Shown one piece after another: positions 1 through 64,000 of a stretch of DNA of 64,000 nt (positions are counted from its first letter, which is position 1; the number at the start of each line of letters is the position of its first letter). The position numbers and the translations under genes are program-made. The notes below the pieces were generated by a model, which saw nothing but the letters and a program-made list of their open reading frames with translations, did not search any database and was not told the DNA's origin. The DNA is from Natrarchaeobius chitinivorans (GTDB lineage: Archaea; Halobacteriota; Halobacteria; Halobacteriales; Natrialbaceae), in NCBI RefSeq assembly GCF_003841505.1, contig NZ_REGA01000001.1, positions 1-64,000 on the forward strand. The letters are read 5' to 3'.

Positions 1-447
1 CCCCGCCGGTCTCCTCCCATCACTCGCCCATCTCAGCCCATGCCCATAACTTCCGTCACTCATTACGACGCGCAGCTGCTCATGACCATCCCCGGCGTGA
101 GTTATTTCACGTCGCTGCTGATCACGTCTGAACTTGGCGAGATCGACCGGTTTAGCAGCGCAAAGAAGGTTATTAGCTACGCCGGGCTTGATCCATCCAT
201 TCGGCAATCTGGCGACAAAGAGGTACGTGGTGGAATTTCGAAAGAGGGCTCAGCGCCGTTGCGCTGGGCCCTCGTTCAGTGTGCCAACGTGGCTGTACGG
301 TTCGACGACTACCTAGGACAGTTCTACAACCGCCTGAAACAGCGGAAGAATCACAATATCGCAATCGTTGCAACAGCTCGGAAAATGCTCGTTGCAATGT
401 TTCACATGCTCAGCCGTGAGGAAGTCTACGATCCGCCAACAGCATAG
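1..447 (+). CDS. IS110-family transposase, C-terminal part (cut by left edge)
   Basis: The frame is open to the left edge, with an internal ATG at 40, so this is the 3' part of a longer gene or a relic. The protein resembles the C-terminal Transposase_20 domain of IS110/IS116/IS902 enzymes. It has the TIPGVSYFTSLLITSELGEI helix-hairpin-like stretch, the YAGLDP motif, a GGISKEGSAPLRWALVQCA segment and a LKQRKNHNIAIVATARKMLV tail, all typical of this family in haloarchaea. The catalytic N-terminal RuvC-like domain is not in view. The residues before the ATG look unlike the family, so an upstream break is possible. It marks the left end of the accessory island. Confidence 0.8.
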   Translation, partial: PRRSPPITRPSQPMPITSVTHYDAQLLMTIPGVSYFTSLLITSELGEIDRFSSAKKVISYAGLDPSIRQSGDKEVRGGISKEGSAPLRWALVQCANVAVRFDDYLGQFYNRLKQRKNHNIAIVATARKMLVAMFHMLSREEVYDPPTA

Positions 448-449
448 TC

Positions 450-480
450 GCTGAGTGGCACCAATGCGGTGCCACTCAGC
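450..480. terminator. perfect 13-bp hairpin after the IS110 gene
   Basis: GCTGAGTGGCACC is followed by a 5-nt spacer and then its exact reverse complement. It begins 3 nt after the transposase stop codon. It could terminate the transposase transcript or be part of the IS end. There is no T-tract, so an IS-end structure is as likely as a terminator. Confidence 0.55.
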
Positions 481-835
481 AGGGCATTCGCCCATTGTTA
501 GCAACTGCTACCGCTTTCAAGATAGCCTCCGCCTGAGGGCTGTTTCCACTCGATTGTAGCGACGTCGTGCGGTTCTACGTCACCAACACGCGCCGGACAC
601 CATCGACGACGAAACAGCTATTAGACGATCCGTGGTTTGGACAGTCGCAGGATTCTCATAGGTGTAGATACTGTCCAACTCCGGCTCGACGAGATCGCCA
701 ACAGTGTCGTTCGGGACACTCATACGTGGGCGTTGGTGGTTCGCTCTCGTGCCCCGATCGTCGCGACCACTGACCGGCCTGACCGCTCAACTGTGCCCAC
801 GGGGCTCGGTGGCGTAGACGACGACCCGCCGCCGG
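481..835. other. gene-poor stretch
   Basis: No convincing coding frame was found. Short open frames here have mixed composition without the acidic signature of the surrounding genes. No repeat shared with the rest of the window was seen. Confidence 0.4.
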
Positions 836-1108
836 ATGGAGCTGACTGTCAGGGTCGGTAACTATCGCTACGACGGGGCTATGACGCTGACGCTCACGCG
901 AAGCGGGGCGTTCACGCCAGCAAAGCACCTCGGCGAGAAACTCCGGGGTGCCGACTCGGATCCACAGACGGACGAGATGCGTCGGGTGTTAGTGGCCGTG
1001 TTCGCCGACGTCGGCGGGATCGTCGAACAGGACGATAATCATACGCTGAGCGTCACCAACACGACATTCGTCGCGCTGTGTCGCCGACACGATCTCGACG
1101 CCACATGA
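836..1108 (+). CDS. hypothetical small protein, unrecognised
   Basis: This is a 90-residue frame with a plausible haloarchaeal composition in its second half (about residues 35-90), which reads DSDPQTDEMRRVLVAVFADV and then a polar beta-like stretch. Its TGA overlaps an ATG at 1105 in another frame that starts MSFDDDFDRS but then runs antisense through the terminase gene, so that downstream frame is unlikely to be intact. I do not recognise a family. It may be a relic of the same virus or plasmid that left the terminase genes. Confidence 0.3.
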   Translation: MELTVRVGNYRYDGAMTLTLTRSGAFTPAKHLGEKLRGADSDPQTDEMRRVLVAVFADVGGIVEQDDNHTLSVTNTTFVALCRRHDLDAT

Positions 1109-1326
1109 GTTTCGACGACGACTTCGACAGGTCGTGTGCCGAACCGATCCGGAAACGGTGTGAGCCAACGACCGCCGCAGCTGCTGAGATCAACGGTACG
1201 GGCCTGCATGACCGTCTCAACGGTTCGTCTGTGCAGATGGCTCTCGATTCCGTCGGAGCGGTCGCCGCGCTCGTCTCCGGCGGCAGGCCGCGATCTGCTC
1301 GTTACACACCGATCGGGCCGCCCCGC

Positions 1327-2859
1327 CTACTTCCCGGCGACCCCCATGCAGGCGTACCGAAGCGCGTCGAGCGCGTGATCCTGCGCGACCGCCTTCCCGA
1401 CGTGCTCCTCCTTGTAGCCGAGGAACTCCCGGATCAGGTGCTGACACTGGTCCGAGACGAGCAGGCCGACTGCGGATTCGTCGTCAGCAGCCGGCGTCTC
1501 GGTCGCGGCCTCGGTCTCGCGCTCAGTCGCTCGCGAGACGTACGACCCGTCCGGAACGCCGCCCATGACCAGGATCACCTTGTCACGGCCGCTCACGGAC
1601 AGGTTGCCGTCGACCTCGAGTCGTTTGCGCACCTCCGCGATGCCGTCGTCGAGATCCTTCGTCGCTTCCTCGGCCGGATACCCCGCCCGGCGGAGTTTGT
1701 CGACGTGGGCAGGTTCGTGCTCGCAGTAGATCCGGCCTGCGGGCCGGTCGTCGGCGGCGAGCCAGTCAACGACGTCCTCGATGTGGCTCTCGGTCGCGTA
1801 GAACGCGTCGCAGACGACCAGCTGGTCGAGCGGCGTTTTACCGACCTCGAGCAGGACCACCGGATCCTTCCAGCCGGCGTCGTAGCCGTAGACCCGCCAG
1901 TCGTCGTCGACACGGTCGACGGCCTCGGCATGGGGGATCACGTGGGTGTCACGACTGAACTCGCTGTAGACCAACCCCTGGGCGGCCGCAAAGCCGCCGC
2001 GCAGCGCCTGGGCCTCGCGGGCGGTGTCGGCGTACTGGCGCTCGTAGCGCTCGCGCGTCCCCGTATCGAGGTAGGGGTTGTCGAGCGTCGACGCCCGCAC
2101 CAGTTCGATCTCGAGGCCGATCGGGTCGCCCGTTCGGTCCTGGCGTTGTTCGAGGATCTCCCAGGCGTCGTTGTAGCCGTTGCCCGTCAGCGTCCAACAC
2201 TGCACTTTCGGCCCGTCGACGCCGCGCAGCCGGCCGCCGACCATCTCCAGAAGGTCGTGGAGATCGCTCCCGTAGTGGCTGGGTTCGTCGAGCCAGACGG
2301 CGCCGTACTCGGCGCCGGCGTACCGACTCCACTGATCAGCCGACCCCAGCGTGATCTCGGTATCGTTGGTCAGCGTCAGCCGGTGCTCGCTGTGGTTGTA
2401 GTCGGCGACGACCGGCGAGCGCTCGGGACCGTTGACCGCGCCCGTTCGCATCGCCGTCCGGTCGCCGGGGAGTTGCTCACAGAGGATGCGGAACGTGCTG
2501 TCCCGAGCTTTGGTGAAGTCGATGCCCAGGGCGAGAAACCGGCTGCCGGGGTGGGTCAGCGCCTGCGCGAGCAGCCAGCGGGCGCCGAGGATGCTCTTGC
2601 CGCTGCCGTAGCCCGCGAGGAAGGCGACGATGTCGTGGTCGTCGCTTGCGAGCGCCGCGAGACAGTCGCGTTGGGCAGACCAGATGTCGTAGGTGAGCGT
2701 CGCCGTCTCGGCGTCGTAGTGGATGCCGGTTGGCCGGGCGTCCGGGGCGGCCTCGCGCCAGTCGACGGTGAGATCGGTCGGGGCGTCGGTCGCAGCCTCC
2801 TGTTCGGCTTGCAACTCCGCGAGCTGGCGTTCGAGCTCGCGGCGGGTCGGCTTACTCAT
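1327..2859 (-). CDS. phage/provirus terminase, large subunit
   Basis: A 510-residue ATP-driven DNA-packaging motor with a nuclease. The ATPase domain has Walker A GYGSGKS near residues 83-89, Walker B YGAVWLDEPS near 185-194 and a TLTGN coupling motif near 223. The C-terminal RNase H-like nuclease domain shows YGYDAGWKDP near 324-333 and DHALDALRYA near the end, consistent with the metal-binding aspartates. Length is normal for haloviral TerL. It starts 8 nt inside the end of the small gene upstream, so the two are translationally coupled. No portal, capsid or protease gene follows downstream on this strand, which is unusual for a tailed-virus packaging module and points to a provirus remnant. 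Confidence 0.9.
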   Translation of the reverse strand: MSKPTRRELERQLAELQAEQEAATDAPTDLTVDWREAAPDARPTGIHYDAETATLTYDIWSAQRDCLAALASDDHDIVAFLAGYGSGKSILGARWLLAQALTHPGSRFLALGIDFTKARDSTFRILCEQLPGDRTAMRTGAVNGPERSPVVADYNHSEHRLTLTNDTEITLGSADQWSRYAGAEYGAVWLDEPSHYGSDLHDLLEMVGGRLRGVDGPKVQCWTLTGNGYNDAWEILEQRQDRTGDPIGLEIELVRASTLDNPYLDTGTRERYERQYADTAREAQALRGGFAAAQGLVYSEFSRDTHVIPHAEAVDRVDDDWRVYGYDAGWKDPVVLLEVGKTPLDQLVVCDAFYATESHIEDVVDWLAADDRPAGRIYCEHEPAHVDKLRRAGYPAEEATKDLDDGIAEVRKRLEVDGNLSVSGRDKVILVMGGVPDGSYVSRATERETEAATETPAADDESAVGLLVSDQCQHLIREFLGYKEEHVGKAVAQDHALDALRYACMGVAGK

Positions 2860-3112
2860 CGTGCCCTCCGTCGTCGTGTAACAGCTCGAGTTCGGCGGCC
2901 ATCTCGTCGAGCTCCTCGTCGTTGAGCAGCTTCCGGTACTGGCCCGAGAGATAGCCCAGCGTCCGGATCCATTTGATCTGGAGTTTCTGTTCGTCGGGCG
3001 ACGTGGCCTCAGCCGGGTCGATTCGCTGGTGGGTCGCCTCGATGGTCTCGGCGAGGCGGTCGAGGACCGCCTCGCGGTCGCTACGATCAGCGGAGTGTGT
3101 CGAAGTCGACAT
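2852..3112 (-). CDS. small protein upstream of terminase (candidate small terminase)
   Basis: An 86-residue acidic protein starting MSTSTHSADRS. A longer frame reaches further upstream, but its extra residues are Arg-rich and unlike the rest, so the ATG at 3112 is preferred. The body is helical and charged: a DREAVLDRLAETIEATHQRI helix, then KLQIKWIRTLGYLSGQYRKL, then an acidic tail ending HDDGGHDE. Position directly before TerL with an 8-nt overlap suggests the small terminase or a packaging accessory protein. No helix-turn-helix is clear, so function is inferred from context only. Confidence 0.6.
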   Translation of the reverse strand: MSTSTHSADRSDREAVLDRLAETIEATHQRIDPAEATSPDEQKLQIKWIRTLGYLSGQYRKLLNDEELDEMAAELELLHDDGGHDE

Positions 3113-3910
3113 TGTCGATGCGTAGAGCCGCTGGCGTCCCGCGCGAGTACGCACTCGACACGTGAGCTCGCAGTTGGAGTGGGCGGCTCATGCGAAGGCG
3201 TTCGGCCTCAACCGGTAAAAACCTCCGGTAAGCGGAGTGAAAGTGGTTGGTCCGGTGAATTGCGAAGTTCTATTATCGGAATTCATGCGCTCTAGAGCCG
3301 ATAATTCGCATATTTGCTCCTCTCTCACCCCCATATAATAGGCGCTCTTCTGCCCGATAACTCGGGAGCGACATCAGCAGGTAGCGCGGGCATCATCCAC
3401 GCGGTCGATCAGGGAATCCACCGCCTACAGACGAACTCCACGGCGTTCGCAAAACCGGTCTCGATTCCCCACACCCGATGCGGAGTCAGGCTGGGGGGAA
3501 CCACGCGATGTACCCCTCGAGCGCAGCGGATTCGAGATCGCCTCCCCCACAGGCGGTTGCAGCGCCGGCCGGCCCCTGTTCCGGACGGACCATCAGCGCT
3601 CGCGCCCGGATCGCGTGAGTCGGACCTCGATGCGGCGCCAGGGGTTCGAGCAACTGGACGCATTCGGTGCCGGTGTGACACTGTCGAGGACGGGAGGCTG
3701 CGCCCGACACCACCGGATCCGACCTGGAACCGACCCGAACCCGCACTCGCCCGAGGAGGAGCCTGGACAGCAATAGCGTAGCGACGCCGCTTTCTTGCGG
3801 TCCACACCGACCGGACCGAGCCGGAATCGACGGCAGAGACAGTCAAGTGCGGAGAGGCCTCACCCTGGGTGTGAGCGAACCAGTGTCGGGGTCACCGGAG
3901 ACACTCCCGC
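3113..3910. other. intergenic stretch between terminase genes and orc
   Basis: No gene can be supported. The segment 3245-3350 is more AT-rich and holds the dyad ATTATCGG / CCGATAAT, which could belong to the terminase promoter. From about 3480 to 3780 both strands stay open in several frames with Arg/Pro-rich translations, typical of non-coding GC-rich DNA. Confidence 0.4.
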
Positions 3911-5131
3911 CTACCCGTCGGCCAACGCCGCGAGATATGCCGACTCAGCGACGTACGGTTCGATCGCCTCGCGCACCCACTGGGGATCGAACGTCGTTTC
4001 GAGCTGCTTGACGCGGCCATCGGCCCCGCGTGACTCGATCCAGGTCTCGACGAGACCCATCGTCTCGAGATCGGTGACGAGCTGTCGGATCGCCCGCTCG
4101 CCGAGTCGGAGTTCGGTCGGAAACGCGTCGTCTTGGATGACCGTGTGGACCTCCGCCGTTGTAACGGGCTGTTTGATCGTGCCACCCTGGTCCCGCCCCG
4201 TGATACCGGCGAGGACCACGAAGTGATTGGCCGGCAGGGCAAGCAGCTTTGCGATCGTTGCTTCCCGCTCCGTCTGCTCGAGGTTGGTGTCGACGCACTC
4301 GATCGTCAGGCGGTCGAGCCCGCGTTCGGTGGCCGTCTCGCCGGCCTGGCGGAACAACGTCAGCGCTTTTCGGGCGTCGCCCCAGCGCCGGGCGGCCTCC
4401 TGGACGCCGTACTCGCACACCGCGTCCGGAACGGCACCATCACGAAACGCCCGGTCGATCCGGGGGTCGAGGATCGCGCCCAACTCCGCGACGCCGTACG
4501 GCGGGAAGAAGACCGCCTCGTCGCTCATCGCGCTCTCGACGCGGCTATCCAAGCGGAGGTCGACCTCGAGGAGTTCGTTACTGAGCAGCCAGACCGAGAG
4601 CGAAATGTCACGGGCGAGTTTCCCCTCGCCGCGCAACAGCCGATAGAAGAACTCGTTGGGATCGTAGTTCGTGTCGTGGCGGACGTGATCGACCTCGTCG
4701 AGCAGCACCACCGTCCACTCGGGGTACGCGGCGAGTGCGTCCCAGATGCCCGCGAAGACGCCGTCCAACCCCTCGTAGGCCCCCTTCTTCTCGCCGGTCA
4801 GTTCGAAGAGGATCTCGTTGGCGGCGCTAAAAAGCGTCCGACACTCCTTGAGATTGACGTACTCGACGGCGACGGTGTCATGGCGCGTGGCGAACTCCCG
4901 ACAGAGCCGCCGGGTCGTCAGCGTTTTCCCGGTGCCCGGCGGGCCGTAGATCGAGACCGTCGGCGGCAGATAGCCGTCGTGAACACCGTTCAAAACCGTC
5001 GCCAGCTCGCGTTCCTGGTCGTCGCGGGCGACGATCTCGGGGGGCTCGGCGAGCGGATCGAGCGCCCCTTTGTCGACGAACAGGCTCTCGTCCGGTGCGG
5101 TGTCGGCGAACAGGTCGTCGTACTTGCTCAT
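3911..5131 (-). CDS. orc: Orc1/Cdc6-family replication initiator
   Basis: A 406-residue AAA+ ATPase of the archaeal Orc1/Cdc6 family, which binds origins and loads the MCM helicase. Walker A GPPGTGKT lies at 63-70, Walker B VVLLDEVD at 141-148, sensor 1 LLSN near 182, and sensor 2 GDARKAL near 251-257. A C-terminal winged-helix DNA-binding region follows (about 290-406). All key residues are intact. Haloarchaea carry many orc paralogues, often on plasmids and integrated elements. This copy sits between viral packaging genes and a toxin-antitoxin cluster, so an accessory replicon origin is more likely than the main chromosomal origin. The intergenic DNA upstream holds one weak origin-box-like site (5265-5277). 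Confidence 0.92.
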   Translation of the reverse strand: MSKYDDLFADTAPDESLFVDKGALDPLAEPPEIVARDDQERELATVLNGVHDGYLPPTVSIYGPPGTGKTLTTRRLCREFATRHDTVAVEYVNLKECRTLFSAANEILFELTGEKKGAYEGLDGVFAGIWDALAAYPEWTVVLLDEVDHVRHDTNYDPNEFFYRLLRGEGKLARDISLSVWLLSNELLEVDLRLDSRVESAMSDEAVFFPPYGVAELGAILDPRIDRAFRDGAVPDAVCEYGVQEAARRWGDARKALTLFRQAGETATERGLDRLTIECVDTNLEQTEREATIAKLLALPANHFVVLAGITGRDQGGTIKQPVTTAEVHTVIQDDAFPTELRLGERAIRQLVTDLETMGLVETWIESRGADGRVKQLETTFDPQWVREAIEPYVAESAYLAALADG

Positions 5132-5605
5132 ACGATCGCGATCGCCGGAGGTAGTGGCGTGAGACTAATGAGCGTATCGCACACCGGGGTGATGGCCACC
5201 CACACCGCGTGAGCGAGACACCACCGCACGCGTTCGATCGGGTGCGGCCAGCGTCGGCCACCCAGCTCCACCGGAACTACGAGTGTGTCTATGGGTGTGG
5301 TTCCCACCGATCGGGATTCGACCCGACGCTCGCGTCCAGTGGCGATCCTAACTTTGATGATGATGTGACAATCTGGGCCGAAAGCAGTGATCCATCCACA
5401 TCGATTGAATACACGTTTGGAGGGGCGCCCAGAGTTCGAGCATTTTGTGAGACAGATGTCGCAGCACCCACCCTGGTTCAGTGCTTCCCGCTCGCCGGGT
5501 AGTCGCAGAGAGAGGATGCGACCTATTCTATGATAGTCTCACCCATACGCAAAGAGAGCGACCTCGAGGGTGCCCAACGCCATGCTTGATCCCCCGAAGC
5601 AATGA
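5132..5605. other. intergenic region upstream of orc, possible origin
   Basis: No gene is well supported. A 97-codon frame at 5209-5502 lacks family signals. The site 5265-5277 (GCTCCACCGGAAC) resembles the core dyad of archaeal origin recognition boxes but is single, and no long G-run follows it. The region 5300-5450 is relatively AT-rich. This is where an origin served by the Orc1/Cdc6 gene would be expected, but the evidence is weak. Confidence 0.3.
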
Positions 5606-5931
5606 GTGGCCATCCGCAACCGAACGGACCGCACAAACGGCCTCGCGTACACGGAACGCCGGCTCGTCCTCCCCAGCGACGCTGACGTGCCGGGCGAGAC
5701 GGCGGGAGGTGACTAATACCGGTGACGGCTGGTGTCCTCGGGTGACCGGGGACAGCGAGTAAGAAAGCGCCTCGAGAGAGGGCGGCTGACTCTCCAGGAA
5801 CCATTACTCACGACGGACGCGCGGCTGTACGAGGGATGAATAGTGGCGGGTGTCTCGCTCGAGTGGTCGTCGGTGGGCGTACTGACGGACAAGGATTTGA
5901 GGAGACCCTGAAGACAACAGCTGTCACTGGA
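5606..5931 (+). repeat. TA-separating repeat, copy A (5' truncated)
   Basis: First of four diverged copies of the same unit. It retains the end of the conserved small ORF (residues reading NGLAYTERRLVLPSDADVPG), a hairpin at 5733-5754 with stem TGTCCTCGG/CCGGGGACA and loop GTGA, a GGATGAATAGTGGCGGGTGT box, and the terminal GAAGACAACAGCTGTCACTG box. The unit ends about 50 nt before the DUF433 antitoxin gene. The 5' part of the small ORF is missing. Confidence 0.8.
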
Positions 5932-5979
5932 GTCTACTTCGGCCAGCCTTTATTATTGAGTGGAGCGTAGTATCTTCAA

Positions 5980-6279
5980 ATGGCTGAAATCGTCTCGACG
6001 AACGATACGCTGGGTGGTGCACCCCGAATTGAGGGGAGGCGTATCGGGGTCCACCACGTCGCAAAGCGGGTCCTTGATGCCGGAGAATCCCCCGAACAGG
6101 TCGCCGCCGACTACGATCTCGATATCGCCGACGTCTACCGTGCCTTAGTGTATTACTACGATCACGCCGAGGAGATGCGCCAGATCCAAGCCGAGCGTCA
6201 GTCCATCCCTGACGAGCGATCTGTCATCCGTGGACCCGAGGACCTCGATACGAAAACCCAGTCAGAGCCCGAGGTATGA
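5980..6279 (+). CDS. DUF433 antitoxin-like protein, module 1
   Basis: A 99-residue protein with the DUF433 fold (helix-turn-helix related). It has TLGGAPRIEGRRIGVHHVA near residues 11-29, an AADYDLDIADVYRALVYYYDH helix near 47-67, and a charged tail. DUF433 proteins are commonly paired with DUF5615 PIN-like proteins and proposed to be their antitoxins. Here the TGA stop overlaps the ATG of the DUF5615 gene (ATGA at 6276-6279). A TTTATTATT-rich stretch at 5949-5957 is a candidate TATA region. The gene is intact although its partner is interrupted. Confidence 0.85.
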   Translation: MAEIVSTNDTLGGAPRIEGRRIGVHHVAKRVLDAGESPEQVAADYDLDIADVYRALVYYYDHAEEMRQIQAERQSIPDERSVIRGPEDLDTKTQSEPEV

Positions 6280-6332
6280 GGCTGTTGGCTGACGAACACG
6301 TTCCACCAGCCATTGTTTCTGCGCTCCATCAA

Positions 6333-7733
6333 CTTCCCCGGCCTGAAGGCCGGCGTTTGTCGGTGAACTCCCGGTCTGGCCTACGCTTCCGCGTTGGCAG
6401 GCGAAAAGTCGCCGCTCCCGTTCAGCGTTCCCGACTTCAGGGCGAGTTGATTGGTCGCCCCTCCGACCGGAGACTTCTGCCCCGACCGGAGTAGTTTCGT
6501 TGCAACGTTCTTCGCGGCGTTGTAGTCGGCATGAACCTCGTAGCCACACTTCAGGCAGCAAAAGTCCGCTTGTGACGTTCGGTTCTCGCGGAGTGTCGTC
6601 CCACACTTCGAACAGCGTTGGGACGTATACGCTGGATCTACCTGCTTCGTTCGGATACCGAACTCGGCGGCTTTGTACTCGACGTACTCGTAGAGCCGAC
6701 GGAAAGCCCAGCCGTGGAACTTCTTCGCGCCCGGCATTCGTTCTCGAATGTCGGTCAAGTCCTCAAAGGCGATTGTCGAACAGTCGTGCGTGATCGCCTC
6801 TTGGACCAACCCTTTCGATATGCGGTGCAGTACGTCGTTGTTCCAGCGCCGTTCTCGATTCCCCATCTGCTCGATGGTTCGGTGCGCCGACTCCGTACCG
6901 ATCTGTTGCAACGATCCACGGATGCGTTCGTACTCGTCTCGGCGGTGATTGAACAACCCGCCGGAGTAGAACGTCCCCGTGCTGGTGACGGCGATATTCT
7001 CCACGCCTAAATCTACGCCGAGAACCGTTCCGTTCTCGGCCTCTCCCAACTCCGTTTCCGGCTCGTCGCGTTCCACCGTGACGTGAAGGTAGTACTCGCC
7101 GTCGTCGCGGTCGTAGTGCAGTGTCGCGCCCTTTGGCTCCCACACATCGCTGTTGAGGTACTGTGCTTGCGGACAGTCTTCGTCCGGCGGATACACGAAC
7201 TCGGCACGGATACGGCCACCGTAGGTCGCGAGCGTGCAGTATTGGTCGTCGCCGTTTGTGAAGTACGATATCGCATTGGTGTTGTACTCGACGGTCGGTG
7301 CGGTGAACGTCGGTCTGCCGGCGTTCTTGCCGGCCTTCATCCGTTCGACCGCACTTCGAAGACTGTCTGTCGCGAGGTTGACCGCACCGATACAGAGATC
7401 CGAGTGTAGACCGGTGTCCTCGCGGACCTGTTTGTAGACGAGTGACTGCAGGCGCGTTCTGGATGTGATAACGTAGCCGTCCTCGTCGCGCTCCCAGCCC
7501 CGATCGGCAAACCGTTGGGCGACTCTCCGGAACGTTAGCATCGTCCGTTTGAGATCGTCCCGCCGGTCGTCGGGAATGGCGAGTTTGACGCAGGCGGTAC
7601 GTTTCAATGTCACATGCCACATGTGGTTGCAAAGTATTATAAGTGTACGGGAGTCGGCCGGCTGTCGAACGGTGGGATGTGTCGTTCAGTGACGCGATTC
7701 CCGCCCGCCGTGAACGGCGGGACTCCTTCGCTG
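6333..7733 (-). mobile_element. IS200/IS605-group element carrying only TnpB (IS1341-type)
   Basis: TnpB is flanked by subterminal hairpins typical of this group: CCGGCC-TGAA-GGCCGG at 6338-6353 on the 3' (right-end) side, and CCCGCCG-TGAA-CGGCGGG at 7704-7721 on the left-end side. No TnpA transposase gene is present, so mobility would need TnpA in trans. No target duplication is seen, as expected for single-strand IS605 transposition. Exact ends are inferred from the interrupted DUF5615 frame, with an uncertainty of a few bases on the 7733 side. Confidence 0.8.
6381..7622 (-). CDS. tnpB: RNA-guided endonuclease TnpB
   Basis: A 413-residue OrfB/TnpB protein, ancestor-type relative of Cas12. 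All RuvC residues are visible: Asp204 in GVDLG, Glu287 in FEDL and Asp366 in HADYNAAKN. The zinc ribbon CSKC (337-340) and CLKC (356-359) is complete. TnpB uses an omega RNA transcribed from the element's right end to cut target DNA next to a short TAM. With the gene on the minus strand, the omega RNA would run out of the element at about 6333 and take its guide from the DUF5615 coding sequence. The enzyme looks catalytically intact. Confidence 0.93.
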   Translation of the reverse strand: MWHVTLKRTACVKLAIPDDRRDDLKRTMLTFRRVAQRFADRGWERDEDGYVITSRTRLQSLVYKQVREDTGLHSDLCIGAVNLATDSLRSAVERMKAGKNAGRPTFTAPTVEYNTNAISYFTNGDDQYCTLATYGGRIRAEFVYPPDEDCPQAQYLNSDVWEPKGATLHYDRDDGEYYLHVTVERDEPETELGEAENGTVLGVDLGVENIAVTSTGTFYSGGLFNHRRDEYERIRGSLQQIGTESAHRTIEQMGNRERRWNNDVLHRISKGLVQEAITHDCSTIAFEDLTDIRERMPGAKKFHGWAFRRLYEYVEYKAAEFGIRTKQVDPAYTSQRCSKCGTTLRENRTSQADFCCLKCGYEVHADYNAAKNVATKLLRSGQKSPVGGATNQLALKSGTLNGSGDFSPANAEA

Positions 7734-7784
7734 TTGAAAGGTGGTGAGGGACACGATGTTGCTATCGTTGGTGAGGATGTTGAA

Positions 7785-7870
7785 CTATAGTAACAACTGG
7801 AACTATTTACACACTGATCGCACAGCTGTCGTGCGATCAGGTGTGCATTGACTTCCAGTGGCTACTATAG
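7785..7870. repeat. 86-bp palindromic element, copy P1
   Basis: Imperfect palindrome with ends CTATAGTAACAACTGGAA and TTCCAGTGGCTACTATAG and an inner arm GATCGCAC / GTGCGATC. Three relatives occur at 48376, 50690 and 52124. It has inserted into the DUF5615 coding frame after codon GAA at 7782-7784. It has no coding capacity and is best described as MITE-like. Confidence 0.85.
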
Positions 7871-8106
7871 GCTCTGAAGACACGGTTCTCTTGCAGTATG
7901 CACGCGAAACCGACCGGCTCATTCTGAGCGAAGATACCGATTTTCGTGGGGCTGATCCAGAACTGAACGGTGAGCACCACCCCGGAATCCTCGCTTGCAA
8001 TACGGCTGCATCGGCGGGCGAAATCGCTGCGGCAATTCGACGAATAGAGATGTATACCGACGATCTCGCTGGAACGGTTCTCTACGTCCCGGGCAACTGG
8101 CTCTGA

Positions 8107-8476
8107 TCTCGAGAGTGATCGATGCCGTGTTGGACCTCTCGAAGCACCGGCTGGCCGTTCGAAAACGCATGGGACGAAAGAACGGCCTCGAGTACACAGA
8201 GCGCCGACTCGTGCTGCCCGAGGACGTCGAGATTCCTGGTGGGGTCCCAGGAGGTGACCAGTGCCGGTGACAGCTGGTGTCCTCGGCTGACCGGGGACAC
8301 ACGGGTGAAGAATGCCTCGAGAGAGGTCGGCTGACTCTCCAGGAACCATTACTCACGACGGACGCGCGGCTGTACGAGGGATGAATAGTGGCGGGTGTCT
8401 CGCTCGAGTGGTCGTCGGTGGGCATCACGACAGACGGGGCTCGAAGGAGATTCTGAAGACAACAGCTGTCACTGGA
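8107..8476 (+). repeat. TA-separating repeat, copy B
   Basis: Starts right after the DUF5615 stop codon. The small ORF segment reads RVIDAVLDLSKHRLAVRK and NGLEYTERRLVLPEDVEIPG, more diverged at DNA level than A, C and D but still in one frame. The hairpin at 8278-8299 keeps the TGTCCTCGG/CCGGGGACA stem with loop CTGA. The terminal box GAAGACAACAGCTGTCACTG ends near 8476. It is followed by a 140-nt AT-rich leader and the Fic gene. Confidence 0.8.
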
Positions 8477-8615
8477 ATCCGCAACAGGCAGCTCGGGTTG
8501 AGACAGTTCACAATCTGAGCTGAGAGCAAAAACGATCCCGCTTCTCCTGTAGACAGATTACATTTTGGTAGGCTAGATTTAACTAACAGCGGGACTAATC
8601 CTGTTGTAGTCTCAA

Positions 8616-9791
8616 ATGACTCTCCAGGAGTTACCTGATGACGCCCCTGGACGTCTCGTGCCATACGGCCGTCGTCCATACTACAATCCGGATCCCCTTC
8701 CGCCAGATAGCGAGTTACAATTCGAGACGGAGTTCTACGAGTTGCTTTCGGAGACGACGTTTTGGCTCGGAAAACTCGGTGGGTACAGCTTGACGACCGA
8801 TTTTGCACCAGTGTTGTACACGTCGTTGCTTCGAAAAGAAGCGATGGAGTCGTCAGAAATAGAGGGTGCAGATATCGATTACAACGCACTCTATAGTTTT
8901 GAGACCAGATCGTTGGACCGATCCGATGTAGCTGATGAGCAAGCACCAGTCATCGACGAAACGAAAGACGTTCGAGAAGTGCTTAACTACGAGCGCGCGC
9001 TCAAAAGCGGAATCAGGGCGATCGATCGGAATAATGGGGTTTCCATCGATCTTCTACATACTCTCCACGATACGCTCTTGACTGACGTACCTGAAGACCG
9101 CCGAGAAACGGATACCATTGGGGAGTTCAAGTCCGTCCCGAATCATCTGGGCGAATTCGTCCCTCCCGTTCCAAATGCCGTCGATGGACTGATGGATGCG
9201 CTACTGACGTACATCCGTACTGGTGGGAGCTACCACTCGCTCATCGATATTGCGCTCACACACTATCAGTTCGAGACGATTCACCCCTACGGGGACGGTA
9301 ACGGTCGGCTCGGACGGCTCCTCATCACAGTACAGCTGTATGAACACGACTATCTCGAGCAACCAACGCTCTACCTGAGCGAATACTTCAATCGCTACAA
9401 AGAGATATACGTCGATCGTTTGAACGCCGTCCGGAAGTACGGCGAGTGGGAAGCATGGGTAGAGTTCTTCGTGACGGGGCTTCGCCATCAGGCAGAAGAA
9501 TCCCTCCTTCAATCTCAGGAACTTCACTCCTTACAGCAAGAATATGAGGCTACGTACGGCGATACCGCTGCAGCCTATGCAAAATTAGCGTGTACACTCT
9601 TCGAGCGGCCATACCTCACTGCGAACAGTGTTCAAGAACAGCTCGGCGTAACGGGTCCGACGGCCTATCGAGCGATCGACCATCTGGAGGGAGAAGGTGT
9701 GCTCGAGGAGACGACCGGAAAAGAGCGAAACCGAGAATACCGTGCGCGAGAGATTTTTGAGATTCTTGAACGACCACCACAGACGTATTAA
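8616..9791 (+). CDS. Fic-family AMP/NMP-transferase with winged-helix domain
   Basis: A 391-residue class II-type Fic protein. The catalytic motif HPYGDGNGRLGR lies at 223-234, matching HxFx(D/E)GNGRxxR with Tyr in place of Phe. The inhibitory-helix motif SSEIEG at 79-84 fits (S/T)xxxE(G/N), so the enzyme should be auto-inhibited. An N-terminal Fic_N-like region precedes it, and a C-terminal winged helix (about 330-391) suggests DNA binding or autoregulation. Fic enzymes transfer AMP from ATP to target hydroxyls. The gene is visibly more AT-rich than the core genes, consistent with transfer. It stands alone between repeat copies B and C, with no separate antitoxin gene. Confidence 0.92.
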   Translation: MTLQELPDDAPGRLVPYGRRPYYNPDPLPPDSELQFETEFYELLSETTFWLGKLGGYSLTTDFAPVLYTSLLRKEAMESSEIEGADIDYNALYSFETRSLDRSDVADEQAPVIDETKDVREVLNYERALKSGIRAIDRNNGVSIDLLHTLHDTLLTDVPEDRRETDTIGEFKSVPNHLGEFVPPVPNAVDGLMDALLTYIRTGGSYHSLIDIALTHYQFETIHPYGDGNGRLGRLLITVQLYEHDYLEQPTLYLSEYFNRYKEIYVDRLNAVRKYGEWEAWVEFFVTGLRHQAEESLLQSQELHSLQQEYEATYGDTAAAYAKLACTLFERPYLTANSVQEQLGVTGPTAYRAIDHLEGEGVLEETTGKERNREYRAREIFEILERPPQTY

Positions 9792-9877
9792 GTATGCTCA
9801 GTGGCGAACGCGTTACCCACGCGTCTCGCGGCGAAGCGTTGGCAGGCTCGAGTTGCCTCGAGCATCGGTGACAACCC

Positions 9878-10141
9878 GTGGGAGAGCGGGTGCGGGACAT
9901 CAGCAAGTACGTCAAGGCGACCGATCTCAAGCATTGGATCCGTCGACGAGAGCCCGGGGCGACCGACACCTACGCGAAGAAGCTGGTCTCGAGAACCATT
10001 GACGCGATCCTCGAGCTCTCGAAACACCGGCTGGCAGTCCGCAGAAAGACCGAGCGGAAGAACGGCCTCGAGTACACCGAACGTCGGCTCGTCCTCCCCA
10101 GCGACGCCGACGTACCGGGCGAGACGGCGGGAGGTGACTAA
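9878..10141 (+). CDS. conserved small ORF of the TA-separating repeat
   Basis: An 87-residue basic protein from a GTG start at 9878. The middle is helical (SKYVKATDLKHWIRRR, then AKKLVSRTIDAILELSKHRL) and the end is strand-like, reading NGLEYTERRLVLPSDADVPG. Copies A, B and D keep the same frame in the C-terminal half although their DNA has diverged, which suggests past coding selection. Copy D is frameshifted by an insertion and A and B lack the N-terminus, so only this copy could make a full product. The family is not recognised; a small DNA-binding protein is a guess. Confidence 0.45.
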   Translation: MGERVRDISKYVKATDLKHWIRRREPGATDTYAKKLVSRTIDAILELSKHRLAVRRKTERKNGLEYTERRLVLPSDADVPGETAGGD

Positions 10142-10354
10142 TACCGGTGACGACTGGTGTCCTCGGGTGACCGGGGACAGCGAGTAAGAAAGCGCCTCGA
10201 GAGGGGTAATCTGTCGGTCTACGCAGATAGACTCACAGCACGAATGCGGTTGTCGGAGGGATGAATAGTGGCGGGTGTCTCGCTCGAGTGGTCGTCGGTG
10301 GGCGTACTGACGGACGGGGTTCGAAGGAGAGTCTGAAGACAACAGCTGTCACTG
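9878..10354 (+). repeat. TA-separating repeat, copy C (most complete)
   Basis: Contains the full small ORF (9878-10141), the hairpin at 10158-10179 (stem TGTCCTCGG/CCGGGGACA, GTGA loop), the GGATGAATAGTGGCGGGTGT box near 10260 and the terminal GAAGACAACAGCTGTCACTG box near 10354. It lies between the Fic stop codon and the VapB promoter. It differs from copy A in a short replaced segment (about 10208-10252). Confidence 0.82.
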
Positions 10355-10437
10355 CAGGCACCAACTCGTCATTCACGTCGTTTTGGGAGGAATCTATCGG
10401 CGTAACACTCTTAGGCGCATATATCCCAATATATCGC

Positions 10438-10686
10438 ATGGTCAAAACCATTCGAGTCTCAGAGGAGTACCACGAGTGGCTCAGCGCCCACAAGAGGAGC
10501 GATGAGACGATGGAAGAGACGCTGCGTCGGATGACGCGCGGCCCTCACCCGAGCGACGTTGCCGGCCTCCTGACCGAAGAGGAAGCTGAGGACGCCAAGG
10601 AAGCGGTGAACCGTCTGCGTGGGCGTGACCAGGACCGCCTCAATGATGCCCGCTGTGCCTTCGAGAGCGAGAACGGGAGCAAATGA
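10438..10686 (+). CDS. vapB: VapB-type antitoxin
   Basis: An 82-residue protein starting MVKTIRVSEEYHEWLSAHKR, an N-terminal ribbon-helix-helix DNA-binding segment as in VapB and CopG antitoxins. A helical charged C-terminal half would bind the toxin. The ATG at 10438 is chosen because the conserved segment begins there and the TATA-like CATATATCCCAATATATC lies just upstream. The stop overlaps the VapC start by 4 nt (ATGA). VapB would neutralise VapC and repress its own promoter. It is directly preceded by repeat copy C. Confidence 0.85.
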   Translation: MVKTIRVSEEYHEWLSAHKRSDETMEETLRRMTRGPHPSDVAGLLTEEEAEDAKEAVNRLRGRDQDRLNDARCAFESENGSK

Positions 10687-11078
10687 TTATCGACTCGTCG
10701 TACCTCTTCGATCTGATGGCGGAGGAGCCGGATGCATTCTCGAAGGGCGCTGAACTCGTCGAGAAAGGAGAGATGCAGTGGTTACCGACCCCGGTTGTCG
10801 CTGAGACCTATTACGGTGTTGCCACAGCTCGCAGCGAGACCACTGAGCAAGAGGTGCGGAATCGTCTCCTCGGGTACCCCCGTATTGATGTTGACGAAGA
10901 GATTGCGCGTAGAGCCGGTGAACTACTCGCGACGGCAGATGACCGTGTGGGTGGGAACGCTGGTGTCGGTCCGAACGATGGGTACATCGCCGCAATGGCC
11001 GACGTTCTCGACGATTCGGTCTTGACAGACAACGTCGAAGATTTCGAAGCGTTGGGAGTGCCAGTCGAGACCTACTGA
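10683..11078 (+). CDS. vapC: VapC-type PIN-domain ribonuclease toxin
   Basis: A 131-residue PIN domain, an Mg-dependent RNase that typically cuts tRNA or rRNA. The four acidic residues are visible: Asp4 in MIIDSSYLFDL, Glu41 in VVAETYYG, Asp99 in GPNDGYIAAMA and Asp116 in LTDNVEDF. Length is normal. Coupled to VapB through an ATGA overlap. Unlike the two DUF5615 genes in this cluster, it is intact and probably active. Confidence 0.92.
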   Translation: MIIDSSYLFDLMAEEPDAFSKGAELVEKGEMQWLPTPVVAETYYGVATARSETTEQEVRNRLLGYPRIDVDEEIARRAGELLATADDRVGGNAGVGPNDGYIAAMADVLDDSVLTDNVEDFEALGVPVETY

Positions 11079-11126
11079 CCGATGCGGATGCTAAGACTGA
11101 TTGTCGGTCGCTCCTGGCACTGACTC

Positions 11127-11227
11127 ATAGGGATTATCGTAGCCTCCCGGAGATCTCGAAACCGGGCCTTCGACACTGTGTCTCGGTTCTTTAGCGGCAA
11201 ACTATGAACACCTACGATAATCCCTAT
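11127..11227 (+). ncRNA. ~100-nt structured element, copy N1
   Basis: ATAGGGATTATCGTAG at 11127-11142 is exactly complementary to CTACGATAATCCCTAT at 11212-11227. Inside are a TCTCGGTTC segment and an AAACTATGAAC segment shared with copies N2 (15293) and N3 (29995). The outer helix is kept across copies by paired changes, which favours an RNA or cruciform structure. It lies between VapC and repeat copy D. Strand is assumed from the shared ATGAAC motif. Confidence 0.55.
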
Positions 11228-11251
11228 CAGAGCCGACCGTATGAGAGCGCG

Positions 11252-11774
11252 GCTGCACGGACGTCGACGAGTACGTCAAAGCCGACGATCTCAAACACAG
11301 GATTCGCCGTCCTCAGAAATCGAAGATTTCTGATGGGCTGTGCAAGAGCGTCGCTCTTGCGAACGTCAGGAGCCGGGAATCAGCGACGCGTACGCGAAGA
11401 AGCTGGTCTCGAGAACCATCGACGCAATCCTCGAGCTCTCGAAGCACCGGCTGGCGGTCCGCAGAAAGACTGAGCGGAAGAACGGCCTCGAGTACACGGA
11501 ACGCCGGCTCGTCCTCCTGGCCGACGCCGACGTGCCGGGCGAGACGCCGGGGGGTGACTAATACCGGTGACGGCTGGTGTCCTCGGGTGACCGGGGACAC
11601 CTCGGGAGAAAGCGCCTCGAGAGGAGGCGGCTGACTCTCTACGAAAACGAACTCACGACGGACGCGCGGCTGGACGAGGGTTGGTTACCGGTGGGTAGCC
11701 CGCTCGAGTGGTCGTCGGTGGTCACAACGACAGACGGGGGTAGCGGATATCCTGACGACAACAGTGGTCACTGG
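11252..11774 (+). repeat. TA-separating repeat, copy D (with 60-bp hairpin insertion)
   Basis: Same unit as A-C, with the hairpin at 11578-11599. Near 11313-11375 it carries about 60 extra bases with two hairpins, CAGAAATC/GATTTCTG and GCAAGAGC/GCTCTTGC, which shift the small ORF out of frame. The terminal box is degraded (GACGACAACAGTGGTCACTG). It is followed by a promoter region and the DUF7342-TumE pair. Confidence 0.78.
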
Positions 11775-11862
11775 AGATCCCACTCCATCGGCCGACTCGG
11801 ATACAGCGTTCAGATATTTGGACCGGAACAAATTATTTGAGCGCGCGAGTTATAGGGAGGAT

Positions 11863-12402
11863 ATGGAAGAATCAGATCAGGGGAGGTGGACAGAGCGGAT
11901 GAGCGGTCGTGAACGGGTCCGCGAAGTCGCCGAAATGCTACGTGATCCAACACCCGTCCAGGAAATCGCAGATCGAGCAGCGGTGTCACGGGCAACAGCG
12001 GACGATGAACTCCAGCGGATGGAAGATGACGACTGGGTCATTGAAACGACAATTGACGGGACAAAAGCATACGACGTGAATCCAGTTCGGATGCTTTTTG
12101 ACGAGGTCACCACCCTCATCGAGGAGCATACGCGGGATGAGTTGGAGGAGCAACTCACGGAGTTGAAAGAAGAACAAGAAGCGGTTGCGTCGGAATTCGA
12201 TGCCAGTTCACTCGAGGAGTTTCGGGAACAACTCGCCGAAGAGGAATTGTCGGCTTCGGAACTTCGTGAACGGCGGAATGTGATCGCTACATGGGAGGCG
12301 GTCAACACGGAACTCGCGCTCGTGAAACATGCGCTCCACCTGTATGGCGATGTCGTCGAGCTTACCTCACCCAAAAATAACAGTTCCTCCTCGTTTGCCT
12401 AA
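11863..12402 (+). CDS. DUF7342-like winged-helix antitoxin/regulator
   Basis: A 179-residue protein. The ATG at 11863 follows a Shine-Dalgarno-like GGGAGG at 11855-11860, so it is preferred over upstream in-frame starts. The N-terminal winged helix reads VREVAEMLRDPTPVQEIADR then AVSRATADDELQRMEDDDW (about 18-60). A long charged coiled-coil region follows (about 85-170) with EELEEQL-type heptads. This domain order matches haloarchaeal DUF7342 regulators. It overlaps the next gene by one base. Pairing with a TumE-like protein makes it the likely antitoxin. Confidence 0.75.
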   Translation: MEESDQGRWTERMSGRERVREVAEMLRDPTPVQEIADRAAVSRATADDELQRMEDDDWVIETTIDGTKAYDVNPVRMLFDEVTTLIEEHTRDELEEQLTELKEEQEAVASEFDASSLEEFREQLAEEELSASELRERRNVIATWEAVNTELALVKHALHLYGDVVELTSPKNNSSSSFA

Positions 12403-12890
12403 TGGTCGCTTTTCTCGCGAACCGAGCCAATCTACAGAGCAAACGGCTCCACGATCGCATCCGCAATCGACTCAGTGCCGAGTTCGATGACGTTCACCGA
12501 CGCCGTACCGAACCACGGGAAGCTGGGCCGTACCGCGTCGTCGGTACAGTAAACCCACGACAGTTCCTCGGTGAGAAAACGTATCCGACGACGACCGCAC
12601 GAGTCGAAGTTGGATTCCAACTGCAGACGGGCGAACCGTACGAGTATTACTGGTTCAACTGGATCGAACCGGATCGACAACTGCTGGTTGGATGGCATCA
12701 GGACGATACACACGCTGATCTTGGGCCAGTTCATCTACAGGTGAACGATAGCACAACAGCTGTGGACCATCAGCCAGCGGACTTCATCGACTCACACCCG
12801 CTCGACGTGGTCGAGCGACGACTCGAATCACTCCCCGATGCAGTCACCGCAGTTGAGTGGGAAGACGGACGACCGGTTGGACTTCGGTAA
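12402..12890 (+). CDS. TumE-family (DUF6516-like) toxin candidate
   Basis: A 162-residue protein whose C-terminal two thirds match the TumE pattern. It has a YEYYWFNWIEPDRQLLVGWH strand pair, then HQDDTHADLGPVHLQ with spaced His and Asp residues, and a final helix PLDVVERRLESLPDAV. TumE proteins are reported as toxins paired with HTH antitoxins. The start ATG overlaps the upstream stop (TAATG). A 40-bp relic of this gene junction is found again at 15402-15438. Confidence 0.7.
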   Translation: MVAFLANRANLQSKRLHDRIRNRLSAEFDDVHRRRTEPREAGPYRVVGTVNPRQFLGEKTYPTTTARVEVGFQLQTGEPYEYYWFNWIEPDRQLLVGWHQDDTHADLGPVHLQVNDSTTAVDHQPADFIDSHPLDVVERRLESLPDAVTAVEWEDGRPVGLR

Positions 12891-12920
12891 ACGGTTACAA
12901 CACTCCGTATGAGAGACCCA

Positions 12921-12954
12921 CTCGAGCCGTCCTCCGAAAGACAACAACTGTCGT
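12921..12954 (+). repeat. remnant E of the TA-separating repeat
   Basis: Between TumE and the second DUF433 gene a short CTCGAGCCGTC and GAAAGACAACAACTGTCGTC segment matches the 3' edge of copies A-D (CTCGAGTGGTC and GAAGACAACAGCTGTCAC). Most of the unit is absent. It keeps the same position relative to the following module. Confidence 0.45.
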
Positions 12955-13027
12955 CGGCAGGTATTTGTGATCGAGTTTCCGGATCCGAGAACGCTTATGT
13001 GATGTGCGACTCAACTAGGAACTACTC

Positions 13028-13306
13028 ATGGCTACCATCGTGCAAACGGACGACGTACTCGGTGGAGAACCCCGTATTGACGGAACACGCGTGGGCGTTC
13101 TCGACGTCTATGAACTCGTAATCGATGGTGGGAACCCGCCTGCAGATGTTGCGGATCAACTTGACCGATCGCTTGGTGAAATCTATACCGCACTCGCATA
13201 CTATCACGAGCATCCTGAAGAGATGCGTCAGCTCCGCCAAGAACGCAACGAGGTACGAGCCGAACTCGCAGAAAATGCGTTACAACCCCCGGAACCAGCA
13301 CAGTGA
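13028..13306 (+). CDS. DUF433 antitoxin-like protein, module 2
   Basis: A 92-residue DUF433 protein related to the one at 5980, with VLGGEPRIDGTRVGVLDVYE near 10-29 and DRSLGEIYTALAYYHEHPEE near 46-65. The two share domain layout but not the tail, so they are separate modules rather than a recent duplication. Its TGA overlaps a GTG start of a DUF5615 fragment (GTGA at 13303-13306), the same coupling as in module 1. The partner is truncated, so this copy is an orphan. Confidence 0.85.
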   Translation: MATIVQTDDVLGGEPRIDGTRVGVLDVYELVIDGGNPPADVADQLDRSLGEIYTALAYYHEHPEEMRQLRQERNEVRAELAENALQPPEPAQ

Positions 13307-13416
13307 CTGTCTCGTTTTGTGCGGATGAACACGTTCCGAGTGTCTTTATCACTACTCTCCAATCGAGTGGCTACGACGTGATCAAAGCGAATATTATCTT
13401 GCGTCCTTCTCTGTAG
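13303..13416 (+). pseudogene. truncated DUF5615 PIN-like toxin (first 37 residues)
   Basis: From GTG 13303 the frame reads FCADEHVPSVFITTLQSSGY and ends LRPSL at a stop at 13414-13416. This is the N-terminal third of a DUF5615 protein with its first acidic motif (ADEH), after which the homology stops abruptly. The following DNA is unrelated AT-rich sequence, so the rest was lost by deletion or insertion. A functional nuclease cannot result. Confidence 0.75.
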
Positions 13417-13813
13417 GTACAGTGTGTAGACAGAATCTATGTCAACCAGACAACCACGCCCATCAAGATTAGCTCGCCAATAGGTTCCCTACGCTCCTCC
13501 ACCCGTGGTGGATAGTTTGCTGCTATATGCCGGTGGAATACCATTAGTGATAAACCGCTTATAGGGAACTTCCTGAGCATTAGTTACCGATAGATTCATG
13601 CCCTAAAAGTGGTTGGAGAGTAGGCATACGAGATTGAACACGTCTTCACGTTCGATCCGGACGATTTCCACACGCTGGGATTCACTGTCGTTCCCGCCGA
13701 TACAGCAGACGGATCTCGTTGTGACTGACATCCTCTCCACGGTTGCCCTCGAGTAGCACGCCCGGTTGCCGACGACCGAAAAGCTGTTTCGGCATCCCTG
13801 CGTCCTCTCATCC
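13417..13813. other. non-coding junction, possible IS remains
   Basis: No gene is supported. It contains the hairpin TCCACC-CGT-GGTGGA and a GACTGACATCCTCTCCACG stretch (about 13725-13743) reminiscent of haloarchaeal IS1341-type ends. Base composition is more AT-rich than the genes on either side up to about 13600. Confidence 0.35.
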
Positions 13814-15247
13814 GTGCCTACGTTCGCCCGCTCCGGTTCCGGGAAGTGGCACGTCGCCGGTCCCGACGGCTGCCGGTACGGTCGGGAGTTCGACGACGAA
13901 GACACCACACCCGACGAAACCGTCACTGTGACCGATATTGTCGCCTACGAACCGCCCGAGGAGCCCGATGAGTCAGCTGATTCGGTCTCGGTCTCGCTGT
14001 CGATGGGTGGTAGTTCGTTCCCTCGAGGTCGGACCGACGACCAGCGCCTCGTCCTCCCCGGCGCTATCGACGATAGCGACGCCGAACTCTGTGGCTCGTG
14101 TCGCTCCGAACTCGAACGGTACCAGAAACGTCGGTCCCGGATCATCACCGGGCTCAAGCTGGTGACGACGCGGCGCGATATCGACTGGGATCGAATCGAC
14201 CACGAAACCCGTCGGGCCTGTGACTGGTGTCGTGCCCACGAGTCGACGATCTACCACGGGCTCGAGGCGACGGTCTGTCCGACCTGTCGTCGCCTGTTCG
14301 AGTCGCCGCTTGGTGAGCCGGCCGACGACGCAGCGCCGGACGCCGATCGCCTCCCCGAGACGCCATCGGAGCCGATCACGCCGATCGTACTCGGTACCGA
14401 ACTTCCGGAGTACGATCCGACCGAGTTCGTCGGGAGTAACCGGCCGCTGATCAAGTACCGCGAGAAACGCAAGTATGCCGAGTTGGTGTTCGAACTCGAG
14501 CGCACGGGCCACGGATTTACCGACGAGGGAATCGATGCGTTCGAGACGGTCCGCACGCGGTACGCCGATCGGGTCGCCAGCAACGACACTCACCAGGCCG
14601 AGGTCAGAGTCGCGGTCGGAGCGACACCGCGTACCGTAACTCTGGAAGGCGTTCTTCCGGACGATCGCATCAGCGTGATCGACGCCTGCTGGGATGTCGT
14701 GAGTGAACCGGCGTACTGGTTCCCGCTCGGGTGGCCACAGCAGGGATACGTGCACCTGCGAGCGGGCGATCCGTCGGTACCGGGCGACGACCCGATCGTC
14801 GAGGAATTCCCACGGCTTCGAACGAAACGGCCGTCGTCGACGGTTGACGCGGAAACGCTCCGGTCAGTGACCGAACGCGGTCGATACGGTCGTGGCGAAC
14901 GCTACTACGAGCGCGGGGCCGTAACCGACGTCGAACGCGTCGACGACCGACTTCGAGCGACAGTTCAGGGAAGCCGGCCGTACAAGGTGGGGGTGAGGAT
15001 CGCGGATGGGTGCTACGTGGAGGGTGAGTGTAGCTGTCCCGACGACGCGAACCCGTGCAAACACATCGTCGCGGCCGTACTGGCGAGTGGCGATGTCGAG
15101 GCAGTTGGAAGTGACCGACCACTCGAGGCGGTCCTCGAGTCGGCGTCTCCAGACGAGTTACGCACACTCTTTCGAACGCTCGCCGATGAGGACGTCTCGA
15201 TCCGTAAACGAATATACGAAGAATTCGGTTCCGACACACCCGGGTAG
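13814..15247 (+). CDS. SWIM zinc-finger protein
   Basis: About 477 residues from a GTG at 13814; a TTG at 13766 is an alternative start. The C-terminal SWIM motif is clear (GECSCPDDANPCKHIVAAVL), giving CxCx6CxH for zinc. Two additional Cys pairs upstream (CGSC, then CDWC and CPTC) look like a separate zinc ribbon in the N-terminal third. The central part has ERYYERGAVTDVERVDDRLR just before SWIM, which is usual in SWIM proteins. SWIM domains bind DNA or protein, and a role in recombination or nucleic-acid binding is possible. It lies at the right end of the accessory island and has no operon partner. Confidence 0.8.
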   Translation: MPTFARSGSGKWHVAGPDGCRYGREFDDEDTTPDETVTVTDIVAYEPPEEPDESADSVSVSLSMGGSSFPRGRTDDQRLVLPGAIDDSDAELCGSCRSELERYQKRRSRIITGLKLVTTRRDIDWDRIDHETRRACDWCRAHESTIYHGLEATVCPTCRRLFESPLGEPADDAAPDADRLPETPSEPITPIVLGTELPEYDPTEFVGSNRPLIKYREKRKYAELVFELERTGHGFTDEGIDAFETVRTRYADRVASNDTHQAEVRVAVGATPRTVTLEGVLPDDRISVIDACWDVVSEPAYWFPLGWPQQGYVHLRAGDPSVPGDDPIVEEFPRLRTKRPSSTVDAETLRSVTERGRYGRGERYYERGAVTDVERVDDRLRATVQGSRPYKVGVRIADGCYVEGECSCPDDANPCKHIVAAVLASGDVEAVGSDRPLEAVLESASPDELRTLFRTLADEDVSIRKRIYEEFGSDTPG

Positions 15248-15292
15248 TGATAGTGGCCACGCAGGTCGGCGATCGGTGTGTAAACCGGTTCA

Positions 15293-15392
15293 GAGGGATT
15301 ATCGTACCCAACCGCTAACTCCGAGGCCCGGTCTTCGGCGTGGTATCTCGGTTCGCCGGAAGAAAACGATGAACGTCTACGATACTCGCTAT
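15293..15392 (+). ncRNA. ~100-nt structured element, copy N2
   Basis: Begins GAGGGATTATCGTA and ends TACGATACTCGC; the arms pair with two mismatches. The internal CCGAG and CTCGG can pair, and the TCTCGGTTC and AAACGATGAAC motifs match copies N1 and N3. It starts about 45 nt after the SWIM gene stop and directly abuts the TA-gene relic at 15402. Confidence 0.5.
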
Positions 15393-15401
15393 CAGTTGTC
15401 A

Positions 15402-15438
15402 CTATACTCCTCGCCCGTCTGATGGTCGCTTTTCTCGC
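15402..15438 (+). pseudogene. relic of the DUF7342-TumE gene junction
   Basis: The stretch ending ATGGTCGCTTTTCTCGC at 15422-15438 is identical over 17 bases to the TumE start at 12402. The preceding bases (CTCCTCG, then CTGATGG) match the end of the DUF7342 gene with few changes. It is about 35-40 bp long and then diverges. It is probably a leftover of a second DUF7342-TumE module that was deleted. Confidence 0.5.
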
Positions 15439-15455
15439 TCGAGAGCCCTATAAAA

Positions 15456-15484
15456 AGGCGTCCCGGTTTGGAGACGAGACGCCT
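15456..15484. terminator. hairpin AGGCGTC / GACGCCT
   Basis: Seven-bp stem with a 15-nt loop, immediately after a TATA-like CTATAAAAAG at 15448-15457. Orientation and role are uncertain; it could be the remains of a promoter with a short leader hairpin. Confidence 0.3.
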
Positions 15485-15679
15485 CCATCGACACTCCCGG
15501 CCACGTCTCGAGGATTCGTTCGCTGTGATCGAATCGCCCGAATTCCGGCCGATAACGCCCGCCTGAAAATAAATCCAGAACCGACTGGATAATTGAACGG
15601 TCAGTAGGGTGAGAGAATCGACAGACGAACGTCAGACGGTCCAAAACGCTTATTCGAGCGGGCACGGCTTATATGACCA

Positions 15680-16492
15680 ATGGACGGGTTAGACGACGTG
15701 TTCGCGGATCTCTACTCGAGTGTCGATGCCGTCTTGCTCTTCGGACCGAGTGGGTCGTACTACGAGCGGTTTTCGGCAGTCGAGGACGTCGACGTGATCG
15801 TCGTTGGAACGGAAAACGATCTCGGTGCGGACGTCTTCGTCGAACTCCCACTCGAGTTCGACGACGTCGCCGAGCGGATCAGCTTCGGGCTCGAGGGCGG
15901 GCTCGAACAGGGCGTAATCGAGGGCGGCGACGAACTCGTCTGTGCGACGAGCGTGTTCGACGACGAGATCGACACCGTCTCTCGCGTTCGTGCCAGTGCC
16001 GACGACCACACGGGAGTCTACGATCTGTTTGCGAAATCCCGAGCGGAGCCGGAAGTGATCAAGGCGGTGGTCGAACTCGCGATCGAACTCGGCAAGAAAG
16101 GACAGAAGGGAAAGCCGGTCGGCGCGCTGTTCATCGTCGGGGACGCCGGAAAGGTAATGAACAAGTCTCGACCGCTCTCGTACAACCCGTTCGAGAAATC
16201 CCACGTCCACGTCGGCGATCCGATCGTCAACGTGATGTTAAAGGAGTTCTCGCGACTCGACGGCGCGTTCGTCATCTCCGATGCGGGGAAGCTCGTCTCA
16301 GCCTACCGGTATCTCGAGCCCTCGGCGGAAGGGGTAGACATCCCGAAAGGGCTGGGCGCGCGGCACATGGCCGGCGGTGCGATCACCCGGGATACGAACG
16401 CCATCGCGGTCGTCCTCTCCGAAAGCGATGGGCTCGTCCGCGCGTTCAAAGCCGGCGAGCTCATTCTCGAGGTCGATCCGGAGGCGTACTGA
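15680..16492 (+). CDS. dacZ: diadenylate cyclase DacZ
   Basis: A 270-residue archaeal DisA_N-type cyclase that makes c-di-AMP from two ATP. The active-site motifs are DGA at 194-196 in SRLDGAFVISDAG and GARHMAG at 226-232 followed by AITRDTNAIAVVLSES. The N-terminal ~110 residues form the archaeal-specific domain. DacZ is essential in Haloferax and its level is critical for osmotic balance. A TTATT-type promoter at about 15650-15655 suggests a near-leaderless mRNA. The stop codon is one base from the MscS gene start, so the two form an operon linking c-di-AMP with osmotic release. Confidence 0.93.
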   Translation: MDGLDDVFADLYSSVDAVLLFGPSGSYYERFSAVEDVDVIVVGTENDLGADVFVELPLEFDDVAERISFGLEGGLEQGVIEGGDELVCATSVFDDEIDTVSRVRASADDHTGVYDLFAKSRAEPEVIKAVVELAIELGKKGQKGKPVGALFIVGDAGKVMNKSRPLSYNPFEKSHVHVGDPIVNVMLKEFSRLDGAFVISDAGKLVSAYRYLEPSAEGVDIPKGLGARHMAGGAITRDTNAIAVVLSESDGLVRAFKAGELILEVDPEAY

Positions 16493-16493
16493 T

Positions 16494-17258
16494 ATGGACT
16501 GGCAGACGCTCATCGACGAACCGGCGGTGATCGCAGCCGCGGTGTTGGCGCTTGGGCTCGTCGTCGGCTATCTGGTCGGGCAGCTCAACAAGGAGTTACT
16601 GACCGCGTCGGGCGTCCCCGAGACCGTCGAGGGAACGCCGTTCGAGCGGACTGCCCAGTCGATCGGGACGTCGACGGTCGATATCGTCGCGCGGCTGAGT
16701 TCGTGGTTCATCTACGGCATCGCGGTGTTGACCGCGATTCACATCGCCCAGTTGCTCGATACCGACGCCTTCTGGTTCCGGGTCGTCGAATTCATTCCGC
16801 AGGCGTTTATCGCGGTCCTCGTCCTCATTCTCGGCTTTATCGTCGCGGACAAATCCGAGCTGATGGTGAGCGAGTATCTCCGCGGCGTGAAAGTCCCGGA
16901 GGTGTCGGTGATCCCGAAACTCGTCAAGTACTCCGTCCTCTACGTCGCCTTTCTCGTCGCCCTGGGGCAGATCAACGTCTACGTGCTTCCGCTTTTGATC
17001 CTGCTTGCGGTGTACGCGGCCGGGGTCGTCGTCGTCGGTGCGATCACATTCAAGGACTTTCTCGTCTCGGGTGCAGCGGGAATCTACCTGTTGCTCAATC
17101 AGCCCTACGGCATCGGCGACCGAATTCGGATCGGCAACCAGGCGGGAATCGTCCAGGAAGTCGACCTCTTCGTCACGAAAATCGAGGACGACTCCGAGGA
17201 ATACATCGTGTTGAACCGACGGGTGTTCGACGACGAGATCGTCCGCGTGCGAGATTGA
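16494..17258 (+). CDS. MscS-family mechanosensitive channel
   Basis: 254 residues from ATG 16494. Five hydrophobic segments precede the MscS core: near 11-30, 70-90, 100-120, 137-157 and 163-185. The conserved pore-to-beta region FKDFLVSGAAGIYLLLNQPY then GIGDRIRIGNQAGIVQEVDL follows. The C-terminal alpha-beta domain is short, so this is a small MscS. It lets osmolytes out under hypo-osmotic stress. The single-base spacing from dacZ implies translational coupling and possible co-regulation by c-di-AMP, whose effectors elsewhere are mainly K+ and osmolyte transporters. Confidence 0.88.
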   Translation: MDWQTLIDEPAVIAAAVLALGLVVGYLVGQLNKELLTASGVPETVEGTPFERTAQSIGTSTVDIVARLSSWFIYGIAVLTAIHIAQLLDTDAFWFRVVEFIPQAFIAVLVLILGFIVADKSELMVSEYLRGVKVPEVSVIPKLVKYSVLYVAFLVALGQINVYVLPLLILLAVYAAGVVVVGAITFKDFLVSGAAGIYLLLNQPYGIGDRIRIGNQAGIVQEVDLFVTKIEDDSEEYIVLNRRVFDDEIVRVRD

Positions 17259-17302
17259 TCGGACGGTTCGGGACGAGTTTCGAAGGGCCACCGCTGTAAC
17301 CC

Positions 17303-17400
17303 CTCGAGCGAGAGCCTGACGACTACTTCTCGAGAAAGAGCGACTGCCTACTCCTCGAGTGAAAGGCCAGCGATTACTTCTCGAGCGAGAGCCCGGCGTG
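17303..17400. repeat. 25-26 bp CTCGAG tandem repeats at the udp 3' end
   Basis: CTCGAG occurs at 17303, 17329, 17354 and 17380, with similar flanks (GAGAGCCTG, ACTACTT). The last unit is the coding end of the uridine phosphorylase gene (LSLEK and stop), so the other three look like degenerate duplications of the gene's own 3' end. Confidence 0.65.
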
Positions 17401-18198
17401 CCAGCTATCGACGCCGGCCTCGCGTTTGACCTCGTCCATCCGTGCGAGCAGGTGGGTCGCGAGCGTCGCCGTTTCGGCGGCCCGGGACTCGCCCTCGGTT
17501 CGGAACTCGCCGCCGTCGCGGTCCGCGTAGACGGTACAGACCGCTCCCGCGCGGAGGCCGTAGAGGTTCGCGAGCGTACAGATCGCGCTCGCCTCCATCT
17601 CGATGTTCGCGACGTTGGCCTCGACGAGCTGGTCGACGAGGTCTTCGGAGCCTGCGGCCCGGTAGCCGTCGTATCCCTCGCGTCCCTGTCCGGCATAAAA
17701 GGAGTCGGCGCTCATCGTGATGCCGGTGTGGTAGCCGTAGCCGAGCCGTTCGGCGGCGGCCACGAGCGCGGAGACGACTTCGTGGTCCGCGATCGCTGGA
17801 TAGTCCTCGCGGACGTACTCGTCGCTCGTTCCCTCCTGGCGCACTGCACCGGTCGTGATCACGAGGTCGCCGACGGACATTTCGGGCTGAAGTGCCCCAC
17901 AGGAACCGACCCGGATGAACGTCTCACAGTCCACGCGGGCGAGTTCCTCGACCGCGATCGCTGCCGAGGGACTCCCGATTCCGGTCGACGTGACCGAGAT
18001 TGGCGTCCCGTCGACCGTTCCCGTCGCCGTCCGGTACTCGCGGTGGTGGGCGACGATCTCGTGGTCGTCCCAGTGGGGCACGATCTTCTCGAGGCGCTCG
18101 GGGTTGCCCGGCAGGAGGACGGTTTCGGCGACGTCGTCGGGCCCGACCTCGAGGTGATACTGCACGTCGGTGTGGGGGTCTTCGCTGTCGGCTGGCAT
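17374..18198 (-). CDS. udp: uridine phosphorylase / nucleoside phosphorylase
   Basis: A 274-residue PNP_UDP family enzyme splitting uridine with phosphate to uracil and ribose-1-phosphate. Visible signatures are the phosphate loop LLPGNPERLEKI near 28-39, SGIGSPS-like STGIGSPSAAIAVEE near 70-85, the RVGSCGAL motif near 95-102 and the nucleoside-binding NIEMEASAICTLA near 197-210. ATG 18198 is used; it lies about 29 nt from a TATA box shared with the divergent DUF488 gene. Cytidine deaminase is encoded nearby, so both act in pyrimidine salvage. Confidence 0.88.
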   Translation of the reverse strand: MPADSEDPHTDVQYHLEVGPDDVAETVLLPGNPERLEKIVPHWDDHEIVAHHREYRTATGTVDGTPISVTSTGIGSPSAAIAVEELARVDCETFIRVGSCGALQPEMSVGDLVITTGAVRQEGTSDEYVREDYPAIADHEVVSALVAAAERLGYGYHTGITMSADSFYAGQGREGYDGYRAAGSEDLVDQLVEANVANIEMEASAICTLANLYGLRAGAVCTVYADRDGGEFRTEGESRAAETATLATHLLARMDEVKREAGVDSWHAGLSLEK

Positions 18199-18226
18199 GT
18201 GATAAACGGGATTCGTCACGACGCCG

Positions 18227-18234
18227 TATATAAA
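18227..18234. promoter_or_regulatory. shared bidirectional TATA box (TATATAAA)
   Basis: One near-palindromic TATATAAA lies midway in the 59-bp gap between udp (ATG at 18198, minus) and the DUF488 gene (ATG at 18258, plus). It is about 29 and 24 nt from the two starts, the expected distance for leaderless haloarchaeal transcripts in both directions. No second TATA-like site is present. Confidence 0.6.
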
Positions 18235-18257
18235 TGCGGGACGGTCATAGGTGGCGT

Positions 18258-18695
18258 ATGGGCCGGGGCCAACTCGCCGACACCTACGTCGCCGCCCTCC
18301 AGCACGATCTCGCCGACGTTCCGGCGGCAGCGACGCTCGTCGGCGTCGTCCGCACACCGACGTCGTGGTTTCACGCGGCCGTCGACGAGAATTACCCCGA
18401 ACTCGGGCCGCCGAGGGACCTCCTCGAGTCGGTTCGCGACGCCGAGGAAGAGTTGAAGATGCGCGGTCTCTGTGCCGAGGGAGCGCACAACGCCGCATGG
18501 GAGCAGGTCGGATTCGGCGAGGGCTACCGGGAGCACCTCGAGCGCTCGAGCGATGCCCAGGCGGCGCTTTCGGCGCTCGCACAACGACTCGAGAACGACG
18601 AGGCGATCGCGCTCGTCTGTTACGAAAACACCGAGAAGAAACGCTGTCACCGGACGATCCTCCGGGAGGTCCTCGAGCAACGCCTTCGAGGGTGA
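18258..18695 (+). CDS. DUF488 family protein
   Basis: A 145-residue protein with the DUF488 pattern: GVVRTPTSWFHAAVDENYPE near 31-50, and near the C-terminus IALVCYENTEKKRCHRTILR, where the Cys-x-His pair is conserved in the family. DUF488 function is not established; the Cys suggests a redox or phosphatase-like role. It is divergently transcribed from udp with a shared TATA box. Confidence 0.82.
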   Translation: MGRGQLADTYVAALQHDLADVPAAATLVGVVRTPTSWFHAAVDENYPELGPPRDLLESVRDAEEELKMRGLCAEGAHNAAWEQVGFGEGYREHLERSSDAQAALSALAQRLENDEAIALVCYENTEKKRCHRTILREVLEQRLRG

Positions 18696-18728
18696 GCCGG
18701 ACTGTGGTGTCTGTGTGTCTGATGCGGA

Positions 18729-18764
18729 TTACAGCGGTATCGAGGCGAAAGCCCACCCGTTTAC
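18729..18764. repeat. solo IS200/IS605-type end, copy 1
   Basis: TTACAGCGGTATCGAGGCGA then AAGCCCACCCGTTTA is shared almost exactly with 41198-41233. It resembles the right-end/omega-RNA region of haloarchaeal IS1341-type elements (GGGTGGGCTTTCGCCTC on the other strand). No transposase gene is near. Its left edge overlaps the end of the cytidine deaminase gene. Confidence 0.5.
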
Positions 18765-19162
18765 TCGAGCGTCTCTTGCGTGATCGTATCGGGGAGCAGT
18801 TCGCCGAGGGTGTAGACGTCTGGCTCCTCGCCCTCGCCGCCGTCACAGATCACCTCGAGGTCGCCGTCGCAGAACTCGGAGAGGGTCTGTCGACACATTC
18901 CACAGGGCGTGACGCCGTCGCGCCTGCTCGAACTGACGGCGATGCGAGTAAAGTCCCGGTGGCCGTTTTTGACCGCCTCGGCGATTGCGACCTCCTCGGC
19001 GTGGAGGCTGTTGCTGAAGTTGGCGTTCTCGAGGTTGCAACCGACGAACACCTCGCCGTCTTCGGTCTCGAGCGCTGCGCCGACGCGGTACTCGGAGTAG
19101 GGAACGTGAGCGGCCGACTGGATCTCTCGGGCGGCCTCGAGCAGGTCGGTATAATCGGACAT
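18761..19162 (-). CDS. cdd: cytidine deaminase
   Basis: A 133-residue zinc enzyme that deaminates cytidine to uridine. The proton-relay motif HAEE starts at residue 54 in NSLHAEEVAIAEA, and the zinc cysteines lie at 87 and 90 in TPCGMCRQ. ATG 19162 is chosen because the conserved SDYTDLLEAAREIQSAAHVP begins there. Feeds the uridine phosphorylase encoded nearby. The stop codon falls inside an IS605-end-like repeat, so the last residues may derive from that insertion. Confidence 0.93.
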   Translation of the reverse strand: MSDYTDLLEAAREIQSAAHVPYSEYRVGAALETEDGEVFVGCNLENANFSNSLHAEEVAIAEAVKNGHRDFTRIAVSSSRRDGVTPCGMCRQTLSEFCDGDLEVICDGGEGEEPDVYTLGELLPDTITQETLE

Positions 19163-19192
19163 ACGCCCAACTGTCACGGGCGAGCGCAAGTA

Positions 19193-19272
19193 ATACTGCC
19201 GGCTGTAACTGTGTCAAGATTCTCGCCACCCCGGAGCGGCGAGAATCTTGAAAGACTTACAGCCGGTAGTAT
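19193..19272. repeat. 80-bp nested palindrome between cdd and glmM
   Basis: Outer arms ATACTGCCGGCTGTAA / TTACAGCCGGTAGTAT (one mismatch) enclose inner arms CAAGATTCTCGCC / GGCGAGAATCTTG. No second copy was seen in the window. It has MITE-like architecture, or could act as a bidirectional terminator or mRNA hairpin. Confidence 0.75.
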
Positions 19273-19322
19273 AAGCATCGACCGAGCGTGCGGGCTACGC
19301 CGTGGTCGGCGAGTAGACGACT

Positions 19323-20702
19323 CTACGCGGCGTCGCCGATAGCCGATTCGACGACCGCGCTCGCGTCTCCGACCAGTTCGTCGACGTCGTCGCTTTCCGC
19401 GTAGATCCGGACGTACGGTTCGGTGCCGCTCGGGCGGACGAGAACCCACGAGGCGTCGGAAAACTCGAGGCGGATCCCGTATTCGGTGTCGACCGTCGCA
19501 CCGGGAAAGGCATCGGGCAGCGCGGTCTCCAGGGACGCCATCGCCGCCGTCTTCCGGTCGTCGGGACAGTCGACGCTGACCTTCCGGTAGGGGCGTTCGG
19601 TGACGGGATCGCGAAGCGTTTCGGTGTCGCCGGCGTCTGCGACGAGCGCGGCGACGACGGCGGCACTCGTCACGCCATCGATCCAGCCGCCGAACGCGGT
19701 GTGGATGTGCTTCCACGGTTCGGCGGCGAAGACGATCGCCGTCTCCTCGTCTCCGCGGCGGCGTTCGCGGGCGATCCCCTCGTGCAGGGCACCCAGACGA
19801 ACTCGCTCGACCCGGCCACCGGCCTCGCGGACCCGCTCGTCGATTCGCGCGGAGGCGTTCGGCGTCGTGACGACGACCGGGTCGGCGACGTCGCTTTCGG
19901 CCGTGTAGTGGGCCGCGACGAGCGCGAGCACGGTGTCTTCGTGGATCACGTCGCCGTCCGGGCCGAGGGCGACGAGTCGGTCCGCGTCGCCGTCGTGGGC
20001 GAGCCCGAGGTCGAACGACCCCGACTCGAGGAACGCGGCGAACTCCGAGAGGGTCTCCGGCGTGGGTTTGCTCGGGCGGGCGCTAAAGTGGCCGTCGACG
20101 GTCGCGTGTACGGCGACGACGTCGGCTCCCAGCCGTTCTACCACCTGCGGTGTCGCGAGCGCGCCGACGCCGTTCCCGCAGTCGACGGCGACGGACAGCC
20201 CCGAGAGGGGGTCAGATCCCCGGTTCCCGCCGTCGAACTGGGTCCGGAGGAAAGCGGTGACGGCGTCGCGGTACTCCTGAAGGACGTCGAGTCGGCTGGT
20301 CGTCCCCCACTCGTCCCACTGGGCAGTCCCGGTATCGGTCGAGTCGACGTCGGCTTCGATCGCTCGCTCGGCGTCGCGGTCGTACTCGACGCCGTCCGCG
20401 AAGAGTTTGATACCGTTGTCCGTTGGCGGGTTGTGACTCGCGGTGATCATCACGCCGCGTCGATCCCGCGATGCGAACGCGAGCGCCGGAGTCGGAATCA
20501 CCCCCACCCGATAGACGTCCGAACCGGCGCTCTCGAGGCCGGCTTCCATCGCCGCAGCGAGCGCGCTCCCGGTCTCGCGTCCGTCGCGGCCGACGACGAC
20601 CGTTTCGGCGGGGTCACCCACAGCCTGGCCGACGGCGAGGGCGAGCGATGGGGTAACGTCCTCGACCGGCCCGCGGATTCCCGCAGTTCCGAACAGCGTC
20701 AT
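19323..20702 (-). CDS. glmM: phosphohexomutase (phosphoglucosamine mutase GlmM-like)
   Basis: A 459-residue alpha-D-phosphohexomutase. It has FGTAGIRG at the N-terminus, the catalytic phosphoserine loop TASHNPPTDNGIK with Ser89, the Mg-binding DGDADR near residue 230 and the phosphate-binding RPSGTEPYVRIYAE near the C-terminus. All four domains are present. The TATA-like TATATAAG lies 32 nt upstream of the ATG, giving a leaderless transcript. Substrate could be glucosamine- or glucose/mannose-phosphate; the family label cannot be narrowed by eye. Confidence 0.85.
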   Translation of the reverse strand: MTLFGTAGIRGPVEDVTPSLALAVGQAVGDPAETVVVGRDGRETGSALAAAMEAGLESAGSDVYRVGVIPTPALAFASRDRRGVMITASHNPPTDNGIKLFADGVEYDRDAERAIEADVDSTDTGTAQWDEWGTTSRLDVLQEYRDAVTAFLRTQFDGGNRGSDPLSGLSVAVDCGNGVGALATPQVVERLGADVVAVHATVDGHFSARPSKPTPETLSEFAAFLESGSFDLGLAHDGDADRLVALGPDGDVIHEDTVLALVAAHYTAESDVADPVVVTTPNASARIDERVREAGGRVERVRLGALHEGIARERRRGDEETAIVFAAEPWKHIHTAFGGWIDGVTSAAVVAALVADAGDTETLRDPVTERPYRKVSVDCPDDRKTAAMASLETALPDAFPGATVDTEYGIRLEFSDASWVLVRPSGTEPYVRIYAESDDVDELVGDASAVVESAIGDAA

Positions 20703-20811
20703 ATGCTGTCGTTTCGCGAGGAAGTACTTATATACCGTTGGCTCGAGGATCCGGAAACGGCTGGCCTAACGCGACGTGAATTCGTGTTCGAAAACCGTGG
20801 GGCACCGACGC

Positions 20812-20861
20812 CTCGTCTTCTGCAGGCCGTCAACTACTCGTCTTCTGCAGGCCGCTAGCTA
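20812..20861. repeat. two 25-bp direct repeats at the maoC 3' end
   Basis: CTCGTCTTCTGCAGGCCG occurs at 20812 and again at 20837, each followed by a similar 7-bp tail. The second copy overlaps the end of the MaoC gene, so the repeat duplicates sequence at a stop codon, like the udp case. Confidence 0.65.
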
Positions 20862-21511
20862 CTCGACTCCGGGAGGTCGTCGATCAGGACGACGGCTTCC
20901 CCGTCGATCACCGTCACGTCGTCGTCCTCGTTGCGAATCACCGTCTCGAGGCGGTACTGGTCGTTTCCGAGGGATTCGACGACTTCTACGCGCGCGGACA
21001 CTCTGTCGTCGATTCCGACGGGGGCGCTGAACTCGAGGTCCTGTGAGAGATAGATCGTGAGCCCGGGAAGTCGTGCGAGGGCGGCGCTGATGAGTCCGGA
21101 GACGAGCGTCCCGTGGGCGATCCGTTCGCCGAATCTGGTGTCGGCTGCAAATTCCTCGTCGAGGTGGAGTCGGTTCGTATCGCCGCTGATCTGGGCGAAC
21201 GCACGGACGTCGTCCGCCGAGAGGGTCTTCTCGAACGTGACGGTATCACCGACGCCGATACTCGAGGGATCGTCGACGGTACGTTCGAACGTCCAGTCGA
21301 GATCGGAGTGAGCGATAGACGGAATCGATGCGGATACCGAATCCCCGTTTGCAGGGTCCGAGTCCCCGTTCGACGCCGTGTTCACGGGAAACATCGCGGA
21401 GACGGCTGCCCGGTTCGCGGCAGTCGCACTCTGTACGAAGCTCTGCGTCATCGCTGTCCACGCGTTCGTCATGGCAGCGAAATTGTTCCCCCCAGTGTCC
21501 TGGTGTGACAT
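20855..21511 (-). CDS. MaoC-like (R)-enoyl-CoA hydratase with phasin-like N-terminus
   Basis: 218 residues. The hot-dog MaoC domain covers about 70-218 and has the hydratase motif SGDTNRLHLDEEF (Asp111 and His116) plus the GERIAHGTLVSG segment. The first ~65 residues (AAMTNAWTAMTQSFVQSATA) resemble granule-associated phasins rather than a hydratase. It could supply (R)-3-hydroxyacyl-CoA to PHA synthase on the granule. It is divergent from phaR across a repeat-rich 380-bp promoter region, which supports a PHA role. Short-chain substrate preference cannot be told. Confidence 0.85.
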   Translation of the reverse strand: MSHQDTGGNNFAAMTNAWTAMTQSFVQSATAANRAAVSAMFPVNTASNGDSDPANGDSVSASIPSIAHSDLDWTFERTVDDPSSIGVGDTVTFEKTLSADDVRAFAQISGDTNRLHLDEEFAADTRFGERIAHGTLVSGLISAALARLPGLTIYLSQDLEFSAPVGIDDRVSARVEVVESLGNDQYRLETVIRNEDDDVTVIDGEAVVLIDDLPESSS

Positions 21512-21715
21512 CTACGGAAAATAGGGAAGGGGACATTATCACTCTTTGGCCCCTCGAATCGCCGGAAACACCACCTTCGAAGACGAGTTGCTGTGAGCAC
21601 GATCGACGACTACCGGCGGTCCCGCCGGTAACCGTTTCCTACTGCGTTCCGCCGTTCGCTACTGCGTCCCCCGACCTGGGAGACCGATATCTTCGTTCGG
21701 CCGTTTCGATCCGTT

Positions 21716-21843
21716 CATGCAACGATGGGGAGTCGTGGGCGATCATGCAACGATGGAGCTGCGTGAGCGACCATGCACACAATGGAGATGAGTGGGGTAA
21801 TTAACGGCCCGTCTGGTATGAGATGGTATAAGATGGTATTTGA
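21716..21843. promoter_or_regulatory. putative operator array upstream of phaR
   Basis: Three 28-bp direct repeats start CATGCAACGATGG (21716-21743, 21744-21771) and CATGCACACAATGG (21772-21799). After a 14-bp gap come three 10-bp direct repeats TGGTATGAGA, TGGTATAAGA and TGGTATTTGA (21814-21843), ending 49 bp before the phaR ATG. PhaR in Haloferax mediterranei represses its own phaRP promoter, so the 10-bp set is a natural candidate binding site. Confidence 0.55.
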
Positions 21844-21892
21844 CGCCATCTAGTGGGAAGACTTATTGCGACGGGGGGCATCGAGTCGTGTG

Positions 21893-22213
21893 ATGACGGA
21901 CGATTCCGACCGATCGCTCTGGTTCCCGCCTGCGATGTTCACCGAACAGATGCAGGAGGCAGGCGAACAGGTCGCCGAATCCCAGACGGAGATGATGAAA
22001 CAGTTGATGCAGGCGAGTTCGTCGAATCCGCTCGAGAACGCGTCCGCGTTCGGCCCGATGAACATGGGAACGGCGACGTTCAAGGCTCGCGTCCAGAGCG
22101 GCGGACGGGTTAGCATTCCCGGCCCCGAACGGGAAGCCCTCGACATCGAAGAGGGAGATATCGTCCAGACGATCGTCGTCCCCGTCAAACGCAACCGAGA
22201 CGAACAATCATGA
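21893..22213 (+). CDS. phaR: PHA synthesis regulator PhaR (AbrB-type)
   Basis: A 106-residue protein. The C-terminal half (about 60-100) is a swapped-hairpin AbrB/SpoVT domain reading FKARVQSGGRVSIPGPEREA then LDIEEGDIVQTIVVPV. The N-terminal half has an amphipathic, Met/Gln-rich helix that could bind PHA granules. The ATG at 21893 starts the family-like region. TGA overlaps the phaP ATG (ATGA). Known model: PhaR represses phaRP until granules titrate it away. The direct-repeat array just upstream fits autoregulation. Confidence 0.85.
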   Translation: MTDDSDRSLWFPPAMFTEQMQEAGEQVAESQTEMMKQLMQASSSNPLENASAFGPMNMGTATFKARVQSGGRVSIPGPEREALDIEEGDIVQTIVVPVKRNRDEQS

Positions 22214-22695
22214 CCCAGAACGCTTTCACCGCCGTCTTCAACGCACAGCGTACCGCCGTCGAACAGTCACAGAACCTCACCCACGACGCCCTCGAGGCCC
22301 AGCAGGCATCGATCCGAGCGTTCGCCGACGCCCTCGAGGCTTCCGGTTCGCTCGCCGAATCCAACGCCGAACTCGCGAAGGGGGCCGCCCACGCCTCCTT
22401 CGACGCCCTCGAGTCGGCGTTGCCCGAAGAGGCTGCCGACTTCGGCGAACTCCGCGAGTTCGTCGACGAGAGCGTCGATTCCGCGACCGACGCACAGAGA
22501 CAGTCCCTCGACGCCACCCTCGAGGCGCTCGAGGAGTCGGAAGTCGCCTACGAGGAGTTCGCAGCGACCTACGCCGAAGTCGCCGACTCGTCGTTCGATA
22601 GCTTCCTCGAGGCCCACGAACAGGTCGAGGCGAACGTGACAGCGGCCGCTGAGAACGTCGAAGCCGCAACCGACGAGTTCGACGTCTCGGCGTAG
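22210..22695 (+). CDS. phaP: phasin PhaP
   Basis: A 161-residue protein made almost wholly of long amphipathic, Ala/Glu-rich helices with few aromatic residues, for example AQRTAVEQSQNLTHDALEAQ near 13-32. It is the principal PHA granule coat protein in haloarchaea. No catalytic motif is expected or seen. Coupled to phaR by ATGA overlap, with phaE starting 50 nt downstream. Confidence 0.85.
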   Translation: MTQNAFTAVFNAQRTAVEQSQNLTHDALEAQQASIRAFADALEASGSLAESNAELAKGAAHASFDALESALPEEAADFGELREFVDESVDSATDAQRQSLDATLEALEESEVAYEEFAATYAEVADSSFDSFLEAHEQVEANVTAAAENVEAATDEFDVSA

Positions 22696-22745
22696 ACGGT
22701 CGAGCAGGCGCAGACTTTTCACAGAGAGACCCACATTTTACACAA

Positions 22746-23291
22746 ATGGCAGATTCAGAGCAGCCACAGGCGCAAAACTGGAACGCGTTCGTCGAACAGT
22801 GGAACGAACAGTTTCTCGATGCCCTCGAGGACAACGTCGAAGCACAGGCTCAGTTCGTCGAGAGCTGGTCGGAAACCGTCGGCGAGATGAGCGAGGAAGA
22901 CGACGTTTCCGACGGCGTCGAGGGGTACGCCCGCGCGTACGAAACCTGGATGGACGCCTCGAAGCAGATGGTCGACCGGATGAACGACACGCTCGAGGGA
23001 GAGGACGTCGAACTCGAGGAGTTCCGTGACATCTGGCTCAACACGGCCAACGAGGCGTTCAAAGACGTCATGTCGACGACGGCCTTCGCCAGAATGACCG
23101 GCGAAACCGTCGGCGACGTTCTCGAGTTACAACAGCAGGCCGACGAAGCGTCCGAAGAGACCCTGCGCACCCTCGGCTTCGCGACCGAATCGGACGTCCT
23201 CGAGGTCGGCGACCGCCTCGTCGAACTCGAGCGTCGGCAACACTCGCTCGAACGAAAGCTCGACCGCGTCCTCGACCACCTCGAAGAATGA
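22746..23291 (+). CDS. phaE: PHA synthase subunit PhaE (class III)
   Basis: A 181-residue acidic helical protein, the haloarchaeal short form of PhaE, which is required with PhaC for polymerisation. It starts after a TTTACACAA stretch and has [20 protein letters not shown] near 10-29. It ends in a coiled-coil reading [20 protein letters not shown]. The stop codon overlaps the phaC ATG (ATGA), giving stoichiometric coupling. Confidence 0.88.
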
Positions 23292-24757
23292 GAAACCCGT
23301 ACGCAACCGTCCTGGACATCCAGCGCCAGGCCTGGGAGGAAACCGCCAATCTGGCCGAGAAGGCACGAATCGCTCCCGAGCGAACCGAAACGATCGAGAA
23401 CGTCGAGGTCGGCGCGACGCCGAGCGAGGTCGTCTACGAGGAGAACAAACTCGAACTGCTCCACTACGAGCCGTTGACGGAAGACCAACACGACGTTCCG
23501 ATCCTCGTCGTCTACGCGCTCATCAACAAACCGTACATCCTCGACCTCCAGCCCGACCGCTCGGTCGTCCAGACCCTGCTCGAGGCCGGATTCGACGTCT
23601 ACCTGATCGACTGGGGCGAGCCCTCGAAACTCGACCGGAAGCTCGGGCTCGAGGACTACGTCACCCGCTACATCGACAACTGCGCCGACGTCGTCCGCGA
23701 GCGTTCCGGTCAGGACGAGATCAACGTCCTCGGCTACTGTATGGGCGGGACGATGTCGGCGATGTACGCCGCCCTGTTCCCCGAGAAAGTCAGAAACCTC
23801 GCGTTGATGGCCTCGGGGCTGTGCTTTGCGGGCGACGGCGGCGTCCTCGAACTCTGGGGTGCCGAAGAGTATTACGACCCCGAGACGGTGACCGAGACGT
23901 TCGACAACGTCCCCGCCGAGTTTCTGGACGTCGGCTTCGCGCTGATGGATCCGGTCGCGAACAACGTGACGAAGTACGTCCGGTTCTACGACAACGTCGA
24001 CGACGAGGAGTTCGTCGAGAACTTCGCCCGGATGGAACGGTGGCTCGACGAGGGAATCGACGTCGCGGGCAACGCCTACGAACAGTTCATCAGCGACGTC
24101 TACCAGGAGAACAAGCTGTACGAGAACGAACTGTACCTGAACGGCGAACACGTCGACCTCGCGAACGTCGACATGCCAGTCCTCCAGATCGTCGCGGAGT
24201 ACGACCACCTCATTCCGCCGGGGGCCTCGAAACCGTTCAACGAGGTAATCCCCTCCGAGGACACCGAGATCATGGAGTTCCCGACGGGCCACATCGGGAT
24301 GTCCGTCTCCTCGCGGAGCCACGCAGAACTCTGGCCTAACGTCTGTGAGTGGTTCGAGGAGCGCTCGAACGGGAAAAACGAGGCGCGACGCGCCACGGAT
24401 AGTCGAGCGGCGGAGCCGCGAGACGCGGACGTCGAAGCCGGACCCGAGACGCCAGAACCCGAAGACGAAGACGCCGCTCTCGCCGAAGATCGATCCGACG
24501 AGGAAGTCGTCGCCGAGGACCGATCCGACGAGGAAGCCATCGCCGAAGACGCCACGTCTGAGTCGGCGATCGAAGCCCAAACCGACGACCTGACCGAACT
24601 GAGCGGCGTCGGGCGGGCGTACGCCGATCAGCTCAACGCAGCCGGAATCGACACGTTCGACCAGCTCGCAACGGCCGACACCGCAGAACTCGCCGCCGAG
24701 ACGAGTATCTCGCCGACTCGCATCGAACGCTGGATCGAACAGGCAGAAACGCGATAG
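23288..24757 (+). CDS. phaC: class III PHA synthase PhaC with C-terminal helix-hairpin-helix extension
   Basis: A 489-residue protein. The alpha/beta-hydrolase synthase core (about 1-360) has the lipase-like box GYCMGG with nucleophile Cys151, Asp306 in AEYDHL and His335 in TGHIG. It polymerises (R)-3-hydroxyacyl-CoA. Beyond the core an acidic repetitive linker (about 365-430, with repeats of EDRSDEE) leads to a helix-hairpin-helix module. That module (about 431-489) reads [20 protein letters not shown] then a second helical pair. Such modules usually bind DNA or act as a docking domain. C-terminal extensions are known in haloarchaeal PhaC, but this module is unusual. Confidence 0.93.
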
Positions 24758-24983
24758 ATCGATCTTCGGGCTCGTCACTCGAGTCGGTCTCCTCGAGTCA
24801 GGGTTCTGGCCCTCGATCCACAAGAACGGAGACGTGTAGCGGACCGACTGGTACGGATTACTCTCGCTGTGTACCGGAGCGAAGGCGGTCCTCGATGCAC
24901 CAGTTACGGTTCGAGATGGTTTCCGTCGAATGTAGTGTCATTTCACAGGTCATTATTTACTGGCGGAGGCCGAACGATCGGGT

Positions 24984-25727
24984 ATGTCCATGGACGGACG
25001 CACCTGCGTCATCACCGGATCCGCCCGCGGCATCGGACGAGGAATCGCCGAATACCTCGGAGAAGAGGGGGCAAACGTCGTAATCAACTATCGGTCTTCG
25101 GAAGAGGCGGCACGGGAAGCGGTCGACGCGATCGAAACGTCGGGAGGGAACGCGATCGCCGCTGAAGCAGACGTTGCAAACCGTGACGAGGTCGAACACA
25201 TGCGCGAGCGCTGTCACGAAGCGTTCGGCCCGGCCGACGTCCTCGTGAACAATGCCGGCATCACCGCCGACGACCAGTTCGTCGAGATGACCCGCGAGGA
25301 GTGGGATTGGGTGATGGACGTCAACCTCGGCGGGATGTTCAACTGCACACAGGAGTTCTACGACGACATCTGGAACGCCGACGAGGGACGGTTGATCAAC
25401 ATCTCGAGCGTCGTCGGTAAACAGGGAAACTTCGGGCAGGCGAACTACGCGGCGGCCAAAAGCGGCATGTTCGGATTTACACGGACGATCGCACTCGAGT
25501 TCGCCCAGGGCGGTTCGACCGCAAACTGCGTCGCGCCGGGGTTCACCCGCACAGATATGGTCGAAAGCGTCCCCGACCACGTCCTCGAGCGGATCGTCGC
25601 GGGTATCCCCCTCGAGCGCCTCGCCGAAGTCGAAGACATCGCCGCAGTCGTCAGGTTCCTCGCAAGCGAGGAATCGTCGTACGTCACCGGCGAAGTGATC
25701 GACGTCAACGGCGGTATGGACCTGTAG
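24984..25727 (+). CDS. phaB: acetoacetyl-CoA reductase (SDR family)
   Basis: A 247-residue short-chain dehydrogenase. The NADP-binding GSARGIGRGIAEYL lies near 11-24, NNAGIT near 87-92, catalytic Ser in NISSVVG near 137-143 and YAAAK with catalytic Tyr/Lys near 154-158. It ends with GGMDL. Position just downstream of phaC and the FabG/PhaB-like pattern make it the reductase that forms (R)-3-hydroxybutyryl-CoA. FabG activity in general is an alternative, although haloarchaea lack bacterial-type fatty-acid synthesis. It has its own promoter gap of 226 bp. Confidence 0.87.
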   Translation: MSMDGRTCVITGSARGIGRGIAEYLGEEGANVVINYRSSEEAAREAVDAIETSGGNAIAAEADVANRDEVEHMRERCHEAFGPADVLVNNAGITADDQFVEMTREEWDWVMDVNLGGMFNCTQEFYDDIWNADEGRLINISSVVGKQGNFGQANYAAAKSGMFGFTRTIALEFAQGGSTANCVAPGFTRTDMVESVPDHVLERIVAGIPLERLAEVEDIAAVVRFLASEESSYVTGEVIDVNGGMDL

Positions 25728-25790
25728 TCCGACGACCAGAGACACTCCCACCGTTCACACGAATCCCGACGTCCACACACATCCAACCGG

Positions 25791-26825
25791 TCACGCCTTC
25801 GAGTCCGACCCGATCCGGCTTTCGAGATCCCAAGCTGCCTCGCGGAGTTCGGTGACGAGCGCCTCGAGAACGTCTTCGGCGGGCCGACACGCTTCGACTA
25901 CGCCGGCGCTTTGGCCCGCGTACAGCGCCATCTCCGCGATCTCCCCGTCGACGTCCGGTGTGGCCAGCGCCTCGTCGTAGCGCTCGATCGGCGTACCCGA
26001 TTCGGTCGTCGCGACGACGTCGTTCTCGCCGGGACGATTGCCCGGCGACGGACGCCCGGCGTCTTCCCACCGCTCGAGCGTGTCGTTTTCCAGCACCCGG
26101 TGGGGCATGCCCGGCCAGCCCTTCTCGTACAGCGTGGTGTACCGGGTGTCGGTCTCGTCGCTCTCGAGGACTCGATCCCGGTACGTCTCGTGGACGTGCG
26201 CCTGCGTCGTGGCGACGAAACGCGTGCCGAGCCAGGCACCGTCCGCCCCGAGGGCGAGGGCGGCCGCGATTCCCCGGCCGTCCGCGATGCCGCCCGCAGC
26301 CACGACCGGCACTTCGTCACCGACGGCGTCCGCGACGCGAGGGACGAGCGCAGTCGTCGCCACCTCGCTCTGGACGTGGCCGCCGGCCTCGAGTCCCTGG
26401 GTGACGACGACGTCGACACCACTGTCGACCGATTCGCGAGCGGCCGCGGCGCTGCCGACCGTCTGGAACGCAAGCGCGTCCGCCTCGTGAACCCGATCCA
26501 CGTAGGGTGCGGCGTCGCCGAACGAGAAGGTGACGACGTCCGGTCCGGCCGAGAGGATCGCCTCGAGGTGGTCGCAAGTATCGACGGACGTAGTCGCGTC
26601 GTCGAGCACGAGGTTGACCGCGAACGGGTCGTCGGTCCGTTCGCGCGTGTCCCGGACCAGTTTCGCCGTCTCCTCGCGGTCGCGCCAGGTGATCGCGAGA
26701 TGACCGAGCCCGCCGGCGTTCGAGACGGCCGCGGCGAGTTCGGGATTCGTCGCGCTCCCGATCGGTGCCTGTACGATCGGGTACTCGATACCGACGGTAT
26801 CACAGAGTGACGTGCGAATCGTCAT
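25791..26825 (-). CDS. nitronate monooxygenase / 2-nitropropane dioxygenase family
   Basis: A 344-residue FMN-dependent TIM barrel. Family marks are the N-terminal PIVQAPIGSATNPELAAAVS then NAGGLGHL, the VTQGLEAGGHV segment near 160-170, and the FMN phosphate site AAGGIADGRG then ALALGADGAWLGTRF near 195-220. The GTRFVAT segment is typical. Similar proteins are annotated as NMO or as enoyl-ACP-reductase-II-like; nitroalkane detoxification is the cautious call. Convergent with phaB and unrelated in function as far as can be seen. Confidence 0.85.
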   Translation of the reverse strand: MTIRTSLCDTVGIEYPIVQAPIGSATNPELAAAVSNAGGLGHLAITWRDREETAKLVRDTRERTDDPFAVNLVLDDATTSVDTCDHLEAILSAGPDVVTFSFGDAAPYVDRVHEADALAFQTVGSAAAARESVDSGVDVVVTQGLEAGGHVQSEVATTALVPRVADAVGDEVPVVAAGGIADGRGIAAALALGADGAWLGTRFVATTQAHVHETYRDRVLESDETDTRYTTLYEKGWPGMPHRVLENDTLERWEDAGRPSPGNRPGENDVVATTESGTPIERYDEALATPDVDGEIAEMALYAGQSAGVVEACRPAEDVLEALVTELREAAWDLESRIGSDSKA

Positions 26826-26856
26826 GTCACGGCACGACCGTTCGGATTACGGTATT

Positions 26857-27387
26857 TCACTTTCGACGTTTCTCCTTGTCGCGGACGCGGACGTTCTCGA
26901 TTCCGGTGTCGGGATACTGGCCGTCGTCGTCTTTCTCGACCGCTTTGACCATATCCCAGACGACGTTTAGCCCCGTCGTGACGCCCTCGAGGGCTTCCAT
27001 CTCGCAGCCGGTCTTTCCGGTCGTCTCGACGGCGACTGCGAGTTCGATTCGATCCTCCCCGAGATCGAACTCGGTGTCGACGTTGGTGATCGGGATCTGG
27101 TGGCACATCGGAACCGTCTCCCACGTGTGTTTGACCGCCTGAATCGCACCGATCCGGGCGGTCGCGAGCACGTCGCCCTTGCCGACCTCGTCCGCCCGGA
27201 TCGCTTCGATCGTCGCGGGTCGGAGGTGAATCTCGCCGATCGCGACCGCCCGGCGCTCGCTGTCCGGCTTGTCGCCGACGTCGACCATCTGCACGTCACC
27301 CTCGTCGGTGGTGTGCGTGAGATCCTCGGCGGCGTCGGTTCGGGGGTCCGGGTTCGATCCCTCGGCCGGGGAGGGGTCGTCAGTCAT
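26857..27387 (-). CDS. moaC: cyclic pyranopterin monophosphate synthase MoaC
   Basis: A 176-residue MoaC that rearranges the GTP-derived intermediate to cyclic pyranopterin for molybdenum cofactor. Conserved features are HTTDEGDVQMVDVGDKPDSE near 28-47, KHTWETVPMCHQIPITN near 85-101 and TGCEMEALEGVT near 128-139. ATG 27387 is used; it overlaps the end of the upstream nnr gene by 8 nt, so translation is coupled. An N-terminal acidic extension of about 25 residues is extra relative to bacterial MoaC. Confidence 0.92.
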   Translation of the reverse strand: MTDDPSPAEGSNPDPRTDAAEDLTHTTDEGDVQMVDVGDKPDSERRAVAIGEIHLRPATIEAIRADEVGKGDVLATARIGAIQAVKHTWETVPMCHQIPITNVDTEFDLGEDRIELAVAVETTGKTGCEMEALEGVTTGLNVVWDMVKAVEKDDDGQYPDTGIENVRVRDKEKRRK

Positions 27388-28807
27388 CCCTTTCACCCCA
27401 CAGAACCGCGGGAATCTCCTCGAGCAGATCGGTAGCGAGATAGCCGTGGCCGCCGTTTTCGGCGAGCCGTTCGCCAGCGAGGCCGTTGACGTGGGCGGCC
27501 GCCGCGGCGGCGTCGAGCGGTTCGGCCCCTTCCATCAGCGCCGCGACGATACCCGCAAGGGTATCACCGGTGCCGCCGACTTTCATCCCGACCGTCCCGG
27601 ACCGGCTGACATGCGTGCGGTCGCCGTCGGTGACGACGTCGTCGGCACCCTTCGCGAGGACGACATGATCGAGCTCCGCCGCGAGGGACTCGATCTCGGC
27701 GGCGACGTCGGGCAGCGAGTCGGCTTCGGGGCCGCCCATCCGCTCGAGTTCGGTTCGGTTTGGCGTGCAGACGAGCGTCGCGTCGGTGTCGACGTCGGGG
27801 ACGACCACCAGCGCGTCCGCGTCGACGACCGCGCGTCCGGTGTAGGACTCGAGGAACTGTCGAACGGCCTCGAGCGTTTCCTCGGCGGTTCCAAGGCCTG
27901 GACCGAGCACGACGACGTTGTCGTACTGTTCTGCGGTGTCGACGAGGTCGTCGACGTGTTCCGGCGTTAACACCTCGCTCCCGTAGGGCTGGACGATGAG
28001 GTCCTCGCTGTAGCCCTGAATCTCGCCCGTGACGGTCTCGGGAGCGGCGACGAACGTCAGTTCTGCGCCCGCACGGAGCGCGGACTGGGCGGCGAGCGCC
28101 GGCGCACCGGTGTAGGGACCGCCGCCGATCACGTACGGTCGTCCCTCCCGATCGATCGGTCGGGCGAGGTCGACGTCGCCGGGGCCGACGAATCGCTCTG
28201 CGGCGGCCGGAATTCCGATATCCGCGACGGTCACGTCGGCGTCCAGTTCCTCGAGGCCGGGCTTCGTATCGTGGAACGTGACCACGCGATCCGCCTCGAC
28301 GCCGTTGTCGGCGTGGTCGCCATCGTCGGCGTCGAACCCCGAGGGAACGTCGACCGCGACGACGGTTGCGTCGGCGTCGTCGATCGCCCGTGCGGCGGTC
28401 GCCGCGGGTTCCCGGAGGTCGCCGCTGATCCCGGTTCCGAGTATCGCGTCGACGATCACGTCGGCCTCGGGCAGTTCGAACGTCCTGGAGTCGGCCACCT
28501 CGCGGACGTCGTAGTCGGCTCGCTCGAGTGCCTCCCAGTTCTCGCGGGCGATTTCGGTCCCGATCGTTTCGGCCCGTCCGAGCAACAGCGTCGTCGTCTC
28601 GTAGGCCTCGAGAAAGCGGACGGCGACGAACGCGTCCCCCCCGTTGTTCCCGCGACCGGCGACGAGTGTCACGCTCGAGCCCGGTTCGGCGACGTCCCGG
28701 ACCGCGCGGGCGACCGCGTGCCCGCTCGACTCCATCAACTGCTTTCTCGGTACCCCCAGCGCCGCCGCGTTCTCGTCGACGGCGGCCATCCGTTCGCCGG
28801 TAATCAT
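27380..28807 (-). CDS. nnr: bifunctional NAD(P)HX epimerase / ADP-dependent dehydratase
   Basis: A 475-residue fusion. The N-terminal YjeF_N epimerase domain (about 1-210) has VAGRGNNGGDAFVAVRFL near 50-67 and AILGTGISG. The C-terminal carbohydrate-kinase-like dehydratase domain (about 220-475) has the NRTELERMGG segment and GGTGDTLAGIVAALM near 405-420. It repairs hydrated NADH and NADPH. It starts MITGERM at 28807 and overlaps moaC by 8 nt at its 3' end. Both domains look complete. Confidence 0.9.
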   Translation of the reverse strand: MITGERMAAVDENAAALGVPRKQLMESSGHAVARAVRDVAEPGSSVTLVAGRGNNGGDAFVAVRFLEAYETTTLLLGRAETIGTEIARENWEALERADYDVREVADSRTFELPEADVIVDAILGTGISGDLREPAATAARAIDDADATVVAVDVPSGFDADDGDHADNGVEADRVVTFHDTKPGLEELDADVTVADIGIPAAAERFVGPGDVDLARPIDREGRPYVIGGGPYTGAPALAAQSALRAGAELTFVAAPETVTGEIQGYSEDLIVQPYGSEVLTPEHVDDLVDTAEQYDNVVVLGPGLGTAEETLEAVRQFLESYTGRAVVDADALVVVPDVDTDATLVCTPNRTELERMGGPEADSLPDVAAEIESLAAELDHVVLAKGADDVVTDGDRTHVSRSGTVGMKVGGTGDTLAGIVAALMEGAEPLDAAAAAAHVNGLAGERLAENGGHGYLATDLLEEIPAVLWGERDD

Positions 28808-28970
28808 GCCGGATCGTTTGCCGGCCGACGCGTTAAGCGTGTGGGAGTCCGTCGCGGTTTGGTCGACTCGAGTCGACCACACCACGGAGGCGGCAGTCGG
28901 TCGTCGAGCGAAACGGGATCGCTCGCCGAACGTAACAATTACTTGAATAGAGCGCGAAGCTTTGTTCGAC

Positions 28971-29327
28971 ATGGTCTCCCGCGAAAACCGCGTCCTCATC
29001 GGTTCTCTGTTGCTCGTCTGGCTCGTCGTCACCGTGATCGGACTCACGGGAATCGGCGCGGAGAGTTCGGTGCTGGCGTTCGTGATACTGGCCGGAATCG
29101 GTATCGTCCTCCCGCAGTTGTATCTCGCTGCCACCGACGACGACGTTCCCGGCCGCCAGCGCGTCCGAATCGCCGCCGTCCTCGCGCTCGTGATCGCGAT
29201 GCTCGGATTTCCCGCTGCAACCTCGTCCGAGCGACTGATCATCGCCGGTCTCGTCGCCGCGCTCTTGCTCGCGGTCACGGGGTACGAGTTCGCCGCCGGA
29301 TACCGGGCCAGCGCCGCCGAACGGTAG
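28971..29327 (+). CDS. small membrane protein, unrecognised
   Basis: 118 residues from ATG 28971. Four hydrophobic segments are visible: about 8-25, 33-53, 67-85 and 88-106, with short charged loops (ATDDDVPGRQRVR between two and three). No conserved motif is recognised. It is divergent from nnr across a 163-bp gap that includes CAATTACTTGAATAG, a possible promoter. Confidence 0.65.
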   Translation: MVSRENRVLIGSLLLVWLVVTVIGLTGIGAESSVLAFVILAGIGIVLPQLYLAATDDDVPGRQRVRIAAVLALVIAMLGFPAATSSERLIIAGLVAALLLAVTGYEFAAGYRASAAER

Positions 29328-29450
29328 GACGTCCGGTACTCCGTCAGACAACTGCGATCGGACACCCGCGGTCTGCAACCGTCCAGTGACCGCCACGACC
29401 GATTCACAGCCGAGCGATACACTCTCGTCCGTCCGGCCCCACGTTCCGTC

Positions 29451-29945
29451 GTGAACGTCTTCTGGCTCGACGAGGACCCCCGTCTCGCCGCCCGGTATCA
29501 CTGCGATCAGCACGTCAACAAGCTGTTGCTCGAGGCCGCGCAAGTGCTGTGTACGGCAGCCCGCCAGAACGGTTACGAGGCAGACTTTCTCTATCAGCCG
29601 ACCCACGTCGACCACCCCGTGACGCGCTGGGCGACCGCCTCGAGCGCGAACTGGCGTCGGTTGCGCGAGCACGCCGCGGCGCTCAACGAGGAGTTCGTCG
29701 ACCGCTACGACAAGGACGACGATCACGCCAGCTGGCAGGTGATCGAGCGGATCGAACCCGACGAAATCGCGTTTCCGAGCGACGAGCCGACGCCCCGGCC
29801 TCAGGCGATGCCCGAGGAATACAGGCGACCGGACGACCCCATCGGCGCGTACCGCGCCTACTACGCCGGGGAAAAGGCCGAGTGGGCCGAGTGGCGCTAC
29901 ACCGAGGTGCCGCCGTGGCTCACAGCGTACGTAGATCTCGAGTGA
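29451..29945 (+). CDS. conserved protein related to phage-encoded family of unknown function
   Basis: A 164-residue protein from a GTG start. It opens MNVFWLDEDPRLAARYHCDQ, continues with HVNKLLLEAAQVLCTA, a HPVTRWATASSANWRRL helix, a PQAMPEEYR segment and a GEKAEWAEWR end. This order of motifs is one I associate with proteins found mainly in tailed-phage genomes and scattered microbes. The conserved His/Cys/Asp residues (HCDQH) hint at metal binding or a nuclease. Function is unknown. No viral genes adjoin it here. Confidence 0.65.
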   Translation: MNVFWLDEDPRLAARYHCDQHVNKLLLEAAQVLCTAARQNGYEADFLYQPTHVDHPVTRWATASSANWRRLREHAAALNEEFVDRYDKDDDHASWQVIERIEPDEIAFPSDEPTPRPQAMPEEYRRPDDPIGAYRAYYAGEKAEWAEWRYTEVPPWLTAYVDLE

Positions 29946-29994
29946 GACGGAGTGGTTGTCGGTCGGTCGTCGAAAACGGCTCGAGAGACAGATC

Positions 29995-30093
29995 AGGGGA
30001 TTATCGTCACCCACCGGCGACCTGAGGTCCAGCTTTCGGCGTCCCCTCCCGGTTCGTCGTCGGAAACCGATGAACTTCGACGGTAATCTCTCT
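29995..30093 (+). ncRNA. ~100-nt structured element, copy N3
   Basis: Starts AGGGGATTATCGTC and ends GACGGTAATCTCT. Relative to N1, the arm changed from TACGATAATCC to GACGGTAATCT while the opposite arm kept pairing through G-U and compensating changes. The CCGGTTC and AAACCGATGAAC motifs match the other copies. It lies 50 nt after the gene ending at 29945. Confidence 0.5.
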
Positions 30094-30164
30094 CGGTATA
30101 CTCGATTGGAGTGTTCCTTTTCGGCCAACAGACATAAAAACGAAGGCGTTGTCGCCGAATCCGT

Positions 30165-30413
30165 ATGGAGAAGTCGTATTCGATATTTGGGTCTCAATCC
30201 GATCTGGCGATCGAACGAGGGGAAACGTACGATCACACCAGATACGGTCAGGTCGAGGTCACGGGAATATGGAAGGGCGTCGATCGAGTCGACAAGGCCC
30301 ACAACACGAACGACAATAGCACGATCATCGTGCGCTTCGCCACGGAAGAAGACGGGACCCGAACGACGGAACTCACGGAGACGGTGGACGAATTCATCGA
30401 AGCCATCGAGTAA
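30165..30413 (+). CDS. small hypothetical protein
   Basis: An 82-residue acidic protein with mixed strands (TRYGQVEVTGIWKGVDRVD, then STIIVRFATEEDGTRTTELT) and a short C-terminal helix ETVDEFIEAIE. A CATAAAAAC TATA-like sequence lies about 33 nt before the ATG. Composition is clearly haloarchaeal coding. No family recognised. Confidence 0.65.
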   Translation: MEKSYSIFGSQSDLAIERGETYDHTRYGQVEVTGIWKGVDRVDKAHNTNDNSTIIVRFATEEDGTRTTELTETVDEFIEAIE

Positions 30414-30502
30414 CCGGAACGCCCGTCGAAGTGATCGGATTTTCCGTCAGTTTCGCCGCCATCGTTTCCCTACTCCCCCGTTTGAGTGTCGTTCCCGCTC
30501 GT

Positions 30503-30620
30503 TGCCGTGGCGCTCGAGGCGATCGGTTATCGTGGCACTCGAGGCGATCTTTCCTCGCTTGAGATGGTCAGTCGTCGTAGCACTCGAGATGATCGTTGTC
30601 GTGGTACTCGAGGCTAACCG
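30503..30620. repeat. degenerate CTCGAGGCGATC tandem repeats
   Basis: Four to five diverged units of about 22-25 bp with core CGTGGCRCTCGAGGCGATCG occur in the gap after the small protein gene, which otherwise holds no ORF. Similar CTCGAG-centred arrays occur at 17303, 36945 and elsewhere. Confidence 0.5.
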
Positions 30621-30638
30621 GTAGATTCGGACTGTGCG

Positions 30639-30706
30639 GATGGGATTTGAACTACGCCCGAGAACCTGCGCTGCGCGCAGAACCTCGGTCTAGTTCAAAC
30701 CCCATC
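30639..30706. repeat. tRNA T-arm palindrome next to tRNA-Ser
   Basis: GATGGGATTTGAACTA at 30639-30654 and TAGTTCAAACCCCATC at 30691-30706 are inverted copies (one mismatch) of the T-arm region of the adjacent tRNA-Ser. Between them sits a 31-bp hairpin (30658-30688) that recurs at 55127-55157 beside tRNA-Leu. Confidence 0.7.
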
Positions 30707-30744
30707 GTAACCGCTTCGCTCGTCACGTCCGTTCCTCGCAGAAG

Positions 30745-30828
30745 CGGTGGGGATGGGATTTGAACCCATGAGGCTTGACAGCCACCTGCTCTCAAGGCAG
30801 GCGCGTTAGGCCGCTCTGCCACCCCACC
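30745..30828 (-). tRNA. tRNA-Ser(UGA)
   Basis: 84-nt class II tRNA. Acceptor GGTGGGG pairs CCCCACC with discriminator G. The anticodon arm CCTGC-CTTGAGA-GCAGG gives anticodon TGA. The variable arm has stem GGCT/AGCC and the T-arm is ATGGG-TTCAAAT-CCCAT. CCA is not encoded. No intron. Confidence 0.95.
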
Positions 30829-30869
30829 TCACCCCACTCTTCCCGACGCGTTCAAAAAGGGTTATCGGT

Positions 30870-31610
30870 CTACTCGCGCTCGAGTCGTCCGTCCGATCCG
30901 ACCCGCAAACCGATCTCTTCGACGGCCGCCGCGGTCGCCTCTCCGCCCGGACGGCCCGCGACGTCGCGGACCTCGAGCGTCGCGATGGTCGCACACAGCC
31001 CCGACTCCGCCGCCACGGTCGGGAGAAACGGCGCGAAGCCGAGGTCCAGGCCTGCCGCTCCCGTCCGGTCGGCGAGCGTCGACAGTTCGGGTGGCGCGTA
31101 CGCGTCTTCGAAGTCGACCGGTTCGGCGAAGCCGGCAAAGGAAATCCGGCCGCCCGAAGACGGCCCGAGGACGACGTCGTGGCGGCGAAGGGCCATCGCC
31201 GCGCCGTCGATATCCGACCGACCCACCAGCGGAACCGTCGGCTCGAGGACGCCGACCGTTCCCGCGGACTCGCGTTCGAGCAGGTGCGTGACGGTGTTAC
31301 CGATCCGCGCCGACCGACTCGAGCCGACTTGTCGCTCGAATCGCACGTTTTCGACTGACTCGAGAGCCACGTCGGCGATCGAACGAATTTCGCCCTCGGG
31401 ATCGGCCCCGACTGTCTCCGCGGGGAGCGTCTCATCGTCACGGTAGTTGACGAGCAGGTCTCCCCCGCTCGCGGCGGCGGCGCGCAGGACGTCAATCGCG
31501 GCAGCCTCGGAGAGGAGAGCCGCGTCCGCTTCGGTCACCGGCGTCGTTTCGACGAGCGACGACGACGCGAGTCCAACCCCTGGCGGATCGACTGGAACGA
31601 CGACTATCAT
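30870..31610 (-). CDS. DUF2064/CofC-like nucleotidyltransferase-fold protein
   Basis: A 246-residue protein starting MIVVVPVDPPG. The pattern of an N-terminal strand, a GDLLVNYRD segment, VGSSRSARIGNTVTHLLERE near 96-115 and a VVLGPSSGGRISFAGF segment near 147-162 fits glycosyl- or nucleotidyltransferase-fold proteins of the DUF2064 and CofC type. GPSSGGR resembles their substrate loop. The exact substrate is unknown. It lies next to tRNA-Ser without an operon partner. Confidence 0.6.
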   Translation of the reverse strand: MIVVVPVDPPGVGLASSSLVETTPVTEADAALLSEAAAIDVLRAAAASGGDLLVNYRDDETLPAETVGADPEGEIRSIADVALESVENVRFERQVGSSRSARIGNTVTHLLERESAGTVGVLEPTVPLVGRSDIDGAAMALRRHDVVLGPSSGGRISFAGFAEPVDFEDAYAPPELSTLADRTGAAGLDLGFAPFLPTVAAESGLCATIATLEVRDVAGRPGGEATAAAVEEIGLRVGSDGRLERE

Positions 31611-31751
31611 ACTCGATACTCGCTGTCGTGATCCTTGAACGCGGCGTTTGTCCGCGACACCTGGCTCCGGTGATGATCAGCGCTCGAATCCGCTACTGGG
31701 AGACGATCGGAGACGGCAACGAATATACCGGACGCAGTCGTTTACGACCGT

Positions 31752-31970
31752 ATGAACGATCGGAGACTCACCGGGTTGCTCGGCGTGATCGTGGTCGCCG
31801 GAGTCGTGATCGTCGGGCTCTACGGCTTCGCCTCGAGCTATCTCCTCGAGTCGGCCGGAGACCTGCTCGCTCCGTCGGTCGGAACGCTCGCGGTGGCGGC
31901 GATCGTCGTCGCCGCGCTGATCATACTCGGCGCTCGGTCGAAACGCTGGCGAGAGAACCCATACTGGTAA
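31752..31970 (+). CDS. small two-helix membrane protein
   Basis: 72 residues with hydrophobic segments at about 7-28 and 41-60 and a basic RSKRWRENPYW end. It lies in a 390-bp gap between convergent and divergent genes. Family not recognised; similar short membrane proteins are common in haloarchaea. Confidence 0.6.
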   Translation: MNDRRLTGLLGVIVVAGVVIVGLYGFASSYLLESAGDLLAPSVGTLAVAAIVVAALIILGARSKRWRENPYW

Positions 31971-31996
31971 GCTGAGGCCGTTCGTCGGGCTTCGAG

Positions 31997-32674
31997 CTAC
32001 CGCTGTCGACGTCCCTTCGTCTGGCGATAGTCCGAGGCCATCAGTTCCGCGAAGTGTTCGACCCACGCCTGGGTCTGTTCGTCGGTCTGTTCGTGTGGCT
32101 CGAGCATCGGGACGAGCGCGAACCCGCGACCGCGGATCGTCGTCGCGTGAACGTCCGGAAACGAGAGATCCGACGACGACGTCGTGGTGTACTCCGTGCC
32201 GATTTCGGCGAGCGCCCGCTCACCGACGGGAATCAACACCTCGGGGTTGATCATCCTGATCTCCGCGTTGAGGTACGGCTCGCAGGTGTCTATCTCCTCG
32301 TCCGTCGGCGGCCGCTCGGGGTCGCGACAGCGCGTGAGGTTCGTGAGGTAGACGTTCTCGAGTTTCGGCCGGTCGACCGGCGACCTCGCATCACAAAGCG
32401 CCAGCCGCTCGAGTACGCGCCGGAGTCCGGCGGCTGCTCCCGCCCGTTCGCCGCCGTCTGCGTCGTCGGTTCCGCCGCTCGCTTCGCCGGTGACGAGCGG
32501 TACGCCGACCTCGTCCGCCCCTTTGGACGGGCGCTCGCCGACGAACAGGAAGTCCGCGCCGACGTCGCCGTAGCCGTGGACGACCTGGGTGCGCGTCTCA
32601 CAGAGCGCGGGACAGTTCCGACACTCCTCGTCCATGTTGAACGGGTTCGCTCGAGTTCGCTGATTCGCGTCCAC
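31997..32674 (-). CDS. uracil-DNA glycosylase superfamily protein (family 4-like, Fe-S)
   Basis: 225 residues. Four cysteines expected for the 4Fe-4S cluster are visible: CRNC near 17-20, and TRC then DTC near 114-130. The motif GERPSKGADEVGVPLVTGEA near 46-65 occupies the place of the family 4 GEAPG motif, and a C-terminal PMLEPHEQ segment resembles the second motif. The active-site motif is unlike classic family 4, so substrate range could differ. It excises uracil or other damaged bases. A start at the later Met (before DEECRNC) is possible. Confidence 0.8.
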   Translation of the reverse strand: MDANQRTRANPFNMDEECRNCPALCETRTQVVHGYGDVGADFLFVGERPSKGADEVGVPLVTGEASGGTDDADGGERAGAAAGLRRVLERLALCDARSPVDRPKLENVYLTNLTRCRDPERPPTDEEIDTCEPYLNAEIRMINPEVLIPVGERALAEIGTEYTTTSSSDLSFPDVHATTIRGRGFALVPMLEPHEQTDEQTQAWVEHFAELMASDYRQTKGRRQR

Positions 32675-32799
32675 ACCCGCCGTTTGCCGGCGGCGAACAA
32701 AAGCATCGCGTCTGATAGATCCCCCTTACGGAATCCGGTCGGACAGCGGACGGATCACGGTGTATCCGTCACTAACTGACGGACGTCCCCGAATCCGAA

Positions 32800-34554
32800 C
32801 TACGGCGACCGGAGCGACTTGACGCGCTCGAGCGTCTCGGCGTCCGCGGGGTCCTTGTCGTGTCGAACGCCCACGAATCGCGGGAATCGAAGCGCGTACC
32901 CCGAGGAGTACGTCGGCGACGTCTGGATCTCCTCGTAGCCGACCTCGAAGACGACCGCTGGCTCGAGTGTCACTTCCTGCCCGTTCTCGGCGGCGACGTG
33001 AGCCTCGAGAAGCTCGGTCAACTCGGCGAGTTTCTCGTCGGTGATGCCGGTCGCGACTTTGCCGACGGTCTCGAGGTCGTCGCCGTCCCGAACCGAGAGT
33101 TCGAACGTGCCGAGAAACGTCGCACGCCGACCCTCGCCCCACTCGGCCCCGGTGACGACGCAGTCGAGCGTTTCGACGTCCGGTTTGCGCTTTCGCCAGT
33201 TCTTTCCCCGGCGGCCGGGCGAGTACGTCGAGTCGGGCGCTTTGAGCATGATCCCCTCGTGACCGGCGGCGAGCGCGTCGGCGTCGATCGATTCGATCTC
33301 GTCGGGATCGTCGGTGATCCACAGCAGGGACAGGCCGTCGACGTCCGCCGGTCTGACCTCGCTCTCCTCCGAAGGGGTCAGTACGCCCTCGAGTCGATCG
33401 TGTCGGCTCGTAAGCGGCTCCTCGAGCAGGTCCTCCCCGTCGGCGTGCAGACAGTCGAAGAAGACCGGACGAACGGCGACGTCCTCGCGGGCCTTCTCGA
33501 CGTCGTGTTTGCGCCGAAATCGCTTGAGCACCTCCTGAAACGCCAGCGGCTCGCCGTCGTCGTCGATCGCGACGACCTCGCCGTCGAGGATCGCCGGCTC
33601 CTCGAGCGTTTCCTCGGCGAACTCGACGACCTCCGGGAGCGCGTCCGTCACCTCCTCCATGTTCCGGGAGAAGACCCGCGTCTCGGACGCCGAACGCTGC
33701 CCGGCGGAAGCCGCGTCGCTCGAGTCCCCAGACTCGTCGGGATCGTAGTGCAACTGAATTCTGGCTCCGTCGTATTTCCACTCGACGGCGGCTTCCTCCC
33801 ACTCGGAGAGCGCGTCGGTCACGGTCCCCGCCTGGGCGAGCATCGCCTGGACGGGGCGGCCGACCTCGAGGTCGACGGCATCGAGGCCGTCGAGGCCCTC
33901 GTCGCGGGCGATCCGGGCGACCCGCCCGTAGTCGTTCGACACCTGCAGTGCCCGCTCGACCCGGTCGTCGGGGACGGCGAACGCGCCGGCGATAGCGTCC
34001 CTGACGGTCCCTTCGCCGACGCCGATTCGCATCTCCGAGAGAACGAGTCGCGCGAGGTATCTGGCTTCGTCGCTCGAGCAGCGGTTGAACAGCCCGAAGA
34101 GGAGGTCGACCTTCCGGTCCTGACTGCCAGACCCCTCGGCCGCGGCGAGGTCCTCGAGCGTCTCGTGGACCTCGCGGACGGTGAGGTCACTACCACCGGC
34201 GTCAGCTCCACCGCCCCCACCCGTGGCGAACGCGCCGAGCCCCTGCTGGCCACCGAACTCGTAGCTCGCCGCCACCTCGCCGATCTCGCCGATCTCGGCG
34301 AGGCGTTCCTCGACGTCGCCAGCGGTCACGTTCGTCCCCGCCGCGCGAGCGATCGCCTCGTAACACGCCGCGGGCCCGATGTCGAGCGTCGTCGAGTCCC
34401 AGGCGGGGAAGACCCGTCCCTGGACGAATCGCGCCACGATCTCCACGTCCTCGTCGGCGTCTGCGAGGAGATCCGTGACGTGGTCGACGATCTCGAGGTC
34501 GGCGGCTTCGGCTTCGATCTCCCCGGCTCGATCGGCGAACGTGGCGAACTCCAT
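32800..34554 (-). CDS. lig: ATP-dependent DNA ligase
   Basis: A 584-residue archaeal ligase that seals nicks in replication and repair. The adenylation lysine is Lys260 in EWKYDGARIQLH. Later motifs are DGEVVAID near 324, SPGRRGKNWRKRKP (motif V region) and EVGYEEIQTSPTYSSGYALR near the C-terminus. The N-terminal DNA-binding domain has an unusual Gly-rich loop near 111-121. Length is normal for the family. Its neighbour is a uracil-DNA glycosylase on the same strand, both base-excision-repair functions. Confidence 0.95.
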   Translation of the reverse strand: MEFATFADRAGEIEAEAADLEIVDHVTDLLADADEDVEIVARFVQGRVFPAWDSTTLDIGPAACYEAIARAAGTNVTAGDVEERLAEIGEIGEVAASYEFGGQQGLGAFATGGGGGADAGGSDLTVREVHETLEDLAAAEGSGSQDRKVDLLFGLFNRCSSDEARYLARLVLSEMRIGVGEGTVRDAIAGAFAVPDDRVERALQVSNDYGRVARIARDEGLDGLDAVDLEVGRPVQAMLAQAGTVTDALSEWEEAAVEWKYDGARIQLHYDPDESGDSSDAASAGQRSASETRVFSRNMEEVTDALPEVVEFAEETLEEPAILDGEVVAIDDDGEPLAFQEVLKRFRRKHDVEKAREDVAVRPVFFDCLHADGEDLLEEPLTSRHDRLEGVLTPSEESEVRPADVDGLSLLWITDDPDEIESIDADALAAGHEGIMLKAPDSTYSPGRRGKNWRKRKPDVETLDCVVTGAEWGEGRRATFLGTFELSVRDGDDLETVGKVATGITDEKLAELTELLEAHVAAENGQEVTLEPAVVFEVGYEEIQTSPTYSSGYALRFPRFVGVRHDKDPADAETLERVKSLRSP

Positions 34555-34640
34555 CGCCCGTGACTAGCTACGGGGACGGTAAAACGGTTCTGAGAATTCC
34601 TCGGTGGGGGTGAACGAACGGTCAGCTGCTCGAGGCGCGA

Positions 34641-35201
34641 TTATCGAGTCGGAACGACTCGAGCACGTTCGTAGATCACACCGCTGAGACAGCCGATCGG
34701 GATCGTCAGCCAGGTGGTCATCACTGTCGCAAATATTCCGATGAGGAGGGTCAACCCGGCCGCAACCTCGAGCAATTCCGCGGTCGTTTCGATCCCCGTT
34801 CCGGAACTCGTGGCGACGATCGCGAGTAGGGCGAAGAAAACGAGGACCAGCGAGATGACGTACGTTAGCACGGTCGTGACCACTCCTGCGACGGCCCCGA
34901 AGTACGGAATCCGAGCCGGAAGGTATCGCCAGACCGCGGTTCCGACGAGGAAGGCGGTCGGGACGACGAACGGAAGGGAAACGAGCGCGCTCATTCCCCA
35001 GAACGGATGGATCAGATCGTGCGATACGCCCAGTTGATACAGGACCACCATTCCGAGGGCGAACGTGAGGGCGATCGCGAGCGCGGCGGCCGCACCCGCG
35101 TAGCCGGCACCGACGTCGCGACGGTTAGCCCGTGGAAGTCGGCCGGGACCGTACTGCTTGCACGCGGTCGCGAGCCACTGGAGGTTCGGTGTGGGACCCA
35201 T
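34641..35201 (-). CDS. membrane protein, unrecognised
   Basis: 186 residues from ATG 35201. Four to five membrane helices: about 35-58, 70-95, 105-130, and 140-175. The N-terminus is polar (MGPTPNLQWLATACKQYGPG). The C-terminus ends VIYERARVVPTR. No family motif seen. It is divergent from the GCS2-family gene. Confidence 0.65.
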   Translation of the reverse strand: MGPTPNLQWLATACKQYGPGRLPRANRRDVGAGYAGAAAALAIALTFALGMVVLYQLGVSHDLIHPFWGMSALVSLPFVVPTAFLVGTAVWRYLPARIPYFGAVAGVVTTVLTYVISLVLVFFALLAIVATSSGTGIETTAELLEVAAGLTLLIGIFATVMTTWLTIPIGCLSGVIYERARVVPTR

Positions 35202-35369
35202 ACCGGGACATTGTGTCAGCACGAACAAATTTCTTTGGGGCCGGACCGGACGAATCCGAACTCGAGCGGAATGCGTGGCCGTGAACGCGAAACGGCCGCG
35301 TCGAACGCGAGTCGGACGGTCGCGTCTCGAGGGACGGATTTAAAGGGTGATGGACCCGCACTCGAAGGT

Positions 35370-36923
35370 ATGCCAGAGGAGGAACTCGCCGAACGGGTCG
35401 CGGACGTGCTCTCGGTCGACGCCGAGGAGTTCCGGGGACGGGCCGAGGAGGACGCCCTGGTGATCAAAGAGGCGCTCGAGGAGGGCGTGTTCGACAACCC
35501 GCAGGCGATCGTCGGCCTCGAGTACGAGTTCTACGCGGTCAAAGACGAGGGCTGCGAGCTTCGGCGGGTCCCTCGCAGACTCCTCGAGTTGATCGGGTTC
35601 GAGAAGGAACTTGGCCTCCACAACGCGGAGATGACGACCAGCCCGCAGCCGTTGAACGCCGACGGTCTGGCTGCCCAGGAGTCAGAAGTCAAAGCCCGTC
35701 TACAGACTGCCCTCGACGTCACCAGTTCCGAACGAATGCGGCTGGTTAGCGACGCTCTCTGGACGATCCCACCCGAAGGCGAGGACGTAAAGACCTACCT
35801 TACCGACAGCGTCGAGCGTTCCGTCACCGCTCGAGACGGGCGAGAGCGGTCGTTTCGCATCGCGACCAACATGAGCAGTTCCGGCCGCTACCACGCGATG
35901 GCCAACACCGACCGGGCGAACGCGGCGGGGATGTGTATTCGCGCACCACACGTCTCGCTCCAGGCCGACACCGTCATGCCCGAGAGCCTCATCACCTCCA
36001 TCCAGCCCCACTATCAGGTGCCACACGCGACCGACCTTCCGCGTTATTTCAACTACGCGCTCCGTGTGGCCGGACCGCTGCTCGCACTCGGCGTCAACTC
36101 CCCGTTCTTCCCGGCGGGACTCTACGACGAGAGCGCGACGGCAGCGCAAGTGGTCGACGACTGCTGGATGGAACACCGGATCAGCGTCTTCGAGACCGTT
36201 CTCAACGATCCGGCGACGGGGGAGGGAAAAGTCCGATTTCCCCGGGACCTGTCGACCGTCGAGGAGGCGGTCGACCGAATCGCGACCGATGATACGATGG
36301 TGCCGATGCCCGTCGAAGCCGGGGAGCGGTTCGACGATCGGTTTCCCCACTTCCGGCGCAAACACGGCACCTACTGGCGGTGGGTTCGCCCCGTGTTCGG
36401 CGGTCCGACCCGCTCCGCCGCGAACGCGCGCATCGAATTTCGACCGATACCGGCCCAGCCGACCGTTCGGGACTCGGTCTCGTTCCTCGCGGCCTTCGCC
36501 GGCCTCATGGAGAGTCTGACCCGGCTCGAGCATCCCGTCAACGAACTCGATTGGGCGATCGCCCACGAGAACTTCTACGCCGCGATGCGAGACGGCCTCG
36601 AGGCCGACCTCACCTGGATTACGAACGACGGAAAGGAGACGACCGACTCGCTCGAACTGTACGAGGACCTGCTGGCCCACGCCGAGGACGGGCTGACCAA
36701 CCGCGGTCTGACGGACGAACAGGCCGCGAAGTACCTCTACCCGCTTCGTCGCCGGGTTCGCCAGAAGACGACGCCAGCCCGATGGAAACGCGAACTGGTT
36801 CGCTCCGCGGTCGCGGACGGGACGTCCCTCGAGGAAGCCATCGAGTCGATGCAACGGCGGTACGTCGCGAGACAGCGCGAAACCTTGCTCGAGGGGAGTT
36901 TCGCCGACTGGATCGGCGAGTGA
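35370..36923 (+). CDS. GCS2-family glutamate-cysteine ligase-like enzyme
   Basis: 517 residues from ATG 35370; TTTAAA at about 35338 gives a TATA box some 30 nt upstream. Family marks are the VGLEYEFYAV metal and substrate motif near 51-60, HNAEMTTSPQPLN near 90-102, and a NARIEFRPIPAQPTVRDSVS segment near 352-371 that matches the GCS2 core. GCS2 enzymes form amide bonds with a glutamate gamma-carboxyl. Haloarchaea make gamma-glutamylcysteine as their main thiol, but the protein is longer than typical GshA, so a different carboxylate-amine ligase activity is possible. Confidence 0.7.
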   Translation: MPEEELAERVADVLSVDAEEFRGRAEEDALVIKEALEEGVFDNPQAIVGLEYEFYAVKDEGCELRRVPRRLLELIGFEKELGLHNAEMTTSPQPLNADGLAAQESEVKARLQTALDVTSSERMRLVSDALWTIPPEGEDVKTYLTDSVERSVTARDGRERSFRIATNMSSSGRYHAMANTDRANAAGMCIRAPHVSLQADTVMPESLITSIQPHYQVPHATDLPRYFNYALRVAGPLLALGVNSPFFPAGLYDESATAAQVVDDCWMEHRISVFETVLNDPATGEGKVRFPRDLSTVEEAVDRIATDDTMVPMPVEAGERFDDRFPHFRRKHGTYWRWVRPVFGGPTRSAANARIEFRPIPAQPTVRDSVSFLAAFAGLMESLTRLEHPVNELDWAIAHENFYAAMRDGLEADLTWITNDGKETTDSLELYEDLLAHAEDGLTNRGLTDEQAAKYLYPLRRRVRQKTTPARWKRELVRSAVADGTSLEEAIESMQRRYVARQRETLLEGSFADWIGE

Positions 36924-36944
36924 CCCGACGGCCCCGGACGGCGT

Positions 36945-37022
36945 CTCGAGAACCGGGCGCGGAAACTGCCTCGAGGATCGGGTGTGGGCATCGTCTCGAG
37001 AACTGGAATGGTGAGTCGAGGA
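36945..37022. repeat. CTCGAG tandem repeats after the GCS2-family gene
   Basis: CTCGAG or TCGAG blocks at 36945, 36970, 36995 and 37016 are each followed by an AACYGGG or ATCGGG-like stretch. This gives three to four degenerate units of 20-25 bp filling the gap to the convergent yjbQ gene. Confidence 0.5.
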
Positions 37023-37040
37023 CTGGACCTGGGAGTGTAT

Positions 37041-37445
37041 TCACCAGTGAACCTGTACCGTCCGAGTTCGCGGCCCGTCACATTCCACGAACAGCACGGA
37101 TTGCCAGGTTCCGATCGCGAGCGAGCCGTCGCGGACGGGTACGGTTGCACTCGGTCCGACGAACATCGCGCGGACGTGCGAATCGGCGTTCCCGTCGAGT
37201 TCGTCGTGTTTCCACCCCGAGTCCGGAACGAGCGTCTCGAGGGCGGACTCGAAATCCGAGAGCAAACGGGGCTCCGCTTCGTTGACCGCGATAGCGGCGG
37301 TCGTGTGCGTGACGAAGACGGTGGCGGTCCCGGCGGCGTCCTCGGGCAGCGCGCGTTCGACCTCGTCGGTGATCTCGAGTACCGAGAGGCGGTCGTCCGT
37401 CGAGACGGTGAACTGGGCGTGGCGATCGTCGCCGGATTCGCTCAT
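37041..37445 (-). CDS. YjbQ-family (UPF0047) protein
   Basis: 134 residues with the UPF0047 pattern: a FVTHTTAAIAVNEAEPRLLS segment near 44-63, an NADSHVRAMFVGPSATVPV segment near 86-104 and a final GTWQSVLFVECDGPRTR near 112-128. The conserved His/Asp residues form the presumed active site. Some members have weak thiamine-phosphate synthase activity, but the native role is not settled. Convergent with the GCS2-family gene. Confidence 0.85.
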   Translation of the reverse strand: MSESGDDRHAQFTVSTDDRLSVLEITDEVERALPEDAAGTATVFVTHTTAAIAVNEAEPRLLSDFESALETLVPDSGWKHDELDGNADSHVRAMFVGPSATVPVRDGSLAIGTWQSVLFVECDGPRTRTVQVHW

Positions 37446-37569
37446 AGTCGTTCGAAACGCACGCTACCGTTACGGCCGTTACGTCTCGAGTCGGTTTTCG
37501 GGAGTGTTCCTCGAGCACCGGGTGTCGTGCAAGCGGACGAACTTTCGTAGAGCAGATCGTACGTCGGCT

Positions 37570-38694
37570 ATGAGCGTCGAGGTTCGAAACGCGATCCCGT
37601 TCGGAAAGACGGTCGTCAGCGGAATCTCCGAGAAGAACGTCCCGTTTATGGCCGCGAGCATCGCCTACCAGGCGTTCATCTCGCTGATCCCGCTTCTGGT
37701 TCTCGTGTTCTTTCTCGTCACCATCGTCGGCGACGAGGGCCTCGCAGCCGAGGTCAGCGCAGCGACCGCGGGATTCCTCCCGGAGAGCGGCCAACTAATG
37801 ATCGAAGATGCTATCGAGGAGTCGCCCGCAACGGCGGGATCGACGCTCATCGGGGTCGTCGTCCTGCTGTGGGGATCGCTGAAAATTTTCCGCGGACTGG
37901 ACACCGCGTTCTCGGAGATCTACGACACGGCGGCCGAGAGTTCGTTCGTCGACCAGCTCCGAGATGCGTTGATCGCACTGGGCGCGATCGGGATCGCGCT
38001 GGTCGCCGCGGCCACGGCGAGTATCGTCCTCGCGTTCTTCCCGGATATTCCGTATTTGAGCCTGGTGAGTCCAGTTCTCCTCGTCGCCGGCCTGACGATC
38101 GCGTTCTTCCCGATGTACTACTTCTTCCCCGACGCCGACGTCTCCGCTCGAGCGGTCCTCCCGGGTGTCCTCGTCGCCGCCGTCGGCTGGACGGCGCTCC
38201 AGTCGCTCTTTCAGGTGTACGTCTCTTTCGCCGCCGACTCCGAGTCGGCCGGGCCGGTTGGCGCGATCTTGCTGTTGTTGACGTGGCTCTACTTCGGTGC
38301 GCTCGTGTTGCTCGCCGGTGCCGTCGTCAACGCGGTGAGATCGGGTCGCCTCGAGCCCGAAGAATCCGATTCCCTGGAGTCGATGAGAGCGTCCGATCGG
38401 GATCCGTTCGCCGACCGAAATCGGCGCAAGCGAGCGCAACTGCGCGAACGGATCGACTCCCTCGAACGCGAACGAGACCAGTTACGGAACGATCTCGAGG
38501 CCCAGCGACGGCGGCGGTACCGACTCGAGGACAGAACCGACCGCCTCGACGCGACGATCCGGGACCTCGAGTCGGAAAACGAACGCCTCGAGCGCGAACT
38601 CGAGGCCCGCACGGGTCCGGAGTGGCCACGACCGGTTCGGAAGGTGCTCTCGCGGGTCAGCCGATTCCGCCTCGGCGTCATAAAGCGACAGTAG
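37570..38694 (+). CDS. YihY/BrkB-family membrane protein with C-terminal coiled coil
   Basis: 374 residues from ATG 37570. Six membrane segments span about 25-265 with the YihY signature MAASIAYQAFISLIPLLVLV near 27-46 and a LTWLYFGALVLLAGAVVNAV helix near 237-256. An unusual cytoplasmic tail of about 105 residues is a heptad-rich basic coiled coil (ERIDSLERERDQLRNDLEAQ then RRRRYRLEDRTDRLDATIRD). The family has no settled transport substrate. The tail suggests oligomerisation or scaffold contact. Confidence 0.87.
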   Translation: MSVEVRNAIPFGKTVVSGISEKNVPFMAASIAYQAFISLIPLLVLVFFLVTIVGDEGLAAEVSAATAGFLPESGQLMIEDAIEESPATAGSTLIGVVVLLWGSLKIFRGLDTAFSEIYDTAAESSFVDQLRDALIALGAIGIALVAAATASIVLAFFPDIPYLSLVSPVLLVAGLTIAFFPMYYFFPDADVSARAVLPGVLVAAVGWTALQSLFQVYVSFAADSESAGPVGAILLLLTWLYFGALVLLAGAVVNAVRSGRLEPEESDSLESMRASDRDPFADRNRRKRAQLRERIDSLERERDQLRNDLEAQRRRRYRLEDRTDRLDATIRDLESENERLERELEARTGPEWPRPVRKVLSRVSRFRLGVIKRQ

Positions 38695-38764
38695 GTGCGG
38701 TTTTCGGTCACCACACCTTCTCGAATTCGGGAGGTCTTTGGCGGTCGGCGTCCCACGGCCGTCC

Positions 38765-39187
38765 GTGTCAGAGCCGATTCGGGAGGTCCGGCGTCGGATT
38801 CGAACCGACCACCGACAGCTCGTCGAATCCGTCGACGACTGTGCCGACCGCGTCGCCGACCGCTGGGATACGGCGCGGACGACAGACGGGAGCGCAGTCG
38901 TCGACTCGTTACGATCCGAACTCGAGCGCACGGGTTCGCTCGAGCGACTGCGGCTGACACTCGTAGACGTCGTGGCTGCGGCGGGGTACGAACTCCCCGC
39001 AGAGCCCGTGGCGACACCGCCGTACGTCGTGGTGACGAGTCGAGGGCCGATTCTCCGGGCGACGATCGATCCCGGACGGTTCGTGATCCGGTTCGACGCG
39101 TTCGAGGTCGTCCGGAACCGGGCGTCCGATCGACCGCCCGCGTACCGACGTCGCGACGGCACCCGGATCACGATATCGCTCGAGTAA
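38765..39187 (+). CDS. hypothetical haloarchaeal protein
   Basis: About 140 residues from GTG 38765 (a TTG at 38738 is possible). The N-terminal half is helical (SEPIREVRRRIRTDHRQLVE). The C-terminal half has strands (PPYVVVTSRGPILRATIDPG, then FVIRFDAFEVV). It looks like a real acidic/basic haloarchaeal gene but no family is recognised. It ends 33 nt before the deacylase gene. Confidence 0.6.
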   Translation: MSEPIREVRRRIRTDHRQLVESVDDCADRVADRWDTARTTDGSAVVDSLRSELERTGSLERLRLTLVDVVAAAGYELPAEPVATPPYVVVTSRGPILRATIDPGRFVIRFDAFEVVRNRASDRPPAYRRRDGTRITISLE

Positions 39188-39219
39188 CGTTTTGTGAATG
39201 CAGGCGAAATCGCCGTGTG

Positions 39220-39696
39220 ATGCACCGACGCGCAGCGGCGTTTTCGGAGCGAGCCAGCGAACGGTACGATTTCGAACCCGAAATCGAGGAGTTTCCCGAA
39301 GGGACGAAGACGGCGAGTGACGCCGCGGAGGCCGTCGGCTGTGACGTCGGCCAAATCGCCAGTTCCCTCGCGTTCGACGTCGACGGAGATCTCGTCGTCT
39401 CGGTCACGAGCGGCGCGAACCGCGTCAGCGAAGACGCACTCGGCGACGCGTTCGACGTTCCAGCGAGCGACGTCTCGATGGCGGATCCGGACCGAATCAG
39501 GGACGAACTCGGCTGGTCGATCGGTGGCGTTCCCCCGTTCTGTCACGATCGCCCAGTCCCGGTCGTCGTCGACGAAACGCTGCTCGAGTTCGAGACCGTC
39601 TGGGCGGCCGCGGGAACGCCGGAGGCGGTCTTTCCGATCGATCCCGAGACGGTCGTGACGTTTGCGGACGGGGACGTCGTCGCGGTCGCGGAGTGA
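39220..39696 (+). CDS. YbaK/ProX-type aminoacyl-tRNA deacylase
   Basis: 158 residues. The YbaK fold is recognised from EIEEFPEGTKTASDAAEAVG near 20-40, the IASSLAFDVDGDLVVSVTSG segment near 46-65, DPDRIRDELGWSIGGVPPFC near 89-108 and the final ETVWAAAGTPEAVFPIDPE. The conserved GGxxPF motif is intact. Such enzymes hydrolyse mischarged tRNAs such as Cys- or Ala-tRNA(Pro). It stands alone. Confidence 0.87.
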   Translation: MHRRAAAFSERASERYDFEPEIEEFPEGTKTASDAAEAVGCDVGQIASSLAFDVDGDLVVSVTSGANRVSEDALGDAFDVPASDVSMADPDRIRDELGWSIGGVPPFCHDRPVPVVVDETLLEFETVWAAAGTPEAVFPIDPETVVTFADGDVVAVAE

Positions 39697-40044
39697 ACCC
39701 GGTGCGGTTTCGGGATGGACACATCACAGTCCTGGGATGAACCCGACGCAGTCTCGAGACGAACCGCCCTGCACGGGTTCCTGTACCGACGTACCGATGC
39801 AAACGGCAGACGGATCGTTGGGTGAACGGAGTTTACGGACAGCGGACCGTATCGAGCCGTTGGTCGTTCGGGTCGATCCTGCAGCAAGGCAGGTCACCGC
39901 CGATCGATCGTCGCCCCAACGCCGGAGAGAGAAGTCATCTCCCGTAGTGACGTACTTGCTACCATGGAACTCCCGGTTACAAGCTATTAATAATATCGTC
40001 AGGTTCATTACTAACCAATCTCAACTGGCTGATGGTGAATACGT

Positions 40045-41031
40045 ATGACTGATAAGCCGCGTCTGACTTCCCGTCGACGGATGATCGCGACGACCGGTTC
40101 GCTCGCTGCTCTCGGTATCGCCGGCTGTCTCGGCGACGAGAACGGCGACGAATCCGAAGGTGACGATCACGACGACGGTCATGATCACGACGATGATCAC
40201 GACCACGATGATGATCACGACCACGACGATGATCACGGCGACGATCACGACCACGACCACGATCACGATCACGACGGCCCCGTCTCGGAGTTCGAACTAC
40301 TCGATCGCGATCACGACGAGGAGGTCGTCGTCTACATCCACGGCGACCACTGGCACGGCGACCCGCTCGAGGTACCCCACGACGACCACCTCTCGTTGGG
40401 CGTGTACGCCGAGGACGAAGACGGTGACGAGATCGAGATCGGGAACGGTACCGAACTGACCGGCGAGGTCGTCGAGGGCGCAAACGAAATCGTCGAAATC
40501 GAGTCTCACGGCGACCACGTCCACGTTCACGGCAAAGAAGACGGCTTTACCGACGTCGTCTTCCAGCTCGTCGAAGACGGCGACGTGATCTACGAGACGC
40601 CGGAACTCGAGACCGAGGTCGGACACCACGATCACGACGATCACGACCACGGCCACGTCGAAGTGGACGACCTCGAGATCATCGATCGCTCGGACGACGA
40701 AGTCGTCGCGGACATCCACGGCGACCACTGGCACGGTGAACTGCCCCACGTTCACGTCGACGACAACATCTCCCTGGGAGCAACGTTTACCGACGATCAC
40801 GGCGACGAGATTCCGATCGGCAGCGACGAAGAGTACGAACTCGCCGTAACGCTCGCGGACGGAGCCGAGGAAGGCGTCGTCGAAATCGATCCCGACGAGC
40901 ACTGGCACGGCGACCACGTCCACATCTACGGCGAGGCGGAGGGTGAGACGGAGGTCGTCTTCATGCTCTGGCACGACGACCACGCCGACTGGGAGAGCCC
41001 ACCGATCGCCGTCGAAGTCGAAGACCACTGA
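40045..41031 (+). CDS. His-rich Tat lipoprotein with two HGDHWHG domains (zinc-binding)
   Basis: 328 residues. A twin-arginine signal (SRRRMIATTG) and lipobox (GIAGC, Cys28) place it on the outer face of the membrane. Residues 38-76 are almost only His and Asp. Two homologous domains follow: one near 85-190 with HGDHWHG at 99-105 and HGDHVHVHG at 155-163, the other near 208-325 with HGDHWHG at 225-231 and HWHGDHVHIYG at 286-296. The same domain is inserted into the ZnuA-like protein encoded next. Capture of zinc for ZnuABC is the natural inference. Family otherwise unrecognised. Confidence 0.8.
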   Translation: MTDKPRLTSRRRMIATTGSLAALGIAGCLGDENGDESEGDDHDDGHDHDDDHDHDDDHDHDDDHGDDHDHDHDHDHDGPVSEFELLDRDHDEEVVVYIHGDHWHGDPLEVPHDDHLSLGVYAEDEDGDEIEIGNGTELTGEVVEGANEIVEIESHGDHVHVHGKEDGFTDVVFQLVEDGDVIYETPELETEVGHHDHDDHDHGHVEVDDLEIIDRSDDEVVADIHGDHWHGELPHVHVDDNISLGATFTDDHGDEIPIGSDEEYELAVTLADGAEEGVVEIDPDEHWHGDHVHIYGEAEGETEVVFMLWHDDHADWESPPIAVEVEDH

Positions 41032-41197
41032 TCTGAGGTTTCTGCCGACTCCCCTGCCCCACCGGATTCGCTCTCTCCTTCTCGCGACATCGTCTACGAG
41101 CCGGTCCCACGGCAACTCGGTACAGCAGTCAGTATAACTCGAGACCGAATCCGCGGAGACCGAATCACCGCTTCGACGGACGGACCGTCCACCGTCG

Positions 41198-41251
41198 TTA
41201 CAGCGGTAGCGAGGCGAAAGCCCACCCGTTTACGGGTAGGATGAAGCCGAC
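41198..41251. repeat. solo IS200/IS605-type end, copy 2
   Basis: TTACAGCGGTAGCGAGGCGA then AAGCCCACCCGTTTACGGGT and AGGATGAAGCCGAC. The hairpin ACCCGTTTACGGGT is intact here. It shares 35 of 36 bases with 18729-18764. No transposase nearby. It separates the His-rich lipoprotein gene from znuA. Confidence 0.55.
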
Positions 41252-41295
41252 AACCGGGGCCCAAATCACTAACGCCACGTCACCCGGTGGCACGA

Positions 41296-41325
41296 GTTAT
41301 TAACAAAATAACTCTATATAATAAT
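41296..41325 (+). promoter_or_regulatory. znuA promoter with dyad operator
   Basis: GTTATT-AACAA-AATAAC (41296-41312) is a perfect 6-5-6 dyad directly before the TATA box CTATATAATAATCC (41313-41326). The promoter of the His-rich lipoprotein gene has a related GCTATTAATAATAT at 39983-39996. A metal-dependent repressor site is a reasonable inference. Confidence 0.45.
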
Positions 41326-41355
41326 CCTTTTACCCTCGAAGGACCAGCTATTCGT

Positions 41356-42759
41356 ATGAACCTCTCACGCCGTTCGGTACTGAAAACAGGCGGGGGTGCC
41401 CTCGCGGGAACCGCGTTCGCCGGCTGTCTGAACGAGCCGGGGAACGGGTCCGATGACGGCAATCCCTCCGGAACCGGCTACGCGGCCTTTTTCGCGCTCT
41501 GGGACTGGGCCGAACACGTCGGCGGCGACGAGATGACCTTCGAAAATCCGGTCGAAGTCGGCCAGATGGGACACGGTTGGGAACCACCGGCCGACATCCA
41601 GCGGAACATCGCCGACTCGGACGTCTTCATCTACTTCGACACCGCCGAGTTTTCCTGGGCCCAAAACGTCGCGACCGACCTCGAGACCGACTACGACGAC
41701 GTGACGGTGATCGACGCCATGGACGGCCTCGAAGACCAGTTACTCCCGATCGACAGGGACGCAGACGACGGTCGCGAACCCGCGACTGACTACGACTTCG
41801 ATTCGGATACCGTCTCGATAGGTGGGTTCGACGTCTACGACGGCCAAACGGGCGAAGAGGTCGCCTACTGGCACGGTGATCACTGGCACGGCGACCTCCC
41901 CGAGGTACCACTCGAGGGCTCTGCAACCGTCGAAGGAATCTTCGAGGACGACGAAGGGCGAGTGTTGCCGCTCGGCGAAGACGAACCGTTCGAGATCGAC
42001 GCGCGGATCGTCGACGGCGCAAGCGAGGACGTCGTCGAGATCGAATCACACGGCGATCGTATCGAGTTCCACGCGCTCGAAGTCGGGCGGACGCGGGTCG
42101 TCTTCGAACTCGTCGCCGACGGCGACCCGATCTGGGACACCAGCAACGACAACATCACCGTCGAGGTGGTCGAGGAACTCGAGGAGTCCGACGCTCCGGA
42201 GTTTTACGACCCGCACGTCTGGGTGGATCCGGTTATCGCTCAGGACGTCGTCGAGACGATCGCCGACGGTCTCGCGGAGGTAGATCCAGACAACGCGGAG
42301 ACGTACGAGGAAAACGCCGCCGCGTACACCGACCGCCTCGACGACGTCGACCGGCAGTTCGAAGAGCTCGCGGACGACGCCGAGCGGGACGTCGCCGTCC
42401 TCGCGGGCCACGACTCTTTCCAGTACATCGAACACCGGTACGACTTCGAGATCCACACGCCGGTCGGGATCGCTCCCGACGCGGCCGAGACCGAATCGGA
42501 CATCTCCGAGGCGATCGAGGTCGTCGAGGAACACGACATCGAGACGATCCTCTACGATCCGTTCGAGACGCCCAACCCGGACGAAGACGTTCCCCAGATG
42601 GTCGAGTTACTCCTCGAGAACACGAGTGCAGAGGAGTACGCGCCCCTCACTCCTGCGGAAGGAACGACACAGGAGTGGAGCGACCAGGACTGGGGCTGGA
42701 TCGAACAGATGGAGGAAGTGAACATCCCGTCGTTACGCAACGCACTCGGTGCCGAATGA
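41356..42759 (+). CDS. znuA: zinc ABC transporter substrate-binding protein with inserted HGDHWHG domain
   Basis: 467 residues from ATG 41356; twin-arginine signal SRRSVLKTGGG and lipobox GTAFAGC (Cys24). The N-lobe carries MGHGWEPP (His73). The C-lobe has DPHVWVDP (285-292), GHDSFQYIEHRY (His352) and DPFETPNPDEDV near 401, the usual metal ligands of ZnuA-type cluster 9 proteins. The His-rich loop normally found between the lobes is replaced by a folded-looking ~120-residue domain (about 154-275) homologous to the domains of the upstream lipoprotein, with HGDHWHG at 173-179 and HGDRIEFHA at 232-240. Heads the znuABC operon. Confidence 0.9.
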   Translation: MNLSRRSVLKTGGGALAGTAFAGCLNEPGNGSDDGNPSGTGYAAFFALWDWAEHVGGDEMTFENPVEVGQMGHGWEPPADIQRNIADSDVFIYFDTAEFSWAQNVATDLETDYDDVTVIDAMDGLEDQLLPIDRDADDGREPATDYDFDSDTVSIGGFDVYDGQTGEEVAYWHGDHWHGDLPEVPLEGSATVEGIFEDDEGRVLPLGEDEPFEIDARIVDGASEDVVEIESHGDRIEFHALEVGRTRVVFELVADGDPIWDTSNDNITVEVVEELEESDAPEFYDPHVWVDPVIAQDVVETIADGLAEVDPDNAETYEENAAAYTDRLDDVDRQFEELADDAERDVAVLAGHDSFQYIEHRYDFEIHTPVGIAPDAAETESDISEAIEVVEEHDIETILYDPFETPNPDEDVPQMVELLLENTSAEEYAPLTPAEGTTQEWSDQDWGWIEQMEEVNIPSLRNALGAE

Positions 42760-42800
42760 TCGTTACGGCGAGAGACCTACCGACAGCGGGGATCGATTCA

Positions 42801-42857
42801 GCACAAAACGACTGTCCACCCCAACGACCGGCACAAAACGACCGTCCACGCCGACGA
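42801..42857. repeat. 30-bp tandem direct repeat between znuA and znuC
   Basis: GCACAAAACGACTGTCCACC at 42801 recurs as GCACAAAACGACCGTCCACG at 42831, with a similar CCAACGA or CCGACGA tail. It lies in the 157-bp gap before the chosen znuC start and may be a binding site or slippage product. Confidence 0.6.
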
Positions 42858-42916
42858 ACTCGATCCGAAGTGGAAGAACTAAGCGCGTTCGTGTCCGAGA
42901 ACCGGGTGAGTTTACA

Positions 42917-43657
42917 GTGAGTTCAGCCGTCGACGTTCGGGACGTGACGTTTTCCTACGGCGAGAAGCTGGCGCTGGACGACGTCTCGTTGACCGTCGAG
43001 GAAGGCGACTTTCTGGGGCTGATCGGCCCCAACGGCTCGGGAAAGACGACGCTGTTGCACATCATGCTCGGACTGATCGAACCGGACCGCGGCTCGGTCG
43101 AACTGTTCGGCAACCCCGTCGACGAGTTCGACGCCGGCGAGCGGATCGGCTACGTCTCACAGCAGGCGACGAGCCGCGGCGGAACCATGCCCGTCACCGT
43201 CCGCGAGTGCGTTCGCATGGGCCGATTCGCCCACGTCGGCCACTCGAGGCTGACCGACGAAGATCGGGCGATCGCCGAACAGGCCCTCGAGACGGTTGGA
43301 ATATCTGACCTGGCCGATCGACGGGTTAACCAGCTTTCAGGGGGGCAGCGCCAGCGGGCGTACATCGCACGGGCGCTCGCTTCGGAAGCCGATCTGCTCG
43401 CGCTCGACGAACCGACCGTTGGCGTCGACGCCGAATCCCGCGACGCGTTCTACCGGCTGCTTGATTCGTTGAACGCCTCCGGAATCACGATCATCCTGAT
43501 CGAACACGATATCGGGGTCGTGACGGACCGAGCCGATCGTATCGCCTGTATCAACACCGAACTGTACCACCACGGCGACACCGAATCGTTCGTCGAGAGC
43601 GACGCCTTGAGCGAAGCCTACGGCGCGACGGGAACGGTCGTCCATCACCACCACTGA
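42917..43657 (+). CDS. znuC: zinc ABC transporter ATP-binding protein
   Basis: 246 residues from GTG 42917. An upstream in-frame ATG at 42749 would add a basic, repeat-encoded tail unlike the family. Walker A GPNGSGKT near 37-44, signature LSGGQRQR near 141-148, Walker B LLALDEPT near 161-168 and the IEHD switch His near 195 are all present. The C-terminus ends in four His residues (VVHHHH), an extra possible metal site. Powers zinc import with ZnuA and ZnuB. Confidence 0.92.
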   Translation: MSSAVDVRDVTFSYGEKLALDDVSLTVEEGDFLGLIGPNGSGKTTLLHIMLGLIEPDRGSVELFGNPVDEFDAGERIGYVSQQATSRGGTMPVTVRECVRMGRFAHVGHSRLTDEDRAIAEQALETVGISDLADRRVNQLSGGQRQRAYIARALASEADLLALDEPTVGVDAESRDAFYRLLDSLNASGITIILIEHDIGVVTDRADRIACINTELYHHGDTESFVESDALSEAYGATGTVVHHHH

Positions 43658-43660
43658 ACC

Positions 43661-44764
43661 ATGTCGGAATCAGACGATCACACGCTGGAGTCGCCACCCG
43701 TTTCGGACGTCAGCCAATACCAGCCCAAACCGGCCGATCTGCGTCGTCGCCTCGAAGTCGTGGGGATTTCGCTCGTCGGCTTTCTCGGCGCGTTCGTCAT
43801 CGCGTTCGTCGTCCTCGACTGGCTCCGACACTACCCCTCGCTCGGAGCGCTCCCGGGGACCCTGTTCGACCAGTTTCTGATCGCCGGCATGTGGGCCGAC
43901 CACGTCCTCGGGACGAACGTCTTCCAGCACCCGTTCATGTGGCGATCGATCGCGACCGGCGTCCTCATCGGCATCGTCGCCCCGCTGGTCGGCACTTACC
44001 TCGTCCACCGACAGATGGCGCTCATCGGAGAGACGCTCGCACACACGGCGTTCGCAGGTGTGGCGATCGGGCTGCTGGTCATGGCCGTCACCGGGTACGA
44101 GGGCTCGCTGTTACTAATCGCGCTCGTCGTGAGCATCGTCGGCGCGCTCGTCGTCCAGTGGCTCGCCGACAGAACCAGTACGTTCGGCGACGTCCCGATC
44201 GCGATCATGTTGTCGGGTAGCTTCGCAATCGGAACGTTGCTGATAAGCTGGGGACGCGGATACGTCTCGGTTCCCATCGACATCGAGGAGTTCCTCTTCG
44301 GGAGCATGTCGGTCGTCACCGCCGACGGTGCGCGAATGATGGCCGTTCTGAGCGTCGCCGTCGTCGGTATCGTCGCGGCGACCTACAAACAGCTGTTGTT
44401 CATCACGTTCGACGAGCAGGCCGCACGGGTCGCACAGCTCGACGTCTCGGCGTACAACACGTTGCTCGTCGTGATGACGGCGGTCGTCGTCGTCGGCGCG
44501 ATGCAGGTCCTCGGCGTGATTCTGGTCGCCGGCATGCTCGTCATCCCCGTCGCCGCCGCCTCACAAGTCGCCCGCAGCTTCCGCGAGACGCTGTATCTCT
44601 CGATCCTGATCGGCCAGGCGTCGATCGTCGGCGGGTTCGCGTTCGCGATCAGTCAAAGTCTCCCCTCGGGCGGTTCGATCATCGTCGTCGCGATCAGCTT
44701 TTACCTGCTCGCAGTCGCGTTCTCGCTGTTTACCGGTCGATCGACGGCGATCTCGATGCACTAG
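43661..44764 (+). CDS. znuB: zinc ABC transporter permease
   Basis: A 367-residue ABC-3 family permease with about eight to nine membrane helices, starting 3 nt after znuC. The MALIGETLAHTAFAGVAIGL segment near 119-138 and FGSMSVV near 213 are family signatures. A ~40-residue polar N-terminal extension precedes the first helix, longer than in bacteria. Completes the ZnuABC importer. Confidence 0.92.
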   Translation: MSESDDHTLESPPVSDVSQYQPKPADLRRRLEVVGISLVGFLGAFVIAFVVLDWLRHYPSLGALPGTLFDQFLIAGMWADHVLGTNVFQHPFMWRSIATGVLIGIVAPLVGTYLVHRQMALIGETLAHTAFAGVAIGLLVMAVTGYEGSLLLIALVVSIVGALVVQWLADRTSTFGDVPIAIMLSGSFAIGTLLISWGRGYVSVPIDIEEFLFGSMSVVTADGARMMAVLSVAVVGIVAATYKQLLFITFDEQAARVAQLDVSAYNTLLVVMTAVVVVGAMQVLGVILVAGMLVIPVAAASQVARSFRETLYLSILIGQASIVGGFAFAISQSLPSGGSIIVVAISFYLLAVAFSLFTGRSTAISMH

Positions 44765-44809
44765 CGCGGCTTCGAACTGACAGAGCACATTCTACGACAG
44801 CAACGAGGG

Positions 44810-44922
44810 CACGAGCGATCACCGAGGACACAATCACTCGACGAGAACACGAGCGATCACCGAGGTCGTGATCGGTCAACGAGGTCGCAACCGATCGACG
44901 AAGCACCACCGATCGACGAGTC
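44810..44922. repeat. six degenerate 19-bp tandem repeats
   Basis: Units start at 44810, 44829, 44848, 44867, 44886 and 44905, with consensus near CACGAGCGATCACCGAGGT. Units 1 and 3 are identical over 18 bases. The array fills the gap between znuB and the acetyl-CoA synthetase gene. Confidence 0.7.
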
Positions 44923-45010
44923 ACCATCCCACTCGAGGAACGATCCGGTACCCCCACGAGGCCGGAACTGGGGTGCGGTTTTAACCCGGTCGGTCACGAC
45001 CGATCGAACG

Positions 45011-47107
45011 ATGGGACGGTTATCCGAGCTATTCAGACCCGAGACCGTCGGCGTGGTCGGCGCGACCGACCGCGACGGCGCGGTCGGCCGGGCGATCCTC
45101 GAGAACCTGCGCGCCGGGTTTTCGGGCGAGGTCGTTCCGATCAATCCGACGCGCGAGGAGGTCCTCGGGCTCGAGTGCTATCCGGACGTGACGAGTGCGC
45201 CGTCGATCGATCTGGCCGTCGTGGTCGTTCCGCCGCCGGCCGTCCTCGAGACGGTCCGCGAGATCGGGGAGGCCGGAACCGAACACGTCGTCGTCATCAC
45301 GGCGGGCTTTTCCGAGACCGGAAGCGAGGGAGCCGAAAGAGAACGCGAACTCCGCGAGATCGCCGTCGAGTACGACCTGAACGTGGTCGGCCCGAACAGC
45401 CTCGGGGTCATGTCGACGGGCGTCGGGATGAACGCGACGTTCGGTCCGGAAAACGCCCGCGAGGGGTCGATCTCCTTTATGAGCCAGTCGGGGGCGTTCA
45501 TCACCGCCGTCCTCGACTGGGCGAACGAGCAGGGGATCGGCTTTCGAGACGTCGTCTCGCTCGGCAACAAGACCGTCCTCGACGAGACGGACTTCGTCCG
45601 GACGTGGGGCGACGACCCGAAGACCGACGTGATCATCGGCTACCTCGAAGGAATCGACGACGGCGACGAGTTCATCGCGGCCGCCCGCGAGGTGACCGAC
45701 GAGACGCCGATCGTCCTCGTCAAGTCCGGCCGAACGGACGCGGGTGCACAGGCGGCGTCCTCACACACCGGCGCGATCGCCGGCAGCGAGCGGGCTTACG
45801 AGGCCGGCCTCGAGCAAGCGGGCGTCATTCGCGCAGATTCCGTCCAGCAGTTGTTCGACTACGCTCGCGCACTCTCGGGGCTTCCCGAACCCGACGCCGA
45901 CGGCGTCGCGGTCGTGACGAACGCCGGCGGCCCTGGCGTGTTGACGACCGACGCGGTCGGCGACTCGACGCTCGGGATGGCCGAGTTTACCGACCGAACG
46001 ATCGACGCGCTGGCCGAGGCGATGCCCGAGGAGGCCAACGTCTACAACCCGATCGACGCCATCGGCGACGCCGACGTCGAACGCTTCGGCGAGGCCATCG
46101 AGATCGCGCTGGCTGATCCAAACGTCGGCAGCGCGGTCGTCGTCAGCGCGCCGACGGCCGTCCTGGAGTACGACCAGCTCGCCGAGACGGTTATCGAGAA
46201 GCGACAGGCACACGACAAACCCGTCGTCACCTGTCTGATGGGCGGCGATCGAGCGCGGGCCGCCGAAGAGAGCCTTCGGGAGTTCGGTGTTCCGAACTAC
46301 TTCGACCCCTCCCGTGCGATCGCCGGACTCGACGCGCTCGCTCGGTATCGTGACGTACGCGAGCGGACGATCGACGACCCCGCGGCGTTCGACGTTAATC
46401 GCGAGCGCGCGCGGACAATCCTTGAGCGAGCGACGCGTCGCGACGACAACCGCCTCGGCGTCGAATCGATGGACCTCCTCGAGGCCTACGGAATTCCGAC
46501 GCCGGACGGCGACATCGTCGACGATCCGAGCCGGGCCCGCGACGTCGCCGAATCGATCGACGGCGACGTCGTCCTGAAGATCGTCAGCCCCGACATCTCA
46601 CACAAGTCCGACATCGGCGGCGTGCGGGTCGGAGTCGCCGACGAGGACGTTTACGACGCCTACGAGGACGTCGTCGCCAGGGCGCGAAACTACCAGCCCG
46701 ACGCGACCATCCTCGGCGTGCAGATCCAGGAGATGCTCGACCTCGAGGCCGCGACCGAGACGATCGTTGGAATGAACCGCGATCCCCAGTTCGGCCCGCT
46801 CTTGTTGTTCGGTCTGGGGGGAATCTTCGTCGAAATACTGGAGGATACGTCCGTTCGGGTCGCGCCGATCGGCGAAGGAGAGGCCCGGGACATGGTCGAC
46901 GAAATCCGGGCTGCGCCGCTGTTACGCGGCGCTCGCGGACGCGATCCGGCGGACGTCGAGGCGGTCGTCGAGACGATACAGCGACTCTCGCAGCTGGTAA
47001 CCGACTTCCCGGCGATCCTCGAACTCGACGTCAACCCGCTCGTGGCCGGCCCCGAGGGCGTACAGGCGATCGATCTCAGACTCACCGTCGACACTGACAC
47101 GCTATGA
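45011..47107 (+). CDS. acd: ADP-forming acetyl-CoA (acyl-CoA) synthetase
   Basis: A 698-residue single-chain alpha-beta fusion making ATP from acyl-CoA, ADP and phosphate. The CoA-binding Rossmann domain occupies about 1-130 (VGVVGATDRDGAVGRAIL) and the succinyl-CoA-synthetase-like flavodoxin domain about 140-440, with the phosphorylated His in SSHTGAIAG near 257-265. The ATP-grasp domain spans about 470-698 with KIVSPDISHKSDIGGVRVGV and LGVQIQEML. Haloarchaea use it for acetate formation. It overlaps the next gene by 4 nt. Confidence 0.93.
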   Translation: MGRLSELFRPETVGVVGATDRDGAVGRAILENLRAGFSGEVVPINPTREEVLGLECYPDVTSAPSIDLAVVVVPPPAVLETVREIGEAGTEHVVVITAGFSETGSEGAERERELREIAVEYDLNVVGPNSLGVMSTGVGMNATFGPENAREGSISFMSQSGAFITAVLDWANEQGIGFRDVVSLGNKTVLDETDFVRTWGDDPKTDVIIGYLEGIDDGDEFIAAAREVTDETPIVLVKSGRTDAGAQAASSHTGAIAGSERAYEAGLEQAGVIRADSVQQLFDYARALSGLPEPDADGVAVVTNAGGPGVLTTDAVGDSTLGMAEFTDRTIDALAEAMPEEANVYNPIDAIGDADVERFGEAIEIALADPNVGSAVVVSAPTAVLEYDQLAETVIEKRQAHDKPVVTCLMGGDRARAAEESLREFGVPNYFDPSRAIAGLDALARYRDVRERTIDDPAAFDVNRERARTILERATRRDDNRLGVESMDLLEAYGIPTPDGDIVDDPSRARDVAESIDGDVVLKIVSPDISHKSDIGGVRVGVADEDVYDAYEDVVARARNYQPDATILGVQIQEMLDLEAATETIVGMNRDPQFGPLLLFGLGGIFVEILEDTSVRVAPIGEGEARDMVDEIRAAPLLRGARGRDPADVEAVVETIQRLSQLVTDFPAILELDVNPLVAGPEGVQAIDLRLTVDTDTL

Positions 47108-48285
47108 CCGACACCACCACCGACACCGACGCGGAAACCGAATCATCACCGCCAGAGGGAACCGAACCGAGCGACGAAACCGACACACCCGGGGAGAGTA
47201 CGGCCGAGGATCGACCGAAGACCGAGACGACCCTCGTCAGTTCGCTCGAGGAGAGCACCGGCAAGACGGCGATTACGCTCGCGCTCGCCCGCCTCGCACG
47301 GGCCGAGGGCGACGAGGTCGGCTACATGAAACCGAAAGGCACCCGCCTCCAGAGTAACGTCGGGAAGACCCTCGACGAGGACCCCCTGATCGCGCGCGAG
47401 TTGCTCGATCTGGATGCGGAGATGCACGACTTAGAACCCGTCGTCTACTCGCCGACGTTCGTCGAGCAGGCGATTCGGGGCCGCGAAGACCCCGGTGAAC
47501 TCCGCGATCGGGTCCGTGAGGCGTTTGCGTCCCTTGCGGACGGAACCGACCGGATGTTCGTCGAGGGCGGCGGTCAGTACGCCGTCGGCGGGATCGTCGA
47601 CCTCACCGACGCCGACGTCGCGGCGTTGCTCGACGCGCGCGTGTTGCTGATCGCCCCCTACGAGATCCCCGCCGACGTCGACGACGTCCTCGCCGCAGCC
47701 GAGACGTTCGGCGATCGCCTCGCCGGCGTCGTCTTCAACGACGTCTCCGACGCGGCCTACGACCAACTCGAGACCGACGTCGTGCCCTTCCTCGAAGGGA
47801 GGGACGTTCGCGTTCACGGTGTCCTCCCCAGCGAGCGGACGCTTTCGGGCGTGACCGTCGCCGAACTCGCCGACGAACTCGGAGCGACGGCGCTCGTCGA
47901 CGAGGGAAGCGACGCCTACGTCGAACGCTTTTCGGTCGGTGCGATGGGTGCCGACAGCGCACTTCGACACTTCCGGCGGACGAAAGACGCCGCGGTCATC
48001 ACCGGCGGCGACAGGGCCGAAATCCACACCGCCGCACTCGAGGCCCCCGGCGTTCGCTGTCTTATCCTGACCGGCGGCCACCGGCCGTCGGGGGCGATCC
48101 TCGGGCAGGCGGCCGAAAAGGGCGTCCCGATCCTCTCGGTGCGGACGGATACGTTGACGACGGTCGAACGCGCCGAAGACGTCGTTCGGAGCGGACGCAC
48201 TCGAGACGAGGAGACGGTCGACCGGATGCAGACGCTGCTCGCAGACCACGCGGAAACTGACGCGATTCTCGAGACGGATCGCTGA
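47104..48285 (+). CDS. phosphotransacetylase-related protein (AAA_26 + DRTGG domains)
   Basis: 393 residues. A disordered acidic N-terminus (1-38) leads to a dethiobiotin-synthetase-like P-loop domain with SLEESTGKTAITLALARLAR near 47-66 and the DRMFVEGGGQYAVGG segment. A DRTGG-like domain follows from about 250 with FSVGAMGADSALRHFRRTKD then AVITGGDRAEIHTAALE. This layout equals the N-terminal part of long phosphotransacetylases without the catalytic PTA domain. Coupled by ATGA to the acd gene, so it probably regulates or assists acyl-CoA/acetate conversion, perhaps sensing a nucleotide. Confidence 0.83.
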   Translation: MTDTTTDTDAETESSPPEGTEPSDETDTPGESTAEDRPKTETTLVSSLEESTGKTAITLALARLARAEGDEVGYMKPKGTRLQSNVGKTLDEDPLIARELLDLDAEMHDLEPVVYSPTFVEQAIRGREDPGELRDRVREAFASLADGTDRMFVEGGGQYAVGGIVDLTDADVAALLDARVLLIAPYEIPADVDDVLAAAETFGDRLAGVVFNDVSDAAYDQLETDVVPFLEGRDVRVHGVLPSERTLSGVTVAELADELGATALVDEGSDAYVERFSVGAMGADSALRHFRRTKDAAVITGGDRAEIHTAALEAPGVRCLILTGGHRPSGAILGQAAEKGVPILSVRTDTLTTVERAEDVVRSGRTRDEETVDRMQTLLADHAETDAILETDR

Positions 48286-48375
48286 ACTCGAGTTCGGATC
48301 GGCGCTCATAACTCGAGTGGTGTTGTGAGTGGTTGTTGTTTAGCGCGAACGCGTACGCACCGATCTGGCAGTCCG

Positions 48376-48461
48376 CTATAGTAACCACTGAAAGTCATTG
48401 CACACCTGATCGCCAGACGGATCGGCGATCAGTGTGTCAATCGTTTCAGTTGTTACTATAG
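48376..48461. repeat. 86-bp palindromic element, copy P2
   Basis: Ends CTATAGTAACCACTGAAA and TTTCAGTTGTTACTATAG with inner arms GATCGCC / GGCGATC. It is the same length as P1 and P4. Located about 90 bp after the phosphotransacetylase-like gene. Confidence 0.85.
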
Positions 48462-48595
48462 TCTCGCGCAGTCGGTGTGTTCCAGTAGAATCGACACAAC
48501 CGCGGATGGTTCTGCACGCAGGCCGGCGATTGCGGTTCGCGGACTGGCCAGTTGCAAAACCGACACCACGGGTTCGGTCAGACGGGCAGGGATGA

Positions 48596-48683
48596 CTAGT
48601 GGCGTCCCAAGCCTGCACTGATGAGCGAAATCACGCGGTGTGGTCCGATTTCGCTCATCAGTCAACGCTTGGGAGGGTACTAG
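48596..48683. repeat. 88-bp palindrome with CTAGT/ACTAG ends
   Basis: CTAGT and ACTAG bound an imperfect palindrome. Arms CCCAAGC and GCTTGGG are followed inward by CTGATGAGCGAAATC / GATTTCGCTCATCAG. It is a different family from the 86-bp element; no second copy was seen here. The 300 bp around it hold no gene. Confidence 0.7.
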
Positions 48684-48779
48684 ATTGCCTCGTTCCGTCG
48701 AAAATCGGATGACCACGTCGCGCTGGCGTGCAATCGAAGGGTCAAGGCTCTTTCCGGGCTGGCCCGTACTACTGACAGT

Positions 48780-48956
48780 ATGGCCCCGAAGCTCCCGGAA
48801 CTCGAGACGTCTCCGAAGGCTCGAACGGACGTGTTCGACGCGGTAGACGACACGGACAATCAGCGCCAGTGTGAACTGTGCCAGACCGAGAAACCGACGA
48901 CGAAAGAGTACCGGCTGCGCGTCTGCGGGATTTGCAAGGAGAAGTACCTTCCGTAG
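48780..48956 (+). CDS. small zinc-finger protein (58 residues)
   Basis: ATG 48780 to TAG 48956. The second half has two Cys pairs, CELC and CGIC, spaced by about 15 residues (CELCQTEKPTTKEYRLRVCG), a zinc-ribbon of the kind found in many haloarchaeal micro-proteins. The N-terminus is charged and probably disordered. Known members of this class often influence motility, biofilm or stress responses, but a role here is not shown. It lies upstream of the pilin cluster in the same direction. Confidence 0.75.
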   Translation: MAPKLPELETSPKARTDVFDAVDDTDNQRQCELCQTEKPTTKEYRLRVCGICKEKYLP

Positions 48957-49270
48957 CCTCGTCACGCCGGGTTGGCTCGCTGCCGATAGCCCCGGCGGTC
49001 GAAGTCGAGCAGTTTCGAACTTTTGACTATTTCGAGGGCTGTGAGGTTCGGACTCGAGTGTGATCTCGAGGTTCGATAACCGGCCGATCGTCACTGATAG
49101 CAGTTCTTGCTCGACTCTCCCGACCGCCGTGCGGGCGGCCGGCAGAACGCTTCCAATCGCAAGACTGGACGGGTTCAACGAGGTGCTGTAGCGGTTCTAC
49201 TGGTCGCTAATTATCACGTCTGAAACCGCCGCGGGACTGGTAAATTTCCATGGACGCACACTATCGAGTA
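48957..49270. other. non-coding region upstream of the first pilin
   Basis: No ORF is supported. The end (about 49165-49240) shares a diverged block with the region upstream of pilin 3 (50970-51050), including GGGTTCA, GTGCTGTA and TGAAACCG. It includes the hairpin GACCGCC-GTGC-GGGCGGCC near 49120-49140. Confidence 0.45.
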
Positions 49271-49428
49271 ATTATATATACCCCGCCACCACTGGTAACT
49301 ACCAGCACCGAACTCGACGGTAGAAGGCGCGCTGGGTCGTGGTTGGACCCCCAATCCCCAGGCGCGACGTGTTATGCATACACGTCAGTCGCCATAACCC
49401 TTCTGACCGTTGGGGTGCTGGATACACA
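49271..49428 (+). promoter_or_regulatory. pilin promoter and conserved ~130-nt leader, copy 1
   Basis: TATA box ATTATATATA at 49271-49280 is followed by a conserved block with CTGGT-AACT-ACCAG hairpin, GCACCGAACTCGACGGTAGA and, just before the ATG, GGTGCTGGATACACA. The leader is shared with 50057-50215 and partly with 51082-51230. Long structured leaders are unusual in haloarchaea. Confidence 0.6.
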
Positions 49429-49890
49429 ATGGATGCGAACCTAATTCGAAACAAACTCGTGGGAGACGAACAGGAACGGGCAGTGTCACCGGTTATCGGT
49501 GTCATTCTCATGGTTGCTATCACGGTCATTCTCGCGGCCGTGATCGCGGCCTTCGTCCTCGACCTCGGTGGGAGCGTCGGGCAGGAAGCACAGGCGGGTG
49601 TGACCATCGACGTTGACGAGAGTGAGGGAGAAGTTCAAGTCGAAGTAACGTCACTCGGGAATTCTGATTATGTGTGGCTTAGCGGATCTGTCGCAAGTGA
49701 AGAACCGCATCAGGGTGGTGACCAATATGGAAACAACGCTGACGAGTTGCAGATGGTTGTCGGTGATACGGCCACTCTCAATTCGTCAAATGGAGGCCTT
49801 GAAGATGACGCAGGAACTGTGACGGCTGTTGCGGTCATCAACGAAACGGAGACCGAAACTCAAGTCGCCTCTGAAGACTACGACTTCTAA
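49429..49890 (+). CDS. type IV pilin (PilA-like), 1
   Basis: 153 residues. The N-terminal prepilin motif [20 protein letters not shown] near 15-34 continues as a hydrophobic helix to about 46, typical of haloarchaeal PilA proteins cut by the prepilin peptidase PibD. The mature part is acidic and rich in Ser, Thr and Asn, and ends SEDYDF. ATG 49429 is fixed by identity with paralogue 2 ([20 protein letters not shown]). The first ~65 residues are nearly identical to pilin 2, while the surface parts differ, as expected for adhesive pilins under diversification. Confidence 0.9.
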
Positions 49891-50056
49891 CCTTTTACCC
49901 AACACAGGGTTTCTATTTTACCAGCAATTAACTTCAGTACCAATCCTGTGATCTTATGGGATTCAATTAGGTAACAAGATCTATTTTATGACCCTTGGTT
50001 GCCATATGGAATGATGGACCTATTGAATAAATTTGTGTGATGAGACACTATCGACT
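49891..50056. other. AT-rich intergenic between pilins 1 and 2
   Basis: No gene. AT-rich with TAACCTTTTACCC just after the stop codon. The T-rich tail at 49905-49920 (TTTCTATTTTACC) could terminate transcription. Confidence 0.4.
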
Positions 50057-50215
50057 AATTATATATACTTCGCCACCACTGGTAACTACCAGCACCGAAC
50101 TCGACGGTAGAAGGGTGCGCCGAGCTGGATTGAACCTCCAATTTCCAGGCTCGACGTGTCATATATGCGTATTAAACACCATACCCTTTCTGTCTGTTAG
50201 GGTGCTGGATACACA
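50057..50215 (+). promoter_or_regulatory. pilin promoter and conserved leader, copy 2
   Basis: TATA AATTATATATAC at 50057-50068, then the same CCACCACTGGTAACTACCAG hairpin block and GGTGCTGGATACACA before the ATG. It is close to copy 1 over about 60 bp at each end, with a more diverged middle. Confidence 0.6.
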
Positions 50216-50656
50216 ATGAATGCGAACCTAATTCGAAACAAACTCGTGGGAGACGAACAGGAACGGGCAGTGTCACCGGTCATCGGTGTCATTCTCATGG
50301 TTGCTATCACGGTCATTCTCGCGGCCGTGATCGCGGCCTTCGTCCTCGACCTCGGTGGGAGCGTCGGGCAAGAAGCACAAGCGGGTGTGACGATCGATGT
50401 CGACGAAAGTGAAGAAGAAATACAGATCCAGATTACTTCGTTAGGAAATTCCGATCACGTCAACATAAGTGGCGCTACTGACGATGCTACTAATTCTTCG
50501 CTCAGTGACCCCGCCAGTCAAAATATGACGGTCGGTGACACCGCGACACTCACCAGTGCCAACCTTACTTCGACCAGCGGGACTGTGACCGCTGTTGCAG
50601 TCATCGAAGAAACGGAAACAGAAACACAAGTCGCAAGCGAGGACTTCGACTTTTAA
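50216..50656 (+). CDS. type IV pilin (PilA-like), 2
   Basis: 146 residues. The N-terminal 65 residues are almost identical to pilin 1, with the [20 protein letters not shown] helix. The variable domain (about 75-125) has [20 protein letters not shown]. It ends [14 protein letters not shown]. Several N-X-S/T sites (NSS, NMT, NLT) are candidates for N-glycosylation, which is common for haloarchaeal pilins. Has its own promoter and leader. Confidence 0.9.
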
Positions 50657-50689
50657 CTAACGTTTCCAGTTTTTGGGTTCACTTAGGCA

Positions 50690-50844
50690 TTATAGTAGCC
50701 ACTGAACGTGACTGCACACCGGATCGCACGAGGAGAGCGCGGTTCGGAGCGAGCGAAGCGAGCAAGAACCGCGGAACGGCGAGCGGGGGAACTACCCGTG
50801 AGCTGTGCGAACGGTGTGTACATTCGTTTCAGTGATTGTTATAG
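50690..50844. repeat. 86-bp-type palindromic element, copy P3, with ~70-bp internal insertion
   Basis: Ends TATAGTAGCCACTGAACG and CGTTTCAGTGATTGTTATAG belong to the P1/P2/P4 family. The centre is expanded by GC hairpin sequence (CGAGCGAAGCGAGC, flanked by GGTTC and GAACC arms). Lies 33 bp after the pilin 2 stop codon. Confidence 0.75.
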
Positions 50845-51081
50845 CGTTCAAACGGCGAGATTTTATTGATGAGATAGGACCTTTCTCGATCATCGCCGGA
50901 TTTTCAGTGGCTATAGCCAGGACCATACAGAGGATCACCAAGAAGGAGTGATAACTGTAGCTGCCAAAAAATTACAGGACGGAAGGGGTTCAGGATAGTG
51001 CTGTAACCGCTCTGGCGGGACTTGATTATCAAAAGTGAAACCGATATCGGACGGTTATTTTCCGAATGAAATATACTAACG

Positions 51082-51230
51082 ACTAGTTATATATACCTGC
51101 TATCCAGTGGTTGTCACCAGCACCAAACGACAGCAAGGAGGTTCCGGAGATTATGTTACCCCCAATCCCGGGCGCATCTTTATGTTCGCGCGCACAACCT
51201 TCGTGACTGTCAACGGGTGTGTGGTACACA
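51082..51230 (+). promoter_or_regulatory. pilin promoter and leader, copy 3 (diverged)
   Basis: TATA GTTATATATACC at 51086-51097. The hairpin becomes TGGT-TGTC-ACCA, keeping the stem though the sequence differs, followed by AGCACCAAACGACAGCAAGG and GTGTGGTACACA before the ATG. Confidence 0.5.
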
Positions 51231-51659
51231 ATGGACGGAACACAAATTCGAAACAAGCTGATCGGAAGCGAAGAGGAACGAGCGGTGTCACCTGTTATTG
51301 GTGTCATTCTTATGGTGGCAATCACTGTGATTCTGGCAGCAGTGATCGCTGCGTTCGTGCTCGACCTCGGTGGGAGCGTCGGACAGGAAGCACAGGCAGG
51401 AGTCACGATCGATGTGGACGAAACTGCGGGAGAGGTTCAGGTCGAAATAACGTCTCTGGGTAACGCTGATCACGTCAATCTCACAAGCACTGAGTGGGAG
51501 GATGATAGACCGGACAATGCCACAATCATGACTGTTGGCGACGCTGTCACCTACGAGGAAGGAGAAACCATCGAAGATAGTGGAACGATCTCGGCTGTTG
51601 CAGTGATCAACGAAACGGAAACTGAAACGCAAGTCAACAGCGAAGACTGGGACTTCTAA
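51231..51659 (+). CDS. type IV pilin (PilA-like), 3
   Basis: 142 residues from ATG 51231 ([20 protein letters not shown]). The prepilin helix [20 protein letters not shown] is conserved, and the variable acidic domain carries [20 protein letters not shown]. It ends QVNSEDWDF. The synonymous DNA is more diverged from pilins 1 and 2, indicating an older duplication. Followed 30 nt later by pilin 4 without a separate TATA box, so the two probably share a transcript. Confidence 0.9.
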
Positions 51660-51689
51660 CTCCCTTTCTCACTCCGCCTTATTTGAACC

Positions 51690-52139
51690 ATGACCAGCCA
51701 CACGTTTTCAAACCACGGCCGTGCCGTCTCGCCAGTGGTCGGCGTCATCCTCGTCGTTGCGATCACCGTTATCCTCGCGGCCGTCGTCGCGGGGCTGGTC
51801 CTCGACATCGGCAGCGATATCGACGAGGAGGTCCAGGCCGGTGTCTCGATTACCGTCCAGCACGATCCGCAGTATCTCGAGGTCCAGGTGACGACGCTCG
51901 GAAACGCCGATCACATCAATATCACTGGCACTCCGTACGATCACGTCGTGAGCGGCGGACCGAACGATCTGGATGAAAACGACCTTCGAGAACTCGAGAC
52001 AGGCGACAGCGTCCGGATCGCAAAAGACGACCTCGAGTCCGATGGACGGGACGGAACGGTCGTCGCGGTCGGTGTGGCTGATGAGCAAGAGACACTGATC
52101 ACGAGCGAAGACTACGATTTCAGTTATAGTAACAACTGA
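51690..52139 (+). CDS. type IV pilin (PilA-like), 4, with repeat-encoded C-terminus
   Basis: 149 residues. [20 protein letters not shown] near 11-30 marks a pilin. The N-terminus before it is shorter and different from pilins 1-3, and the mature domain is only distantly related. Where the other three end in SED-aromatic-DF, this one continues SYSNN before its stop. Those last codons are the first 15 bases of the palindromic element P4 (AGTTATAGTAACAACTGA). The element thus supplies the C-terminus and stop codon. Confidence 0.88.
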   Translation: MTSHTFSNHGRAVSPVVGVILVVAITVILAAVVAGLVLDIGSDIDEEVQAGVSITVQHDPQYLEVQVTTLGNADHINITGTPYDHVVSGGPNDLDENDLRELETGDSVRIAKDDLESDGRDGTVVAVGVADEQETLITSEDYDFSYSNN

Positions 52140-52209
52140 AACGATGTACACACCGATCGCCGATCCGTCTGGCGATCGGGTGTGGGATGACGTTCAGTGG
52201 CTACTATAA
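52124..52209. repeat. 86-bp palindromic element, copy P4
   Basis: Starts TTATAGTAACAACTGAAAC and ends GTTCAGTGGCTACTATAA; inner arms CGATCGCC / GGCGATCG. It overlaps the pilin 4 reading frame by 16 bases and sets its stop codon. Confidence 0.85.
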
Positions 52210-52260
52210 TTTTACTTCCGCTGTGTTTTCTCGAGAGAAGTATTGGAGACGCTGCTATCG

Positions 52261-52467
52261 TCACTCGCTCACGACCGAGGTCCGATAGCGAAGACCGACA
52301 ACCGAGGTGTTGAATCGCTGGGTTGTTTCGGGGTCCACCTCGCCTCGAGCATCCTTGAGATGTCGGTTGTGTTCGATCAGGTTCTCTAACGCTGTATCGA
52401 TGACGACAGACATCGACGGGGCGTCGTACTGGTCGTCATCGACGACCTCGCTCGCGCGCTCGAACAA
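52261..52467 (-). pseudogene. truncated haloarchaeal regulator fragment
   Basis: About 68 codons reading ASEVVDDDQYDAPSMSVVID then LIEHNRHLKDARGEVDPETT and RYRTSVVSE at the stop. This looks like the C-terminal two thirds of a small haloarchaeal ribbon-helix-helix-like protein. No ATG precedes it; only a TTG near the break. Directly beyond the break, on the plus strand, a short frame ends with a membrane helix (YAFLMFGVVAAVLMLVLAGTV, 52480-52543). That is a second gene remnant, so two gene ends were joined here. Confidence 0.5.
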
Positions 52468-52550
52468 TCCCGCAAATTACGCGTTCCTGATGTTCGGCGT
52501 CGTCGCAGCCGTGCTGATGCTTGTCCTCGCGGGAACCGTATAGGAAACAC

Positions 52551-52721
52551 TCACCAGAAAATACCACCGCCGGCGTCTTTCGGATCACCGAAATTGTTGA
52601 GCGTCTCTGTCACGTACGCTATACTTGTGTCGCAGTGGTCTGCGATCTCCTCTTTACTTGCGTTCGGCCAGCGACGCGCCGCCTCGAGAATACACTCCTG
52701 TTTTTCAGTTAGATTTGGCAT
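52551..52721 (-). CDS. small helix-turn-helix protein (56 residues)
   Basis: Starts MPNLTEKQECILEAARRWPN at ATG 52721. A compact winged-helix/HTH: KQECILEAARRWPNASKEEI then ADHCDTSIAYVTETLNNFGD. Such tiny HTH proteins are common in haloarchaea and probably bind DNA as dimers. It lies between the pilin cluster and tRNA-Trp. A longer upstream frame has non-coding composition, so the short form is chosen. Confidence 0.7.
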   Translation of the reverse strand: MPNLTEKQECILEAARRWPNASKEEIADHCDTSIAYVTETLNNFGDPKDAGGGIFW

Positions 52722-53000
52722 GTCTTCTTGGTAATTTATTTGGTAATAGTATGTATTTTTCCCAAGAGTGTCATATGACCGTTCACAGGGTAGTTCCCTA
52801 CTACGCTGATTCGCCCAATGCTGCACTGACTGATCGTTTCGCCTATCTCCACCTTACCAATTCTTTGTGCAAGACCCGTGCTATGGATTCAGCACGGCTG
52901 CTGAAAACTAACGCCTACCAAGGGCTTCAATAGAGTCGAACCTGATAAAGAAGCCAGGAGATTACGGTTGCCTCGGCTGGTTACAAATCGGTCGTACTCT
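52722..53000. other. AT-rich gene-free stretch
   Basis: No supported gene. The first 40 bases (GGTAATTTATTTGGTAATAG) hold a direct repeat and probably the promoter of the small HTH gene. Beyond that nothing is recognised until the T-arm duplication at 53001. Confidence 0.4.
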
Positions 53001-53064
53001 AAGTGGGGTCAGAGGGATTTGAACCACGGTCGGAGCAAGCTCCTCTCTGGTTCAAATCCTCCTC
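53001..53064. repeat. partial tRNA-Trp 3' duplication with inverted copy
   Basis: AGTGGGGTCAGAGGGATTTG at 53001-53020 repeats the 3' end of the tRNA-Trp gene (53106-53126, one change). An inverted partner TGGTTCAAATCCTCCTC lies at 53048-53064. Between them is a GGAG-CAAG-CTCC hairpin. The same T-arm/hairpin/inverted T-arm plan exists at 30639-30706. Confidence 0.65.
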
Positions 53065-53106
53065 GTCCAATACTCGCGACTCACGGTATTGTTCGTCGCG
53101 AGGAAA

Positions 53107-53281
53107 TGGGGTCGGAGGGATTTGAACCCCCGATCGACTGATATCTCCGGTGCGCCTCGGAACTCCAGAGGGTCATCACACGGACACTGATCAGGTGTCC
53201 GATCAGTATATCAGTCTGGAGTGTCGTCCCGGGCGCGGTGCCTCTGGAGTCAGTCGCCATCCCTGACTTGGCCACGACCCC
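53107..53281 (-). tRNA. tRNA-Trp(CCA) with ~101-nt box C/D intron
   Basis: Acceptor GGGGTCG pairs CGACCCC, with discriminator A. The anticodon arm ACTGA-CTCCAGA-TCAGT is split after position 37 by an intron (about 53143-53243). The intron has a box C (GTGATGA) and box D-type CTGA elements, as in other haloarchaea where the pre-tRNA-Trp intron guides 2'-O-methylation of C34 and U39 in cis. The CCA end is not encoded. Confidence 0.92.
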
Positions 53282-53327
53282 GCGAGTGTGAGTTGGGTTA
53301 TGCTGCCTAAAGTGGTTTCGATTCGGG

Positions 53328-54233
53328 TCACAGCCACGGGACGCGTCCCTCGGTTTCGGTCGTGTCGTCGCCGGGGTACGGATCGGCCTCGTCGTCGTCC
53401 GCGGACTCGCTCGAGTCCGATTCCGAGTCGGTGAGTCCGCCATCGGGCAACGGACCCGTGCCGACGGCCGGGAAGAACGTCTCGTCGTCGTCCGACTCGT
53501 CGTCGCGATCGAACGAAAAGTCGAGCGCGAAGAGGGCGGCGACGACGAGGGCCGCGAGCGGGGCCTGCCCGAAGGCGAACCCGAGGAGCGAAAGCGGGAG
53601 GAGGCCGAGTGCGACCGCACTACCGAATCGGAAGCGGTCGATGTCCATGTACTCGCGGAGGTACGGCCCGCTCAGGGCGACCGCCAACGCGAAGCCGACG
53701 CCGATAGCTGCGGCAAGCGTCGCGTTCGCAACGAGTGCGGGGTCGTCCATGAGGACGAACGCGGCGCCGTTGAGATCGAGACTGGCGACCAGCCCCAGAC
53801 CGATGATGACGGCAGGGCTCGGGAGATACTCGCCGATGGTTGCGCTTGCGGTTTTGGCTGCGATGGCGAGGATGACCAGCGCCGCGAACCGATCGATGAT
53901 CGCGTCGTCGAGGACGCTTCCGATCGCCGGTGCGAGTGCCGCCTGGATGGCTGCCAGCAGGATCAACGGAATTCCGACGAGCAGGACGATCGTCGCCTGT
54001 TCCCGGGGCGTTCCGGACATCTCGGCGAGGATCACCGCGACGGTGGCGCTTCCGCCGAAGATCAACAGTCCGACCTGGATCGCTCCCAGCGGATCGTCTA
54101 GTGCCCCGGCGAGGATCAACGCCGGAAAGACGCCGTCGATCAACGGCAGCATCATGACCAGGGCTAACAGCTTCGTGTCGCCGCCGACGATCCGCTCTAG
54201 GCGGAGGGCGACCGGATGTTCAGAGGTGCTCAT
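53328..54233 (-). CDS. DUF5794-family membrane protein
   Basis: 301 residues. About eight membrane helices between residues 20 and 235 (for example LLALVMMLPLIDGVFPALIL near 22-41, and LVASLDLNGAAFVLMDD). A strongly acidic cytoplasmic tail (about 240-301) is rich in Asp, Glu and Ser and ends GRVPWL. This matches the haloarchaeal DUF5794 family, whose function is unknown. Confidence 0.75.
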   Translation of the reverse strand: MSTSEHPVALRLERIVGGDTKLLALVMMLPLIDGVFPALILAGALDDPLGAIQVGLLIFGGSATVAVILAEMSGTPREQATIVLLVGIPLILLAAIQAALAPAIGSVLDDAIIDRFAALVILAIAAKTASATIGEYLPSPAVIIGLGLVASLDLNGAAFVLMDDPALVANATLAAAIGVGFALAVALSGPYLREYMDIDRFRFGSAVALGLLPLSLLGFAFGQAPLAALVVAALFALDFSFDRDDESDDDETFFPAVGTGPLPDGGLTDSESDSSESADDDEADPYPGDDTTETEGRVPWL

Positions 54234-54741
54234 CGCTCACGGATGGTGGCCGTGACCCGAGGCCGTTGGGTGATGGAGTGGACGATAACGTACCGACTGG
54301 GAGAGCGGGTTCCAGTCCGTCCATTTACGGCCTCGCGCTGTGAGCATGAATGTCATATTCCCGAATTTGAAGAAGGAGGCGGAGTCGTCGCTCGTCCGGC
54401 CGCCGATTCGGGATGCGCTGGAACTCACAGCGTACATACCCAAACCCAGGCGGGGATGTTCAATAAACGTTGTGTGAGAGACGATTTCACGATCCAGTAG
54501 GATCTCGCCACGATCGTTCGAAATCGAGACGTAATGTACAGATCTGGGACTCGAATTTTGAGATCGGCAAGGGATTCACTCTACGGACGTCCGCCCCCGG
54601 AACTCCGACGATCGCTCGATATATCGTCGGTGACGTTACCGCCGGTCTCGAGCGAAAGACCTCTCGAGCGGCGGCGATCGTCATCTTCCTGGATCGGAAT
54701 CGGACGATTTAACCCGGTGAGTGCGCAACTGCACACTGCGT
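54234..54741. other. gene-free stretch before tRNA-Leu
   Basis: Open frames here have low-complexity or mixed translations without family signals. No repeats shared with other parts of the window were noticed. It presumably contains the promoter of tRNA-Leu near 54715-54740. Confidence 0.35.
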
Positions 54742-54824
54742 GCGAGGGTAGCCAAGCGGTCAACGGCGGCGGACTCAAGATCCGCTCTCGTAGGAGTTCG
54801 TGGGTTCGATTCCCTCCCCTCGCA
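54742..54824 (+). tRNA. tRNA-Leu(CAA)
   Basis: 83-nt class II tRNA. Acceptor GCGAGGG pairs CCCTCGC, with discriminator A. The anticodon arm GCGGA-CTCAAGA-TCCGC gives anticodon CAA. The variable arm has CTC-GTAG-GAG. The T-arm GTGGG-TTCGATT-CCCTC has a T-T mismatch at its second pair, which is odd and shared by the partial copies downstream. No CCA encoded, no intron. Confidence 0.92.
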
Positions 54825-55260
54825 TTGCAGCGAGGCACATACCGTGCCGAGCGAAAATGCAGAAGGTCCTACGCGGGATCTTCCCTCGCAAAGATTCTCC
54901 AGGTCCACTCAAAGAACACCGACAGACGATCGTCTACAGATCGGAGGGCAAGATCCGCTCTCGGAGGATCTTCGCGAACGGAGTGAGCGAAGGCAAGGAA
55001 GTCGCAGCGTGCGAACGAAGTGAGCACGACCGTCTTCCCGTGGTTCGTGGGTTCGATTCCCTCCCCTCGCATTGCAGCGAGGCACATATCGTGCCGAGTA
55101 AAAATGCACGGAGGGATAGAATGACGCCGAGGTTCTGCGCTTCGCGCAGGTTCTCGGAGGTGGTTCGATTCCCTCCCCTCGCATTGCAGCGAGGCACACA
55201 CCGTGCCGAGCGAAAATGCAGAAGGTCCTACGCGGGATCTTCCCTCGCAACGATTCTCCG
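54800..55260 (+). repeat. three copies of the tRNA-Leu 3' end and flank (att-like array)
   Basis: A ~60-bp block starting GGTTCGATTCCCTCCCCTCG and continuing through GCAGCGAGGCACA and GTGCCGAG to AAAATGCA occurs at 54800-54861 (real tRNA end), 55047-55108 and 55161-55220. Copy 3 shares a further ~40 bp with copy 1 (GAAGGTCCTACGCGGGATCT). Between copies 1 and 2 a second, partial anticodon/variable region (AAGATCCGCTCTCG) also recurs. No integrase gene is present. Open frames in the array are artefacts. Confidence 0.8.
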
Positions 55261-55370
55261 CAGCTCACCTCGAGAAGCCACGGCTCTCGCCAGTCGAGTT
55301 CGGTGGGGGTCGAGACAACGTCGGTCGGGGATTCCGACAGCTTTTCACCCCGGAAACCGGACGAAGATCA

Positions 55371-56219
55371 ATGAGCGAACACGAGTCGACAGAACGGCGA
55401 GCGGACGTCGCCGTTCGAGCGGCCCAGGCCGGTGCGGAGATCGCGGCTGATTCGTTTCGGAGCGATCTCGACGTCGAACTGAAAGACGGCAAGACGGACG
55501 TCGTTACCCAGGCCGACAAGGACGCCCAGGAGGCGGTCATCGACGGTATCCGCGAGACGTTTCCGACGGATCCGATCGTCGGAGAGGAAAACGACGCGCG
55601 CAAACGGGTACCCGACGACGGACCCGCCTGGATCGTCGATCCGATCGACGGGACGAACAACTACGTCCGCGGAAATCGCGCGTTCGGAACCGCGGTGGCG
55701 GCCGTCGTCGACGGCGAGCCGGTCGCCGCTGGTACGGTCTGTCCGGCACTCTCCGATACCTATCGGTTCGGCCCGGAGGGCGCGTTTCTGAACGGCGACC
55801 CGCTCTCGGTCAGTGACCGAACCGATCCCGAGGCGGCGACCGTCTGTCCGACGTTCTGGTGGGGGTTCGACGAACGGGATCAGTACGCTGCTATGACTCG
55901 AGCGCTCGTCACTCGCTTCGGCGATATGCGCCGGTACGGCTGTGCGCAGCTCGTGCTCGCGATGGTGGCTTCGGGTGCGCTCGACGGCGTCGTGACCAAC
56001 CTTCGAGCGAACCCGTGGGATACGGTTGGCGGGGTCGGTTTGATCCGTGAGGCGGGCGGCCTCGTCACGGATCTCGAGGGGGAGCGCTGGCGACACGACA
56101 GCGTCGGCCTGGTCGCCTCGAACGGCGGTATTCACGACGAGTTGCTCGAGGCTGCCCGGAGTATCGATAGCCGGGTGGAATCGGGACGGTCCGAGAACGA
56201 CGGAAACCGGAAACGGTAA
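55371..56219 (+). CDS. inositol monophosphatase family protein
   Basis: A 282-residue Mg-dependent, Li-sensitive-type phosphatase. GEEND near 64-68 and [12 protein letters not shown] near 86-97 hold the metal ligands, and [20 protein letters not shown] near 206-225 is the second signature. In archaea this family includes inositol-1-phosphatase and fructose-1,6-bisphosphatase; the sequence does not decide between them. Starts 150 bp after the tRNA-Leu repeat array and is followed 25 nt later by the DUF63 gene. Confidence 0.88.
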
Positions 56220-56244
56220 GCGCCCACCACGACGGATATCGATT

Positions 56245-57372
56245 ATGAACGAGTTCATCGAGCGACACGGTCCGATGCGGGTCTGGGCCGCCGTCGTCGC
56301 TCTCCTTGCTGGGGTCGTGACACTCGCCGCCGCCGTATTTCCAGAGCGGGTGTACGTCGACCTCATCTGGCAGTACTACTGGGGACCGGTCGTCGCGGAC
56401 GCACACGGCTGGGGCTGTGTCGCCTGGGCAGGTGGTGAACAGGTACCCTGCAACGAAGCGGGCGCGGACGCCGGGCCGACGGCGTCTCCGGGCTACACGT
56501 TCGTCTCCTACGCCGGGTACATCCCGACGCTTATCCTGTTTCTGACCGGAATCGTCCTGCTCGTCAGACGATTGAACATCGACCGCTACCGTGCGGGGTT
56601 CTACGCGCTGTTCCCGTTCATGCTCTTCGGCGGGGCGCTGCGCGTCGTCGAGGACGCCAACGTCGCTGCGTTCCGTGACACCGGGGAACTCGCCATCGAG
56701 TTGCCGTGGTCGGGCTTTCTCATCAGTCCGCTGATCTACTTCACCGTCTTCCTCGTCACGCTCGTCGCGGTCGTCGCGTCGGTCTGGCTCGAGCGAAACG
56801 ATCACGTGTCGGGCTATGAGTACCCGCTGGCGGCGATCGGAACGGGGCTGCTCGCGGTGACGGTCGGCTACCTCGGGTTCGTCGCGGCGACGGAGCCGTA
56901 CGCGACGTTCTATCCGTGGCTTCTGTTGACGACGCTCGTCGGAGCGACTGTGGCAACGGCAATCACGTGGTACGGGATCGAGTGGCTCGCACCGGACATC
57001 AATCGCGGAACCAGATACATGGGTGTCGTCGTCATCTGGGCGCACGCGGTCGACGGCGTCGCGAACGTGATCGGCCTCGACTGGGCGGTCGCGTTCGGCC
57101 ACAGCCAGAACCTGATCCCGAAACACCCCGTCAACGAGGCGATCGTCAACGTGACGGGGTCGATGCTTCCGGCGAGCGTCGTCGACGTTACCGGGCAGGC
57201 CTGGCCGTTCCTGATCGTCAAACTCGTTGCCGCCGTCGTCGTCATCTGGATCTTCAACGAGGAAGTGTTCGAGGAGAGCCCCCGGTACGCGATCTTGTTG
57301 ATGATCACCGTCGTCGCCGTCGGACTCGGCCCCGGGACTCGAGACATGTTGCGGGCGACGTTCGGCGTATAG
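56245..57372 (+). CDS. DUF63 family membrane protein
   Basis: 375 residues. Around nine membrane helices. DUF63 landmarks are YFWGP-like [12 protein letters not shown] near 44-55, [12 protein letters not shown] near 132-143, and [20 protein letters not shown] near 263-282, with conserved His/Asp residues inside membrane segments. Function unknown in the literature I know. Follows the inositol-phosphatase gene closely, likely one operon. A ~35-residue Cys-containing extracellular loop ([15 protein letters not shown]) is notable. Confidence 0.85.
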
Positions 57373-57511
57373 CAGTAACAGGAACGTTCCGCGAACAAAT
57401 AGTTTAAGAGGAGTCTCCGACGTGGGTTACTGTATCAGCAACGAGAAGCAGACTGTGAAGGAAAAATGATATCCCATCTATGTTCGGTTTTGGTAAAAGC
57501 GGGGCACAAAT

Positions 57512-59887
57512 ATGAGTGAATCCGAAGAAGAACTCGCCAAGGACCTCGGGTTGATCTCCGCGCTCGCGATCGGGATCGGGACGATGATCGGTGCGGGCAT
57601 TTTCGTTCTCCCGGGCATCGCCGCCCAGGAAGCCGGCCCTGCAGTCGTCCTCTCGTTTATCATCGGCGGCATGATCGCCATGGTGAACGCGCTCTCGGTG
57701 AGCGAACTCGGGACGGCGATGCCGAAAGCCGGCGGAGCGTACTACTACATCAATCGCGCGCTCGGGCCGCTTTTCGGGTCGATTTCGGGGATGGGCGACT
57801 GGATCGGCCTCGCGTTCGCGAGCGCGTTCTACTGTATCGGTTTCGGCGGCTACCTCGCCGACATGCTCGACGGGACGACGATCTCGATTCCCGTTCTCGG
57901 TTCGGTCGCGTTGCTTCCGGAAATCGACCTGGGGACGGTCGCGCTCGGAAGCCTCGAGATCGCGCTCACGCTCAACGAGATCCAGATCGGGGCGATCATC
58001 GCCGGCATCGTCTTCGTCGGCGTCAACTACATGGGCGCGAAAGAGACCGGTGGCATCCAGACCGCCATCGTCACCCTCCTGCTGGGCATCCTCACGATTT
58101 TCGCCATCGTCGGCTTCTTCTCGTTCGACTGGGCGACCGTGACCGCAGACGGCAGCCTCGCACCCGAGGGAACGGCCGCGATCCTCCCCGGCGCAGCGCT
58201 CGTCTTCGTCTCCTATCTCGGCTACGCGAAGATCGCGACGATCGGCGAGGAACTCAAAAATCCCGGCCGAAATCTCCCCCTCGCCATCATCGGCAGCGTC
58301 GGCATCGTGATGGTGATCTACACGATTCTGGTCGGCCTGCTGATGGGACTGATCCCACACGCGGAGTTCTTCCTCGAGGAAGTCGAGAACGCGCCGATGT
58401 CCTACGCGGCCGAAATCGTCTTCGACTACCAGTTCGCGGTCGTCGGGTTCGAGATTCCGATTCTCGGAATCGGCGTGACGTCGATCACCCTCGGCGCGCT
58501 GTTGGCGACGGCCTCGAGCGCGAACGCCTCCATTCTCGCGTCGGCACGGATCAACTTCGCGATGGGACGGGACAAGATCGTCACCCCAAAACTCAACGAA
58601 ATTCATCCCAAATTCGCGACGCCGTACCGATCGATCGCCGTCACCGGCTTGATGATCGTCGTTTTCATCGTCGGCCTCGGAGAGACCGTCGAAATCCTGG
58701 CGAGTGCGGCGAGCGTGTTACACCTCGTCGTTTACGCGCTGATCAACGCCTCGCTGGTCGTCTTCCGGGAGACGAACCCGCCGGAGTACGATCCGGACTT
58801 CGAGGTGCCGTTTTACCCGCTTACCCCGATTCTCGGCTTTATCCTCTCGCTGGGACTGATCTACTTCATGGACGGGACGGCGGTCCTGATCAGCGCGGCG
58901 TTCGTCGTCTTCGCGGTCGCGTGGTACTTCTGGTACGCCAGAACCGAGACCGAACTCGAGGGGCTGCTCGGTACGTACATCCTGGACCGATCGGCCGAAA
59001 TGCCCGACGCCGCGGTTACCGCCGCGAGCGCAGTTCAGCCGACCAGCGACGAACACACGGTCGTCGTGCCGGTTTCGAATCCCCGGACCGAGGCCGAACT
59101 CCTCTCGCTCGCGAGCGTCCTCGCGAAGTCCAACGACGGGCGCGTCCTAGCCGTCCACATCGTCGAGGTTCCCGACCAGACGCCGCTCGAGGAGGGCTCC
59201 GAACACCTCCGGCGGATCGACGAGGAGTCTCAGACGCTCATGAACCGGGTCCGCGAGAGCACGGAGACGCTCGACGTTCCGGTCGACGTTCGAACCGTCG
59301 TCTCCCACCGCTCGTTCGAGGAAGTGTTCGACGTCGCCCGACGCGAACGAGCCGACACGGTCGTCATGGGGTGGGGTCCCGGCCGACCGTGGAGTGCAGG
59401 CCGGGCCGAAGGGCCGCTCGATGAACTCACACAGAACCTTCCGTGTGACTTCCTGGTTCTGAACGACCGGGGCATCGAGATCGACAGCGTGCTGGTGCCG
59501 ACTGCGGGCGGGCCGGACTCCGATCTCAGCGCGGAAGTCGCTCGCGATCTGCGCACACAGACCGACGCGGATATCACGCTCTTGCACGTCGTCGACGACG
59601 AAACCCAGCGATCCGACGGCGAGACGTTCCTGACCGAGTGGGCAACGGAACGCGGTCTCGAGGACGCGGAGATCCGGATCGACGCGTCGGGGAACGTCGA
59701 GGAAGCGATCGCGACCGCCGCGAGCGATCATTCGCTTCTCGTCATCGGCGCGACCGAGCGCGGCCTCCTCTCGAGGCTCCTTCGCGGCTCGCTCGCCTAC
59801 GACGTCGTCAACGACGTCGACTGTTCCGTCCTTCTCGCTGAACAGCCGACATCGCGGTCGCTACGCGAACGGCTGTTCGGACGCTGA
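57512..59887 (+). CDS. APC-family amino acid permease fused to two UspA domains
   Basis: 791 residues. The APC permease part (about 1-480) has twelve membrane segments, with IGIGTMIGAGIFVLPGIAAQ near 18-37 as helix 1. Two cytoplasmic universal-stress-protein domains follow (about 505-650 and 655-791). The second ends with the nucleotide loop VIGATERGLLSRLLRGSLAY, close to the G-x2-G-x9-G-S pattern of ATP-binding Usp. Such fusions are frequent in haloarchaea and may gate transport by ATP or stress. Substrate unknown. Confidence 0.9.
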   Translation: MSESEEELAKDLGLISALAIGIGTMIGAGIFVLPGIAAQEAGPAVVLSFIIGGMIAMVNALSVSELGTAMPKAGGAYYYINRALGPLFGSISGMGDWIGLAFASAFYCIGFGGYLADMLDGTTISIPVLGSVALLPEIDLGTVALGSLEIALTLNEIQIGAIIAGIVFVGVNYMGAKETGGIQTAIVTLLLGILTIFAIVGFFSFDWATVTADGSLAPEGTAAILPGAALVFVSYLGYAKIATIGEELKNPGRNLPLAIIGSVGIVMVIYTILVGLLMGLIPHAEFFLEEVENAPMSYAAEIVFDYQFAVVGFEIPILGIGVTSITLGALLATASSANASILASARINFAMGRDKIVTPKLNEIHPKFATPYRSIAVTGLMIVVFIVGLGETVEILASAASVLHLVVYALINASLVVFRETNPPEYDPDFEVPFYPLTPILGFILSLGLIYFMDGTAVLISAAFVVFAVAWYFWYARTETELEGLLGTYILDRSAEMPDAAVTAASAVQPTSDEHTVVVPVSNPRTEAELLSLASVLAKSNDGRVLAVHIVEVPDQTPLEEGSEHLRRIDEESQTLMNRVRESTETLDVPVDVRTVVSHRSFEEVFDVARRERADTVVMGWGPGRPWSAGRAEGPLDELTQNLPCDFLVLNDRGIEIDSVLVPTAGGPDSDLSAEVARDLRTQTDADITLLHVVDDETQRSDGETFLTEWATERGLEDAEIRIDASGNVEEAIATAASDHSLLVIGATERGLLSRLLRGSLAYDVVNDVDCSVLLAEQPTSRSLRERLFGR

Positions 59888-59962
59888 GATCGGTGTTGCG
59901 GTCGGTCGCTCTCTCCTTCGCGTTCGGGAACGCATATACGAGTCCGGTCGGTAGGTGGAGGT

Positions 59963-60892
59963 ATGAGCGACGACGCCCCGACAGCCGGGGGATGGTTCGC
60001 CGGCGTCGATCCGGACGACCTCGAGGCGGGTGCGACGGCGATTCGCGAGGAGAGACAGGCAACGCCTCGTGACTGGCCGACGCTCGCCGTCGGCTCCGGC
60101 TTCGCCGACGACGAGCGGGAGTACTACGACATCTTGAAAGAGGCGACGACGCGAGCCGCGGAGGCGGCCGTCTCCGAAGCCGAGCGAGCGGACGACCGCC
60201 AGCTCGTTCATGCCATTCGGGCGATGGACGACTGCGAACGCACCGCGAACGAGCTCGCGGAGCGACTCGCCGAGTGGGCTGGAACCGTCGACCCCGACGC
60301 CGGAACCGGCATCGAGTACGCCCGGGAACTGGCCGATGGGCACCGGGAACTCGATACCGACGATCGACGGATCGCCTCGCTGGCCGAACGAGTCGCCGAC
60401 CTCGGCGACGATGCCGACGAGTTACGAGAGTTCGTCGAACGACGGACGCCGACCGTCGCCCCGAATCTGGCTTCCCTCGCGGGGCCCGTTCTCGCGGCGC
60501 GACTGATCTCGCTCGCCGGTGGCCTCGAGAACCTGGCGAAAAAGCCAAGCGGGACGATCCAGGTCCTCGGCGCGGAGGACGCGCTGTTCGCCCACCTGCG
60601 GGGGCACGCCCCCTCGCCCAAACACGGGATAATCTACGTTCACGACGCGGTTCGAGGGACCCACCCCGACGAACGGGGGTCGGCCGCTCGCGCACTCGCG
60701 GGCAAACTCGCGATCGCCGCACGGGTCGACCACTACTCCGGCGAGCGAAAGCCCGAACTCGAGGGGGAGCTGACCGACCGGATCGAGACGATCCAGGCGC
60801 GAACTGGGGGCGATACGGCGGAGGACGACATCGATCCCGGCGACGGGAGCGACGATGCCGACACCGACGCTCGCGGAGGTACCGATGAGTGA
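59963..60892 (+). CDS. nop5: NOP5/NOP56-family C/D RNP core protein
   Basis: 309 residues. The Nop domain (about 165-260) includes PTVAPNLASLAGPVLAARLI and the GAEDALFAHLRGHAPSPKHG segment followed by IIYVHDAV, diagnostic for Nop5/Nop56. N-terminal and coiled-coil regions precede it, and an acidic tail replaces the usual Lys-rich tail, as in haloarchaea. It bridges fibrillarin and L7Ae on box C/D guide RNAs such as the tRNA-Trp intron in this window. The 3' end overlaps the fibrillarin gene by 8 nt. Confidence 0.92.
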   Translation: MSDDAPTAGGWFAGVDPDDLEAGATAIREERQATPRDWPTLAVGSGFADDEREYYDILKEATTRAAEAAVSEAERADDRQLVHAIRAMDDCERTANELAERLAEWAGTVDPDAGTGIEYARELADGHRELDTDDRRIASLAERVADLGDDADELREFVERRTPTVAPNLASLAGPVLAARLISLAGGLENLAKKPSGTIQVLGAEDALFAHLRGHAPSPKHGIIYVHDAVRGTHPDERGSAARALAGKLAIAARVDHYSGERKPELEGELTDRIETIQARTGGDTAEDDIDPGDGSDDADTDARGGTDE

Positions 60893-61523
60893 CGGTTCGC
60901 TCCCGGTCGGCGTCGAGCGCCGCGAGTTCGACGGGACCGAACGTCTGGCTACCCGCGGCGAACCGGTCTACGGCGAACCGACGGACGGGGAGTGGCGCGC
61001 CTGGAACCCCCACCGGTCGAAACTCGGCGCGATGCTCGCCCTCGAGATGGAGACGGGGCTTTCCGGCGGCGAATCCGTGCTCTATCTCGGCGCTGCCAGC
61101 GGGACGACGGTGAGTCACGTCGCCGACTTCGCGGGACCGACTTACGCCGTCGAGTTCGCCCCGCGACCGACCAGGGATCTGCTCGAGGCTGGGGCCCCCC
61201 GTCCCCGCCTCTTCCCGTTGCTCGCGGACGCCCGCAAGCCGGAGACGTACGGTCACGTCGTCGAGTCGAACGTCGACGCCATCGTTCAGGACGTCGCGAC
61301 GCGTGGACAGGCCCGGGTCGCCCTCGAGAACCGACGGTTTCTCGACGACGACGGTCGGTTGCTCCTCGCCGTCAAAGCTCGAAGCGAAGACGTCACCCGG
61401 GAGCCCGCGGGCGTCTTCGACGATGTGTGTGCAACCCTCGAGGATGGGTACGAACTGCTCGAGCAACGACGGCTCGAGCCCTATCACGAGGACCACCTGG
61501 GAATCGTCGCGCGGCCGCGGTGA
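60885..61523 (+). CDS. flpA: fibrillarin-like rRNA/tRNA 2'-O-methyltransferase
   Basis: 212 residues from ATG 60885. SAM-binding motif VLYLGAASGTTVSHVADFAG near 65-84, TYAVEFAPR near 87-95, DAIVQDVATRGQA near 128-140 and the catalytic Lys in LLLAVKAR near 160-167. Works with NOP5, L7Ae and box C/D guides. The overlap with nop5 keeps the two subunits in balance. Confidence 0.94.
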   Translation: MSDGSLPVGVERREFDGTERLATRGEPVYGEPTDGEWRAWNPHRSKLGAMLALEMETGLSGGESVLYLGAASGTTVSHVADFAGPTYAVEFAPRPTRDLLEAGAPRPRLFPLLADARKPETYGHVVESNVDAIVQDVATRGQARVALENRRFLDDDGRLLLAVKARSEDVTREPAGVFDDVCATLEDGYELLEQRRLEPYHEDHLGIVARPR

Positions 61524-61626
61524 CGGCGGTCCGCGTTGCGGGGACGCGGATCCGGAACGTGATCGGACCGGTGGATCTATTACGAGAAGCATATATGGCT
61601 CTGTTTACGATAGTTCTGTATCCGAA

Positions 61627-62874
61627 ATGAGGAGTGTACGTGACCGACGCGGATTCCTTCGCGGAGCCGCGACGGCCTGTGTCGTTGGGTTGGCGGGTTG
61701 TTTCGACGATCCGGACGACGGCGGTCCGGACGACGCCGTACTGGACGTCGAGCCGGGAGACCCCGACGAGAGCGACGACTGGCGGGCGTTCCAGTTCGAC
61801 GCACAGAACACGGGTCGTGCACCCGGTCAGGGTCCAACGGAAGACGTCGAGGCGCGCTGGACGTTTCCGACCGACGGAGCCGTCTACAGCAGTCCGGCGG
61901 TCGTCGACGACGTCGTCTACGTCGGCAGCGACGACGGATCCGTGTACGCGATCGCGGCCGACGACGGCGAGGAACGCTGGCGCGTGGGGACCGGCGACTC
62001 GGTCTCGAGCAGTCCGGCGGTCGTCGACGAAACGGTGTACGTCGGCAGCGAGGACGGCTCAGTCTACGCGCTGTCGGCCGACGACGGCGAGCACCAGTGG
62101 GAGTTCGAAACGGATGGAATGGTCTCCGGGAGCCCGACCGTCGTCGACGACGTTGTCTACGTCGGGAGCACCGACAACAACCTCTACGCGCTGTCGGTCG
62201 ACGACGGCGAGCACCAGTGGGAGTTCGAGATCGAGGATTCGGTACGCCACGGGTTCGAGACCGAGGGGTCGATACAGCGCGCACCCGCGGTCGACGACGG
62301 CACGGTCTACGTCGGCAGCGGCGACCAGTCGCTGTACGCGGTCGACGCCGATTCCGGCGAGCAACAGTGGGAGTTCGAGACCGACGACTGGATCCAGAGC
62401 AGACCGACGGTCGCGGACGGAGTCGTCTACGTCGGGAGTAACGACGACCACGTCTACTCGATCGACGCGGAGTCCGGCGAGGCCCGCTGGACGTTCCTGA
62501 CGGAGGGATCGGTAACCGCGAGTCCGGCGGTCATCGGGAACGTCGTCTACGTCGGCAGCTTCGACAACAGTATGTACGCGCTCTCGAGCGAGGTCGCAGA
62601 ACCCGACGACGGTGACGACGAACCGGGAGATCCGGAGACGTTTTACTGGTCCACGAGCGGTTTCCAGCAGATTCGATCCAGCGCGGCCGCCGTCGGCGAT
62701 ACGCTCTACGTCGGCAACGAGGACACCTACGTCTACGCACTCTCGGCGGAAGACGGGGAGACCAGGTGGCGGTTCTCGACCGACGGCGGGATCCCGAGTT
62801 CCCCAGCGGTCGTCGACGGCGTCGTCTACGTCGGCAGCAGGGACGGAAACGTCTACGCGCTCGAGGAGGCCTAA
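61627..62874 (+). CDS. PQQ-like beta-propeller Tat lipoprotein
   Basis: 415 residues. Twin-arginine signal (DRRGFLRGAATACVVG) and lipobox GLAGC (Cys25). After a linker, about eight repeats of VVDDVVYVGSDDGSVYAIAA then DDGEERWRVGT form a quinoprotein-type beta-propeller. Two adjacent repeats share EHQWEFET at high identity, pointing to recent duplication. One inserted acidic loop (EPDDGDDEPGDPETFYW) interrupts the last blades. No catalytic site is seen, so a binding or scaffold role (BamB-like) outside the membrane is likelier than an enzyme. Confidence 0.87.
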   Translation: MRSVRDRRGFLRGAATACVVGLAGCFDDPDDGGPDDAVLDVEPGDPDESDDWRAFQFDAQNTGRAPGQGPTEDVEARWTFPTDGAVYSSPAVVDDVVYVGSDDGSVYAIAADDGEERWRVGTGDSVSSSPAVVDETVYVGSEDGSVYALSADDGEHQWEFETDGMVSGSPTVVDDVVYVGSTDNNLYALSVDDGEHQWEFEIEDSVRHGFETEGSIQRAPAVDDGTVYVGSGDQSLYAVDADSGEQQWEFETDDWIQSRPTVADGVVYVGSNDDHVYSIDAESGEARWTFLTEGSVTASPAVIGNVVYVGSFDNSMYALSSEVAEPDDGDDEPGDPETFYWSTSGFQQIRSSAAAVGDTLYVGNEDTYVYALSAEDGETRWRFSTDGGIPSSPAVVDGVVYVGSRDGNVYALEEA

Positions 62875-63455
62875 CGCGGTCCGTCGTTCGGAATTATTGT
62901 CAGCCCGTTTTAAACGGTAAAAGAGCCTGCAGCGGCAGCTTCTGTCGTACGAACGGGTCCGAAGCGAACAGCCAGTATCGGGTCGGCCGCTCGCGGGGTT
63001 TCCGGGTCAGGCTGGTGGTCTCGAGTTGACCCACGGACCGTCTCGAACGCCACCCAACCATTCATTCATAGAACACCAGTAATTATATTATAATACAGAG
63101 TTATTGTTACGATGGGAACCGCTCGCCCCAGAAATGAGGACGCGGGGGCATGCGTATCGAAATGCCCCGGGTGTTACAGGCACCCGAGGCGAGTGGCTGC
63201 CCAAACGATCTCACGTTCGGTTGCCATGCTTTCGTTACCGCTACCGAGACAAAAAGGTCTCGCACGACAGGGAGGTATCGTTCCCGATCAGTTCCACATC
63301 CCGAATAGCGACTACTCCATCGGAAACCTCGAGGACCGACGCCGCAGTACTCGCCAGCTTCGGCGGCGTTCGCCGCGGTGTCGACGTCGTTGCCGATGGC
63401 GATGCTCACCCTCCCAGGACTCGAGTCGATCGATCGGCCCCTCGAGGCCGCGCCG
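62875..63455. other. gene-poor region with hairpins
   Basis: The AT-rich segment 63060-63105 (AATTATATTATAATACAGAG) looks like a strong TATA region. The GGGGGCAT / ATGCCCC hairpin at 63150-63175 resembles an IS605-type end. Open frames on both strands from 63104 to 63560 have non-coding composition; a degraded transposon is possible. The start of the next gene lies at the right end. Confidence 0.35.
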
Positions 63456-63683
63456 ATGAGTTCCGGACGCGAGGCCGCCGACGCGGGAAGCACCGACAGA
63501 CTCGAGTGCGTCTGCGATCGCTGTGGCGATCCGGTTCGGGCGGATCGAGTGATCCGCATCTCGAGTGAACCCTGCCCCGAACTCGACGGACGCTATGCGG
63601 CCGTCACGAAGCCGTTCTGTCCCGACTGCGTCGCCGGTATCGGACTCCTCGAGTTCCATACGAACCCCCGAACGGGCGCGTAG
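63456..63683 (+). CDS. small zinc-ribbon protein
   Basis: 75 residues from ATG 63456 (in-frame starts at 63402 and 63378 are possible). CVCDRCGDPVRADRVIRISS at about 17-36 and FCPDCVAGIG at about 53-62 give two Cys pairs for zinc, flanking a strand/loop region. Function unknown; similar small zinc fingers are abundant in haloarchaea. Convergent with the stress-protein gene. Confidence 0.6.
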   Translation: MSSGREAADAGSTDRLECVCDRCGDPVRADRVIRISSEPCPELDGRYAAVTKPFCPDCVAGIGLLEFHTNPRTGA

Positions 63684-63746
63684 AGAGAATCGAGACGGCG
63701 ATCGCTCGAGCGAGTCCAATCCCCAGTCGGGATGTCCGGGCGCGCT

Positions 63747-64000
63747 TCAACCGGTGATCGTAACCGGTCGGTCGGCGGAGGTGACGATTTCCTGGGAGAT
63801 ACTCCCGAGAACGACTTTCTGGACGGCCGATCGCTTCCGACCACCCATGACGATGTCGTTGACGTTCAGGTCCGTCGCGTGAGTGAGGATTTGCTCCGAG
63901 ACGTTGCCGCTGGCGGTGACGCGTTCGACGGGGACGCCCGCCTCCGCGAGTGTATCCGCGGCGGTCACTGCTGCGTCGAAGTCGGAGAATCCGCGCGTCG
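63747..64000 (-). CDS. universal stress protein (UspA), C-terminal part cut by right edge
   Basis: The frame is open to the right edge, so the N-terminus is missing. The visible ~84 residues end with MGGRKRSAVQKVVLGSISQE then IVTSADRPVTITG, the ATP-binding G-x2-G-x9-G-S region of UspA proteins, with an NVNDIVMGG strand before it. A typical UspA is about 140-150 residues, so roughly half lies in the window. Confidence 0.85.
   Translation of the reverse strand, partial: TRGFSDFDAAVTAADTLAEAGVPVERVTASGNVSEQILTHATDLNVNDIVMGGRKRSAVQKVVLGSISQEIVTSADRPVTITG

Follow-up and report, generated by a model that had tools for sequence, protein, structure and literature searches.

To our knowledge, accessory carriers for the substrate-binding protein (SBP) of a zinc importer (e.g. 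ZinT, AztD and Pht) come from bacteria only. Work on AdcA (PMC7858048) named the His/His/His/acid ligands of the zinc SBP and reported that import depends on the core SBP domain alone, with accessory regions aiding uptake. In PhtD, zinc is held within a three-stranded unit by H83 in strand 2 and by H86 and H88 in strand 3, and the protein reportedly hands its zinc on to AdcAII, an SBP (PMC3842936). On the archaeal side, a predicted ZntR operator is common to znuABC and a COG0523 GTPase gene in Methanosarcina (PMC2770081). Here, we describe a His-rich domain encoded three times in a 64,000-nucleotide stretch of the Natrarchaeobius chitinivorans genome (contig NZ_REGA01000001.1, positions 1 to 64,000; hereafter the window), which we judge likely to be a folded module that captures metal for high-affinity zinc uptake.

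Gene organization of the locus

The genes downstream of the lipoprotein follow the order znuA-znuC-znuB (Table 1), as expected from the initial annotation, which had placed the lipoprotein and znuA next to znuCB. The lipobox cysteine of the lipoprotein is Cys28, followed by a His/Asp-rich linker with 13 His in aa 29–78. The three homologous HGDHWHG domains that had been proposed, two in the Tat lipoprotein and one in ZnuA, were recovered with a length of ∼120 residues, and align with 32 invariant columns that include HGDHWHG, VEI…HGD and G.T.VVF.L. Searching the whole genome with the lipoprotein as query returned the ZnuA copy (E 6.5e-17, 43% identity) and no further copy of the domain, the weaker matches being to signal peptides and linkers. 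A second PF01297 protein, encoded elsewhere in the genome, is plain (i.e. without the domain).

The znuA open reading frame as listed spans 41287–42759, but its start is the ATG at 41356: the Tat signal begins there, and the extension back to the GTG at 41287, an artefact of ORF calling, would contain the promoter element. For znuC, the GTG at 42917 is the likely start. The ZnuC C-terminus reads VVHHHH (43643–43654), a short His tail on an ATPase.

Table 1. Features of the putative zinc uptake locus (positions within the window).
Feature	Position	Strand	Evidence or remark
Element TTAATAA-N14-TTACTAA	39987..40014	+	58 nt before lipoprotein ATG
Tat lipoprotein, 328 aa	40045..41031	+	Translation, domain alignment
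Domain copy 1 (lipoprotein, ∼aa 79-194)	40276..40629	+	HGDHWHG 40339-40359; ESHGDHVHVHG; QLVEDGD
Domain copy 2 (lipoprotein, ∼aa 203-328)	40651..41028	+	HGDHWHG 40717-40737; DEHWHGDHVHIYG; MLWHDDHADW; model pLDDT 96
Element TTATTAA-N14-ATAATAA	41297..41324	+	By TATA-like CTTTTA; 59 nt before ZnuA ATG
ZnuA, predicted cluster A-I zinc-type SBP, Tat lipoprotein	41356..42759	+	PF01297 4.7e-43
Domain copy 3 (ZnuA ORF aa 174-298)	41806..42180	+	HGDHWHG 41872-41892; between ZnuA lobes
ZnuC ATPase	42917..43657	+	PF00005; longer ORF from 42749
ZnuB permease	43661..44764	+	PF00950 1.3e-53

Family and fold of the domain

The initial annotation had recognized no named family for the domain, and our searches agree: the domain alone found nothing in Pfam, NCBIfam or PDB sequences, no family covered it in any of 57 archaeal and bacterial members scanned individually against the family libraries, and the 57-row profile produced only chance matches to PDB sequences (E≥0.048). 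A plasmid collection contained no match, and a literature search found no paper on this domain. Judged by sequence, the domain is thus new to all three of these collections. One candidate, PB1 (PF00564), was rejected; it scored 19.9–21.6 bits against a gathering cut-off of 23.6 over ∼30 residues in 2 of the 57 members, and is also contradicted by the all-beta model. Low-complexity His/Asp bias was likewise rejected as the cause of the similarity, since the matches run over ∼120 columns in which Gly, Trp, Val and Phe residues are kept.

An AlphaFold2 model of the domain based on the 57-row alignment was compact and all-beta (mean pLDDT 96.1), in keeping with the structured module that had been postulated. 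Foldseek had been named as a check that might bring up a characterized family; it returned no close solved fold, the best hits being weak ones to Ig-like domains of the S-layer and Rib types (E from 7.7e-4 to 1e-2; TM by query mostly <0.55). The all-beta model and these matches, though weak, make an Ig-like fold probable, with no named family closely related to it.

Insertion site in ZnuA

The core of ZnuA is predicted to share the fold of AdcA, YcdH and AdcAII (Foldseek TM 0.84–0.87 by target), and the His/His/His/acid ligand positions are kept in ZnuA alignments (GHGWEP, DPHVWV, GHDSFQ and YDPFE); both sequence and model place the protein among the cluster A-I zinc-type SBPs. In the whole-ZnuA model (pLDDT 87.5), the insert forms a block of strands between the lobes. 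The insertion site was compared across a sample of 20 plain haloarchaeal SBPs. Aligned with these, the insert is bounded by the flanks MDGL… and DPHVWVDP, which in 18 of the 20 enclose a His-rich stretch (4–19 His, ligand His included) and in the other two almost no His. Based on this alignment, the exact replacement of the floppy His-rich loop suggested by the initial annotation is correct, the ZnuA of the window having a folded domain where the flexible loop is absent. The loop is variable or missing in known ZnuA/AdcA-type members too (e.g. AdcAII), so its absence is no bar to cluster A-I membership.

Histidine clusters

Motifs were counted in 58 ZnuA copies and 76 lipoprotein copies, with 180 domains used for the PROSITE test described below. 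Every one of the 58 ZnuA copies has both leading His of HxxHWH together with its Trp, and 52 have the third His; the same H, H and W were invariant in 13/13 copies from a second SBP type. HxxHxH was found in 49 of the 58 ZnuA copies and 52 of the 76 lipoprotein copies. The second (HGDHVH) and third (HDDH) His clusters are kept in most lipoprotein copies and mostly lost in ZnuA copies. Thus, HGDHWHG does occur in all three copies of the window as had been claimed, but which motif is conserved depends on context, and the three cannot be regarded as equal metal modules. In bacterial copies the pattern is reversed, with HGDHVH in 11/11 and the first-cluster HxxHxH in only about half, so a single fixed metal site cannot account for the whole family. 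In the model of copy 2, HxxHxH lies on a tight hairpin, with a His ending strand 17–23 and HxH in strand 26–29 (DSSP strands 5–12, 17–23 and 26–29 around H23, H26 and H28 of the domain model).

The weak resemblance to S-layer and Rib domains, together with the presence of copies in 890–970-aa surface-type proteins, would also fit an Ig-like module of S-layer type with a mainly structural or cell-surface role, its His being incidental in acidic, His-rich haloarchaeal surface proteins. This is very improbable: H, H and W never differ among the ZnuA copies although other positions do, and both the gene context and the promoter element speak against it.

A common upstream element

The lipoprotein gene and znuA have separate promoters with a common 28-bp element, TTAnYAA-N14-WTAnYAA, which is AT-rich with half-sites 21 bp apart. 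It precedes 48 of 59 znuA genes (59–60 nt to the ATG) and 33 of 53 lipoprotein genes (mostly 57–59 nt), with a shuffled-sequence mean of ∼0.01 and a strict 14-bp spacer that showed no length tolerance. The whole genome (4.57 Mb) holds five sites, and the reversed control none. Three sites lie outside the window (G000 C6:189600, C4:29148 and C22:1613): a CobW/COG0523 GTPase gene that matches the zinc metallochaperone family ZigA best (NF038288, 409 bits, under the curated cut-off of 600) has one of them 60 nt ahead of it, another precedes a NikA/CntA-like SBP gene, and C22:1613 adjoins no clear zinc gene. Among relatives, ZigA-type genes in four genomes (G052, G064, G119 and G032) have the element in front of them, as does a plain znuA in G057; some sites precede genes without a clear role. 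COG0523 genes are classic zinc-regulon members, and we regard the element common to the znuA and lipoprotein genes and a ZigA-type GTPase gene as our strongest indication that zinc is the metal. These sites support control by zinc starvation and mark a candidate haloarchaeal zinc regulon.

An importer for a metal other than zinc, or a general scavenger of several (Ni, Co, Cu, Mn, Fe), is improbable. Such a reading could draw on the Mn and Fe types among cluster A-I SBPs, on variant modules beside Iron_transport/DUF7350 genes and on the element shared with the NikA/CntA-like SBP, but the His/His/His/acid pattern and the replaced His loop are typical of zinc-type SBPs, and genes of ZigA and ZnuD type either share the regulation or lie next to the system.

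Reading the element as a TATA/BRE signal alone was rejected: in front of most lipoprotein genes no CTTTTA box follows it, its spacer is strictly 14, and other promoters of this genome are without it (5 sites in 4.57 Mb). At three loci (L159, L174 and L147), FAD/NAD(P)-binding oxidoreductase genes follow the element and are possible further regulon members.

Distribution, gene context and evolution

The domain was found in 52 of 292 haloarchaeal genomes, representing 22 of 77 genera, and in three more genomes of the phylum, of the Methanocalculus kind. A set of 24 named loci comprised Natrialbaceae, Halorubrum vacuolatum, Methanocalculus, ‘Thermoplasmata’ metagenome-assembled genomes (MAGs), and Myxococcota and Ignavibacteriales MAGs. 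The source was a soda lake or haloalkaliphilic in 23 of these 24, a figure that is suggestive and no true count given the narrow search patterns, and that includes isolates whose habitats we take to be of this kind. Carbonate and a pH of ∼10 should make zinc scarce in soda lakes. The MAG codes B1Sed, T3Sed and CSSed denote Kulunda soda lakes (PMC6146748, PMC6704655). The bacterial range of the domain is under-sampled.

Co-occurrence with cluster 9 (A-I) ABC systems, which had been suggested as a check, was found across many genera: 58 of 75 haloarchaeal domain loci contain a domain-bearing SBP, 50 of these 58 with znuB close by, and the other 17 loci have no SBP nearby. The lipoprotein lies directly upstream of the SBP in 30 of 32 same-strand lipoprotein-SBP pairs, and lipoprotein, ZnuA, ZnuC and ZnuB form a conserved cluster. 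PF01297 is present in all 52 domain-bearing genomes versus 189 of 240 others. Lipoproteins carry 1–3 modules and ZnuA a single one at the His-loop site. Independent contexts in bacteria add to this: an Ignavibacteriales copy directly follows a TonB receptor that matches ZnuD best (212 bits, far short of the cut-off of 950), and a deltaproteobacterial copy lies downstream of a ZnuA with one gene between.

In a tree of 145 domains and 123 columns, in which many forks are soft, the main ZnuA inserts group together with support of 99/97, and the second SBP type, the two SBPs with double inserts (L020 and L024) and Thermoplasmata SBPs fall elsewhere. Because the SBP-borne sets are scattered and at least eight changes between free and SBP-borne forms are required, the simplest reading is that the module was grafted into SBPs several separate times.

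Several variant arrangements were observed. The second SBP type with the domain (L065, L073, L076, L078, L082, L085, L095, L105, L108 and L110) often accompanies a ZnuB-like gene, and the promoter element was absent in 10 of 11 cases examined. One Thermoplasmata MAG encodes an apparent circularly permuted ZnuA (L015:7005–8702) consisting of C-lobe, N-lobe and then two domains; the break coincides with the domain insertion site, and the protein of a related MAG (L019) is unpermuted. A divergent form, VHWHGxxxSHWH, lies beside a DUF7350/Iron_transport (PF10634) gene at L130:4411–7453 and L125:7069–8915, at L130 also beside a DUF7405 gene, and some members may serve iron or copper because of these neighbors. 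Lastly, a different His-rich module (DHACxH...AP...GYVxFD; L173 and L098 in G213, and L053, L056 and L114) replaces the lipoprotein upstream of znuA in G213, under the same element, and also occurs in 890–970-aa surface-type proteins that hold the HGDHWHG domain.

Proposed mechanism

Under zinc limitation, a metalloregulator that acts on the element would permit expression of the system. The membrane-anchored lipoprotein, with its His/Asp-rich linker and multi-His modules, would concentrate Zn2+ outside the membrane and deliver it to ZnuA, first to HxxHxH in the homologous module, from which it would move to the buried His/His/His/acid site and on through ZnuBC. The ZnuA module would thereby stand in for the flexible His-rich loop as a local collector. 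We infer this route, like zinc binding by the domain and transfer to ZnuA, from the anatomy of the proteins and the precedents of ZinT, AztD and Pht. The metal-capture module claimed by the initial annotation is supported with respect to its structured, duplicated, importer-linked nature and its position at the loop site; capture, hand-over and the suggested part in place of a ZinT-like chaperone stay conditional. The helper role is likely modest, because the core domain alone was necessary in the AdcA study.

The lipoprotein could instead be a surface buffer or reservoir for zinc or mixed metals, with the ZnuA insert merely tuning access or regulating uptake, a role previously proposed for His loops. 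High capacity would follow from the His/Asp-rich linkers and several modules per protein, ZnuA copies without two of the three His clusters provide no matched donor and acceptor sites, and the dispensability of accessory regions for AdcA import points the same way. We nevertheless consider it unlikely: an element shared with a ZigA-type gene implies that expression comes when zinc is lacking, a condition in which a store would help little, and the module entered SBPs several times at one site.

Capture and delivery of zinc is thus the reading we prefer. A more ambitious version, which we put forward tentatively and with more doubt than confidence, is a zinc relay of soda-lake archaea built from one repeated fold, in which a membrane-anchored string of Ig-like HxxHxH modules gathers zinc and hands it from module to module to a graft in the SBP, the graft having replaced the His loop more than once, under co-regulation with a ZigA-type gene in an undescribed haloarchaeal zinc regulon. 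As the module is found both free and grafted at the loop site in what appear to be separate events, the role of the His loop becomes directly testable by swapping loop and module, and the common element provides a concrete candidate for such a regulon.

Comparison with known systems

The locus resembles ZnuA/AdcA with an ABC-3 importer in PF01297 membership, fold, the four ligand positions and the order znuA-znuC-znuB; it differs in the folded ∼120-aa domain in place of the His-rich loop, which most sampled haloarchaeal ZnuAs retain. As with ZinT and the ZinT domain of AdcA (PMC7858048), an accessory domain, here a putative zinc binder, occurs both free and fused to an SBP and is a proposed collector; unlike the C-terminal ZinT domain of AdcA, the domain here lies between the lobes and is modeled as an Ig-like-type sandwich. 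No sequence match to the domain was found for ZinT, AztD, ZepA or ZrgA in Pfam, NCBIfam or PDB sequences.

We know of no Pht unit inserted into an SBP, and the Pht unit is much shorter than the domain described here. The likeness to PhtD-AdcAII (PMC3842936), taken from the published description, lies in HxxHxH, which in the model appears to be set on a comparable three-stranded unit, with a His at a strand end and HxH in the next strand, and in repeated motifs within a surface protein encoded beside a zinc SBP. The Pht PROSITE pattern (PMC3842936) matched 0 of 180 domains, and no histidine-triad Pfam match was found in the 57 members, nor in P0001 at E≤1. Because the pattern is absent, the domain would work like Pht rather than be Pht.

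Among other carriers, ZrgA is ferredoxin-like and itself the SBP, and AztD is a propeller. AztD, ZrgA and ZepA (PMC6689063, PMC9820375, PMC10957091) are secreted periplasmic or extracellular zinc handlers tied to uptake, as is predicted for the proteins here; ZepA, unlike these, is reported absent from archaea and has an H-X2-9-H-F/Y-H motif and a second domain. Like the predicted ZntR regulon (PMC2770081), the gene set described here combines znuABC and a COG0523 gene under one predicted operator in archaea; that regulon has DtxR-like ZntR sites in methanogens, whereas the haloarchaeal set has an AT-rich element, its half-sites spaced by 21 bp, and includes the new lipoprotein. By the tests run, the domain most likely acts like ZinT, Pht or AztD while being non-homologous to them, a new family by which an importer of known kind has been equipped in a new way.
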